From: Loxodes magnus
Lineage: Eukaryota > Ciliophora > Karyorelictea > Loxodida > Loxodidae
Length of the DNA: 64,000 nt
Reading direction: 5' to 3'
Assembly: GCA_946699065.1 (NCBI GenBank)
Contig: CAMPDV010000021.1
Location: 1,178,001-1,242,000, forward strand
Shown here: one piece after another, positions 1 to 64,000 of the stretch
Layout of the letters: the number at the start of each line of letters is the position of its first letter
Numbering within the stretch: position 1 is the stretch's first letter
Made by a program: the position numbers and the translations under genes
Notes under the pieces: model-generated
Told to the model about the DNA's origin: nothing
Database searches by the model: none
Seen by the model: only the letters and a program-made list of their open reading frames with translations

Positions 1-303
1 TTATAAGTTACTAATAATTAAGAATAGTTAAAGATTCTAGCTACAATAGCTTATTTTGTATTTAAATATTCCTATTTTCATCTTTTAAATTTGTGTCTTT
101 CATGTATTAATTTAGAGGAATCTAGTGAAGTATATAATAAGTTTAGTTTATTAGGTATTATTTTATAATTATATAGTGGCTATTAAGTATTATTTAACTG
201 TATTATTTTAGCTATAAAGGTTTCTATTTGTAAGTAAATGATTTAAAATAAATAGAGTCAATAAAAATGAGATAAAAATATGTATCCGTTCATTAATGCA
301 CAC
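1..303. other. A+T-rich intergenic sequence
   Basis: I see no reading frame with protein-like composition and no RNA gene. It lies 3' of the minus-strand PAM2 gene that ends at 304. Confidence 0.4.
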
Positions 304-906
304 TCAGCTTTATGTATTTAACTCATCAGATTTTGCTTCACTTTCATCTTCACTTTCCTCTTCTTCGTAATTTTTTTATTATTTTCCACAGTTTTGAGAT
401 TTCTGAAGTTGATCACCCATTTTTTGTTCATTTTCCTTTGCCATTGAAAAGAGTTGCTCAATGTCTAATTTGAGAACGTTGCTTTAATTTTAGTTTTTTT
501 GAGCTTAGGCACCTTATTCAACAGAATATGAGTTACTTCTTTTCTTATTTTTCTTTTTCTTTCTTTTCCTTTTCTTCTTTTGCTCTTATGAAAAAGGGTT
601 ATACTCTTAATAGACTTTTAACTAAGCCATAGGAGGTTTATCTACAGTAAGTTGATAAAATAATAGAGTTTCTTTACTATATCAAATCAAGTCTTCAGAT
701 ATTTTTCTTTGCTATACATTATTATTCAATTCAAGATTAACGGCATATTCCATCTCTTCTTTTACAGCTTATCCAGGAACAAAAGGAGCAATATTAGGGG
801 AAATTTAGAATCCTGTATTACGATTCTCAATCTTTTACATATCTTATGGGACGAATTCTTTTGCAAAAATATTGAGTTTTGGAGTATCGTTTACAGAATT
901 CACCAT
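304..906 (-). CDS. PAM2-motif protein, likely poly(A)-binding-protein partner
   Basis: 200 codons with UAA/UAG as Gln, starting at the ATG at 906 and ending at UGA 304-306. Residues 9-21 read TPKLNIFAKEFVP, which matches the PAM2 consensus (LNxxAxxFxP) that binds the MLLE domain of poly(A)-binding protein. A weaker second copy (NIAPFVPG) follows about 25 residues later. The middle holds a strongly basic run (KKKRKRKKKKNKKR), and the C terminus is acidic and Ser-rich. One internal UGA reads as Trp (LIWYS). PAM2 proteins usually act in mRNA decay or translation; the specific role here is inference. No enzyme domain is visible. Confidence 0.7.
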
Positions 907-1609
907 TTAACCCTAACAATTAAATTGAAAAAGTTGACTTTCCTAATTTATATTAAATAAAGCTTTTATATCTTCATTTCTTACTTCTACACCAATACGC
1001 CATTATACTCCAGTACTACTTCAATCATCTGTAGTTATCACTATCACTATCACTATCTAACTATATTCAACATTTCAATCACAGTTTAACACAAATACTA
1101 ATTAATTATTTAAGATGAAGTATGATATTCATAATTACGAAAATTTAAAATATGCAGATATCTTTTTATTAAGCAATTTATACCTATTTCTTATGAAAGC
1201 TAGCTAGTTAAATGTATATAAGATACTATATATTTATTTACAATCTTTTAATTAGTAACTACTCATCTTTTGCTTTCTACTAAAATATTTATCTCTATAT
1301 TTTTTTCAGTTTAAGTGAATCTTTTAAATTTGTTATTTGGCTTATAAAGCTTTACTTATTATTTCTTTTTTAAGCACTCAAAATGCTTATATAGATAAAA
1401 CTTATTAAGGAAGGCACAAATAGTAGTAATTAGATTACAAAAGTAATAAATTGACGCTACTTAGCTATTTTATTTATTTTTATCCCGTTTATCAACATTT
1501 TCTTAAAGTGTCTTCAACTTTTCCTGCACTCTTTCTTAACCTCTAATCTAAAAACTTTTGATTCCTTTTTAAAGCTTGTGCAATATGATCTGATTAATTA
1601 TAAACTAAT
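907..1609. other. Intergenic, A+T-rich, with short CACTAT repeat
   Basis: Upstream regions of the divergent genes at 906 (minus) and 1610 (plus). Positions about 1038-1055 hold three copies of CACTAT. Long open frames exist only because UAR is not a stop; none shows a domain or protein-like bias that I can support. Confidence 0.35.
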
Positions 1610-2041
1610 ATGATGAATTTTAGTAAGGTAGAAATAAAGGATATAAATAGGCTTAATTTTATAAGAGATAATTTAAATATGGTATAAGATATTCCTATTA
1701 AAACTCCATAAAAGTAAGTTAGTATCCTTTAAAGCTCTTAATACCTATTATTTGCATATACTATTTGTATATTTCTCAGCATATTTTATCTCTTACCACA
1801 TTTCAACTATTTATAAGCCTAAACTAAATTCTCTTTTACTATTTCTAAAGATTCTGTAAAAGCCTTCTTAAAGATTTACAATGATGCAGGATAGTCTATT
1901 TATAAGGAAGATATATAACAGATGTAGAGCAATGGGAAATAAGGAAAATGATAAATATCCTTAGCAAAGTAAATGAAATAGAAAAAATAAGAAGCAGATG
2001 GTTATATGAAGGTAGAGGAATATCAATTAGCAATTAAATGA
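1610..2041 (+). CDS. Small single-pass membrane protein, unknown
   Basis: Starts at the double ATG at 1610 and ends at UGA 2039-2041, 31 bp before the next gene. A GT-AG stretch of 21 nt at 1714-1734 looks like an intron. Removing it gives 136 residues; both versions stay in frame, so splicing is not proven. The N-terminal 35 residues are polar, followed by a hydrophobic segment (AYTICIFLSIFYLL) that should span the membrane, then a Lys/Gln-rich tail. I do not recognise the family. Confidence 0.5.
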
Positions 2042-2072
2042 TTATTCTTTGTTTATTTATTTATAAATTTGA

Positions 2073-4154
2073 ATGGATTATTTGCTTGAAAGTAGAAGTA
2101 TCGATTCTTTAATATCAGATACTGAGCAATGAACAAATATTCAGGATATTATCGTAACAAGCTTTAGAATATTAAATAACTCATTAAAGTTCCAAACAGA
2201 AAAAATAACCTAGCTAGAAAAATAAATATAAAACACCAAAAACGATTAGCTTATACATAGCGTTGTCTAGAAGCTTGAAAGTAAACTAAGTATAGAAGAT
2301 ATGCAAGTTTTTCTAGATGATAAGATATCTAGAACTGAGTTTCAGTCCTCTTTAGCTCATAAAGTATCAAATTCAGAAATTTAGCAGATAATATAGTCAA
2401 AAGCTGACTAAAAAGAATTAGATTAAAAGGTAATTCAATTGAATAATAAGATTGATAGCATCTCAAAAGAAGTTAATAAGTAAATATCCTAGCAGAGTTA
2501 AGAAAGATAAATAGAGCAGATAAAAAAGCAAGTTGATCAATTCTAAAATTAGATTCAGTAGTTGCATACTAGCAAACTAGATAAGCAAAATCTATAGGGC
2601 CTTTTAAATTTGAAGGTTAACAAATAAGACTTTGATAATATTTTGATTAATAAAGTAGATTTTTCAGATATTGATAATTTAAACTAGCAGTTGGATTAAA
2701 AAATTGAATAGTAGGTGAATTAATTTATGACTAGCATTAATGAAAAGGTTTAAAAAAACGAGAATCAAACTAATTTAATGACAATAATTTAGCAAAAACC
2801 TGATATAAATGATCTAGAATAATTATAATATCAATTTCAATAGTACAAGCTAGATATCTAGAATAAGCTGACTAAGTAACAAGATTATATCGAGCATTCT
2901 TTAATAAACTACAATTCCGAGATGGCTTAGTTGAGAAATTTATACATCTAAGTAAAGAGTTACACCGAGAGTGTAGAATAAAAGCTACAGTATAAAGCTG
3001 ACTCTGAAGCTGTAAACAACTAGCATCTAAAATTGTATAATGAAGTTGATAAAGTAAATTAATCATTTGCAATATATGAATCAAATAGAGATAGCAAAAC
3101 AAAGACAAAAGGATAGTTTGATCTATTTTAATAACATCTAGGCAAGTTAAGCAACCAACTAAGTGTAGTAGAAAAATCATTGACAGAAGAAATATCGTAA
3201 TAAGAAGCTCTTTTAAAAAGCTCCCTTTAAAAATTTCAAGCAGACATATATTCTGAACAAAATAAAATAAGAAATTAACTAAACCAGCTTAGTTCATAAA
3301 TAAAAGAAGTATATTCTAGTGATATTGATTAAAAAACTCAACTAAGTGACACTGATATTAAAAGCACAATTGAAGTTAAGCACAAATAAGTAGTTAATCG
3401 AGTTTTTCAGATTAAAGATGAAATACAAAATTAGTTCTAAGAGCTAAAAAATGATCTTAAGCTTTTATTAGAAAGTAAAGTTTCTAAGCTAGATTTTTAG
3501 AAATATTAAAGTACATTCAGCATATAAAATATTCAATAAAGCTAATAGGAATTGGGAAAAGTTTTTTCAGAGTTTACTAACTTTTAGAAAGATCTTAATT
3601 TCTAAAATAATTAGCTTTAGTAGTTTATTGCGAAAATTAATTAGTAGTATGAAGAAATAGGTAAAGAATTACTTCTAAAATCTAATATTAAAGATATTTG
3701 CACGCTACTAGACTTAAAAGTCAATATTTAAGATGTAAATCCTATTTTTGAAGATTTTTATTCGCAATTTTAGGCTTTATAAAAGTGCATGATATCAAGC
3801 GGAAGATGATATTGATAAAGTAATATAACAATGAATGGATGTAGCATTCCTTGGGAAAATCAATTATTCAATAGCGATCCTGAGAATTATTTATGGGAAA
3901 ATAATTAAAGCTTTATAATAGTTGCCTAATAAGGAGTTTATCATATTAGAGTTATTTTCTTTTCAAACTGCAAGCCTAGTTTTTTTATAAATGGTGAATA
4001 AATTAGCTTAAATCAAAAGTAGCAGTAAAGCAATGGAAAAATTCCACCTATTTTATTGGAAGATTATGTAATTTTAGAAGACAAATCAAGACTTAGCGTT
4101 TCATGTATCGGAGGAGATCAATCACTCATAATCTTTGACATTTTCAAATTATGA
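2073..4154 (+). CDS. Long coiled-coil protein with C-terminal beta-rich domain
   Basis: 693 codons, from ATG 2073 (an in-frame UGA lies directly upstream) to UGA 4152-4154. Residues about 30-560 are a nearly continuous Gln/Lys/Glu/Leu-rich coiled coil in which most Gln are UAA or UAG. The last ~130 residues change character: aromatic, with short hydrophobic strands and Trp partly coded by UGA (GRWYWQ, CSIPWEN, YHIRVIFFSNCKPSFFING). Coiled coil plus a terminal strand-rich domain recalls C1q/TNF-like tails of some ciliary coiled-coil proteins, but that likeness is by eye. Probably a structural or scaffold protein. Confidence 0.7.
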
Positions 4155-4452
4155 TATTTTAATAATAATTACTTATCCTTAATTACCTTTTTAATAAAAG
4201 CTTCTAATTCTATACCTTATATTCCTTAATAAATGTAACTACCATAATCTTAACTTAATTATAATATCTTGTTTTAAAGCCTTATAATACTATAAACAAC
4301 AGTATATATAAAATAAGTAAAACTTTTCTTTTTCTTTTTATGATAATTTTATGAATGATACACAACATTGATTTGGTATAAAAGTTTGATCATAACTAGT
4401 TTAATAAAAAAAGTTTTAGGTATAATATTTATAAGCATTAAAATAGAAATTA

Positions 4453-5220
4453 TCATACAATCAGTTTTAGTGTGTTTTATTAGCAATGTTCAATAAGCGG
4501 AGATACCAATTATTTATTCTAATTATCTTTTTCGTTACTTTCTTCCAATTGATACCTTTAATTAATTTCTGTTTCTATAATATTTGGATTATAATTAATA
4601 CTAGGGCTACTATTTCTTTTAGTATAGTTCATTTCGATAGTAGTTTTGTTTCTTCTTCTATTTCTTAGTATCTTTGAAGAATTTTTATCAAATTAAATCA
4701 ATTTGCTTAAGACGGGCCTGCAGTTCTAATTTCCCTTTTTTTTTACTTGGAGAACTTATTGAGAAAGTCTTCTAATATTTTAATTAAAGTTTGTACTTTA
4801 AGAAGAAAGAACTGACTCATTTTCTGATGTATCATCTGACATAATTGAATCAAAGCTTTTGAATTACGTAAATCGACTTTATTTTATTTCTTTCAAGCTT
4901 CCACTCAAAGGCTGTTCTTAGTCTCGCACTTTAATTAAAGTTTCTTTCATTTGATTTAATTTAGCTAAAAATTTAAGAACCACTAAATTCTTCTAAGTTG
5001 GTACTTCTTGGCTTATAATATCAAAATCTAACTACACCTTATTTTTCTAGCTTTAGACTTAACTCGACTGCTACCGAACAATTTAAATTTGCTAATATAT
5101 TTTCAAATAACCTTCAGATTAAGCATCCTTAGAGAAAGTAACTTTGTTGAGAGAAGATTTAGATCTTTGCACTTTAGTTCTAGTCAATAAAATACTTAAT
5201 GCATTTCTGTTTTTCTTCAT
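4453..5220 (-). CDS. Unrecognised basic protein
   Basis: 255 codons from ATG 5220 to UGA 4453-4455, uninterrupted once UAR is Gln. The N terminus is basic (MKKNRNALSILLTRTKVQR), a central Ser/acidic patch follows (SIMSDDTSENESVLSS), and a later Arg-rich patch (KILRNRRRNKTT) could be a nuclear localisation signal. It is polar and probably largely disordered, with no domain I recognise. Neighbours on both sides are separated by several hundred A+T-rich bases. Confidence 0.6.
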
Positions 5221-6326
5221 TTTTTACTTTCATATAGGAAAGAATTAAATAATGCATTTTTGCTAATTCAATATAATCAAATCATAATTATTCCCCTTTT
5301 ATCCCCTAAGTATTTACACTATTATTTTATCTTCTATGCATCTAAGAATGATAAGCACTATTTTCTTCTTTCTTATTTCTCAACTTAAGAAATAAATTTC
5401 AATTTATATCCCGAAAGTGAAGATTTGAGGTCAGAAAATTGAATTAAAAAGAAATATAAATGGTTGGATATAATATTTAGTGAATTTTAAAAGGTAGAAT
5501 TAAGAAAGCTACTGATATTACATTAACTAATTGTTCATTATTAAACTCCTCTATTAAAGAATTCTTATTCAATTGATTTTTTAATAATGCTCTATCACTA
5601 TTTTAGTATAAGGAGTTTATATCTAGTATTATGGCAACTTTTATAACTTGCTTATATATATTAGTGTAAATATGAGATCTATTACTTGCTAGTGTATATT
5701 GTTCCTATTTAATATGCTGCTTGCTTTTTAAATAGTTTTACTCCTGTTTTAAGCTTTATATTTGAAAGTGAAATAAGGATAAGAGGATAAGTATCTATCT
5801 TAATAGAAGATAGATAGACTTAAATAAAGAAGCTGTTAGTTAAAATCCTTTTATCTACTTAAAAACTATAACAAAATAATAGGGAAAGCATTATTAACTA
5901 TCTAAAATTTATAACATTAGTAAAGTAATTAATTTGTATAAATGAGGTAGTTTTAATAGTTTTAACTGATTAATAGATTAATACTAGTTAAGGCTATTCA
6001 AAAACGAATAAGCTCCTAATTGAAGGAGTTTACTAAAGACTATTATATCTATTAGATAAAGTAAAACAAAATAACCATATATCATGGTTCTAGCACTTAT
6101 AAATATTATAATTAATATTACTAGAAATATATATTTAAAATAATAAAATGTAGGATATTATAAATCATAGAGAACTGTCTAGAATCTGTAATTAACTATT
6201 TAATTAACATTATTAACGAAATGGTTTAACAGATAATATTAGAGTTTTTATAGAGTATTAGAAGTAAGTAATAAAAGAAAGTTGAACTAAATAAAAAATC
6301 AAATCGTTAAAGAATAAATTAAATAT
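5221..6326. other. Intergenic A+T-rich region
   Basis: About 1.1 kb between two minus-strand genes. It has frequent UGA in most frames and low-complexity A/T runs. I see no gene, tRNA or repeat here. Confidence 0.4.
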
Positions 6327-6785
6327 TCAAAATCCAAAAAGAAGTGTACTTAGAATTGACATTCTCTGAGTTGGCCTTTTTTCTCTAATTGCTCTAATTA
6401 TTTGCACAATGTAAAAGGTGCCTGGAATTAATAAAATTATTCCTATGATTCATAAGGCGAAGGCATCTTAACTTTTAATTTTTTTTGTTTTTTCGTCATA
6501 AATTCCTAGAATAACTAAAACTAAACCTACACTCAATAAAATAAAGCTTATTAAGTATAATCGTTTAGGAATACCTGGTAATCCTTATCTACATTAAGTC
6601 ATTCTTCTTATTTCCATAGTTACCACTGAATCTGTTTACATTGGAGCTTAGAAGTGGTCAGATAATATTGGAACTTTCAATTCTAAATCTTTTTTTAGTT
6701 ATTTTTCTATTCTTTCATTGCTCTTTGTCATTTCGAATTCTTCATCGTTAGCAGATTACAACTAAAATGATTTTTATTCTTCCAT
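6327..6785 (-). CDS. TMEM230-like (DUF872) two-pass membrane protein
   Basis: 152 codons from ATG 6785 to UGA 6327-6329. About 80 polar N-terminal residues precede two hydrophobic segments: one starting near LYLISFILLSVGLVLVILG, and one containing LWIIGIILLIPGTFYIVQI (its Trp is UGA). They are joined by a short polar loop, and the protein ends in a basic tail. Two helices with the ...LLIPGTFYI.. signature match the TMEM230 family of vesicle-trafficking proteins, whose second helix ends in a conserved PG(F/T)Y-like motif. Assignment is by pattern, so moderate. Confidence 0.6.
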
Positions 6786-7620
6786 TTTATCGCTTAATTT
6801 ATTAAATAGTTTGCTATCAATTTAACAGTAGCTGATAATTATTAACTACATTAAAGTAAATTCCCTATATAACTTTTCATTTTATATATAACCATTAGAA
6901 ACTCCTATTTCACTACTTTTGCTTATCTCTTACTAGACTAACTTTAAACACTTATGTTCCTTAGTTCTTTTAGTTAAATAATCTTAGTCTATAAAATATT
7001 ATTATTCTAACTTTTACTATCTTAGAGGCTAAGCTGCATCTAGAGAAGTCAGAATAATATATACCTCTAAGTACATAAATTAGAAGGTAAATAGATTTAG
7101 AATTAAGCTAAAGGATAAGAATAAATAGTTATAATGTATAGCATTAGTAGAGATTACTATCTAACATAATGTAATCACTTAGACAATAAGCAGCAGATAA
7201 CTATAAATCAATCTAGTTTTAATGTATTTACTTCTATCTCTAGTTATAAGCACTTTGCTTATAACTATTTTCTATATCTTATACTAGAACTTTTAAATAA
7301 ACCATTATAGAAGACATTACTTAAAGCATATTCAGTTCTATAAGCATTACTTATTTCTACTAAAGTGGATTAAAGAAGAACTTACTACATTAAAGCGTAT
7401 TATTAAAATCATGCATTCCTAATAAACTAATAAACCATGGGTTCTTTAATCTATAATACATTCAAAAGCAGGTGTATAGATATTCCACATTTGCTATTAT
7501 TAAATAATAAAGAATAAGAGAGTGATATGAAAGGTTTATAAGCATAATGCTATATATTATAAATAAAGCTTAGCACTTTATAATTAAAAATAAAATCATA
7601 ATAAAGGCTTTGGGCATATA
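6786..7620. other. Intergenic A+T-rich region between divergent genes
   Basis: Holds the upstream regions of the TMEM230-like gene (minus) and the calpain (plus). No gene or recognisable regulatory motif. Confidence 0.4.
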
Positions 7621-9708
7621 ATGGCATAAAAGGATATTTAAAATTTAATTTAAAGGTTCAAAGTTTTAATTCCTTCGTTAGAATCCTAGGTATAGAACCT
7701 AAATGATATAAATCAGAGATTAGAGAATGAAAATATATAATTCATAGATACAGTTTTTCCTCCCATTGATTAGTCAGTATTTGGAAATGAAAACTCAGAT
7801 AAAAAAATTTAATGAAGAAGAGCAAGTGAGTTCATGCCTGAAAATGAGATTCAGATATTTTAAACAGGAGCAATGCCTAATGATATTATATAGGGGTAGT
7901 TAGGAAATTGCTGATTTATGTGCTCTCTTTCATCTTTAGCAGAACCTTAATAAAATAATTCCATTGATTTAGTAAAAAGACTCTTCATAACAGAAGGCTA
8001 CAATAAAAATGGGATGTACATTTTAAAGCTATGCAAAAATGGTGAGTGGTAAAATATAATAGTTGACGATTATTTCCCTTGTAAGCCAAATCAAGGCCCT
8101 ATTTTTGCGAAAAATTTTGGAAATGAAATTTGGGTATTGCTTTTAGAAAAAGCTTATGCTAAGTTGCATGGCTCGTATTATGCACTTAGAGGAGGATTTT
8201 GCTATGAAGCAATGATGGACTTAACAGGTTTTCCTACTTCAGTTATAAGCATTCCATAGTAATAATAAGAGGATTTTTAAAGTTAAAAGGAGAACTTCTT
8301 TTAGTAACTTTACTAATGAGACTAGAAAGGTTACTTAATTTCTGCTGGTATGCCAGGAGAAGATAAATGATCTGAAAAAGCGGAGCATAATAAAACTTCT
8401 GGTCTCATAGCTGGACATGCTTACTCATTGTTAAAAGTAGTAGATGTTAATAACTAAAGGTTAATCTAACTTCGAAATCCATGATCGAAAGTTGAATGAA
8501 ATGGAGATTGAAGCGACAATTCTGATAAATGGACTAAAAAAATGATAGAAGGTTGTAATTTTACTTCTGATCCACAAGATGGTTCATTCTGAATGAGTTA
8601 TGATGATTTTATTAACTACTTTATTGAAGTAAATGTTTGCAAAGTACAAAACTGAAATGAGGCTAGAGTTAAAGGGAAGTTTTCTAAATTAAAAAACTCC
8701 AGAGAAGTAATTTCCAAATGAGTCTATATTTTAAAAATAGAAGGACAAAAGGGTAAGAAATATGATGTTAATATAACGTTACATCAAGAAGATCCAAGAA
8801 TTTAGCATGTAGAAGAGTTAAGGCCTTCCTAAGATATCCATTTTGCTATATTCAAATTGGATTAAAATGGTTAATGAAATTTCTTGTAAGTTGTAATTTA
8901 ATATACACCCTTTGAAAGATAAATATTGCTAGAAACTTAATTTGAAATAGGTTAATATCTAATTTTCCCTTTTACAACAGGAAAGAGACTTAATCCAGTT
9001 AATTAAACAAGCTAAAGGGTACCTTTATTAAAAAATGGTTAAATGACTCAAGTTTTTAGAACTACTTGCATTGATATATTTAGAAAACTTGATCTCTTTA
9101 TGAATTAAATGCTAAACTTTGAGGAATTCAACTAGCTGTTTCAAAATACGAGTACAAGATTTACCTCTCAGACATTTTAAGAAGAAATTATTTAAAAATA
9201 TTAATCATATGAAAAGGAACTTACTTTGCAAGGATTCCTTCATTTCATGGAAGCTTTTACTTAGCAGAAAGAAGAAGAAGTATGGAGTATTTTGAGTAAT
9301 CTAGGGTATAGAGAAGACTTGTTTAGCGAATTTTCTAGAGTGATTGTTTTATCGATTCACTCAAATGCTAATTTTAAAATAAGATGCGAAGCAAATAGCT
9401 TTTAGATGAATTAGGACTAATTAAGTATAATCATTGAAAAAAATCACAATTTAGCCATAACACCAAATGAATAAAAATATTTACAAATATTAAAAATTGA
9501 AATATCTAAATACCTAACCTTTTATGTCGCTTCCAACCAAGAAAAAGCAGATTTAAATATTGCGATAGATTTTTCTTAGTCAAGCAATGTATTTTATGAC
9601 TAAATATAAAAAACTGTGTAAGCTGGTTAAACCTCGTATCTTGGATCGGTATTATGTGATTAGAATAGTGAGGACTCAGAGTTAATAGAAGTTTATACGA
9701 TTAGTTGA
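7621..9708 (+). CDS. Calpain-type cysteine protease
   Basis: 695 codons from ATG 7621 to UGA 9706-9708, no intron needed. All three catalytic residues of a C2 peptidase are present: Cys in QLGNCWFMCSL (residue ~96), His in TSGLIAGHAYSLL (~266) and Asn in LRNPWSKVEWNGDWSD (~286). Four conserved Trp in these blocks are written UGA (NCW, NPW, EWN, GDW), which is strong evidence for UGA = Trp. After the protease core come beta-rich C2-like segments (residues ~340-500) and a helical region. No penta-EF-hand is evident. Likely an active calcium-responsive cytosolic protease. Confidence 0.9.
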
Positions 9709-9771
9709 AAAAAAAGGATATTTACACTGAATTAAATTTATTAATTATTATTTACTTATTTAGTTCCTTTA

Positions 9772-10932
9772 TCATCTATCATTTATTTGCTTTTTTGCTA
9801 TATTTGAATAACTAAATTAATTTTAAATTGGTTCTTTCTTTATTTCTCTAAAAGTAAGCATATGAAAATTGGAGTAATTGACTTTCTTAGATTTATTAAG
9901 ATCAAAATAATGGTATTTTTGCTAAATGTTACTAGTATAATTAGTATTTTTTTAACTTAGTATATGTAGGTGATTAAGATAGTATATTCTTATTTAAAGA
10001 ACTGAAATACGAAAGGATACAGAAATTTATAATGAACGATGTTAATTACAAAGTTAAAAAGAATAATTAGCTGAAAGAACGCAAGCACGAGTTACTAATT
10101 CACCTTGTTTTTGCATTGCAGGAAGTAAAATGATGCAACGTTCCTTGTTTCTAAGAAATCCATCTAAGCTGTCCATTTTTACACCATTAAATTCGACTTC
10201 AGCTCCTATCATGTTTGTTTTATCAACTTCTAAGGGAGGATCTGCTATATAGCAACATAAAAGTAATTTAAGCATTTAATTCAAAAAATTGATTAAAGCT
10301 TCTTGATCAATTGAGGAGTAAGTTTCAGTAATTTACTAAGCTAATTGGTCTAATTTGCTTTAACTACTAAGAGATCCCAAAATATCTTATCAATTACTTT
10401 AGTAAGCTTTGCGAAGTACATTAACAACTGGACCTTCAAGTTTTTTAAATCTAAGAGTATCTAATAAAATTTATTCACAGGGAAAGAAGTAGTTAACTAT
10501 ATTTTTAGAAAGTATTTGGAAGGTACTACTAAAAAATTAGACGAGGTTTTTTAGATTGTTAAGATTTTCTAAATGATCAAAGAAAAAATCTTGGCATTCA
10601 ACTCTATAAAATTCGTTTGCAAACTGAATGAGTTCTTATTACATAAAAAATGTGCTTGAAGTATCACTGAATCCTGGTAGCATATGTCTCATATTACTTT
10701 GCATGACCAATATTTCTTCTTGTAATGCTTTGTTTTACGATAATAAAGAATCACGTTCTTTTCTAACACTTGCAAACTTAGACGTTATGATACGGAGTTT
10801 TGTTTTAAGTTCTTTGAGTTCATGTTCTGGATCCTAGGTTTTTAAGCTAACTTTGGTATCTTCTTAGTTATTAAATATATTAAACTCAGAGAAGTTAGAT
10901 TTTTCAAATTCGTTATTAGCATTGCCTTTCAT
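9772..10932 (-). CDS. Unrecognised protein with coiled-coil start
   Basis: Reads from ATG 10932 to the first in-frame UGA at 9772-9774 (386 codons). The N-terminal ~90 residues include a coiled coil (ELKELKTKLRIITSKFASV), followed by a helical, hydrophobic domain and a well-conserved-looking end (MDSLDGFLRNKERCIILL). The convincing protein ends near 10057 (…ACVLSANYSF). The ~94 codons after it are open only because UAR is not a stop, so a hidden intron or different end is possible. It converges on the calpain with 63 bp between stops. Family not recognised. Confidence 0.55.
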
Positions 10933-11320
10933 TTAATCAATTCTTTATATCTTTTATTATTAAACCTATATCTAACAATTGTTATCTATTACTTAACTAT
11001 TCTTTATAGGCTAGTTATTGCCAATTCCTACTGATAACTTTAAGAAACATTGATCTATATAATAGTTTTTATATTTCCTATGGAAAATAACTAAAGGATT
11101 AAATAATATCTAGGTTAGTCTTTATTAAAATACTAAATATATAAAATTTTTGCTTTTTAGTAAAGCTATTTTTAATTAGATTGAAAGACATTCTATAATT
11201 AACTGTTAATTTGATTACTTAATAATTTAAATAAATCCCTTCTTAGATAGTTAATTTATTTATCTTAATTTATATATAATCTATTAAAACTATAAGCATC
11301 TATATTTTATACCAATTAGA
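10933..11320. other. Intergenic A+T-rich region
   Basis: Upstream of the gene starting at 10932 and downstream of the WW protein gene. Nothing recognisable. Confidence 0.4.
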
Positions 11321-14300
11321 TCAAACTAGCTTGATAAAAGATTGCAGACTATTATTTATAAACTAAGAGCTTAATAGATTAGACTATTATTATTCTAAAG
11401 GCTAGTATTAAGAGTTTGCTTCTTCTTATGATTAGAGAGATTATTAAGCTTTGAAAATTAAAAATAAAGCTTTACTAAGTTCTGGTTGCTTGATTTGAAT
11501 TTACTTTCTTAGATTGTATTGTTCTATTATGAAAAAAATGGAGCTTTTTGCAGTAAAGAAATCCTTTATAGCATGTAGTTAGATTATATAAGTAGACTTT
11601 CAAATATAAGTATTGTTTAAATAATCACAACGAGCTGTCATTACTCTTCTTTCTTCTATTATTTTATACAATTTTTTTACAAAATGTTGATCAGTTCTAG
11701 TTCCCTGCTGAGTTTCAACTATTCTCTTGGTAATTTGCAGTTTTACCTAAAATGAAAAATTACTCTTTCCACATCCCTTTGGTCTAATTCATAGTCAATA
11801 CTTTCCATGATTTGAGACATTTCTTAAGGTTACTCTTAAGTTTCCTGTGAAGTCAAAAAATTATAATAATAAAGCTGCTACTTTATATTTTTAAAGCACA
11901 TTCAAGAATTATTTTTAATATATTAAGCTACTTCATTTATCTAGCTAAAGCTTTTTATCTTCTCTTATCTTATCTTCCTCTAATTTTATAGCATTATTCT
12001 AAAAAAATCTAATCCAGGATGCTATTTAAGTGTTACTACTATTTGCTAATAATCATTTGTATTAAAATTCACCTCGAAGTTACTAGGCAAAGGACATACT
12101 AACATCTATTCTGCTATTCAAAGCAAATCTGTTTCTTCTTTTAGCTTGCTAGCAGTCAACCACTGATCATTTTCTTAATCTACTGATAATTGTTCTATAA
12201 GCGAGAGCTACTTTTTCTTAGTAAACTTCTACTTGATTTGAATTCCAAGTTATCTTGCTATAGCATTAATTAAGCTAGGAGTAATTTAGCAATTGATGTG
12301 GGCGAAATAATTAAGTTTTAATTAGTGCATTTAAGCTGATGGATGTCCTATTTTTTCTAAATAATATACAAAGAATTCTCTTCTTTCATTTACTTAAGTA
12401 AATAAAGATTAGCCTTTTTGGCTTTACTTCTTTTAGTTTTCTTATTTTATAGTACTAACATTAACACTTTCATTTTAGAGTTATCTTGCAGCCAAAGGTA
12501 GCGAACTTAAAAAATAAGGCTTTTTTATTGTAGAACCTGCTTGAAATCCTTCTTTTGGCAGAGCTTTTTAGCTTTAAGCTCGAATATGTCTCATTTAGTG
12601 AGTTTTCAAATGTTCTCTTGCCATCTAAATATTTTGCTATGTGATACTATTTTCTTGTACTTGCTTATATCTTTAATAGTGCTAAGCTTTAAGTTTCATA
12701 TTGAGCTAAGTACTTTCAGTTTAAGTATTTAGTCTTTTTCTAATAGTTTCCTTAGACATAGAATATAGTTTCTCATTAAATCCATCACTTCTATTCTTCT
12801 ATTACTAAGTATGGTTAGTCTTTTACTACATTTAACTTTATATTTTTTCAATAAAAGGTTTGCTTCTAGCAAAATCCTCCTCTGTAACTGTACTTTTACT
12901 CAACTTTTGGCTTTTCATATGAGGGGAGAGCTTTATGATAGTATATTCGTTAAATTAATCCTTCTTTTCTTACTCTTTAACATCTATTATAGCTAGTTAA
13001 CTTTCTTAGTCCTTTTATTACGATTTTTGCATCTATAGAAATTTAGGAGCTGCAACTTCCTTAACTGATCTTTATTCTTGTTGGTCTTTTAAAGGTTTAA
13101 CAACAAGTGGCTTAGATTTATAGAGTGATTCAAAATAAGGTAAGGCACTCGTAAGAGATCTATTCAACTAGTTCTTAACAGTTTGCTAGTTTACAATTTA
13201 ATTTTCACTAATTGTTCTCAATTTTTGCATTTAAGTTATATTTTTATCCATCTATTATTCAATACTCGGCAATGTCTAGTCTTGAAGTTTAACTTCTAGT
13301 AGCTAATCTATAGTCTCATTTTCTGAAAAGTCAGATTCAAGGTCGTTTGAGTCAGAATCTTCAAGATGAGCTTTCTTTCTAATTTCAGAAATATTAGTAA
13401 TGTTAAATATAGATTACTTAATCTTATTCTTTGGTTGATAATATTTCATATTTATTTAATATAGCTTATCCAATTAAGCTACACTTAGATCTTCCTAGCC
13501 ATTAATTCGTTTTTTATAAGTAAGCACTACTTTATTTTATATTTGTAAGCTTTTAGTTCTTTTTCTAAATGTTTTTTCAACTATGTTCTTCATATATAGT
13601 AAATATATTTTCTATCTTTCTTTCTTTTTGACTTAATTAGTTAGAATTTAAATGTCATTTTGGGTTTCGTTTTAGTTTTATTGACTTTAGATTTTCTTTT
13701 CCTAAATTTTTTTAAGTATTTTATCTATTTCTTCTTGACTTATATTATTCTATTTTAGAGCTTCTATAATTTCTTGGTTTTATTTATCTTAATCTAACGA
13801 AAGCAAATTTTACATTTTTTGGATTTCTTCAATCAAGTTATCACTTAGAATTTTGCTTTTTTGTTCTTCATTCTCTTATGAAGCTGATTCCTTTGAAAGA
13901 CTTAAAAATTTTTCCATTGCTTTTGAAAAGTTTCCAACTTCTGCCTTTTATTAAAGTTATTCTTTTTTCATCTTTAGGTATTTTTACTTTTATTATTCAG
14001 CCCAGGAATTAAAATCTTTATCGTTAGTTTGAGTTGGCTGTTAAAGTTTGTCAAGTTCTCGTAGCAACTGCTCTTGCTATTCTTAAAAAGTTTGATTTGA
14101 TTTAATTTTAGAAATTAAATCAAATCTGTCATTTCTCTTGATGTTCATCATTCTCTAGTTGATTTAAGTGTATTTGTAAATAGGGTTACTTTTCTTTAAT
14201 TCCTATTCCTTTGCATATTAAGTTATTGGAACATATTGTTTCCTTTTCTTCAACTCTTTCAGCAAAACCGTCTGCTCTTTAAGGATTTTTTTTTGTGATT

Positions 14301-16671
14301 CTGAAAGAGCAGAAGCTTCACTCTCATAAGACTCAAATTCAGAATCGTGATCTTCGGATGATGTTCAGTAATCTAATGCAGCTTCATATTCATTCTATAA
14401 TATAGTTCCTAGCAGTTTAGTCTATTTTACAGCTGATCTCCTTCTTTCTTATCTTGTAATAGATTTTACTTCTTTTTTGTACTTTCTTTTTCGAAGATTT
14501 GGTGGTAACTTATATCTACCTTAGTCTATCTTACTTTCAGCTTTAGGAGCTTTGTAAGATTTCATTTTTAATTTCGCTTTCTTAACGCTTTACTTATCTG
14601 TTGAACTAAAGCTTTAATCAATTTTGCTGTGTGCTTTAGTAATCTCAGCTAATTTTTGCTTCTACAGTTTAAGCATTCTCATAATTTGCATCTTCTTTTA
14701 TTTAGCTGTATCTAATCTTTTTTTATCTACTCCTTTTTCCCATACTCCAATTTTAGCTTTCACAACTCCATAATCTTATAGCTTATTATCAATCTTAGCA
14801 ACTCTCTAAAACTCTGCAGTATAGATATTTTCATCATCAGAGTCATAAATTTTCTCATACATTATTTCCTCATCTGAAACTTAGTCTTCAGTATTGAGAT
14901 CTTATAGCATTTAAGTAAGAGTCATCATATCATATTTCTGCTCTGTATAATTTCTCCCTGTTAACTTTAATGCACACTAAAAAATAAAGCTGAACAGATC
15001 GTCTTAATTTTCAAATTCTAAATTTGCTTAATCCACTAACTCCAAAAACCTATTTGAAAAGTTATAGTCAAGCTCATATAGATTTTTAGCTGTTTGCTAA
15101 GTATATCAAAACATTGTCATATTTAATGCTTCCTCTTAGCATTACTATAATAAAGCCACTTTTAAATAAGCAGGACATTGCTTTAGTCGGCTATCAAATT
15201 CATCAATAGATTTATTTTCAAGGAATTTTTCAGGATCAACTAAGCAGCTTTCAATCTACATGATCTAAAAATCTCTTAACACATTAAGTAAATTTAGGAG
15301 ACTACTTAGAAAAGGAAATTTTCTCCTTGTTTTCTTAGACTTTATATTGCGTCAATAATGCTTGCCATCAATACTGTATCTAAACATTCAAACCTTTCCA
15401 TATATTTTTCCTTTGGTATGGTATTTCTATAAAACTTGCTGAACATAAAAGAAGAGATGAAGCTCTTCTTCTAAATCTACTCCAGCTTAGTTTGCTGTTC
15501 TCATTAAAATAGCTCCTTAATTATTTTTTGTGATTTTTTCCATTAACTCTTTACCATATTAAGATTCATAGCGACTTGCTAGGGGATTATCTTAGAATTT
15601 AGGAGTGCTTATCTCTGAACTTGAGATACTTGAGTAGTCAGTATAAGTTTATTAATGTAAACCTTCTTTATTAGAATTTAATAAAATAACATCTTAGCTA
15701 ACCAAATTACCTACTTCATTATAGTATTCAATATTACAACTGTTAGGCTCATTTCGCAAATCAGGATTATTAAAATGGATTCATCTGTTATACTCCAATA
15801 AGCCAGTAAAATAATCGTATCCAGGAAAATATTTTATTCTTATCTTTGAGTTTTCATGTTGTCATTCTAATTTTTGCTCATTAAATTCTCATTCATCAGG
15901 AAGAGGATGGGCTAAAGCAAGAGAAGCTATTCAAACAAGATAAGGCTCTGCCTTAATTTCAATACAAAAATGATCAGCCATTTGTAATATTTTTGCTGGA
16001 GTTAACCTTCTAAAATTTTTGGCTAATTTAAGTTAATCTGGAAAATATATTGCTGAGTTCCCTAAGTTTTCTTAATAAAACCTGGTAGCTTTCTTCAGTA
16101 ATAACTCTAACGTATCTTAAGGAGTTTGCATTTATATTTAGACTTCTTTTTCCATTAATTGTTTTCAAAGATCTATTTGAATATCTTCATTTACAACTTG
16201 CAATGGATCATCTTTCATCCTTTCGTTTTTCCTTCTTAAGAACAGTGTAGGTCTCTTCTTATACTCTTCTGCTATTTTTTCTATTTCTTTTAAAAACAAA
16301 TATTTAGCTTATCTCTTCCCTATTACAGCTCTTCCTCCCTTCTTAAGTTGTTCTTCTAAGTTTCTAGTAAAAGTATATCTAAACTAATAAGATAAGGGAT
16401 GCTTTTAAGTGTTAATATCCAGAACTTTATTATAATAGACAACTTAACCCCAAGGATTTAGTTCTCTTTCCCATCCTGATGGTAGTGGAGTTTGTAAGGC
16501 ATAGTTTAAGTAATCGATATATTTTTTATCAGTCTTTTATAAATTAACGAAGTCAATTCCTATCTAACTACAAAGATTCCTTGCTTCCTTAAGGGGAAAT
16601 TTTATAACTGATGTTTTATATTTTGTGATAAAGGCTTTTATTGTATAAACTTCAATTCCTAGTTCTTCCAT
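11321..16671 (-). CDS. Giant protein with three CEP164-type WW modules
   Basis: One reading frame from ATG 16671 to UGA 11321-11323 once a 17-nt intron (11747-11763) is removed: 1777 residues. Three copies of the CEP164-style module (helix, then PLPxxW, then a WW-like stretch, then HPxxxxFR/YF) occur. Module 1 is at residues ~40-80 (TPLPSGWERELNPWGQVVYY then KHPLSYQFR); module 2 at ~240-300 (VWIASLALAHPLPDEW then GYDYFTGLL); module 3 at ~1510-1560 (LLWIAEQMLVCPLPSNF then QHPGLDFFR), where WW aromatic positions look degenerate. Many Trp in the modules are UGA. The region between is Lys/Gln/Glu-rich and partly coiled coil. By analogy with CEP164, a basal-body or ciliary scaffold; inference. Confidence 0.75.
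11747..11763 (-). other. 17-nt intron in WW protein gene
   Basis: The intron (GTAATTTTTCATTTTAG on the minus strand) sits between codons at DVER|VKLQ. Without it the frame loses sense and meets a UGA; with it a helical protein sequence continues to the stop. Confidence 0.7.
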
Positions 16672-16700
16672 TTAACTACTTTTCAACTTAATTATATAAA

Positions 16701-17336
16701 ATGCTGAGAAGATAAGGACTAGGTGCTGAAGGGAAATAGTCTGAAGAATTAAGAGTTTTGAAGTAAAAAAGGAAGAGAAACAAAGAGGAAGAGGAAAATA
16801 AGCAAAAAAAGTAAAAAAATAAGAAGAAAGAAATCGCTGCAAACCTTGAAAACGAGGAGGAAGAAAGCAGGAGTAAAGTAATTAAGAAAAAGAAAATTAG
16901 TTTCAACAAGAAAGGCAAATATTAAGTTTAAACTTCTATCTACATCTAATTAATTAATCTAATCTAAAGATGCAACGAACATTTAATTGTATTTAGTTAG
17001 TAGGCTACATTAACAAATAGCACTAAGCACATAAAAGAGACGCATTTTATTTACATATTTTAATTACATTTTTAGTCACCAATAGCACTTAAAATTCTCT
17101 AAAGTGGAGGTTATAAGTATAGCTTTAATATATATTTTTGGACAAAAAATCCTGTAACTATAGAGTCTTAGATTATTAACCTTATTTGTTAAAGTTCGTA
17201 AAATAATAAATAATTACGTATGAATATAATAATTGAGCACATTTAAAGATCTATTAGAAAACTCTAATAATAAATCTACAAATATTTGAGGTTAAATAAT
17301 TAAAATATTACTCCTTTTAAAAAATCTTAAACTTGA
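16701..17336 (+). CDS. Small highly charged ORF, doubtful 3' end
   Basis: ATG 16701, divergent from the WW gene with a 29-bp gap. The first ~75 codons encode a dense Lys/Glu-rich sequence (KRKRNKEEEENKQKKQKNKK, later VIKKKKISFNKKGKY). The frame then stays open to UGA 17334-17336, but the later part lacks protein-like bias, so an intron or earlier end is likely. The charged part resembles small nucleolar or disordered proteins. No family. Confidence 0.35.
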
Positions 17337-17975
17337 AACTTCCTTATTTAAAGTATAGTCAATCGTTTTTGAGAAAAATTAATAAATAGATCAATTAAGT
17401 TAAAAGTACTAAAGTCTTTTCTAGAATAACCATTTAATTTATTTAAATAAAAATTGATTTAGTAAAGCTAGAAATTGCTTATTCTATAGTATAATTTAAT
17501 TACTAAATTAAGTATAATTCTAGTAGATTAAAACTTTAATAAGTCTTAATTAAGAACAATTTTAAAATTAATAGTTTCTCTATTAATAATTCATAGCAAT
17601 TATATTATTTTTCTTTTTGAACTAATTATTTAAAAATTATACAAATACTTAAGTTTACAATTTCACAGTTTACGCTTTGATCAGTACTCTTTGTAAATAG
17701 AATAAATTGAATAATAATGTGATTAGCTATATGTTCTATATAATTACTAGAAAGCTCTAAAAATGTTAATTACATCTTCATTTTAACTATTATTAAAATG
17801 GTATCTAGACACCTTTACTATAAAGGGCTTAACTCTATAATATAAAACTATCTTCCTAGTTAAATATTTTATTATTCTTTATGGCTTAACTTAAACCTAA
17901 GTTAGAAATATATAGATTGTGTTAATGGAAGATTACTAATAAGTTTAGCATAAATTAATGATGTAAATCATAAAA
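17337..17975. other. Intergenic A+T-rich region
   Basis: No gene or motif seen. Confidence 0.4.
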
Positions 17976-19955
17976 TCATTTTTTAGCACTTGATGGGCGC
18001 ATAATCTACATGTTAAAAGTTACTTTTACTTCAGGGATATCTTTATGACTGCTTCTCATCGAAGATTTTTTTCTTGAAGCTGATTAGGGCCTTTATTGCT
18101 TTGGAGTGTTTTCTCCAATAATTTTTGGTAAATCCCCACGCATAAAATCTTCAGGCTCAGATGGAACTCTATGAATATGTTCTTTATCAAAAGATTAACT
18201 TTATCCTACTTACTAGATATTTTATTGTTAGTGAATGCATGGTTATACTTTAATGCCCTATTGGCTTTTATGTAAATAGGCTTGCTCTTACTAATAAAAA
18301 ATGTTTCTATCAAGCCGGTACATTTTGCCGTCTGCACCTCTAATTCTTTCAGATTCTCATCCGTTTTAATTTTCGCCTCTTCCACATGAAAGGCAATGAA
18401 CATGAACATATCCTTTTTTAGTCAATAAAGATTGATTATTAAATCCTGAATGTATTGTTTACATTGCTCCAAGAACTTTCTTTAGCAAATCCTATAGATT
18501 TTCAATATCTTTGTGGTTTTAAGAGAAAGAACGAGTTAATGAATCTAGTTTATACTAAATTTGAGTGAATTCAAGTTTTGTTTCTTCATCGTCTGCCTTT
18601 AACTAAAGCTCCTTCATCAGTTAAGAAATGTTAACATCTTGCAATATTTTGTGCAGCTTTTGCTCGAAGCTTATGATTTTAGCTTCAAGTTTATCCTGCA
18701 AAGGTCCTAAATCTACTTTTTGCACTTAATTTTTATTTTATCCGATATCGTATTACTAAGATATAACAGTATCATGCTTCTCTATTTTTTGTAAATTTTC
18801 CAAAACCCATTCTTTAGATGCTAACTGGGCAATAATCTAAATATAAATCCTTACTTCGTTTTAATATAAAATAGTAGCTTCAAACTTTTTAATTTATTCA
18901 ACCATTAAATCAAAGTCAAAATCTTCTTTATTCTTTGAAGACTATAATTGCTTATCACTGAGCTAGTTCAATTACTATTTAATATCTTATATATCTGATC
19001 TATTTATTTTTATCTACTCCAAAGCGCTTTCAAAACCTTTATCATTTTTAAGTTACTCTAGTAATTCATATAGTTTTGCTATATCATCTTTATATGCCAT
19101 TTTGCCTAAAATTTCTTAAATTTCCAAGTTTCATTTGGTATATTAACTGAGAAAAGCTTATTATTGCTTTTCAATTTCTTCTTTAGTAGCCTTGACACTT
19201 TCGATAGCTTTTTCTAGTTCTTACTGTAGATTGATTTAAGTTAACCCAAGTTATCTTAAAATTTTATTTTCTAGCTTTGTGCAAGCATCTTACACGTATT
19301 ATTCATTAACTCGTACTTTCAAAAGATCTTCACAGTCCTTAATTTTTCAATATGTGTGCATTTCTAAATCTTGCATTTTTTTTTCAGTTTCGCGTATTTT
19401 TTATTCAAAATAGATTTCTAGATTTTGGATTTTATTTTCTAGATATTGCTTTTACTCGGACATTTCATTTCTAATCTTATCCTTAAGCTTTTTATGCTTG
19501 ATCCTGAATTAATTTTTATCAAGTTTCTTTTCAACGTTGCTTTCTATCTTGCCTAGTCTTTCTTCACAAATTGATCTAAATTTGTTCAGATTTTGTAGTT
19601 AGGAGCAGATACTTCCCAATGAGCTAACTTTATACTAATTAGCTTGAGTTAAATTTGGATTTCGAGGTTCATCTGGATGTAAACCCAGTGTGAGGTTGAT
19701 TATTTAGCCTGTTTACATAACAGACTCAACCATACCTTAAATTGGAAGCTTTTCAGTTATCTAATCCTGAATTTTAGAAAGGAGAGTAGCATGTTATGAA
19801 ATAACAACACTCATATTGTTTAAGAAATCTTTAAGGGATTCAAAATTCAGTTCAAAAGACACCAAAGGAACTTCAGGAACCTTCTGTGGCGAGATTCTAG
19901 CTTGCTCGATTTGAACTTATGAGTTATATTCTAAATTTAATCTAGGAATTGCCAT
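17976..19955 (-). CDS. DUF4795/QRICH2-like coiled-coil protein
   Basis: 659 codons, ATG 19955 to UGA 17976-17978. Residues ~120-500 are mostly coiled coil. They are followed by a Cys pair motif (HCLSCGRGE) and a short signature (ADGKMYRLDRNI), then a Pro/Ser-rich tail. A coiled coil ending in CLSC and then (G/A)DGK(I/M)Y is the layout of DUF4795 proteins such as QRICH2 of sperm flagella. Two UGA codons read as Trp (TYWKI, NGWES). It is in a minus-strand row with the next two genes, with a 38-bp gap to the RRF-like gene. Role in axoneme assembly is inferred. Confidence 0.65.
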
Positions 19956-19993
19956 TAATTAAAATAAACCTAATTTAATTTATAAAATTAGTC

Positions 19994-20515
19994 TCAGTAC
20001 TTATGCTCTTCAACTGCTCTATTTATTTCCTCTTCAGCACTCTTGAGAACGGCAGAAAAGCTTTCCTCTAATTTTTACTTATCTTTATTATTAGCTACTT
20101 TAGCTCTAGCTTGCTCAACTTCGTTTTTGACTTCTTGTAGATATCTTGCTTTTAGAGTTAGTATATTTTCCTATGCACCTTATTATGGCTTTACTTTAAC
20201 TGTTAGTACCTCGAAATCTCTAGTAACTTCATGTCCTCCTTCTTTCAGAACATATTCAACTTAAGGGGCGAAAGTTCGGTCGAATACCTAAAGAGTTAGT
20301 TAGCTGTTAGAATCAACATTAACTTTGCTAACATATGATATAGGAGCTTTTTCTCCCCAAGCAAGAACTGTATAATTATCAAGTATTTTTTGATGTAAGT
20401 TTTTACCAGTATAAATCATTGCCAGATCGTTTAAAAATTATGACTATTTTGCTACTACAGACTAAGAAGTCCTTGCAAGAAGAGAAACACTGAAAAAGCG
20501 ATTGATGAACCTCAT
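19994..20515 (-). CDS. Ribosome-recycling-factor-like protein, possibly mitochondrial
   Basis: 173 codons, ATG 20515 to UGA 19994-19996. The N terminus (MRFINRFFSVSLLARTSQS) is rich in Arg, Ser and hydrophobic residues and lacks acids, as mitochondrial presequences do. The body resembles RRF in layout: a beta portion (VSKVNVDSNSQLTLQVFD … FEVLTVKVKP), then two long charged helices (ARYLQEVKNEVEQARAKVAN … KSAEEEINRAVEEHK). RRF releases ribosomes after termination. The match is by eye; the usual RNIR-type motif in the long helix is not clear, so another small mitochondrial protein remains possible. Confidence 0.45.
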
Positions 20516-20607
20516 TTTTATAATTTAAATTTTAAAGATTAAAGAAAAATAAGCTAATACATTAAGATCTCAATTCTTAATCAATCTAACCACTTTCTAA
20601 CTCCTCT

Positions 20608-21002
20608 TCACTTTATCTTATTACCGCTACTTCACTTTTAGGTGTTTTTCCTTTCTTCTTTTAATCTTTTTCTTTTCGCTTCTGCTGCTCAATGGCTTCA
20701 AATCGATTTTATGAAAGAATAAACTTTTCATATAATCCGTTTTTAATGCTAGCTTTGTGATTAAAAGCGATTACCTCTATTTAAGAATCGAAGTTTATCT
20801 TAAACTATTTCTGAGAGGCAGACATGAGTTACCAATGCTCTTAATTCTAGTCAATAGTCTCTTTAATGATATTTTATCACTCAATTTTTTCTTAAGTATT
20901 AGAAGATTTATCAAAAGTGTTTTAAACGATAAAGGGAGAGCTTGCGATGTTAGGAATTTCGTCTCTATTTTTAAGTATAGGCTTAATAAATTTTCCCTCC
21001 AT
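20608..21002 (-). CDS. Small basic protein, unrecognised
   Basis: ATG 21002. The sensible end comes from removing a 20-nt GT-AG stretch at 20611-20630, which brings a UGA (20608-20610) into frame directly after codon 124. Without it no UGA appears before the next gene's coding region. The protein has an N-terminal polar part, one UGA-Trp (KIEWQ), and a Lys-rich end (KRKEKDQKKKGK). Family unknown; exon structure tentative. Confidence 0.45.
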
Positions 21003-21577
21003 TAGACTTTTTATTCTTTGATTACCAGCCAATTTAAATTTCCTTTAATTTAAATCTAAAGAAATTATCCTAAAAGAATTTCCTTTTTAAATCTATACTA
21101 AATTCTAAGCATCTATATCACTGCTTTTACTATAAACTATTCTAACCAATTAAATACCTAGAAACAAGATTATGGTCTTATAAGATTGGTACTGTTAATC
21201 TAGAATAATAAAGAAGATACAAATAAAGGTGGAAGAATAGCAAAAGACAACTAGCGGATATAATAGCTAAAATAGAGGAATATTAAACTTTTATTTTCAG
21301 TCTAAAAAGCTAAATTTATATATTTATATAATTTAAAGGAAAACATTAGCATGTAAGTCACTAAAATTATAATATAAAAACATACTTCAAAGATAGACTG
21401 AAGTTAAGTTATCATCATTAAGGAGGAGCATAAGATGATAGAATTAAAAAGGAGAATTTAAGGAGATGTTATATAAGAAAAGAATGCAATAAACAGAGAT
21501 TTGATGGAATGAAGAGAAAAGACATATTTAGTAAATAAATTTTATTATTTGTTAAAGTTTAAAAAACTATAATAAAA
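21003..21577. other. Intergenic between divergent genes
   Basis: A+T-rich and purine-rich near 21390-21530. No gene supported. Confidence 0.4.
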
Positions 21578-22484
21578 ATGCAAGGAAATGATCCTTCATG
21601 GCCAAATCAATATCCTTATTCAGATTTACCCGAAAATATGTATTAGTAAGGTTGGGATTATTATGGAGGTAACTAACAAGATTTTAACACATAAGAAGAT
21701 TACGACAATCAATACTTTCCTGATTACAACAACATGGGATATCCTCCTTAATATGGATCTTATAATTATCCTCAAATGACACCTTCTACATTTAATTAAT
21801 TCCCTAATATTAATCCAGTTAATTTCAACACTAGCCTTCAATGTGGTCGTTTCTTTGTTATCAAATCATATTCTGAAGATGATATTCACAAGTCTATCAA
21901 GTACAACGTATGAAGCAGCACGAAAGAAGGAAATGGGAAATTAGATTTCGCGTTTAAAGAAACAGCAGGAAGATGGCCTATCTATCTTTTCTTTTCAGTA
22001 AATGCATCAGGACAATTTGTTGGAATCGCAGAAATGAAGTCAGGTGTAGATACATCCAAATCTTTTGGTGAATGGGCACAATAAGGAAAATGAATGGGAT
22101 AATTTGACGTTTAATGGATTTACGTAAAAGATGTGCCTAACAAAGAATTTAGAAATATTATTTTAGAGTAAGTTTTAATACAGAAACAACGAAAACAAAC
22201 CAGTCACTAATTCTAGAGATACTCAAGAAGTTCCTCTTAAGCAAGCTTGTTAAATGCTAGAGATTTTTAGAACTTACAAAAATAGAACAAGCATTCTTGA
22301 TGATTTCGACTTTTATGATAAAAGATAAGTGGAAATGGATACAAACAAACAGTAGTTGGAAGGAAACTTATAAGTTGAAGATAACCTAGTCTAGCAAATA
22401 AAGAAATCGCAGCTCAATCCAAAGTCAACTGAATTCCAGTTTAAAGGAAATTTAAAAAATCCAAATTAGTCAAATCAGAGTTGA
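21578..22484 (+). CDS. YTH-domain m6A RNA reader
   Basis: ATG 21578; removal of a 16-nt intron (22168-22183) gives a continuous YTH domain. An N-terminal ~75-residue Tyr/Asn/Gln/Pro-rich tail precedes the domain ([20 protein letters not shown] … FEIW-type core). Key blocks: KYNVWSST (cage Trp ~111), [28 protein letters not shown] (second cage Trp ~171) and [14 protein letters not shown]. Both cage Trp are UGA codons. After the domain are a helix and a Gln-rich tail. The stop is given as UGA 22482-22484; the next in-frame UGA (22734-22736) would add 84 codons and cannot be excluded. Binds N6-methyladenosine in RNA; cytosolic YTHDF-like layout. Confidence 0.85.
22168..22183 (+). other. 16-nt intron in YTH gene
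   Basis: GTAAGTTTTAATACAG. Splicing joins FRNIILE to [12 protein letters not shown], exactly as in YTH proteins; unspliced, the domain is lost. Among the smallest introns in the window. Confidence 0.85.
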
Positions 22485-22836
22485 AAAATACCATTAAAGG
22501 CTAATAAGCACTTTATTCCATAAGCATTTTATTAAAATATCCAAAATTATATTCCTTATACACAAGCTCTTCTTTTCTCTTCTATACATAGCTCGAACTA
22601 TTACTTTATTTTTCTTATTCTAACATATATCTCTTACATACTTAGGTCTGCATGTCTATCTTTATACTTCTTCTCTAATTTATAGGAATTCTTTATGAAT
22701 GGTAAGAAAGAAAGTATATATGCATACACTTATTGAGGTAATTCTAATTAAAGGGGATTTAAATAGCAATTCCTATAGAGGAGAGAGTCTTAAATCGTAT
22801 CGTAATATAAGTAGTAAAATCCAAGGGTAGTAAAGC

Positions 22837-24417
22837 ATGATAAATACAAACTTAAAAGAATTCTATTTTAAGAGTTTAATAAGAATGGAATATTTTAGTA
22901 TCAATAGGGAAATTAAACTGTTTTTGGAGTATTACCCAAAACAATTTTGGGATAATATTATACAAAGGATATGCTTTTATGGATTAAGATATTTCCGCAA
23001 AAAGTATGGAAAAATCCCTTCAATTGATCAAATTTTGAAATAGTCAAGAAGCAAAAGTATTAAAAGTGAATTGGAGGAAATGAGGGAGAAATTGAACTTA
23101 ATGGATGAAAAATTGAAAAAAAGCTAAAGTAGAGATTTATCAGATATTCAGCTTAAAATGAATGTACAGAAATAGAATTTAGAAAAAGACCAACTGAATG
23201 AGGAAAACTCAATGAAATCTTAAAGATAATAATTAGAAGCAGCTTAAATCAATAACTCAACACATTCTCTTCAAGCTTCTTAAAGAAATGAAGAGAATGA
23301 TATATAAAATAAAGTGTAGTTTGATGCAAAATTAGCTAAATAGAATTATCAATACTTAAATTAAACTAATAAATAGATTTAAAGTGCCAGAATAGAAAAC
23401 CCTAAGCTTAACTAAAGCCAGTTATATGCTAAGCAAAGCTAGTTGCATTATTTGTAAAATAAAGATCTTAACTATTGAAAAACCAATATAAAAGAGGATT
23501 ATTAAATTAAACCCTTATAATAGAGCAATAATTATTAGAGACTTAGTAGTAAATAAGAGTTGAAAGGTAAGAGTAATAAATAAGAAAATAGAAATATCCT
23601 TTATGAAAAAAATCCTTTTTAAGAGAAGTATTCCTTTGTAAATAAACCTATAAAAGCTGATTACTAACAGCTAAACAAATAATAAAAAGATATTTAAGAA
23701 TAAAGCTCCAGTTTTAATAAAGGAATTAAATAGCCATAATAAAAGGAAGATATTTCGTACTAAAAGCAAACTTAGATAAACTCTTATTAAATGACCAACT
23801 AATAGAATAGGTTTGAGTATTTTTAAAACTAAGCTTTGAAAAAAGCTGAGAATAGTTACTAATAATTAAAAAATTAGTATGATAGTCAAGATAAAGATAT
23901 ATTTGCAAAGTCTGAGTAAACTTCTTTCGATTAAAAATAATACTAGGAAAAAGATTCGATGATTCATAACACTATGAGAGATAAATAGGAACAAGACTAC
24001 ACTTTCAGAAATAATATCTAAAGCTCTTAAGAAATGTAGAATAATAGTTAGTTATAGAGCTTTGGAGATAATGAGCCTGTTTAGAGTAATCAATAAGATA
24101 TTTCAATGCAAGAAGAATAAATAAACACAAGAGATAGAGCAAATTTTGATAAGCTTACGTAAAATAGTTAGTGTAATATAAGATCAAATTCTCCAGCTCT
24201 AAACAAAAATATCAGTGAGCTTTAAAATATAATAAATTATTTCAAGGATCAAACAGATCAGCAAAAAGAGATTCAGATCAATGAAGAACATGAATCTAGA
24301 ACTAGATTAATACAAGAAAATAATAGACAAGAATAAAGTGAATAAAGAAGAAGATAGAGAACTTTAAATAGTAATTATAGTTACGATGGTTTTAAAAGAT
24401 TAGAACTCTTATAATGA
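22837..24417 (+). CDS. Gln/Asn-rich protein with compact N-terminal domain
   Basis: 526 codons, ATG 22837 to UGA 24415-24417. The first ~70 residues form a compact, aromatic, helical domain (LKEFYFKSLIRMEYFSINRE … FWDNIIQRICFYGLRYFRKK). The rest is very rich in Gln, Asn, Lys and Ser with coiled-coil stretches. Most Gln are UAA/UAG, so standard-code reading stops at codon 69. Prion-like composition suggests an assembly or RNP role, but nothing specific is visible. I do not recognise the N-terminal domain. Confidence 0.65.
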
Positions 24418-24582
24418 AATATTGCTTTACAGATGTATTTTTTTATTTGATATACCTTAATAAAAGTTTTATCTATAAGCAAGATTTCTAAATATACTAG
24501 TCTAAGTAAATATTAATATATAAAAAATTAGTATTATGCAAATAATAAACTCACTGAATATAAAAATAATAGCTTTATATAA

Positions 24583-25641
24583 ATGGAACTAGATGCTCCT
24601 AAAAAATAGAAGATAATGCTAACAAAAATAATTTATCTAAAGTAACTTCTAAGAAAGCCAGAATATTAGAACATGAATATATAGAAACTAATGGGAAAAA
24701 TAGGATTTTTGATGATAAAATACGAAATAATGCCCAATTTAAAATATTATCATAGGTATGAGATATTTGCATTGAATAGCAAGCAATTGGTTAGTTATGC
24801 TTTATTTGTTAATAAAACTATTAATTGCTAATAATTCCCAATTTCGGATTTTGATAATTCAGATTTTATGATTTAGTTGGATAATGAAAAATTGTTTGTC
24901 CTGTAAGACGCTTAAAAGCAAGGCAAAATATAAAGTGAGATAATAATAATAAAAGAGTATCTTAATAAAATTAAGCAAATTGCTTGCAAGTATTTAAGGT
25001 CATTTCATAGGATAATATAAAGAAGTCGATATGTTTACATAGTAGGAGGGCAATGTTAAAATAAGCCTAACACAATTTTGAAGTTTGATTTATCATAGAA
25101 AGAACTTAGAAAGTTATCTGCGCAACCTTCAAACTAGTTTCAATTTGGAATTAATTATAACCAAGATTAAGTTTATACTTTTGGAGGAAATTAAGGGTAA
25201 AAATGCCTTGATGATATTTTCATCTACAATTCTTTTAAAAATAAATGAAGTGTAGTGTACAGAGCATTGCCTTAAGGAGGCAATTCAATTTCTGCAGCTA
25301 AAATATAGTAAGCAACTTTGTTATGACAAAATGAATTTTAGTCAAATTAATCTACCTTATAAACTTGGAAATCCACCTACATATATGACTATTTTTTAAA
25401 TGTATATGAGCATGGACAATAATTCTAGGGATCTTATACACCTTGATATTTGCCTATAGTGAAGAATGAAGCGTATGTATACATGTTTGATTATGATTAA
25501 AACAGCTAGATCTATAAATTGATGTGCTATTTATTCAAAAAAGCGTAGTGGAAATTGATGGATAGTATCATGACTTCCTAAAATATAAAGTATTAAAGTT
25601 TAAAATTAAAAGTTTAAAAAGTATTTTAAATTTGGAAATGA
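24583..25641 (+). CDS. Kelch-repeat protein, 5' end uncertain
   Basis: From about 24800 to UGA 25639-25641 the frame is clear and holds kelch blades: YVYIVGGQ … ILKFDL and VYTFGGNQGQKCLDDIFIYN … NKWSVV, with UGA as Trp in NKWS and others. Before that, protein-like sequence (NNLSKVTSKKARILEHEYIE) lies in another frame. A 28-nt GT-AG intron near 24757-24784 would join it (FKILSQ|QLVSY). Its own start is not resolved: the ATG at 24583 is not in that frame, so a further upstream exon or indel is likely. Kelch propellers bind proteins; partner unknown. Converges on the giant coiled-coil gene with 27 bp between stops. Confidence 0.6.
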
Positions 25642-25668
25642 AAATAGAAGAGTTAATATAAAACATGT

Positions 25669-28600
25669 TCATTGCTTTGGACTAGAAAGAATTTATGCTT
25701 TTACAGGAGATTTCATAATAGATTTTCTACTTGTAGCCTGCCTTTTGGGAGTTTCTAAAAGCTTTTTATTACTAGCATTAGAATTTTCTTCTTGCTTACT
25801 TGTAGGAAGTCTTTTCAATTTATGACCCTTTAAACTATTATCAGCTTAATCTTCTTCAACTTTATTACTAGAGGCATTTTTTAGCTTCGGAACTTTCTTT
25901 TTATTTTGCTAAGTTTATTCTTCATCCTATTTATTTACCTTTGTAATCTTTAATTTATAAGAATTATCATTAGAAGAGCTCGACGGGGTTTAGTCTTTAC
26001 TTCTAGCAGGACTCTTAAGTTTTTCAGAAGATTTCTAACTATTTTGACTTTTAACCTCTTCGTCTCTATCCATTTCGGAAAGCATTTTATTAGCTTCTGT
26101 ATTTATTTAAAATGTGCTTACCAAATATCTTAACTCCAAAATCTCCTATTGCATTTTTGAAAAGTAAGAAATAGAAAGCGCTTTAACTAATTTTTTATTT
26201 CTTTGCTAGAGACACTCCTTCTGCGTACATCTTTTGAATTTCAGATTCAGATATTTAAGCTTCTATAAATTTGATTGCATTGATGAACTCAATTTAATTT
26301 AATGCTCTATCTTAATCTTAATCGAAGTGATTGAATATTTCTTTAATGGTATTTTTATCTGCCTCTTTCTTTTTATCATAGGCATCAGCAATAGCTATCA
26401 TAAAGGCAGCTTTTGTGCAAACCCATGGTTCTTCTGGCTCTTATTAATCAGTAAGTTTTTAAATTTTATCTTCAAATTCTTCTTTACTTATGCTACCCTA
26501 ATTTTTCTCGTTTACAAAATCGATCAAAACTTAGATTTCTTCATCTTAAAGATTAAAGTCTTTTAATTTTTTAAGACCTTCCTAGAGATCATAGATACTA
26601 AGTTAACCTTAGCTAGAGGAATTTATTAAATCATATATCTCTGAAACATCTTTATCTGTTTTTAAGAATTTTTGTGCTATTATCTATTGTATAAATAAAG
26701 TTCTGTTTTCAATGGGATATAATAAAGTACAAACTGATCTTGCATAAGCTTTATCTTTGTCAAGAACTTGCTAAATAAAATTTATAACGTCCTTTAAAGG
26801 AGCTTATCCTCCATTAGCTTCCAGGTCAAATTTCATTTTAGAATAAGATGAATTTATCTACGCAAGCTCATTTTTAAATTTATTGGGATTCTTTTTCTAT
26901 TCTTCAATTCTTTTAGATGCGTGAGCTTCAGAAAATTTATTAAAGGAAATTCTTACTTTGGTCAAAAATGTAGCCAAAATGAAATCTATTGGATCTGGAT
27001 GAATTAACTAAATCATTCGACTGAATAAAATTCCATATGGTTGGTCTTCCTCATATAATTGTTTCAAACTTAATACTAGTTATATAAGCGATTTGCTTGC
27101 TAAAGCTTGAATATTATATTACTTTTATAAATGATCTCAAAGAAAGTTTGTCATACTTTAAGGCATCACTTTGGAACTTATATCTTCTATATCTTATTTA
27201 AGCTTCTCTTCCATTAGTGATTCAAAGAGTTTGAATGTATTTATAGAAGACATTGGCTTTTCATCCTGTATATTTTATATGTAGGATAATAGGAAATTGT
27301 TTTCTAAGAGTCATTTTTTCTCTTCTTAAACAGTCATTATTTCGCTTTTTGAAATCATTGCTTTGTACAAAGATTAAGACATATTTTTCAGAGGCTTGTC
27401 TGGGATTGTTAACGTTATAAGTTATGCAGATGCACTCAAATTTAGAACTGGAACTTATGAAGATAGCTATTTTCTTTCGGATTATGATCCTTGATTACGA
27501 GGAGTAGAATTTTCACTAGAAAACATGCTTGTGTTACATTAGCTATTTATTTATTTTAGTTAAAGCTCCCTTATAATTTTATCCATCTGATGTATCTTCT
27601 AATTAGCATTCTTTAGTTAATTTTCCAAGTCTTAAATAATTGATTCTTTTCCTTTTATTAAAGAGTTCATATTTTTGATTTAAGTTTGCAAATTTTAGAA
27701 ATGCTTTTCGTTATCTTCTAAATCTGCTATTTGTTCTTTAAGTTAACTAATTTCTTATTATTGCTGAAATGATATTTGCTTATACTTTAGCAAGTCATCA
27801 CTGTTTTTTTTCATTTTGCTTATTTTTTCTCTAAAATCTAAATTTTATTGCTCCAGTTCAGAAAGTTAATCTAAAAGTTTGAAATCTAAAATACTGCTAT
27901 TTGGTATTTGCTACTTCTCTAGTAGATCTTTATAATATTCAAGCTTTTTGCTGATTATGCCATTTTATAGTAGTTATTTGCTTAAATCATTTTGTAAATT
28001 TTCTGATTCTTTTCTTTCTGTTTCAAGATCAATTTGAAGCTTTTATGTTTTTTCAATCAAAAGTTGTACATCCTCCCTTTCTTTTGAATTATTTTACTCT
28101 AAATTCTTATTAATTTAATCTAGTAGCTCTATCTCTTACTATTTCTTTATCAATTAATTTTGACTTTACTCTATTTGAATTTTTAATTAGTTTAACTGAT
28201 CATTCAAATTTTTAATTTATGCTTCATAAGAATGTTAAGATTATGAATTTTCAGTCTCTGATTTAGCTTATAAGCTCTGCATATTTGTTTTAAGCTATTA
28301 GATCTCAGATTATGCTTCGTTTAACTAAGTTTTTAAATGCTTTGAGCAATCTTACTCATTTAAAAGTTCGTTTTTAATACTAATCATTTATTCCATTTAA
28401 CTTTAAGAATCTGAAGCATCTTAATTAATCGTTTTCAATTAGGCAGAAATATTTTGATTTTTCTATTCTATCTAATTTATTTCTTCATTTTACTACTACT
28501 AAAGCTACTAAAGACTTAACTTATACTACTCATTTTAATCTTATAAAGTTTCTATCTGCTTTAGTAAAATAAGATTTTTATCTTAAAGAGACTTTATTTT

Positions 28601-31600
28601 TGATTCAAATTCTTCTTTCTATTGCTTTATTTAAAGTTAGTACTCTATTTCATTATTTTCTTAATTTCTGGCACTCTCATTTTATAATTTATTTATACTT
28701 GTACTTTAGTCTTTTTAGATTTTTTATTATTAGTTGAGTTATTTAACATAATCTTCAAGAATTTTTATTTACATTTTTAATTCTTAGTTAGTATTTTGTA
28801 ACTAAGATAGCTTTACTAGTTCTTATTAAAGTCTTGATACTTCTTATTTACGAACTTCTTCAATTTCTTGATACTCTTCATTTTTTTACTTTAATCTTTT
28901 AATTTATTCATCTAAATCTTTAATTTCCTTTTCCATTTGCTTTTTAGCCTCATCCCCTTATGACTAATATTTCTCAATTTCTTTATTTAAACTTGAAATT
29001 TAATCATTAAGATAGGTTATCTTTTATTAATGTTCTTCTTAGGTCTAGATTTAAATTTATTCGTTTTATTTCCTTAGATTTTTAATATCTTAACTTAGTT
29101 ATTTGTTTTAATCACTTAGTTCCTTTACTTTATCTTAGATAGTAACTTTTCCATTCTTATCTTTTGGTTATTTTTTTTCCAGCTCTTTCATTAACTTTTA
29201 ATTCTTTTCATTTAATTCTTTTACTATTAATTCGTTTCTAGTTTTACTTGCATTTAATTATGTTTTTTGTTTTTCTTACTTTTTTTATAAAGTTTGCATT
29301 TGTGTTTTCTGTTCTTCTATTTTAGTTTCTAATAAGCTTTTCTCTTATTTTAGTTATGTTATCTCTTTTTATAACTCTTCTTTTATTTTCTTACTTTCTT
29401 CTTTTAATCTTATTATTTCATTCTTCTATTCTTAAAGTTCTTTCTAACACTCTTTGTATTTAGCTATTTCTTTTTCTTATTTCTAAATTTTTTCTTTCGA
29501 TTCTTTTGTTAATTTTTATTTTTCTATGGTATTGTTATTTTAAATGTCTTATTATGTTTGTTTGAATGTTTCAATTTAAGATAAGGTAATTTAGACTTAT
29601 TCTTGTAATTTTTAATTTTCTTATTTTAATTTTTAGTTATCTTCATTAATAGAGACAAGCTATTAATTAGTATTTTCCGATTTAGAGTTTAATTAGGAGT
29701 TAAGGATTTATAGTTATGAGATATTTTGATTAAGAAATTTAATTTATTCTTAAAGTTCTTAATTTTATTTAAGATTATCATTTAACTAAGAGTTTATTGA
29801 TTAATTTGAGGAATTAAATTATTAGTTACTATCTTATATCTAAGAGATTTGTTATTAAAGCTTTCTAATATCTAATGTTTATTCTTGTTACTATAAAATT
29901 AAATTGTTATTTTCATATTATATTTATTTATAAACTTTATCAAGCTTTTCATTCTCATTTCTTAATATCTCGCTTTTGTTTTGAATTAAAGTAGTTTCAT
30001 CTTTATATTATTTGTTAAGGCTAATAAGTTTTTTATTTTCTTCTTATAATAGTTATAGTTATTAATTTACCTTTGCTATTTCCTCGCTTATTTTAATGTC
30101 TTCTAACTAAGTATTTTACTATTTTTCTTAATGCTGAAGTTAGTTTTTAATATCTTTACTTTCACTGCTTAAAATTTAGATTTCTTATTTAAGCTTTTAT
30201 CTTTCTATATCCAGCTGCTTAATTTAATTTTTAAGTCCATCATTGTCTTTTTTTTCTTATTCAATATATGATTATAATTGTTAATTATTTTATGTCATTT
30301 ACTGAATTAAGATGAGATTCTAGTTATTCTCTTCTATTAATTTTTGATTTTTCTACTTGGCATTTTCAGTTTCTTCATTAAGCTTCTTTAATTAATTCTG
30401 ATTATTTTTAATTTCCTTTATTAACTCTTCCTCTTACTGCTTTAGTTTTAGAAGTTCTTACTTATATTCCTCTATTTATTCCTTTAATTATTATTCATTT
30501 TACTAATGTTATATAAAATCTTCATTATTAGTATTTTTACTTTCATCTTTATTTTAATGATTTTGATCTTCACTTCCTTTTCTTTCTTAGTTTTATTAAT
30601 TCGCTTGATTTTTAATTTTCTCATATTACTTTGAACTTTACTCTTAAAGTATTTAAACTTGCACTTTTAACGAGACTATTTATTGATTAAGCTCTTTTAT
30701 TTACGATTCACTAAAATTTGAGTTTTCTAAAGGAGTGGATTATGTGAGATCTTTACTTAGAAGTTCTTTTTGTTCTTTAAGTAATTATTCTTATTTATTA
30801 TATTATTCTTTTAGGTTCTTTTGCTAATTTAAGATTAAATTATTTTCTTAAACTTGTTTTTATATTTCATTTCTACATTACTCTATCTCTATTCCATACT
30901 TGCTAATTTAGTTTTTTAAATCTCTATTTTTTTCTGTTTCATTTTCTAACTACTAAATTTTAGTTTTCTGCTCTTCTATTTTAGTTTCTAATAAGCTTTT
31001 CTCTTATTTTAGTTATGTTATCTCTTTTTATAACTCTTCTTTTATTTTCTTACTTTCCTCTTTTAATCTTATTATTTCATTCTTCTATTCTTAAAGTTCT
31101 TTCTAACACTCTTTGTATTTAGCTATTTCTTTTTCTTATTTCTAAATTTTTTCTTTCGATTCTTTTGTTAGTTTTTATTTTTCTATGGTATTGTTATTTT
31201 AAATGTCTTATTACGTTTGCTTGAATGTTTCAATTTAAGATAAGGTAATTTAGACTTATTCTTGTAATTTTTAATTTTCTTATTTTAATTTTTAGTTTTC
31301 TTCATTAATAGAGACAAGCTATTAATTAGTATTTTCCGATTTAGAGTTTAATTAGGAGTTAAGGATTTATAGTTATGAGATATTTTGATTAAGAAATTTA
31401 ATTTATTCTTAAAGCTCTTAATTTTCTTTAGTTGCGCTTTAATTAATATTTTCAAGAGAGTTAAGCTAACTATTAAGGGATATATTTTATTCTTTAACTA
31501 GATTATTTTATTCAGATATCTATGAAATTTATTATTATAATTAAATGACTTCTGTACCTTAAGATTATATTTTGTTTTTCAAGTTCATAATTTCTTCATT

Positions 31601-33808
31601 TTATTCATTTTTCAAACTTTCTTGCTTTCTTAATTTTTCAATTTCCTAGTTTAACTGGAATAACTAATTCTGAAGTTCTTACACTTAAGAATCTTACTAA
31701 TTTTTTTAATTATTTTCTAGAGAATTACGCTTTTTAACATCTTCATTCAATTTAAAATTATTTTCTTTCAATTAACTAATTTCGTTTTAGTATTGTGTTA
31801 GAATTTCTTGTTAATTTCTTAATTTTTAAACTTCATTACTTAGATTTTGATTTTTTAACTTTATTTCTTTTGTTTACTCTTCTTATTATTGCTTTAAATG
31901 CTCCTCTCTTGCTAAAATACTTTCGTTTTCTTGTTTAAAGTGTAGAATTTATTCCTTTAACTTTGAAATTTCTTCTTCCTTTTCTTTTCCTAAAGCTTCT
32001 TTATTTTTTATTTATTAATTTTCTTTTTTCAACATTTCAATATTCAATTATGAGTTTTTTAACTATTACTCTAATTATGCCCTTTAGTTATCTATAAGTA
32101 TCTTCATTTTATTTATCTCTTCACTTAACTACTGATTTTAAAGATTCAGCTAATTTACCTAATTTTCTTGTCTTTTAATAATATTTTCTTGTTCCTAGAG
32201 TTTTAAAGTTTCTTTTTTCATTTTTGTAATGATGATATTCATACCTTCTATTTATGATTCAAACTATTTTCTTTGCTAATTTTCTTAAATTTACAACTAC
32301 TCAAATTCCTATGTCTTTTGTTAGATTTGCTATTTTAGCAATAAGTTTTTTTATTAGTATTTACTTAATTTAGCTTCTAAGTCAGATTTATTATTTTATA
32401 GTTCTTATTATAAAGAAGTTATTTCATTTTCAAGCTATACTTTCTAGCTTTGCAATCTTTAATCTTCTTCATTTGTAGAATTCTTTTTGTTTTCTTCCTT
32501 CAATTAATTAATCTGTTCTGTTAGGTTTTAGACTTTTACATCATATTTTTCTATTTCTTAATTAATTTAATTTTTATACTCTAAGGCTTCTTAATTTAAG
32601 TACTGGATTTATTAAGTTAGCTAACTTATTTAGGATTCTTTTGAGCTATTAGCTGATTTAAATTATTTGATATCTTCTTTTTGCTTTTATTAAAGTTACT
32701 AAATTTGTTCTAAAAGTTCCTTATTTTCTTTGATGTAAGCTTGACTCTCTTTTTCAAATTTTTCCTTAGAGATTTAAGTTTCTTCAATATCAAGTAAAAG
32801 TTATTAGTTTTACTTTACTATCTCTTCGATTTACTTCTTTTGCTCAGTAAATTCAGACATTTATTATTTTCTTTTTTGCTTCTATTTCTGTATTTTTTGT
32901 TAGTAAGTTAGATTTTCTAGTTTTAAGTTTTAAATTTCCTATTTCTATTTCTTTATTTCTATCTAATCAATCTAAAGCTTTTAGTTTAAATCCTCAATGA
33001 CAATAATTTTACTATCTAATTAAAATTCCAGACTCTATAGTTAATTTTATATATCCTATATTTCTTCCTATTGCTTAAGAATTATAGCTTTTCTCTCTTT
33101 TGATTTACTTTTGATTTATTTCATCTAATTCTATAATATTATACCTGTATATTCGTTTTCAGTTCCTTGTTGCTATACCTTTTAACTCAAAACGAAGGTG
33201 TTTTCTAAGAAACTTTATTAAATAGTTTTTATTTTATGCTCAAAGAACTAGCAGTTTTGCTAAGTATTTTGAGCTGAAGCTTATAATTACTTATTGAAAT
33301 TAGCTTGTGATTTAATAAATCGCTTTAGATCTTCTACATTTTGATTCCTTTTTAGTAGGTTTTCTCCCAATTGTTAGATATATATTTCAAAGCTATGAAA
33401 CTTGAATTCATCTTAGGTCATTTAATCCTTTAACATCCTTTCTAAGTTATCTATTCTCTTTAAGCCATTAAAAATTGCGTTGTTTTTCTCGTTTTCTAAG
33501 TTCTTATGAACAGTTCTTAAACTTTCTTATATTGATAGAATTTTGTTTGAGTAAGTTGAGCTAAATGAAAGCCCCTTAAAATGTTTGGACTAGTTTTAAG
33601 GTGTAAATGTTCTAAAATTATTAGCATCTAGTTTTAATTTTTATGTTGGGTTAATGATTTATTTCCCTTTTCATCTTTATACCTTTTAATTTCTGTTCTT
33701 CATACAGCTTAAGCAAATTTAACTTTGATGAGCTTTATTATCAGATTAAAATTGATACGATTCATACTCATTTTTGCATTCAACGCAATTTTATTTTTAC
33801 TTTTCCAT
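25669..33808 (-). CDS. 2704-residue coiled-coil protein with EF-hands
   Basis: ATG 33808 to UGA 25669-25671, one 25-nt intron (26097-26121). Residues 8-36 hold two Cys pairs (CVEC … CLSC), a possible zinc site. About 2000 residues of near-perfect coiled coil follow, with Gln coded mostly by UAA/UAG. The C-terminal ~550 residues are globular and include EF-hand-like units: FNHFDQDQDRALNQIEFI has a full DxDxDxxLxxxE-type loop, and a second unit near GQLSIYDLQEGL is degenerate. The tail is Lys/Ser-rich. Internal UGA reads as Trp. The layout suggests a calcium-linked centrosome, basal-body or cortical scaffold; exact family not recognised. Contains an internal duplication. Confidence 0.75.
26097..26121 (-). 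other. 25-nt intron in giant coiled-coil gene
   Basis: GTAAG…ATACAG. Splicing joins the EF-hand region to a Lys/Ser-rich tail that ends at UGA 25669. The total then becomes an exact multiple of three. Confidence 0.65.
29306..29770 (-). repeat. Copy B of 465-bp in-frame direct repeat
   Basis: Nearly identical to 30965-31429, with a few single-base differences. Lies within the giant coiled-coil gene. The offset between copies is 1659 bp, a multiple of three. Confidence 0.85.
30965..31429 (-). repeat. Copy A of 465-bp in-frame direct repeat
   Basis: Partner of 29306-29770; encodes about 155 coiled-coil residues. Some differences are silent or conservative between Gln/Glu/Asp-type codons. Indicates a recent segmental duplication inside the gene. 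Confidence 0.85.
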
Positions 33809-34029
33809 TTTTGTAAGGAAAAAGTATTTGGAATAGATTACAGGGTATAAGCTCTATTTAAATTGCCCTTTTTAATTATAAATCTATTATTAATTACTAG
33901 ATAGTAAAATATTATGATCTCAGTTTATACTTGTAGAAGGGTAGAATGCTTTTAAAAACTAAATAAAAATAGAATTTCATAGCCAATTATTTTAGAATTG
34001 AGAAATATTTAGTAACTTACTCTATACTA

Positions 34030-34296
34030 ATGCTAGGTGTCATCAGAGGGTAACACTTGCTTATATTATTAAAAGAGACGAATTATATCAGCTAAACTTA
34101 AATTAATTTTGCTAAGTTTAGATCTTTCTCTTTCCGTTTCTTGAAGCAACAAAAGATTTTAGTTTTTCTCTTTTATTTCAAAAATTTCTGCATTAAATTA
34201 TTCAAATAAGGAATTTAGCTAATCAATTTCTTGGTCTAATCTTTCTTAGTATTTTTTATTTTACTAGAAATGTCCTTGATGCTCTATTTCTAGCAT
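34030..34296 (-). CDS. Short coiled-coil protein, 3' end unresolved
   Basis: From ATG 34296 the frame encodes a heptad-rich sequence (KKYQERLDQEIDQLNSLFEQ … LLLLQETERERSKLSKINLS) of about 85 residues. No UGA follows in frame before the giant gene's coding region. A frame-shifting intron would use UGA codons near 34043-34051. Upstream, two tandem in-frame UGA support this start. No family. Confidence 0.4.
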
Positions 34297-35347
34297 GAAT
34301 GGTTTTTCTTTTTTAAGTTATAGTCTCCTGCTTGTCAATGGTCATCAGAGACTAATTTGTTAATTTAAAATTATAAATTTAAATTATTAGATTTTTCTAA
34401 GTTTATTTGATAATTTTATAGATTAATAATTAATTGTCTTGATTAAATAGTTTACATTGCTTATATTTATATTAATTTAGTCTATTATTATATTGCTACT
34501 TACTAACAATTTTTCTATCTAAATGAAATTTAGTGCAATACTCTTTAGTAAGGTATTTATATTTAATATTATTAATCATAATTAATCATAATTAATGCTT
34601 CCATAGAGAAAGTTACCACTTATTTATGTGATTATTCTAAATTCTATTAATTTACTTATTATATTACAAAAGTATATCTACTCTATTGCATTTATTTAGT
34701 CTAAATACTTCACATTTCCTTCTTACAAATAATTAATATTTATTTTAAAAATCATTTATTAAATTCAATCGTCAGGAAGCTTTTAGAAATAGAATTTTAT
34801 TAATTTTTGTTTTTAGTTCTGTTATATTTTAGATTTTTAAACAATATCTAAATCTTTAATTTTAATTATATTTTGTTTTAATACTTAGCCTTTACTTTTA
34901 AAATTAAGTTCAAATTATGAATATTCATATTTCTACATTTTACTAAGCAGGAAAGTTTCCATTTCTAAGTATCTTAATTTTCCTTCTAAAATAATTACAA
35001 TAAGCTTAGTCTAATCTGCTTGACTAAATATTTATTTGCAATATTTGTGTAAAATTGATGTAGGAACTAAAGATTAATTAAGATACTTACATATAGCTAG
35101 TAAGGATCATTTTATTATTAATTTTTTACAGAGAGACACTTATAAATACTTTAATTTTATCTTGCACTTTCTTTTGCTATGTATAATTAAATATGTATTT
35201 ACATCTTTCTATTCTTGAAGATTTAAGTAAAAAGCTGGACTATAAAGATATGCTTATATAAAAATAGAAAAAATGTAAAGAAAATTATAAAATGAAGATA
35301 TAGAAAAGTTAAGAAGATGATATTAATAAATTTAGTTATAAATAAAA
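34297..35347. other. Intergenic A+T-rich region
   Basis: Includes a direct repeat of TAATCAT near 34575-34595 and long A/T runs. No gene seen. Confidence 0.35.
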
Positions 35348-36280
35348 TCAAACTAAAGCACCAATCTAAATCTTATAATATAATTTCGTTACTACACACT
35401 TGCAAAAAGTGACTGAAGGATTTTTAAATAAATCTTTCACTAATCCCTATAGATATCTTAGATTGGAGTTAGAATATCTTAAAATTTAATTTTAGCTTTA
35501 GAAAAACTAAAAATTAAAATTATATAGAATTGAATGCTTTAACTCTCTTTTCTAGTCTTATTTCTCTTTATTAATCTATTTTTCTCTAATTTTTATTTTT
35601 ATTGAGATATCCTTTAATTTTGTAATTAACAATTTCACTACTTCTTGATAAAAATAAAAGCCAATTTAAAAATATCTATATGTTTATTTTTTACGCTTAG
35701 ATTTTGCTTTTAGAGAGTATTTTCTTTCATTATTAATATTTATTTAAGTTTTTCCTTATCTATTTAATTATTATTTTAGTCTTTTAGATTTTCAATAATT
35801 TCCACTAGTTTTAATTAGTTCTTTAAGTTTTATCTTTTGCTAAATCAAGAAACTGATACTTGACCTTTAATTTAGTCTTTCTTATTTTCTAATTGTTAGT
35901 TATTCTTTATTTTTATATTAAACTTCTAACCCTTGGTTATAGCTGTTTCTCCTACTTTCAGCTTTATATAGACTGAGGCAAGACTTTATTAAAGATTTGT
36001 AAGGTAATCTCAATCTTTTTTGTCTATTAGGGTTTTTTATTTCTTTAATTTAAGCAAAATAAGAAACTCCCTTTTGTTTAATAAAATCCCTAATTAAATT
36101 AGCAATTTCATAGCCTTATTAATTTTAATTAATTAATAATAATCCTTTTAGTTAAATATTCTTCTACTAGTTACTAATTTTCTATAGCTCTCTGTAATTA
36201 ATCTTAGTTGCATCTTCTATTATTTTAAAGTTAATTTCTAATTTTTTAGTATGAACGATATTAAAATTTAGCCTTATCAT
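35348..36280 (-). CDS. Lys/Gln/Asn-rich protein, unrecognised
   Basis: 310 codons from ATG 36280 to UGA 35348-35350. The first ~190 residues look coding (YEIANLIRDFIKQKGVSYFA, then RQKRLRLPYKSLIKSCLSLY, then a basic stretch). The last ~100 are less convincing. The middle could be a helix-turn-helix-like DNA-binding region, by eye only. It may be the 3' part of a longer gene that includes the coding-like fragments at 36380-36990. Confidence 0.4.
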
Positions 36281-36379
36281 TTTAGTACTAAAATAAAAAA
36301 TTTAAATAGTATTTAAAAGAGAATCTAGCAAATTTAGCAGTCTTCTTCTAATTATATCAGTAAATGTAAAAATATGTTA

Positions 36380-36990
36380 ACGTTATTAGATAAACCAAAT
36401 TAACTTAAATGCTTAAAAGACTGTTTCATATCTTTAGCTTGTTCCTAATCTTTTACTTTTTTTCTTATATTTGATTTCAATTTTATTCTTTCTTTGGAGT
36501 TCATACTATTTCAACCAACGGATATTTGACTCTTAGAAATCCCTTTAATTTCATATAAAATTTCCAATTAGTTTCTATATCATACATCAATGTTTTCTAG
36601 AATCTTACATATTCTTTTTTTACCTTCAAAAGTAATCTTTAAATTAACTCAAAATATCTATAATATCTTAGTATGATATCATTAAAGAAATTTTAACAGA
36701 ATATGAGAGATATATTATTTAATAGTTGTAAATATTAGAATACTATTCCATTATTTACTTTGCTTTCCTAATTTTATAATATTCAATAATTCCTTCAAAA
36801 CCTTATAAGATAATTCTCTCAATTAGCTTCTGAATGCATAACAACCAAAATTAAAAGTTACTGAATCTATTACTCTCTTATAATTATTTATAGTCTCTAT
36901 AGTAAATAAATCATTTTATAGTATAAATAGTTTGCCTTCATTTGCTTGAAAAGGTTTAGATTTAAGTTTTTCCCTTTTCTAAGAATGTTA
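36380..36990 (-). pseudogene. Coding-like fragments, broken or intron-rich gene
   Basis: Two blocks of protein-like sequence in different minus-strand frames: about 36750-36990 (KPFQANEGKLFILQNDLF … YAFRSQLRELSYKVLKELL) and about 36400-36640 (YEIKGISKSQISVGWNSMNS … KSFKHLSQFGLSNN). The second looks like a helix-turn-helix unit (LYEIKGISKSQISVG). No single set of short introns that I tried joins them, so either a decayed gene or several unseen introns. Confidence 0.3.
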
Positions 36991-36999
36991 AATTAAATT

Positions 37000-38422
37000 A
37001 AAAATAAGGAATGAAAGTGTAGGTTTTATGAATAGAAGTTACCAGCAAAGACTATTAAACTAAAGTTTTCAGTTTTTAGCATTAAAGTCAATAAAATTGA
37101 TGCCTTATTAATTTAAGAGCCACTTAATTTTTTTTAGTACAGGTTGTCTAAATAGCATATTTATATTAAGTTATCTTTTCTGAAGTTTATTTATTAGGTG
37201 TCATTGATACATATTTTATAGATTTCAAAGATAGCTTTCAGTAAGAATTTTTCTCAAAGTTCCAACCTTAATATAATCTTATATAAATTCTTCATTATTT
37301 GAATGATAGTACTTGATGTAACTATATTTAGATAGAATTATATGAGTATTTTATTTTGATGATCAGGATAGTTTTCACTCTTTAGTGATAAGAAAAAATT
37401 AAAATGTATTTCTTTTTCTTATTCATGCTAAAAAAGCTAGAGACTTCTTTAATTTTTAAATAATGTAAGCAGGTTTTGACTTTAGCTTTCCTTTGTGATA
37501 CTTTATCTGTAATGAAATCTAAGATATTTTTTTGCTATTTGGTCAATATATTATCTTAGTATCGCAGCATAATTTAATTTATGTGAAATTGATATGTAAA
37601 CAACTAGACGCAGTTATTAAGCTTTCCTAGTTAAGTCAAATATAATTTGCAAATCTCTGTTAATTATATTTTTTTAGTATATTTAAGACACTATTTTCAA
37701 AACCTATTAAAGCTATTAATCTAAGATATGTTTACCAGGTATGAATCAACTTTTTCAAAGTAAATAATTTCAAAATATACTGATAATACAGTTTTAAAGA
37801 GAAAGGATAGTTTATTTTAATGTTCTCTTTAGCTTATTAAAGTATCCTACTTACTTAATATCTTAATAATTCTATTAATTTATTCCTTTTTCAAATAGTC
37901 AAATAATTGTAAAAGCTTGCTTAATTATTTTTATTCAGATACTTAATCTTTTGAAGAATATTTGGAAAGGCTAGTAGCAGTTTTTTCATATTTTATTTAA
38001 TAGAAATTAAAGCTTTAAAAAACTAAAATATAAATTGGAATTTGCAGTTCAAATTGCTGCTTTTTCAGTTAATTTTGAGAAGTTATCAAGGCTTTCAGCT
38101 AAAAATTTGATAAATGGCTTTATAAAGTTACATAACCTAGTAATCTATACCGTTTGAAACTTATAACTGAATAGATTAATTAAGATCTAAGAAACTAGAA
38201 AAAGTTGAGTGCTAAGTTTTAAATAAGTTTATAAATGAATTCGAGTACAAAGATCTTAAGGAGGAAAAGCTTTTTAAAATTTAATGAAATACTATGAAGT
38301 AGAAGACTTAACATAACCTCCCTCGCAGTGTTAAAAAGGTATTAAAATAAAAGCTTTATTTAAGATTATCTTTATTTTGCTAACTAAAAACACTATAAGC
38401 TACAAAGTTTTAATCAAATAAA
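37000..38422. other. Intergenic A+T-rich region
   Basis: About 1.4 kb without a supportable gene on either strand. Confidence 0.3.
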
Positions 38423-39690
38423 ATGAATCTTCCAGATGTAAAATTATAGTTTATTTCTAGTTAGAGAGTAAGATTAACAATCGAAAATAAAAATAGATAT
38501 TTAGAAAAACGAGAAAATGAATGGATGAGGTTGTGGAAGCCTGAAAGGAACTAATATTGCTTAATTTCATTAGAAAAATTCTAAAGCTCATAAGAAACTA
38601 AGTAAGTATTAAAGTAAGACTCAATCTAGAAAAGCAATAAGAAAGTTTAAAAAAGTAAAGAAGTTTTAGAAAGCGAGAACTAAAAGGTTTATTAAGAAGG
38701 ATTAATAGTTTTAAAAGAAAGCTTTAATCAATAAAATATGTAAAAAGTTCTTAAAGGAATTTAAACTATTTAAAAGAATAAGTTTAATAATATAAACAAT
38801 CCCTTGGTGTTTATAAATCAATTAATTGATTGTCTCGCATAAATATTCTGAAGGGTGATATTAGCTCTTAAAGGAGTAACTTGTAAGAAATCTTCCTGAG
38901 CTATTAGTTTTATTATTTTAGAAAAATTTTAAAACTCCTCCATTAAGGAATAAAAGAAGAAAAATAACGATTTCTATATAAACGATAAAGCAAAAGAAAA
39001 TATTATGCTAAAAATTGAAGAAAGTTTAAATTTAGTAAAATTAAAGAGAATAGGAAGTCCAGAACTAGATTTTGCCTAGTAATACAGTAAAAGATTCTGG
39101 AAAATATTCTAGATAATGAAGAAAATAATTTTTTTGGAGTATTTTGCAAGGTTTTAAAGGTTTCCTAAAGGGCAGATGCATTTTCATTTGGAGTTGAAGC
39201 TATTAATACTGAGGTGATCTCCATTATAAAGGACTTCTTTGTTTGGAAGTATGGATAGGTAAATGAAAAAATTAACTAGGACATAATTTTCAAATTAAAA
39301 GCCTTAGGTATTATTGGATATGATTAAGCCAATATTATTCCAAAGAAAATGCTTATAATTAAAAAAAATTGTAATGGAAGGAGATTAAGTCTTAAAATTT
39401 AGAGCTTGCTATCTTTTGAAGAAATTGATACAAAATCCTTAAACTAGTTTAGAATTAATAGGAATCATTTTAGCTTAAAGTTTAATTATGTAACGATAAA
39501 ATTTGGTAGATTAGGTACTATGCCATGAAAATATTATTAGAGTAGAGTTTGAAAAGAACTAAGTAGTTGGTACTTATAAAAAGAGAATTTGCAAATAAAA
39601 AAAGGAAAATTTAAGCTAAAAAGTAAAGGAGCAATAGATAATACTAGAATTAATAACACTTCCTTAATATGTTTAAATTAAATTAAATTA
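38423..39690 (+). CDS. Unrecognised protein, possibly decaying
   Basis: ATG 38423. The first part (VRLTIENKNRYLEKRENEWM … PLVFINQLIDCLAQIFW) and a later part in another frame (FSFGVEAINTEVISIIKDFF … VTIKFGRLGTMPW) both look coding. A 23-nt GT-AG stretch starting about 39057 would connect them. No UGA then follows for several hundred bases, and sequence after ~39690 is hydrophobic and junk-like. Could be a pseudogene. No family recognised. Confidence 0.3.
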
Positions 39691-40080
39691 AAAATAATAT
39701 AGTTTGCTTAATAGCTTTAAAGTTTTATGTCTAAACTCAATACACTTCTTCTTTTAAGTATTCTTGAAAATTTTATAGTATTTCTTCTTGTCTCGTTAAT
39801 TTAGATTTACTTGTCTATTTTTCATTAAGTTTTAGAAAGAATATATTTATTTTCATGTAGATTTTATTATTCTATCAATTTGAGTCATATAGTCTTTTTG
39901 CAAAATATTTAATTTATTATATTTTAATTATATTCTAAGAGCTCTTGTTTTATATTTTCATAAAGATTTTCTTAGTTTATATTATTTTATATTTTATTTT
40001 TGCTTTTAATAATTTTATCTATTTAGGTTTTAATATTATCTATACTTGTTTGGTAGTATATACATTTGAATATGTGTTAG

Positions 40081-42240
40081 AATGTCTCTTTTTCTTGACA
40101 TAAGCATTAATCATATTCTTAAGGAATATGTCTTTCTTGAAGATCACTTCTAAAAAAAATAGTTAGGTTCTCATCCCGAATATGTTAATTATTTTACATA
40201 AGCTATGGATTAGAATTGAATGGTACCTAAAGGGTATAAATAGCATTATTTACCCAGAAATGATACAAAGTTTAAAAAATGAGGTTTGAGAGAAGTAAGA
40301 ATATTACATAAGTTTTACAATGTGCACTGCATCCTAGTTCATAAATATAATAAAATCTTGAAGAAGAAATCTAGAAATTTCTAGATAATGATAGTAAAAA
40401 AGGACTGATACTTCTTGGAGATTCTTGATCAGAAAAAACTTTATTTTTGATAAATTTAGCACTAAAGTATCTACAGTAAAAGCATAAATATTTATCTATA
40501 TACGAAATTCTTCCAACTATTAAAGCATTTAAAGACAATTTGGTAGTAACTATTTTAAAGAACTATTAGATTGAAAAGAATAAAAAGCTGAAGTATAGAA
40601 AAATATTGTTTTTATGTGATACATTGATGAACTTGGATAGTATAAGACTATAATCAGTACAAACAAGATAAGATAGAAGTATCCATAGGCAAAATATATA
40701 ATAACTTGTAGAATTAATTATGCTTTAAAAGAAATTGATTACAAAGATTACTTTGCACCATATATAAATGAAACAGCTTAAGTATAGAGTAGAAAGAATT
40801 ATATATAAAATCATTTGATAACTATTAGGTAGAAAAATATATTATGAAAGCCTTAATAAAGTAAAGCTAATAAAAAAATTAGAATTAAAAGGCAACTTAA
40901 GTAAAATTAAGTAAATATAAGAGACTATGAAATTTGTAAAGAGTATGCCAGGTATATTAGAAATTTTAAATCATCCATTTTTGTATGAATTTGTTTTAGA
41001 GAATGTAAAATATGTAAATATTTAAAGACAGGAACTGATTAAAGGATATAAATGTCAATAATATATGAAATTTTTATAAGTTAATGAAACAAAATTACAT
41101 TAGAAAGCCTAAGTAATTAGGGTATAAAAAGAAAAAATTAAAATTAGTAAAAAATGATATTTAAGAATATTTAAATTAATGCGGTGTATGAAATTCTAAA
41201 GGGCTCGAAGGAAATATCAAATTTAGAAGAGTGAATCGAAAGTGAATAAAGCAGTTTTCAGAGAGTCAAAATTATATAGGATGTTTAATTTAGAAAAAAG
41301 AGTAAAATTAAAGGAAAATGTTTGAATTTATACATGCCTCTATAATAGATTACTATATTGCTAAGGATATAGTAAATTTAGTTATTTCCTTAGAAAATAA
41401 TAAAATATATTTAGAGAATCACAATATAAATATATTTTCTATAGCGTAAAATAGAGAGATATAATAGTTTGCGAGATAGATCAATAGCTCTGATATAATC
41501 TAATATAATTTATTGCTGATAGTAAAGTAAACAAGTTAAAATAAAAATTATAAAAGGTGGGAGCTAATATTATAACAATATTGAACTTAATGGATTATAA
41601 ATTTATGAATTGGTTCTATAGAAAATACAGATAGCTGAGAAAGTTTTAATTGATTCAATATTTGATGGATGTAACTTGAGTAACTCCAATCTTTTTAAAG
41701 TAAATTTCAGTAGAGCTTGGTTATGGATTTGTAATTTCAATAATGCAAAAGAGAGCTAAGTTAATTTTGGCTATATTCTAACATTGAAAGATCTTACGAT
41801 ACTTGTTCCATCAGTTGCGATAGCAAGTGATAATAAATACATAGTATCAGGAGGTGATTATAAAAAATAAAAATTTGAGATATGAAAACTTGAAATATTT
41901 TAATGATTCTGGTAGGTCATATAAATTCTATTCAATTAGTAGCGATAGAAAGCGATAATAAGTGTATAATATCAGGAAGTGAAGATAAAACAATTTAAAT
42001 TTGAGATATGAAAACAGGAAATATACTTTAGACACTGGAAGATCATATTCAACATGCTTCAAAAGTAGTTATAGCAAGCATATAATATTGGAAAGCAGTG
42101 ACAACATAATAAAAATCTGGAAAATGGAAACTAATAAAGAGAAGTTTAATGGGAAGTTAAAAAGGATAATAAGTGAGCAGGGTTGGTAATACATGAATGC
42201 TAGATAGAGAAAGTGGAGATGGAGGAATAAAATAAGAAAT
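40081..42240 (+). pseudogene. Decayed NACHT-like / pentapeptide / WD40 gene
   Basis: Remnants appear in the expected order but different frames. A P-loop-like block (KGLILLGDSWSEKTLFLINL, with Gly-Lys-Thr reduced to Glu-Lys-Thr) and a Walker-B-like block (RKILFLCDTLMNLD) lie at ~40400-40660. Pentapeptide-like repeats (DGCNLSNSNLFKVNFSRA) lie near 41660-41730. WD40 units (SDNKYIVSGGDYKK, SDNKCIISGSEDKTIQIWD, SSDNIIKIWKMET) lie at ~41815-42130, each in a shifted frame. STAND-type proteins with this layout are known in ciliates. Several single-base shifts and the poor Walker A argue for a pseudogene rather than introns. Confidence 0.6.
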
Positions 42241-42910
42241 TTGCATAAGACAAAAAAGTTTCATTAATATGAAAGTTAAGAGATTAAATTTATTATATAG
42301 ATAGAATAATTTAACAGTTTAAAATTCTCAAAATTAAAAATTTTACAGAATGATAATAAGCATAAAAACGTTAAATGAGTCGAAATACAAGAAATAAGTG
42401 ATTGCTATATAACTATATGAAATAAATAAGTAAAGTGATAAAATAATTAGCAATTAATATTTAAAATCTAATAAGCATAGATAAATAATTTCTAAGGTAA
42501 GTTAATAAAGAAAATTAAATGAACTTGTTTATAATTAAAATTTTACTGTCTCCTAGCGAAATAAGTAAATTAAAAAGTGGACTAATGAGATAGATCGAGT
42601 AAGTAGTAAAGATTAGTTAATTATAATAATTAATAGATTAAAAATCTGATTAAGCTATAGCTTCCATTTATAATATAACTGTTTAACTTATTATTTCTTA
42701 ATGAAGATGGGAATTTGCATATTTTTATAGCTAATAAGCATAAATTTGTCTAAATTTAATGTAAAAGCAAGGCTTCTAATACTTTTATATTTCCAAGTTA
42801 TTATTTTAGCTGTGATGAGAGGGAAATTAAGAATTTAACCTAAGTAGTTTAGATTGAATTTACTTAGAAAGATTAGAGAATTAGAAGTTTTTAAATTAAG
42901 TATTTGATTG
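42241..42910. other. Intergenic A+T-rich region
   Basis: Between the decayed STAND gene and the HAD phosphatase. No gene seen. Confidence 0.35.
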
Positions 42911-43777
42911 TCAGAAATTCTTAAAAATATCACTTAGTTTTTCTAGTACAAAGTCAGGCTGATAATCAGGGTATTTATATAGATCAGATCTTTTATGTAT
43001 GCCAGTTTCAACTAGCAAGCTTTTAATTCCTGCATTTTTTGCTAGTTTAATATCAGTTTCCATTGTATCTCCTATTACTAAAATTCGCTATTTATCTAAA
43101 TCATTAAATTGTTAAAGTAATTAATCAACTGCAATTTTATTAGGCTTTCCTAGTATAGTTGGTTCTATAATATCTTTCAGTCCGTATATTATTTAAGCCG
43201 AGGTTGCTGAACTGCCTGGATGCTTTTAATTTCCAACTTTCAGAGATTAATCAAGATTAGTTATAAAAAATTTAGCTCCGTTTTAAACAAGCAGCGATGC
43301 ATAAATAGACTTAGCATAATTGATTTTATTATCAAAGCCAACTACAACAGCCTAATATGAATAATCAGGCTGAATTAATCAAAAGTCATTCTAAGTTTTA
43401 AACTCAAAGTCATTTAAAAAACTTCCATTCAATAATTCAAAACCATAGTTCTATAGCTCTTCCATCAATCCTTCTGATCCTATCACAAAGAGTTTTTTTA
43501 TTTCAGGATACTAATTCTTAATAAAATTGGCAGTAACATAAGCAGAAGTTATAATTTAGTCAATAGTAACTCTAGAATACCCAAAATTGATAAGTTTCTA
43601 CAAGTAAGTTTTCCTAGATTTGGTAGTATTATTTGTATAGAAATAAATTCTCTTACCTAAATCACTTAGTTTATTCAGAGTTTCTATGCTTCCTTCTATT
43701 GGGGAATCTAATTCTCAAAGTACTCCATCACAATCAAATATGAATAGATCAAAATCAGTGACATTGATGCTTTGCAT
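42911..43777 (-). CDS. HAD phosphatase, phosphoglycolate/pNPPase type
   Basis: 288 codons, ATG 43777 to UGA 42911-42913. All HAD motifs are present: motif I FIFDCDGVLW (nucleophile Asp), motif II YTNNTTKSR, motif III Lys in LGKPNK, and motif IV VIGDTMETDI. The C2 cap insertion has the size and order of the PGP/PDXP/4-nitrophenylphosphatase family, as does the full length. One UGA codes Trp in VLWELDS and another in NDFWLIQP. Likely a soluble Mg-dependent enzyme clearing 2-phosphoglycolate or similar small phosphates; substrate not decidable. Divergent from the H3 gene by 205 bp. Confidence 0.9.
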
Positions 43778-43982
43778 TTATTTTAATTAAAAGAGTTCTA
43801 ATAGAAAGTTACATTGAAAATAACCTTTAAACTTTATTTAAATTGCTCCTTTTATTAATTAGGCTAGTTCATTTGAATTAAGAATTACTGTGAGCCGCCT
43901 TATTCATATCCATTTAAATTTAAAATAGAAAAGAAAGGCGGATCGTTCTTTACTATAAAAGGGGGTTTAATAATAAAAATCA

Positions 43983-44387
43983 ATGGTACGTACAAAGCAA
44001 TCAGCTAAGAAATAGCAATCCAAAAAGTAGTCTTAGAAGCAAAGCTAAACAAGAAAGTCAAATATGTCAGAAGATGGAGAAAAATAAAAGAGAAGAAATA
44101 GACCTGGAACAGTTGCTATGAGAGAAATTAGAAAATATCAAAAGTCTTCAGACTTACTTCTTCGTCGTGCTCCTTTTTCAAGATTAGTGAGAGAAATTTC
44201 TACGCAACTCGGAGATTATAGATTCTAGCCATCTGCACTAATGGCAATATAAGAAGCAGCTGAGGCCTATTTAGTGGGACTATTTGAAGACACCAACTTA
44301 TGTGCTATACATGCAAATAGAGCTACTATTTTACCTAAAGATATGTAGTTGGCAAGAAGGATTCGTGGAGAGAAAGTGATTGAATGA
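43983..44387 (+). CDS. Divergent histone H3 variant
   Basis: 134 codons, ATG 43983 to UGA 44385-44387. The fold domain is clear: [38 protein letters not shown], ending [12 protein letters not shown]. The tail keeps VRTKQ (Lys4) and TRKS (Lys27/Ser28) but is otherwise Gln-rich; the Lys9/Ser10 site reads AKKQ. Before alpha-1 the sequence is [12 protein letters not shown], where canonical H3 has RKLPFQRLVREI. Loop 1 ([10 protein letters not shown]) is one residue shorter than canonical, unlike typical CENP-A, where it is longer. Hence a replacement-type or specialised variant; a centromeric role is possible but not supported by loop 1. Confidence 0.9.
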
Positions 44388-44982
44388 TATATATTATGAA
44401 CCTTTAAAAATTTGTCCTTGATAATTCTTCTTTCATACAAATATCTCTCTAATGACTATTAAACACAAACCTATCAAATCCTTATATTACCTATTACTTA
44501 CATTATTGTCTAGAACCTACTCATTTTTTAACTAAATCAATGCTTGTTAAAATTTACCGACACGATACTCCTTATAGGCTACTTACTCCCTTAATTTTAA
44601 CCTTAGTTAAGCATTAATAACTATAGAAGCTATTTATACTTTTATGATCTAAGAACTATTAAGTATAAGTATTTTAGAATACTATAATAAAAATATATAA
44701 ATGAATCATATGGAAGTTATAAAAAAGGAAGAGAAAGATAATCAAATATAAAAGAAAAAACCCTAAAATTATTAAAGTAAAGGCTCTAATAAGAAATCTT
44801 TCTATTCTAACTTTAATTGCTGGTCTCCTACACTTAATCTTAGCTAATTTACTTAAAGCTGCAAACTGCAAAGCAATATTAGGATATAATAGAGTTGGGG
44901 AATTTCAGAGAAGTGTATTAGTTTTTTAAAAACTTTCTAGGAGTAAGCAAGAATACTATATCAGCCTTTAAAGAATAATTAA
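44388..44982. other. Intergenic region
   Basis: A+T-rich, no supported gene. Confidence 0.4.
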
Positions 44983-46227
44983 ATGAAAGAAAATAGTTAA
45001 TAGCTATTAAGAATTAAATCTGATCAAGTTGAGAATGCATAACACTATTAATATATTGAAGATACCTAAACTTCCTATCATACTGAAGATCTAGGAAATG
45101 AGAACTGTATAAATTAATCTTTTGATGTTAAAGAAAGAATGAGAAGTCTGATTAGAAGCATTTAAAAGTTTAACTATAATGGAAAATTATAAAAAGTTAA
45201 GAGGGAAAAATTTTAGACTTACGAATATTGAGCCTAATTAATAGAGCTAGGAATACTGGGTAATTGATGGAACAAGCTAATTAGATCCTTAACAGGATGT
45301 AATTTTTACCATATAAAGATTTGCAACTTTATTTATAAAAGCTTTAAAGACTAATTCGCTGAAGATGATTAGATTTAAAAAATATTAGGTGAGTAAAAGG
45401 AATAAATTTGATAGCTTATATAGCAAACTTTAAAATAATTCAGGAAAAATGCATCAAGAGAAGGATCTTCAGCTAAAATGCTTCAAAATAATGGATGTGC
45501 TACTAAATAAGAACTTTATAATAAATATTGGGAAGAAATAAAAGAGCAATACAAAGATAAAGACAGAAACTTCTGAGAGGAAAGGCTTCTAATACTAAAA
45601 GAAAATTATCATTAATCTAAAAAAACAAGTTAAAGAAACGCTTTCTTAAGAGATAGATTAGAAGTTTTATACCTAAGTGATTTATTTTAAGATAAGTAGT
45701 ATGTAGCAACAAGGATAGGATTTTCATATACTAACATAGTTATGCTTAAAAGATTTTATTTTGGTAAAGGTTATAATGATGAAGAAAAAGAGAATTTACA
45801 GAAAATCAGAATGGTTTTTGACTAAAATTAGCAGAAAAAATCATAAACTCAGTATCGTGTAATAAAAGATAGATAAAACTCAAAACTATTTCTCTAGCAT
45901 TTTCGCTAAAAATACACTAATAAGAATAAAAAATAATGCTTATCTAGAATTGAGGAAATTAAATAGGAAATAGCAAAGCTCAGAAATACCAAATATTAAA
46001 CTAAGCAGACGTACAGTTAAGTCAAATCGAGGATAAATCTTCCATTGTAGTTAAAAATTGAAGTAGTTAGTTTATATGAAAAATTATGCGTGAATGGTAT
46101 TATTAGCACGACCAATTTTGCTAAAATGTTAGAATGGCAAGTTCCAGCTATAAAATACAATGTAAAGTAGTATTTAAATATCAACATTGACTAAATATAA
46201 AATAAATTTTAAGTTTATCTATAATGA
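44983..46227 (+). CDS. Multi-helix-turn-helix protein
   Basis: 414 codons, ATG 44983 to UGA 46225-46227. Several helix-turn-helix-like units are visible: SSAKMLQNNGCATKQELYNK, LFQDKQYVATRIGFSYTNIV and STTNFAKMLEWQVPAIKYNV, separated by Lys/Gln-rich helices. UGA = Trp occurs in EYWAQL, GNWWNK and IWQL. The layout resembles the protein at 57638, also with repeated HTH units, and HTH-rich transposase-derived or Myb/homeo-like regulators. No DDE catalytic domain is seen, so I do not call it a transposase. Probable nuclear DNA-binding protein. Confidence 0.55.
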
Positions 46228-47822
46228 TAAATCTATATTTAAACTATATTTCATGCTTAATCTACTAAAATCCATTTTTACTGTTGATGCATCTCTTAGA
46301 TTTGCAAATATTAGCACACTAGAATATTAATTAACTATATTAAATGAGAAAAAGTATGCTAAATCATATAAATTATTTCTATTTCCCTTTTATTTAATAA
46401 ATTCTTATTCGCTTTACATTTAGTAATCAGTTCATATTTTTAGATCTTAATTCAATAAAAAGCAAAAGCAAGAATGATTCTAAAGTCATAGTTTTATGCT
46501 TATCAGCTAACTGTCATAATTAAATGTTATTTCTATACTTAATCTTCTTCATTTTATAATTCTTTTAAGCTAAATACCTTTTAGCTCTTGCTACTACAGT
46601 CCTAAAATAATTAAAAACCTATTTATTTAGATTTAAGTAGATAATAAGGAATTAATCATTATGCTCTTATAGTAAATTAGTAAAGCTTGAAGCTTAGCTA
46701 GATCAACTTTGAACTATTACTGTAAGGCTTTTATTTATTAATCTATTTCAATTACTTGGTTAAGTTAACGGTAAGATAAATAGAGAAAGTAAATAAATAG
46801 AAGCCAATAACTTCAAAGCAAAATTGAGTATAAGTACTCTAACTGGCTTAAGTTAATAAGCATTTATATACTATCAGAATACTTCATTTTAAAAGTCTAA
46901 AAAGTAAAGCCAATTTATCATTCAATAAACTGTCTTATTTATCCTAATAAAGACTCAATTAGAATATTTCTATTAAATATTGTAATTAGAAGTGCTATTT
47001 AACACAAATTTAAAATATTAAGTATTAAGCATTATAGATATCTAATTTTATAATTAAGATGTTATTTAAAACTCAAATTATAATAGCAACCAATTAAATT
47101 TAAATCTTTGCTAAATGTATATTCTATTACTGTTAAGAGAAATTAAGGAAGGCTTGCTGATATATTAATGGATCTTTAATTAATTTTTATGATAAGATTG
47201 TGAATTTTCTAGTATAAGAGAAAAGTTAAGTGAGAAGTATATGTCTTAATCTTGTTAGAATTTAGAAGAGTAATCTAATTGTAAAGCATAATATGTGACA
47301 ATGTAGAAGGATAAGTTTGTTAATTATTATTTTAGATTTGCTTATACATTTCATTAAAACTTAGAAAATCTTCTTTGATTAGAGAGGCTTCCTTTTAGGT
47401 TGAAATTCCTTTTATACTTTTCAACAATATGATAATATTAGATAATATCTTACGTTATATTCATAAAAGATGGACTTCAATTTAGTAGGTATTATTAATT
47501 AAAAATAAGTAAAAAAAACAAACTAAAACTATACTAATATAAAGAGAGGAAGAATAATACTTATCTATGACATTCAGAGGAAACTAAAATCTATAACTAA
47601 AGTAATTAAATAATAAAAGTAAATAGATTTAAGATCTTTCGTCCTTTATAAAATTAACTAGAAAATTAATATTTGTAATTCTTAAGATATTCAAATTTAT
47701 GTATGATAACATTTCCTGCATATGATACCTTATTATTTAAGATTAATACTTTAATTCTTATAAAGTGTTTACTTATAAACTAACTTTAAATAAATTATTT
47801 AAATACAGTTTAGGTAGCATTT
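46228..47822. other. Intergenic A+T-rich region
   Basis: About 1.6 kb. I found no frame with protein-like bias, no tRNA and no clear repeat. Confidence 0.35.
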
Positions 47823-50156
47823 TCATTTCCACTTAAATAGCTTAGAAACTAGATTTGTTTTATGGTAAATGTTTCTTTATATTCACTCAGTCTTTTCAAT
47901 AACTTGTTGTCTGCTATCCATAAATCTAAAGTCTTTAAATTTAAAGGCAGTATTTTGCTTATTCTTAGTCCAATACTAAAAATTGCTTATCCTGTGCAAA
48001 TCTGTCTAATTAATTAAAGCTATTCAATGCTTTCTGTATTTAAGATCTGCTGCTAGTTATTCTGTATATTCTAGAGGTTTAGCTCGAGGGATTAAAGGAG
48101 ATATGGTTTTGCGTTAGAGATTGTAGTTAAAATAGAAGTGCATAGATTAAATAAAGTTACAGTTGTTAAATGCATATTTCAGGTCTTCCCAAAGATATCT
48201 AGGTAATAAAAAGCTTCAGTGAAACATACTTGATTAATCATTCTAAATAACTTAAAGTTCTTCAGCATTTGAAATATTATACAGTTTAGAGGATAACTTA
48301 ATGTATCCAAGTTATTTTCCAGTCTAAGGTGATCCAATTGTTTAAGTATAAATAAATAAAGCAAATTCGTAAAAATCCTATGAAAATATAAGATTCTCCT
48401 AAGCATATATAAAACTATCTAATTTTAAGATATCAAAGGCAAATTGTATCATAAAGGCTTCGTTTCTTATCTAACTTCAACTCTCCATGGTTAAATTCTA
48501 AGGAAAGTCTCTAACTAATCTAGCCCCATAAGCATAGTCTTATTGCTTTCTCTTTAGATAAATAATATTGAGTTTGTATCTAAAGGATTCAATTATCTGT
48601 GATGCCTTAATTTCTAAGCCATCTTATGAGATAATAACAATTGTTTTATTTATGTTCTTTACTTTAGCTAAAGACTAGAGTGCTTTTCTTAACGTCTCTG
48701 GTTTTTTATAAGAAGGTATAAGAATAGGAATATGTAGATCAGGAATTTACCTCTCTTGCTTAAGTGCGAAATACTCTCACTTACCTAACTAATATTCTCC
48801 GAATGTATATAAATCATTAGGAAACTTAAACTTTAGTTTAAATTCATATTCACTATAGTTTTTAGAAAGGTAAAAGGCAAACTTAGCGTCTTTCTCATAA
48901 ATAGGACAACTTGTGTTTGAATAAAGATCTGTGAAAAATCCAGTTCTCATTTCTTTTTTCAAGCATGCTAGATAAGTCCTATCCGCGATTTCGTAAGCTT
49001 TTCATATAGTTATATTTTAAGTTTTTAGCATATTATTAGCATAATAAAACCCAAAATATTCAGGAGTAATGCTAACTTTTTAAGGATTTGAAAAATCGCT
49101 GTAATAGTAATTGAGAACTGAGATTTGCTCATTTTGATGAAACTTGAGTAAGTCATTCTGAGTAATAAATTTATCAGTAATGAATAAATTATCTATTTTA
49201 CCTCTTCAAAACGCGCCTACAGATTCTGTACTGTTTTCAAAATAGCTAGTTTTATCTATGTATCTACATCCTATTCTAAAACTTCTGGCATTCTGAATTA
49301 ATCTGTAGTATACAGGTTATTTAAGCTCTTATATTAGATTTCCATTAACATAGAGTCTGATTCCAAGTTCTTTAAGTTAAGTTGAATAAGCAGTGAAAGA
49401 AAGAGCTATATTTATTCATTCATTTGATCAAACTTCAAATCCAGTAAAAAGCTTTCCGCATCCTTGATCACTCCCATATTCAAAGACTAATTAGCTTTTG
49501 TTTAAATATAAGCTATACCCTCAATAATCACTTGCATTTCCACATCCATTAAGTGAATTTCCAAAAAGAGTCTAATCCTCATTATCACTTAGTTGATTAA
49601 AAGCATTATAAATTCAAAGTGAAATGCTAGTTTCTGGAAAATCCAGTGATCTATAAATACCAGTAATAATTAATTAATCTAAGTATTCTCATTCTAAATT
49701 ATAGGTATCAGGAGTTGCAGGTGAGTCATCTTTTCCTCCAAAAACTTTTAGATTTTTTAAGCTTTCATGTACAAATTAAGGTTTATAATGCTCATTATAA
49801 ACCTTTGTATGAGGAAACTAAGACACGCTAATATGCTAATCTATTATATTAATGTCTTCTAAAGGTTTTTCTTTATTACTAGATAGAGACTCACTTTGAT
49901 TGCTTTAAGTCATATTTTAGATTTGCATAAGTTCTGCCTTCTCGTCATTTTCATAGTAAGGATATTTATCAAATAGACTTTAGTTATTAGAAATAATGAT
50001 ACTAAGCAATTTCAAAGGATAAGAAAGATCTTCAAATAACTACTAATTGCATCAAATCTTACTTTGCTCTTCATTTATAAAAAGTCAAGCAAACAGGTAT
50101 TAAAAGCCAATAATTTGAACTATAATAATAGCTATGAAAATGAGAGTATCAGCCAT
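47823..50156 (-). CDS. Membrane-anchored LamG + GT13-like glycosyltransferase relative
   Basis: 777 codons, ATG 50156 to UGA 47823-47825. N-terminal signal anchor (MADTLIFIAIIIVQIIGFQY), type II topology. Residues ~130-330 form a LamG/concanavalin-like lectin domain (WEYLDQLIITGIYRSLDFP, LGIRLYVNGNLIQEL). Residues ~470-700 resemble the GnT-I/POMGnT (GT13) fold: IPILIPSYKKPETLRKALQS, KTIVIISQDG, then the region where GT13 has its metal-binding EDD. Here that reads FIYAQENLIFSQDFYEF, so the acidic DxD is missing. Likely Golgi or cell surface. May be a lectin-like pseudoenzyme. Confidence 0.65.
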
Positions 50157-50838
50157 TTTTGAAGTTAAAGTAGCTTATGACTAAATATCTAATATATTAA
50201 TATAGGAACAATACTCTATTACCTTAGCTAGTATATCTTTATTAAAGCACCTTGTAGTTTTTATAATATTAACTATAATTATAAGCTAAATTATGCATAA
50301 TAAGCCTAGCAGCATCAATTTGTTTTTGAGCAAGCAATGCTAATACCACTCATTCTGAAAGCCCCTAACTAGAGGTAGTAAGTACTTATTATATAATTAA
50401 TAAAGCTTAGATATATTTCCTTTAATTGAATGACTGTCTATTAATACTACTACTCTTATCAGTTTACCACCATTCTTATTAAGATACTTTCTCACTATTT
50501 ACTTAAGATAGCTATAGTTAAAAGCTTATTGTAATAAAGCATTTAGTTTAAAATGAGTTAAGATGCTTAGTAAAGCTAAAATTGTATTTATTTAGTAAGG
50601 CATATAAAACAATACTTAGACAGTGACTTTTATAAAGAATTTATTTAAACTTATTAAAGAAATCTCCTTTTTATCTGTCTTATTTAAAATCTAGATAAGA
50701 ACAGCCAAATAAAGATAAGCAATGCAATATAAAAGGTAAATGGCTAAATTAAATATAGTTAAGAGTTAAAAAATAAAAGGAAAGTAGTTATAAGCATAGT
50801 GTATTTAAACTAGGTAAAGGAGATAATTATAATTTAAA
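50157..50838. other. Intergenic between divergent genes
   Basis: No gene or motif seen in this A+T-rich stretch. Confidence 0.4.
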
Positions 50839-51393
50839 ATGGGAGATTAAAAAATTATTAAGGAGAATCTTAAGATTTTTAAAGAATCAATTTGTCAATC
50901 ATAATTAATTAAAGAGGAATGAAAGGAATGCATAAAGCTAGCTGATATTCATAGCTGCTTTAAATATAAGTTAAGATATGAGTAATGTAATTATATTCAG
51001 TAATTTTATTTAGAATTGTAGTTCAATAATAGATAAATAATTTACAGCTTTAGAGAAGAGTAAAACGGAGACTATTGAAATTAGTGATAAAATGCTTAAG
51101 AAATGGATGAGATTAAGCGAGAGAGAAATTGTTAGTTACAAAGACTGATTGAACTATTTTTTATTTTTATTGTTTTTAAACACCTTTTTAAAAGCTCCAA
51201 ACACACTTTGTCTTAAAACTCTAAAACATATAACGCATTTTAAGGTATAGGAAAAGAATCTTTTAGTAGTCCAATTAGAAATAACTATTAAAAGCTAGTC
51301 TAATAACTATAAGCTTAATACTTAAATACTGCTATAAAATTTAACTATATACAAATTAAATTTATATACTTCAAAGCATTATAGAATTAGTGA
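50839..51393 (+). CDS. Small Cys-containing protein with hydrophobic C-terminal segment
   Basis: ATG 50839 to UGA 51391-51393 (184 codons). The first ~90 residues carry regularly placed Cys in helical context (SICQSQ, KECIKLADIHSCFKYKLRYE, QCNYIQ), recalling small mitochondrial intermembrane-space proteins, though the spacing is not CX9C. A hydrophobic stretch (LIELFFIFIVFKHLF) follows. UGA reads Trp in EEWKE and DYWNQW. The last ~50 codons are weakly protein-like. Family not recognised. Confidence 0.45.
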
Positions 51394-51740
51394 TATTTAG
51401 ATTACATATTGATAAATTTACATTCCTAAATGTTCCATATAATTATTATTTTTCTAAGTCATTATTATATTAAGTATTTTTATAAATTTTTACGCATTAC
51501 ATTCAAAATATAAGTCAAATAATATGAGAATATATTAATATTTCAATCAAATATTTTGACTAAAAAATAATGCTGGCTTATTGAACATTTTTGTATTCAA
51601 TTAATCTCGCAATATAAATATTTGATGACATTATTTGAGTATACTATGTGGAGATCAAATAGTTAGATAAAATTCACTTTTTTAAATTGATTAAATAAAG
51701 ATATTTAATTATACATGAAATTTCGGATATTAATATGACC

Positions 51741-54333
51741 TCATTAAGAGATATTTAAGTTTCTAATACTAATATAAAGCTGATTATTAAAATGACATGC
51801 TAGAACTATTAATTAGTTTTTGATTTCATTAATATAAATAGCAAATTTAAATTAGCTATTAAGAAGAATTTAGTTTTACTTCATTAAAATAATTTAGTTA
51901 CTCTTATTAAAATTTATGCTTGTAAGAATCTAGTCTTTTATGGTTATTATTAAAAATAACTTGGTTCTAAAATATTAGAACTATAATAATTAAATTATCA
52001 AATAAAAATAAATAAATTATGTTTATTTTTTGTAGAACTAACTATTCATTTTGTTTTTCATATTTGAAATTCTGCCTTTCAACTCCTCTATCTGAATGTT
52101 CTTGTTTTATTTTTACTTATCGTGCTTCTAGATAATCTGTTAACTGCTTTTTAGTTAGCCGCTTAACTACTAAATATGTGAATCAAGCTCCTCTATTTTG
52201 TTCATATAATCCTAACTATATTTATGTGGGCTTTAGGTTTGAGAATAAACTTTTAATTATTTTTTTGATAAATTAGGGCTTAAAATATCTGTGTAAATAC
52301 TAGAAATAGCTTTTTAGGTTTTTTGCTAAATGGCCATTTTTTATAATTATTGTCCAATTTATTATTGTTCATTTTTTTGAATTTAACTTTAAAGAAGATT
52401 TTACTAATCTTTCAGTTAATTATTCTCGTTTTATATTTAAAATAGTTAGCTTCTTGTTTATTAATGTTGTATTTTCAATTCTGAAACTTCAGATTCTTTT
52501 TAAAAGATTTACTACTAAAGTTTCTAAAATTCAATTTAAGTTTGTGGCTTTTAGAGTTTAATAGATCTATTTTCTTCTTGCAATTATTGAATTTATTGCT
52601 TTAGATGTTTTTCGCTGTTTTGATTCTAGCTTTAAATTTAATCAATTTGAGCTTTTAGTTCCATTATAGCGTCTTGAATTTCATTATTTTTATCTTCTTT
52701 TTTCTTATTAAGTTTACCATCTCATTCACTTTAATTCCTTTAAATACTTCTAAGTTCACTTTCATGTAGTTAATTCCTAATTAAGTTTCTGCTACTATGC
52801 AAATCTAAAGATTCCAAGTTTCTTTGCTATTCATTTAATTCTTAGACTTAAAGTTGAGACTGTAGGTATTAGCACTCTTATTCTAATTAATAAAGCTTCT
52901 AGTTGTAGCTATCACTTAATTCTTCTATCTACTTCCTATGTTATTAAGAATATAATTACATTTCTTGAGAATTCTATATTTTAAGCTCTTTATTTTGGTT
53001 TAGCAAATTCTAAACTTCGTAATCTTTTTATTATAATTATTCTTGTAAAATCTCTAGTTAGTTTTACTGCTGCTTGATAGTTAAGGATAGCTTTTCAATG
53101 TGAGAATTTTTACTTAAAATTTCTTATTCTTGTTCATCTATAATTTATTGCCTTTTATTTATTTCATTCTCAAGGATTTATTAATTTTGCTTAAGTTTAA
53201 CCTCACTCTCATAGTTTAGTATATTTAATTTTTCTTCACTTTGCTAAAGCTAATTTCTATAATTTTCTAGTTATATCTACAACTTTTCTCTCTGCAGTTA
53301 GGAATCTTGTAACTAGCTTTATTAATTTTTTATTTGGCTATTAAGCTAATTTTACAGGCTTTCTAGGTGGATTTATTTTTACTCCTTTACTTTTTGAATC
53401 TCATCTTAGTACTAATTTTTAAGTTACACAACATCGTTAAAGAGCGATTTTTTATCTTTTTCATTTTGAATATTATCTTGCTTGAATTGAGCATATAAGT
53501 TTTCATACTGTTTCTAGTAATAGCATAAGTCCTATTTAAGTTTCTTTATTTCATTTTCTTTTTCGTCTAAAATAGTTTTCATTCCTTATAATTCATTTTA
53601 ATATAATGATTCCTTTTCAGATAGTTACTTTTGTAAAATAATAATAGATTTTTCGCTTTCCTCGTATTTTAACTTTTATTATTCAAGATTTTCTGAAAAC
53701 TTTTTGGTATTATTCTTCGATTTGTTGCATTAACTCCATATTGTCTTTTTCGAGATGAGAAAATTTACTTTTTCATACCTTTTTTACAGATTATTCTACT
53801 TTATATTTCTGCTATTATATCAGTTTATCTGTTTAATCAATTTTTGCTTCTAGCTGTCTTTTCAATTGATCAATATCCTCTCTCTGCTTAAATAATTCTT
53901 AGTCTTTCTCTTTTCTTAAAATTTAAAGCTCAAATTGCAACTAGTCTCTTTCTTCCTTTAGTTATTACTAATTTACAAATTATTTTTATAGTTCTCCCTG
54001 ATAATTTTCCTATATTTCAGCAAGTCTAAGTCTCATGTCATTAAACTGCATATCTTTTTCTCTCATTGCATTCTATGAACTGATAAGTTACTCTTCTACT
54101 TTTAAATAATAAGCTTGCTTTTAATTTTAAACTTGGATGCTTTTCTCCAATTCCTAAGTACGTTAGTTTATTTCTAGTTCTAAATCTTAAATTTCTTAAT
54201 CCTTTTTTACTAAAATCTACTCCAATTACAAGACCCTAATATTGTTAATCTCTTTCAGTTCTCTTTCTTTTTTAAGCAAAGCTTCTGCTATATTTTCTTC
54301 ATGTAGTTGATGTCAGTCAGAGTATAAAGACAT
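51741..54333 (-). CDS. Long coiled-coil protein with one frame break
   Basis: ATG 54333. Coiled coil in one frame to ~53705 (DNMELMQQIEEQYQK), then in the +1 frame from ~53700 (FSENLEQQKLKYEESEKSII). One extra base in a run (reads …AAAAAGTTTT… on the minus strand) explains it; no GT-AG intron of suitable length fits. With the shift the length is 863 codons to UGA 51741-51743. The clearly protein-like part ends near 52035 (NMKNKMNSQFYKKQ). Coiled coil nearly throughout, with a short Ser/Pro/Tyr linker near 52290. Either a sequence error, a frameshifting site or an early pseudogene. Likely ciliary or cytoskeletal. Confidence 0.55.
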
Positions 54334-55399
54334 TGTATTCGATTAAAATATTCAATTAATTTAAATAATAGTTAACTGTAAGTTCCTTAAGCTTATTTAG
54401 TCTTTTAATAACTTAAGAATTTCTAAATATTTCTTAAGGAAACTCTTTACTTCATCTTTCCAATGTAATTATTAATACTTATATATTCTCAATGCTTTTC
54501 AAAATAGATTACTAATTTTCAATTATGTAAGTATCTCTCTGTTTAAAGACATGAGTTCAAAATGTTCATCCAAAAGACAAATTTAAGAGCGAATTAATTT
54601 AGGTTACTAGGATTGCCAATCTAAAAATAGAGTGTAGATATATAAGCTAAATTAATTAAATTGCTTTAACTATTATAGCACAGAAATCATTTTATATCTC
54701 TAATTTACTTTAATAAGTCTAAATGTTTTGCTATAGATATTAAGTTAAATCTTTAAGATAAGACTAATTATAATTGATAATCTCTCAAAAATAGTAAGTT
54801 TAGATATTTCCTAATTAATTAGGAATAAGCATCACTTTTTACGTCTAACTAGTATATACTTAAGCAATAAATAAATAGCTTACAGAGTGATATTGTAAAT
54901 CATAATCTAAATTATATTTTAACTTTATTTGATAGGTTTTGTTATATATTTAAGTACCTACTTAATATTATCAGCTAATAATGAACTCTATTTTCAGGTT
55001 ATATTTAATAAGTATAGCTTATTAATCCTATTTTATTTAGGTAGTTTAAACTAAGCTATTATTCTAGTTTCAGTAGTAATAAATAATTAAATGGTTTAAA
55101 TATTAGGAGTAATACCATAGAGATTGCTTACATTTTGATATTAATATATTAACAAATCTATAAGAAAGTAATCTGTTAAATTAATAAGTGTATTAAGACC
55201 TCATTCAGAATATGTTTATTAAATAAGCAATTCTGAGATATTTCTACTAACTTGAATCAATTGAGGTTAAGTAAATTTACATGGAGCTTTTTTAATAAAG
55301 TTGATTTATGAGATTAGAATATTAAGTAATGTGAAGTAGTTTTATAGAAGTAGAAAAATAAAAGCCATTTTTTAGATAGAAACAATTATAAAGTCATAG
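54334..55399. other. Intergenic A+T-rich region
   Basis: About 1 kb upstream of the coiled-coil gene and downstream of the SECIS hairpin. Nothing recognisable. Confidence 0.4.
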
Positions 55400-55453
55400 A
55401 AAAGGAAACTCATACAAAGCAATTATTTGATGCCTTGCAATCACATTCCTTTT
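55400..55453 (-). promoter_or_regulatory. SECIS-like hairpin (selenocysteine insertion element)
   Basis: On the RNA (minus strand), 12 nt after the SelW stop: helix I AAAAGGAA paired with UUCCUUUU (8 bp), core GUGA opposite UGA, helix II UGCAAGGC paired with GCUUUGUA (8 pairs, two G-U plus Watson-Crick), and apical loop AUCAAAUAAUU with the unpaired A run. This is the order of a eukaryotic SECIS: helix I, UGA/GA quartet, helix II, A-containing apical loop. Its place directly 3' of a SelW-like frame with in-frame UGA supports function. Helix II is on the short side unless quartet and flanks are counted. Confidence 0.75.
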
Positions 55454-55465
55454 TTAAAAACCGCA

Positions 55466-55747
55466 TCAAGCAAATATCTGCTTAACATCTCTGGCAATTT
55501 TGGCTGGAGTGCCTGGTGTATATTTATCGCCTTCCAAGTTGTTAAAGAGTTATTTTTCGTTTCCATCAATAAAAGCAATGACTTAAAAGATTCCGGAATT
55601 GTCTTCAAAGACCTTAAGTTCAATTTCATTACTCTTGATTGATGGAACCGCGCTCAAAACGGCTTTTTTGGTTGATTCTGCTTTCGGTTTATGGTTTCAA
55701 GCCGATCAATAGTTTATCATTAACTTCACCTACGTCCCTCCTTCCAT
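55466..55747 (-). CDS. Selenoprotein W-like (Rdx family), UGA-x-x-UGA motif
   Basis: 93 codons, ATG 55747 to UGA 55466-55468. SelW layout: a first strand ending in Tyr, then redox loop Y-UGA-S-A-UGA-N-H-K-P-K-A (UGA at residues 14 and 17), then helix, strand (ELKVFEDNSGIFQVIAFIDG), and GDKYTPGTP, with a terminal helix (AKIARDVKQIFA). In animal SelW the loop is Y-C-x-x-U-G-Y-K-P-K, so the second UGA falls exactly on selenocysteine and the first on the partner Cys. Length is typical. The SECIS hairpin just downstream supports UGA = Sec. G+C is visibly higher than in flanking DNA (about 40% in 55501-55560). Alternative: both are Trp, giving a redox-dead protein. Confidence 0.8.
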
Positions 55748-56230
55748 ATTATAAAAAGTAATTAACATCCTTATATGCTCTTGATTAGCGTTATTTTAAA
55801 CGATAATTAAAAAAAATGACTATGTCAACTAACTCAAATATAAATTAAATTTACTATACCTTTAAAACTAAGCTATCAGCTCTTATCAATCCTCTGTTTA
55901 GCTATTGGCTACTATGTTCCCTAATTACTAATCTATTCAATACAGGAAATATATATTCCATAAGAAATTAAATTAGTTAAAAAGAAGCAATGAAAAGAAA
56001 GGCTATGAAAGAGCTGATTAAAGTTAATCAGCAAATTTTTATTACTCGAATAGAATTTCCAAATTATTAGATTAGAAGCAGGGCTAATTATATGGATTTT
56101 CTAATATTTATTAGCTTAATTTTAATTATTCCCTTTAACTTAAAATTTAAATTAAATTATATCCTTTAGTAGTTTTATTGTTTACGTTAAGAAGGTAATT
56201 TGAGTTATAAATATTACAAAAATAAATAAG
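55748..56230. other. Intergenic region
   Basis: Upstream region of the SelW-like gene and 3' of actin. A+T-rich, nothing specific recognised. Confidence 0.4.
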
Positions 56231-57367
56231 TCAACAAAAGAATTTTCTCTACACAAATAGATCTCTATCTGGGCCTTTTTCATAATATTCATGCCTCTCA
56301 ATACTCATCTTACTAAATGTACTTAAACTTGCTAGAACACTACCTCCTATCCAAACAGAGTAAAGTCTTTCTGGAGAATCTTTTACTTCAGGAACAGTTC
56401 CTACTGGAGCTAAGTTCTTGACGGTAGCGTAAAGCCTTTCCTTTAATCCGGGGAATAATGTTGAACCTCCCAAAAGAACAATATTAGAATAGAGTTCTCT
56501 TCTTATTTCTTAATCTGATTTCATTACAGATTGATATAATTTATGGTGGAGCCCATCATCTTCTATTCCAAGTAATTGTGGCTCAAATAAAGCTTCTGGA
56601 CATCTAAATCTTTCATATCCAATCAATATTGTGTTGCCATCAGGTAATTCATAAAATTTGTTGCTTGCATCTTGTTCTTCAGCCAATTTAGATTCATGTT
56701 CGAAATCTTCAGCAATGTAGCACTCTGTTTCTTTAATATTTCTTACGATGTCTATTTCCATAGGTGTTGTAAAAGCATACCCTCTGTCTGCTAGCATGTC
56801 TCTTAAATGGAATGTTAAAAACTCCCCTGAAACATCTAGTCTATTTATTGCATGTATACTTGCATAACCTTCGTAAACTGGGAGTGTATGTGTAGCTCCT
56901 TCACCAGCATCAACTACCATTCCTGTTGTATATCCTGTAGAAAACAAACCTAAAACTCCTGAGATGCAAGAAAAATAAGCAGGAGCACTAAAATTTTCAA
57001 ACATCAGCTCAGCTAACTTCGCTCTAGTTGCCGGAGGAGTTAAGGGTGGTTCAGACATTAGAATTGGGTGCTATTCAGGAACTATTTTTAAAGCATTATA
57101 GCAAGTATGAAAGATTAATTTCTCTAAATCTTCCCAGTCTTATATACTTCTGAATTTCATTGGCTCTTTACAGTTAAGAATTCCTCTTTTTTCAATTGCT
57201 TCTTCACCTATATAGGCATCTTTCTAATCTAGTCCAACCATAATACCAGGCATTTATGGTCTACCAACAACTGATCTGAAAAAAGCTCTAGGTCCATCAT
57301 CACCTGCAAACCCTGCTTTAGTTGAATAAGCTCCTATATCAATAACTGCAGCAGCAACGTCTTCCAT
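56231..57367 (-). CDS. Actin, divergent paralogue
   Basis: 378 codons, ATG 57367 to UGA 56231-56233, no intron. Clear actin throughout: [82 protein letters not shown]. It is divergent at conserved sites. The first phosphate loop reads [10 protein letters not shown] rather than DNGSGxxKAG, and the second DAGEGATHT rather than DSGDGVTHT. The C terminus is [20 protein letters not shown] then RKFFC instead of the usual RKCF. UAA/UAG give Gln at conserved Gln positions (GRPQ, PEQHP). Likely a non-canonical filament or actin-related role; nucleotide handling may differ. Confidence 0.95.
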
Positions 57368-57637
57368 TTTTATATGAGAATATGAAACTTATTTTATTAT
57401 AGATCTCTTACTCCAGAACTAACAACTTTTAATTAGTGAAAGCAGTAAATAACTAATAAACAAAATCCTTTAACTTTAAATAATAAGGGCTAATTAAAAT
57501 CCTACCTGCTTATAAAAGCTACTAGTTTAATAATTAAGCTGCTCAAAGTTAAATAATTTAAAATTTAAAAAGTGCTAAAAACTGCTATTAAATTGAGGCT
57601 ATAAAGAAGTTAACTGCCAAATATATAAATAAGTATT

Positions 57638-59074
57638 ATGAGTACTAATCCAATATCCGGATAAGAGCAAGTATAGCGATCTAAATACTCTTTAATAATT
57701 GGAGTTGATCATACTGCTAATAAGTTTAGAGTTAGTAAGGAAGAAGTAATTAATTGAATAATAAACATTTATGATTCAGATAATAAACTTAATTAAGACC
57801 CACAAATAAATGAGCAAAAGAATGTGGAAGGAATAAATTAAGTGGCTTAATTAGATTAATTAATCAAATATAAAATTATTGAATCTTATGCTTAAACTTA
57901 AGACTTTAATCAAATTGCTAAGTAATTCGGATTGTCTTAATAAGCTTTGTCTCACTTAATTACTACCAATAAGCATTTGATATAGTTAAGATTATCTTAT
58001 CCTGAAATTTTTAGATTCAAGGAAATACAAAGAGAAGAAAACCCTCAGCAAATTTTACGCTTAGGGATTAAAAGAAAGATGATAAATATAAATAGTCAAA
58101 ATAGCATCGATAAGGAAAGCAAAGAGGAAGGCAAAAACTTAGAAGTATAATCCTTTAATTAAAGCATCCAAGAGAATTATAGAAATGAAGAAAGATTCTT
58201 TTAGCAATATTCAGGTAAAAAAAGATTTAAAAAAGATAGTAAATTTATGAACCAAAGTATAAGCTAAATTGGTGATTAGGAAACTTAATAATATACTCTA
58301 AAGGAAAAAGTATGGATTATAAATAAGATATAAATTCATGGTGTTCAAATTATTGAAAAAGAATTAAGTATTCCTTCTTCTTTTTTAATTAGAATGAAAA
58401 TAAGAGCTGATCAACTATTTTCAGAAAGACATATTAAGTACATTAAACAAAGAGAAGATACAAGAAAAGCTAATGATATCCGTCGATAAGTAGATGAATA
58501 TATAATAAATAAATATAAATAAAAAGATTTTTCTAGGTCTTCAAAATAAGATATATGACTTATAAGTAAAGCTTTAAAAGTTGCAAAAGCCTTAGGAAGT
58601 GAAGCTAAGCCAACTATTGAATGGTTGAAATGCTTTAAATTAAAATACTGCACTTAAACAGCCTAAGCTTAATATGCACATTTTGGTTAATAAATTAATA
58701 ATTTAACATTAATCTTGGACAATAACCTACAGTCACCCTATAAATTATATCACTTTATAAATAATTCTAATGATATTCTTTTTTATTTATTTTATCTATT
58801 TAATGAAAGCCAAATTAAAGATAAAAATTTATAATTTAGAGTAATCATATAATTCACTTAACCAAAAAATTATAAAAGCAATAATATAAAGATTATCAGC
58901 TTAACTAATCTTCAGTTACCATTAACTTCTTCCAATTTTTACATGGATTCCCTATATTCTAGTAAATAGCTTTTTATTAAGTGTGGACTAATGTTTCCTA
59001 TAAATGTCTTTAACAAAGTCTGCTTAATACCTTAAATTATCATAAGGAATTTATTTAAAAGTGTACCTAATTGA
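57638..59074 (+). CDS. Second multi-helix-turn-helix protein
   Basis: ATG 57638 to first in-frame UGA 59072-59074 (478 codons). Several HTH-like units: DFNQIAKQFGLSQQALSHLI is a textbook HTH; then IHGVQIIEKELSIPSSFLIR, and SKALKVAKALGSEAKPTIEW with UGA-Trp. Basic linkers separate them (LGIKRKMININ, SGKKRFKKDSKF). The clearly protein-like part ends near 58690; the last ~125 codons are open but less certain. Similar in style to the 44983 gene; together a small family of probable DNA-binding proteins, perhaps transposase-derived. No catalytic domain seen. Confidence 0.55.
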
Positions 59075-60364
59075 ATTAATAATATAGTTATAGATTATTA
59101 GTTTACTAGCTGAATTTGCACTCCTTGGCTTTAATATTATTAACTAAAATTCCAATCTAAATAAGATAAGTCAGTTGCCTTATACTATACAATTATTTAG
59201 CTTTATATTATTGAAGTATAGTAATTTTATATTTAAGTGATAAAGATTTCTGTATAATTGTCATTCTTAAACTACTTATATCTGAATGGTGTAAAGTATA
59301 AATGTAATAACTTAATCAGTATAAAGCAAATACCTTTAGTATATAATTGCTTCTCTTAAATTTATTTACTTAAGCATACTCTCATGAGATTCTATAGTTG
59401 TTCATCATTATTTGTAAATGATAATTACTATACCTCTACTATTTACTATTCAATAAATTAGAAGCTTGGCTAATAATATGTATTCCAATAATATTTGCAA
59501 ATTGGTTTCCTTTAAATTAATGTTTGATAGCTTTTGCTAGTTGTACAAATAATAATTTAGCTCTTATATTAAATAGCCTATTATTAAATACTACTTTATC
59601 TATCATTTATATACAAAAGATATAGTTAAGCAAGATGGTAAAGAGTTAGATACATGCAAGCAATAAGCAAGATAGGTTATTTATATAATACATCTAAAGA
59701 TTACTTTAACTATAGCATCTTTACTCATTTGATATATAATACTAACTTTTCACTTTTATTCTATAAGTTACTAATAGCTAAATATACTTAAATCTCTTTT
59801 ATTTCTCTAACATACAACTAGTAAATCTATTCTAGTAAACTATATAGCTTTCTTATCATTATGCTTTGCTAAAATTAGTTATAGCTTTTAAATCTTATAT
59901 TTCTTAAAAATTAGTATCAGGATAGATAAGAAAGGAATGACTGAGTAAAGAAACAAAATTGATAATGATTTTGAATGAGTAGATTTAAGTTTAATGATAG
60001 ATTCTAATTTTATGATACACTCTAGTTTGAATGAGTACAATTATAAGCCTTTATTTATTAAGCATCTATTTTATCTTTATTTGATACAGCAGGGAAGATA
60101 TATTAAAGTAGCTATAGTTAAAGGAAGAGCAATTCTAAAATTTAATTAGACTATAAATCTTAGCTTAATGTGTATCTTTTAAATAAACTCTCTAATATAA
60201 GCAAGTTGTAATAAGTACACTTAAATAGATAAAGTATACTAATAAGACTAGATAGTGAATATTAAGAAAGCCAAAAATAGTAGAAAGATAAGATAGTTAT
60301 AAGAGTAATAGCAGAGACTAATTTTAAAAGAGCATAGAATTTAATTTATTTAAGTAGAAATAAA
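59075..60364. other. Intergenic A+T-rich region
   Basis: About 1.3 kb with no gene I can support. Confidence 0.4.
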
Positions 60365-62548
60365 ATGAGCTAAAGTCGAAATATTTGGGGATGGGGAAGT
60401 GATAGTAGTGGACAATTAGCTTAAAAAGTTCCTTATTAACTACATAATTACCCAAAACTTTGTGATATTAAGAAAATCCCTCAAATTATATAAATTTCGT
60501 GCGGTTCTGAACATGCAGCTTTTCTCACACCAGAGGGAGCAGTTTTTACAATAGGAAATAATGAGGAAGGACGTTTAGGAATAGACAAAGAAGAAGTTTA
60601 GACTTCTCCAGTACCTGTTCTAGTTGAAGGGTTAAAGAATTAAAAAATTATTTAAATAAGTTGTGGATAATTCCACACTCTTGCTTTATCTGAATAAGGT
60701 GCTGTTTATTCATGGGGATTTGGAAATGATGGAGCTCTTGGGTCAGGCTCGACCTAAACTGAGTGAAAGCCTATAAAGGCCTTGTTACCTTCTGATTTTA
60801 TAGCAGTTTATATTTCAAGTGGTTCTAGACACTCTGGAATAGTTGGCTATTATTAACTAGAAGATTCTAAAGAAAATCCTAAATTTATTTTATTAATGTG
60901 TGGTGCTTCCAATGCAGGCTAATTAGGAACAGGAAGTAAAGATTAAGAACTAACGTTTGTGTTTGTTAATGTCTAAAATAAATAAAATAAGGCAAGGGAG
61001 GAAATTATGTAGGTCAGCTGCGGGATTTTTCATACTTTAATTTTAACTAAAAAAGGAGAAGTTTACTCTTGTGGAAGCAACTAGTTTGGATAACTGGGGC
61101 ATGGAAATAAAACTTCTTCAAGTGTGCCTTTAAAAATTGAAAGTCTGGAAAGTATTGTAAAAATAGCAGCTGGGTAACATAGCGCAGCAATTAATAATGA
61201 ATAGTGTCTATTTATATGAGGATCAGGAGTATTCGGTCAATTTTTAGAACCTCATTTAGTTAAGTAAATTAAGGAATCTGTTATTAATGTAGATGTAGGT
61301 GGAAATTTTGGAGTTGCTTTAGATGAAAAAGGTTAACTCTGAAGCTGGGGTAATAACTCTTCTGGAGAACTTGGGACAGGAGATAATAATCCTAGAATTG
61401 ACCCTGAAATATTTTTTTAAAATAGATATTTAAGGTAAATTAGTTGTGGAGAAGCTTTTGCTATGGCTTTAGGCTGAAGAGAATATGAAATAGCTAAAGA
61501 ATATTAAAGTTAGAAACAATAAAAACCATAATAGAAAAAGGCAGTTTAGTAGCAATAGTCACAGAGATAAGAGGAATAGATATTAGTAAAATAGGTTAAG
61601 CAAGAAAATATCATATAAAAAGCTCCTGAATAAGAACTTTATCAATCCTCACCATAAGAGGAAGAAATGACTTCTTATGAAAAGCATATTAGAGAATACT
61701 CAAAGAAGCAAAAATAAAAAGTTCATAAGCAATATTAAGAATTGTAAGGTCATCAAATTTAGCCTGAGTTCGTTGATAATACCTAAAGAAAACTTATTTA
61801 TGAATAAGAAAATAACCCTCAATAATAATTTTAACCTTTTGAATAGCAATTCATTTAACCTGTTCAAAGTTAATTTACATAGAATGTAAATTCCTTTAAT
61901 AAAATGAGGCCGTCAGAGAATGATAAAGAAAACAAATTAGAGTATATTAGCTAGTAAATCTCAGAATTAAAAGGGATGCTAGCTAATATTTAAGGCCCTC
62001 AAAAGGAAGATCTAAAAGCAAGAAATAAAAATTTAAAAAGTAATTTGAACTAAAATGCTTCCAAGAAAGTTAAATACACTTCCAATGCATTTTATAAGAA
62101 CTAAAAATGGGAAAAACCTATCATTACAACATAAGATTTGCAAGTTTCTCGTATACGTTCAAAGCGGGAAGATCCTATTCAAGTCATTAAAATCTAATCA
62201 TTTGCAAAAATGGTTATTGTAAGATAAAGATATAGGAAACTTAAATAATTCTTAAAAGCACTTAGTAAGGTACAAGCTTTAGTAAGAGGTGCTAGAGTAA
62301 GGGGCTTTGTCTGAAGAAAATATAGATTCGCAGTCAAAAAGCCCCAAAGTGTAAAACGTATAACGTTGGAACTTAAAAACAATTAAAATTTTGAGTTTTT
62401 GAAAAAAGAGATTGAAGAACTAAGAGAAGAAGTAAGAGAATTATAAAACTGGAGACATGAAGTAAATATACTATTGGACAGACATGAAAAAGCTTTCAGA
62501 TATTTATTTGAACAACTGGGAACTCTGTCAAAGAAGAACTAAATGTGA
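60365..62548 (+). CDS. RCC1-repeat protein with IQ motifs and coiled coil
   Basis: 727 codons, ATG 60365 to UGA 62546-62548, no intron. Residues 1-375 form an RCC1-type beta-propeller with the repeated GxxxxGQLG / SCGxxHTLAL signatures (WGWGSDSSGQLA, ISCGQFHTLALSEQGAVYSW, CGSNQFGQLGHG, WGNNSSGELGTGD). UGA = Trp is forced in FIWGSG and LWSWG. Then a Gln-rich linker. At ~residues 600-660 are two IQ-like calmodulin-binding motifs (IQSFAKMVIVRQRYRKL, VQALVRGARVRGFVWRKY), followed by a C-terminal coiled coil (KEIEELREEVRELQN). Probably a calmodulin-linked scaffold or Ran-type regulator, perhaps ciliary; no Ran-GEF residues can be claimed. Confidence 0.9.
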
Positions 62549-63281
62549 TCTAAACTTTACTATATTTTAATAATATTTCAGATACACTATAACTATTTTC
62601 CTTAAGTATAATATATCTTAATCAAAGCTTTTAATATTCACTTATTAAGAGCATCTATTTAAAAATCTTTCTAAATAGCACTCTTAAAATATAAATCTTA
62701 GATTAACTAGAAAAAATTTAGATCTAAAAGTACTAAAATAAACTTGATAAATACTTAGTAATAAAATAGTTAGTTAAGTTGTAATTAATAGCTTCAGTTC
62801 TTTATATATATAGTATTTTATATATACATCTGCATTATAAATTTCTCCAAAATTAAAATTTTAACAGCTTAATTAATAAAAACTATTATAATTAGAATTC
62901 CTATAATGTTTATGTTGCTCATTAGTAAACTAAAATCTCAACAATCTTAGATCTAAATCTTATCGTTAAACTTTAAATTATAATCGTTGTTAACATAATA
63001 AAGTATGAATAATATATGAAAAAGATTGGATGTTAGCTACAAAAATACTAAAATCTTTATTTAAGTTTAATTTTCAAGTTATTTTTCACTTATAAATCAA
63101 AAATTATAATGATAATTAATATTATACGAATAGAGCTTGAATTGTTCTACTAATTTAATAAAGTAATAAAAGCAATTTTCACTAGAAAAATATAGCAGAT
63201 TGATTGCTTATAAGTTACTAAATTCTTGAATTAAGGTTTGAAATTAAAAGTTTTATGTTTTACTTTTTATTATGATTATTA
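62549..63281. other. Intergenic between convergent genes
   Basis: A+T-rich 3' flanks of RCC1 and WD40 genes; no gene seen. Confidence 0.4.
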
Positions 63282-64000
63282 TCAAGATTTTGCCTAGAAT
63301 ATCTTTAAATATCCGTCGTCACAACCACAAGCCATTCCAGTTCCATTATTATTGAAAGAAAAGCTCCAAATTTAATCTTCGAAATTTATTCTTTGAATTG
63401 GTATTCTTTGCTCTAAATCCCAGATAATTAAGGTTTAATCAGCAGAGCAGCTTGCAAAAATCTATTATGATGAATTAAATTGGCATGAAGTAATTATGTT
63501 TTAGTGCTCCTTTTGAGTTTAGCATATCTTCATTTATGTCTTTCTAATTTATTTAAAATAAACTTACGTATCATACAAGCAAAGAGTTGTATCGTCACTT
63601 CCAGCCAATAACATAGAATTATCATGGCTAAAACTAAGAGTTCTAACAGCTCCAGAGAAGTTTTCGAATTTCTTTAAAATAGTGCCTTCAGTTTTATTTA
63701 GTAAGAAAACTTGTCCATTCATATTTCCACATGCTATCTAATTCTGGGATACTGCAACACTATACACAAAATTAGAAACATTAGTATTATACTCATATAA
63801 TTTTTTAGCAGAATTAATTTCATAAACTTACAGTTTTCCTTAGTCTCCTGTAATTAAAATTTAGTCATTATCAATAAATTTGACTGTTCATAGTTACACT
63901 AAAGTTAAAAAAGTTACTAAAATCAGGCTTTATTTTGTTTACTAGACTAAAATTTTGCATGTTCCAAATATTTAAAGTACCATCTAAGCAACTAGCAGCT
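63282..64000 (-). CDS. WD40-repeat protein, 5' part outside window
   Basis: Partial; ends at UGA 63282-63284. Exons 64000-63918, 63898-63568 and 63543-63282, joined over introns of 19 nt (63899-63917) and 24 nt (63544-63567); frame starts at the second base. WD units: CLDGTLNIWNMQNF, MQLWTVKFIDNDQILITGDQ, FVYSVAVSQNQIACGNMNGQ, VRTLSFSHDNSMLLAGSDDT, CSADQTLIIWDLEQRIPIQ, and an end IWSFSFNNNGTGMACGCDDG. The first intron must be removed for the propeller to continue. Beta-propeller scaffold; partner unknown. Confidence 0.85.
63544..63567 (-). other. 24-nt intron in WD40 gene
   Basis: GTAAGTTT…AAATTAG. Length is a multiple of three and contains no UGA, so retention would insert 8 residues; splicing restores the WD spacing (LYDT|KTQM). 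Confidence 0.55.
63899..63917 (-). other. 19-nt intron in WD40 gene
   Basis: GTAACTTTTTTAACTTTAG. Without splicing the next WD strand is lost; with it KPDF joins MQLWTVKFIDNDQ. Confidence 0.8.

Follow-up and report, generated by a model that had tools for sequence, protein, structure and literature searches.

A SelW-like gene with two in-frame UGA codons and a SECIS-like hairpin in Loxodes magnus, a ciliate in which UGA also appears to serve as tryptophan and stop codon

Introduction

The closest described counterparts of the locus reported here come from Condylostoma magnum and Parduczia sp., for which UGA has been termed "a codon triality" (Swart et al., 2016; PMC4967479). In the available part of that report, both resemble Loxodes in having an ambiguous code in which UGA means Trp, stop and, with SECIS elements, Sec, thioredoxin reductase (TrxR) being an example, and C. 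magnum has a tRNA-Sec, as does Loxodes (PMC4967479). Parduczia is, moreover, a karyorelict like Loxodes. The differences are that other genera are concerned, that the example is TrxR and not SelW, and that the same part of the report mentions no gene with two Sec codons (PMC4967479). The initial annotation of this locus had stated that no three-way use of UGA was described from a UGA-ambiguous ciliate, which is contradicted by C. magnum and Parduczia sp. (PMC4967479).

A second group of related cases concerns the redox motif and the sharing of UGA between amino acids. Excerpts of the respective reports describe SELENOW proteins of amphioxus and Ostreococcus lucimarinus which, like the Loxodes SelW, have two Sec in a UxxU motif (PMC7539508), as well as UxxU in a bacterial Prx-like family (PMC2398784). 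In the SelTryp gene of Blastocrithidia, Trp-UGA and Sec-UGA occur within one gene, but Blastocrithidia is a trypanosomatid and its termination signal is UAA, according to the portion consulted (PMC12153298). Amoebophrya sp. ex Karlodinium veneficum shares with Loxodes the reassignment of all three stop codons, three likely selenoproteins and a SECIS, found in selT, but is a syndinean, and the selenoproteins named in the excerpt are selT, selM and selO (PMC6394959). In Euplotes crassus UGA specifies Cys and Sec (Turanov 2009, as cited in an excerpt of PMC12153298). Like Loxodes, this organism is a ciliate in which one codon specifies two amino acids, but with Cys in place of Trp. UGA is not known to serve as a stop codon in E. 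crassus, and in amphioxus and Ostreococcus it is known only as stop and Sec, hence in the latter two, unlike in Loxodes, there is no competing Trp decoding.

For Loxodes magnus itself, a macronuclear assembly of 706 Mbp is available, in which UGA is described, in the part of the report consulted, as the sole stop codon and also as Trp (PMC11441545). The main text of that paper contains no word starting with "selen", and among the matches listed in a search of the open-access literature no paper on Loxodes selenoproteins was found. Here we describe a SelW-like gene within a window of 64 kb of L. magnus DNA, the whole stretch that was analysed, together with related genes elsewhere in the genome (705,730,643 bases on 7,843 contigs searched). 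The gene adds to two known kinds, the UxxU SELENOW and the UGA-triality genome. The earlier observation proves correct, with more in its favour than was first put forward; the earlier claim of novelty was wrong.

A SelW-like frame with UGA at both active-site positions

The SelW-like (Rdx) coding sequence lies at 55466..55747 on the minus strand of the window and comprises 93 codons followed by a UGA stop codon (55466..55468, minus strand). With UAA and UAG read as Gln and UGA as Sec, its translation begins MEGGTQVKLMINYUSAUNHKPK, and the codons from 55747 onwards correspond to MEGGTQVKLMINY-UGA-SA-UGA-NHKPKAESTKKAV. The UGA at residue 14 (55706..55708, minus strand) falls on the first active-site position, which is normally Cys, and the UGA at residue 17 (55697..55699, minus strand) on the Sec position of SelW, so that the two would together occupy both active-site positions of the CxxU motif, giving UxxU if both are read as Sec. 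The initial annotation had described a 93-codon SelW/Rdx frame with UGA17 at the Sec position before KPK and a UGA stop, all of which are present; the UGA at residue 14 had been overlooked.

The family assignment depends on what is placed at the two UGAs, since the Pfam Rdx model (PF10262) gives 31.7 bits with Cys at both, above the cut-off of 22.6, and only 14.6, 15.7 and 17.9 bits with Trp, Arg and Ser, respectively, all below it. The NCBIfam SelWTH model TIGR02174 scores 27.4, below its cut-off of 34.2, and the sole BLASTP match to mouse SelW aligns INYCSACNHKPK over VVYSGACGYKPK, 12 residues, with an E-value of 0.003. A first protein database search for homologues yielded no candidate and another yielded seven, none with E ≤ 0.1; plasmid tblastn found no homologue, and a sequence search of the PDB found none at E ≤ 1, the two-copy profile retrieving a single unrelated entry (E 2.4). 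A second Pfam match, DUF6389 (19.1 bits, cut-off 27), is absent from the paralogue described below and was dismissed as chance. A structure model computed from the gene and its paralogue together predicts a thioredoxin-like fold of the SelW type; it was preferred for its confidence over a single-sequence model (pLDDT 65.5), for which the structural matches shown were other small folds, without SelW.

A diverged paralogue within a duplicated block

Only two places in the genome scored in a search with the SelW protein, namely the gene itself and a paralogue, L014 (G000:C67:260886-261164), which is 65% identical in that search and 69% identical when the two proteins are aligned pairwise and Cys is put in place of the UGAs. 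The paralogue likewise has UGA at codons 14 and 17, a UGA stop at the same place (codon 94) and a 3' hairpin, and it scores 31.0 against Pfam Rdx (cut-off 22.6). A codon-by-codon comparison of the two frames shows 42 of 93 codons unchanged, 22 with synonymous differences and 29 that encode a different residue, and a simple count of the Nei-Gojobori type gives dN 0.20 and dS 0.95; judged from these substitutions, the frame is under purifying selection. Neither frame contains a Cys codon or a TGG codon. In-frame ATGs occur at codons 1 and 10 of the window gene and at codons 1 and 9 of the paralogue and nowhere else, and therefore no start downstream of the UGAs could yield the protein.

Matching blocks around the two copies (actin, 83%; the SelW region, 75%; 51983-54295, 64%; and a further three that are smaller or displaced) suggest a segmental duplication. 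Actin, SelW and adjoining stretches are contained in this duplicated block (window 42896-43779 and 51983-58639, and L015) at 64-83% nucleotide identity, and the copy of the HAD hydrolase is placed elsewhere in the window. Immediately 3' of the UGA stop, the sequence TGCGGYTTT is conserved (window 55457-55465, minus strand; L014 1783-1791), and might serve as a context for the stop or set the spacing of the SECIS. A third Sec at UGA94, reached by readthrough, was considered in view of this conservation but rejected, as the frame is not conserved past it.

A SECIS element downstream of the stop codon

Type I eukaryotic SECIS elements are hairpins of the 3'UTR with helices I and II, a UGAN/NGAN quartet and an AA apical loop some 11-12 nt further on. 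The hairpin at 55400..55453 on the minus strand has all of these features: helix I of 8 bp begins 12 nt past the stop codon and is followed by a GUGA/UGAG core (core UGA 55441-55443), a helix II of 8-9 bp and an apical loop whose AA stands 12 nt after the core UGA, much as the initial annotation had drawn it (8-bp helix I, GUGA/UGA core, 8-pair helix II, AA loop). The core UGA starts 22 nt past the stop in both SelW copies. For the window hairpin the folding energy is -17.9 kcal/mol (z -3.56, none of 200 shuffles as good) and a shorter cut of it gives z -2.79 (4/200), whereas the hairpin of the paralogue, at -13.7 (z -1.36, 22/200), is unexceptional on its own, and the evidence for a SECIS is consequently comparative: of eight helix II pairs compared between the copies, two carry two-sided changes and one a one-sided change, all of them paired in both, and a ninth also pairs in both.

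In a scan of the 64 kb for SECIS-like structures, the window hairpin was the best of three matches. A simulation of 400 windows of 64 kb produced hairpins with helix II of at least 9 and helix I of at least 8, thresholds which are the values observed in the window hairpin itself, in 18 of them (mean per window, both strands, 0.045); by arithmetic, the chance of finding one within 100 nt of a particular stop, on its 3' side, is about 4e-5. With Rfam at E ≤ 1, the region 50-64 kb gave two chance-like matches and no SECIS family. An excerpt of PMC7409322 states that in the glutathione peroxidases of ciliates SECIS predictions do not coincide with Sec, and a SECIS alone is for this reason weak proof of Sec.

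Genes for tRNA-Sec and SPS2, and other Rdx genes

The initial annotation had proposed that the genome be searched for tRNA-Sec and SPS2, and three genes of the former and two of the latter were found. The tRNA-Sec genes (L001-L003) score above the Rfam cut-off (73.9, 70.5 and 63.5 bits), and ARAGORN classifies all three as tRNA-SeC(tca); 49 of the 52 Rfam matches fall below the cut-off, and the sole one of these that was checked (L004) is a tRNA-Ser. The similarity between L002 and L003 extends over long flanks (90-95% identity), and the part that L001 has in common with them is the gene plus about 50 nt only.

A SelD model search found two places, L016 and L017, both SPS2, which are 78% identical across 344 codons, counted from a Met that may lie downstream of the true start. 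Each of these stretches has a single UGA, in CGMKG-UGA-GCKVPQ, aligned to TELKGTGCKVPQ of "selenide, water dikinase 1", which we take to be the Sec position of SPS2. The alignment ends in IIEV immediately before a UGA stop, and the three Trp codons in each stretch are all TGG. SECIS-like hairpins follow in both genes, with the core UGA 24 nt past the stop; among the 10 helix I pairs compared, three show two-sided changes and one a one-sided change, all paired, and helix II is unchanged.

A whole-genome Pfam Rdx search returned four other loci, the window SelW itself not being listed. One of them (L010) reads as SelT-like and the others (L009, L011 and L012) read as other Rdx proteins; no Sec UGA was clearly seen in any of the four.

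UGA at tryptophan and stop positions in neighbouring genes

The genes around SelW provide the context in which its UGAs are read. In the calpain frame (7546..9687, plus strand), which has 11 UGAs in all, six of the eight in-domain UGAs (residues 90, 123, 313, 318, 322 and 349, not 258 and 275) are aligned to Trp of calpain-1. The YTH-domain frame (21134..22150, plus strand) has a UGA at 21911 in KYNV-UGA-SST, at a Trp position of YTH; near it lies a ribosome recycling factor-like frame (20006-20488, minus strand; PF01765, 5.3e-11). UGA 439 of the RCC1-repeat frame (59903..62539, plus strand) is aligned to Trp of UVR8, UGA 288 is not at a UVR8 Trp, and the remaining UGAs lie outside the alignments shown. 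The actin open frame (56231..57775, minus strand; domain from about 57364; PF00022, 1.1e-105) has no internal UGA and ends in RKFFC-UGA. The earlier assignments of UGA to Trp in calpain, YTH and RCC1 and to stop in actin are thus borne out, but the H3 gene named as a further example of a UGA stop was not found in the window with a small set of motifs, strict and loose, searched in six reading frames, with Pfam at 46.7-47.76 kb, or with Pfam scans covering part of the frames.

Three kinds of UGA position in thioredoxin reductases

Searched with TIGR01438, the genome yielded 10 matches, of which five score above the cut-off (L018-L022); the set excludes L023, L024 and L025, whose matched stretch lacks the GCUG end, and the two remaining matches. 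L018 and L020 are 99.7% identical and may be alleles, leaving four clearly distinct copies. All five have UGA at residues 77 and 87, the positions of Trp in mouse TrxR2 (aligned for L018, assigned by position for L019-L022), and all five carry TGC-UGA-G, with its UGA at 484, and directly thereafter a UGA stop (GC-UGA-G-UGA end). L022 has further UGAs at residue 42, which is Trp in mouse TrxR2, and at 396, where the other four copies have TGG and mouse has Phe; it contains four Trp-position UGAs and no TGG. Each copy is followed by a SECIS-like hairpin, its arms picked by eye, with the core starting 35-37 nt past the stop and a helix II of 8-9 pairs in four copies and 6 in L019.

These frames allow the position of each UGA to be compared with that of the SECIS core. 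The Sec-position UGAs lie 44-46 nt (TrxR 484), 256-265 nt (SelW) and 1032 nt (SPS2) from the core, the Trp-position UGAs of TrxR 309 nt (residue 396 of L022) and 1235-1371 nt (the others), and the stops 25-40 nt. As UGA396 is nearer to its core than the Sec UGA of SPS2, distance to the SECIS may not sort Trp from Sec UGAs; the classes interleave through UGA396 alone, however, a codon of one copy whose counterpart in mouse is not Trp, and without it all Trp UGAs lie at 1235 nt or beyond, farther away than any Sec UGA, so that a distance limit would still fit. If the UGA at 309 nt is Trp, distance is not the rule, and either a signal local to each UGA or a tolerated mixing of Trp and Sec at non-catalytic sites must decide.

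We consider it reasonably probable, from the positions aligned here, that single mRNAs of L. magnus read UGA in three ways, with TrxR using it for Trp, Sec and stop. No mention of a single TrxR frame that has UGA at a Trp, a Sec and a stop position was found in the parts of the literature consulted. At the level of the genome, the alignments support the earlier claim that UGA has three meanings: it would stand for Trp in calpain and in the TrxR of L018, for stop in actin and SPS2, and for Sec in SelW, SPS2 and TrxR, so that L. magnus appears to show the UGA triality.

Discussion

The gene very probably encodes a SelW-type selenoprotein of thioredoxin fold in which UGA14 and UGA17 are both Sec through a type I SECIS, with the stop UGA terminating near the transcript end and UGA being mostly Trp elsewhere. 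This reading draws on the sequence, the predicted fold, conservation in the paralogue, covariation of the SECIS and the tRNA-Sec and SPS2 genes, and the same lines (paralogue, covariation, tRNA-Sec, SPS2, predicted fold) lend strong support to the original proposal of a selenoprotein with a SECIS. In the mechanism that we propose, tRNA-Sec, recruited through the type I SECIS 12 nt past the stop, would decode UGA14 and UGA17 as Sec, while the stop UGA would terminate because it lies near the end of the transcript, in keeping with the position rule in the literature on such ciliates, and the UGAs of most other genes would be read as Trp. The redox motif would then be Sec-x-x-Sec, and Sec at both sites would form a redox centre of the diselenide type.

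UGA is a frequent Trp codon in L. magnus, as the 11 UGAs of the calpain frame illustrate, and the conservation of UGA by itself does not exclude Trp at residue 14. It is conceivable, if unlikely, that only UGA17 is Sec and that UGA14 follows the general rule and is Trp (WxxU), or that both sites carry a mixture of Trp and Sec. Two UGAs that align with Trp in a TrxR gene bearing a SECIS-like hairpin speak for this, as a SECIS seems not to force every UGA to Sec. On the other hand, position 14 is the Cys position of the family, the Rdx score requires Cys-like residues there, both copies have UGA and not TGG, and UxxU SELENOW proteins are known elsewhere, as noted in the excerpt of PMC7539508.

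That both UGAs are Trp, or one of them an early stop, with the hairpin and the resemblance to Rdx accidental, would be in line with the weak similarity to mouse SelW (the 12-residue match) and with the use of UGA as Trp elsewhere, but is highly improbable given that the hairpin covaries in the paralogue, that a SelW fold is predicted, that purifying selection acts across the frame, that no Cys remains in the protein and that the Sec genes are present in the genome. Even less credible is that errors in the assembly turned two TGY (Cys) codons into UGAs: TGA differs from TGT or TGC by one base, but four errors would be needed, at matching codons in a pair of genes with 65% identity, each followed by a hairpin.

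With Sec at both UGAs as the preferred reading of SelW, Loxodes would add a karyorelict whose selenoprotein genes number eight or nine copies (two SelW, two SPS2, and four or five TrxR), each with a SECIS-like hairpin on its 3' side. In most eukaryotes, a SECIS causes an in-frame UGA to be read as Sec and not as a stop. In Loxodes it must also beat Trp decoding, yet UGAs in the same TrxR frames align with Trp, and the point worth following up is how Trp or Sec is chosen within a single message that carries a SECIS. The SelW, SPS2 and TrxR genes of L. magnus would make the selection among Trp, Sec and stop directly testable.
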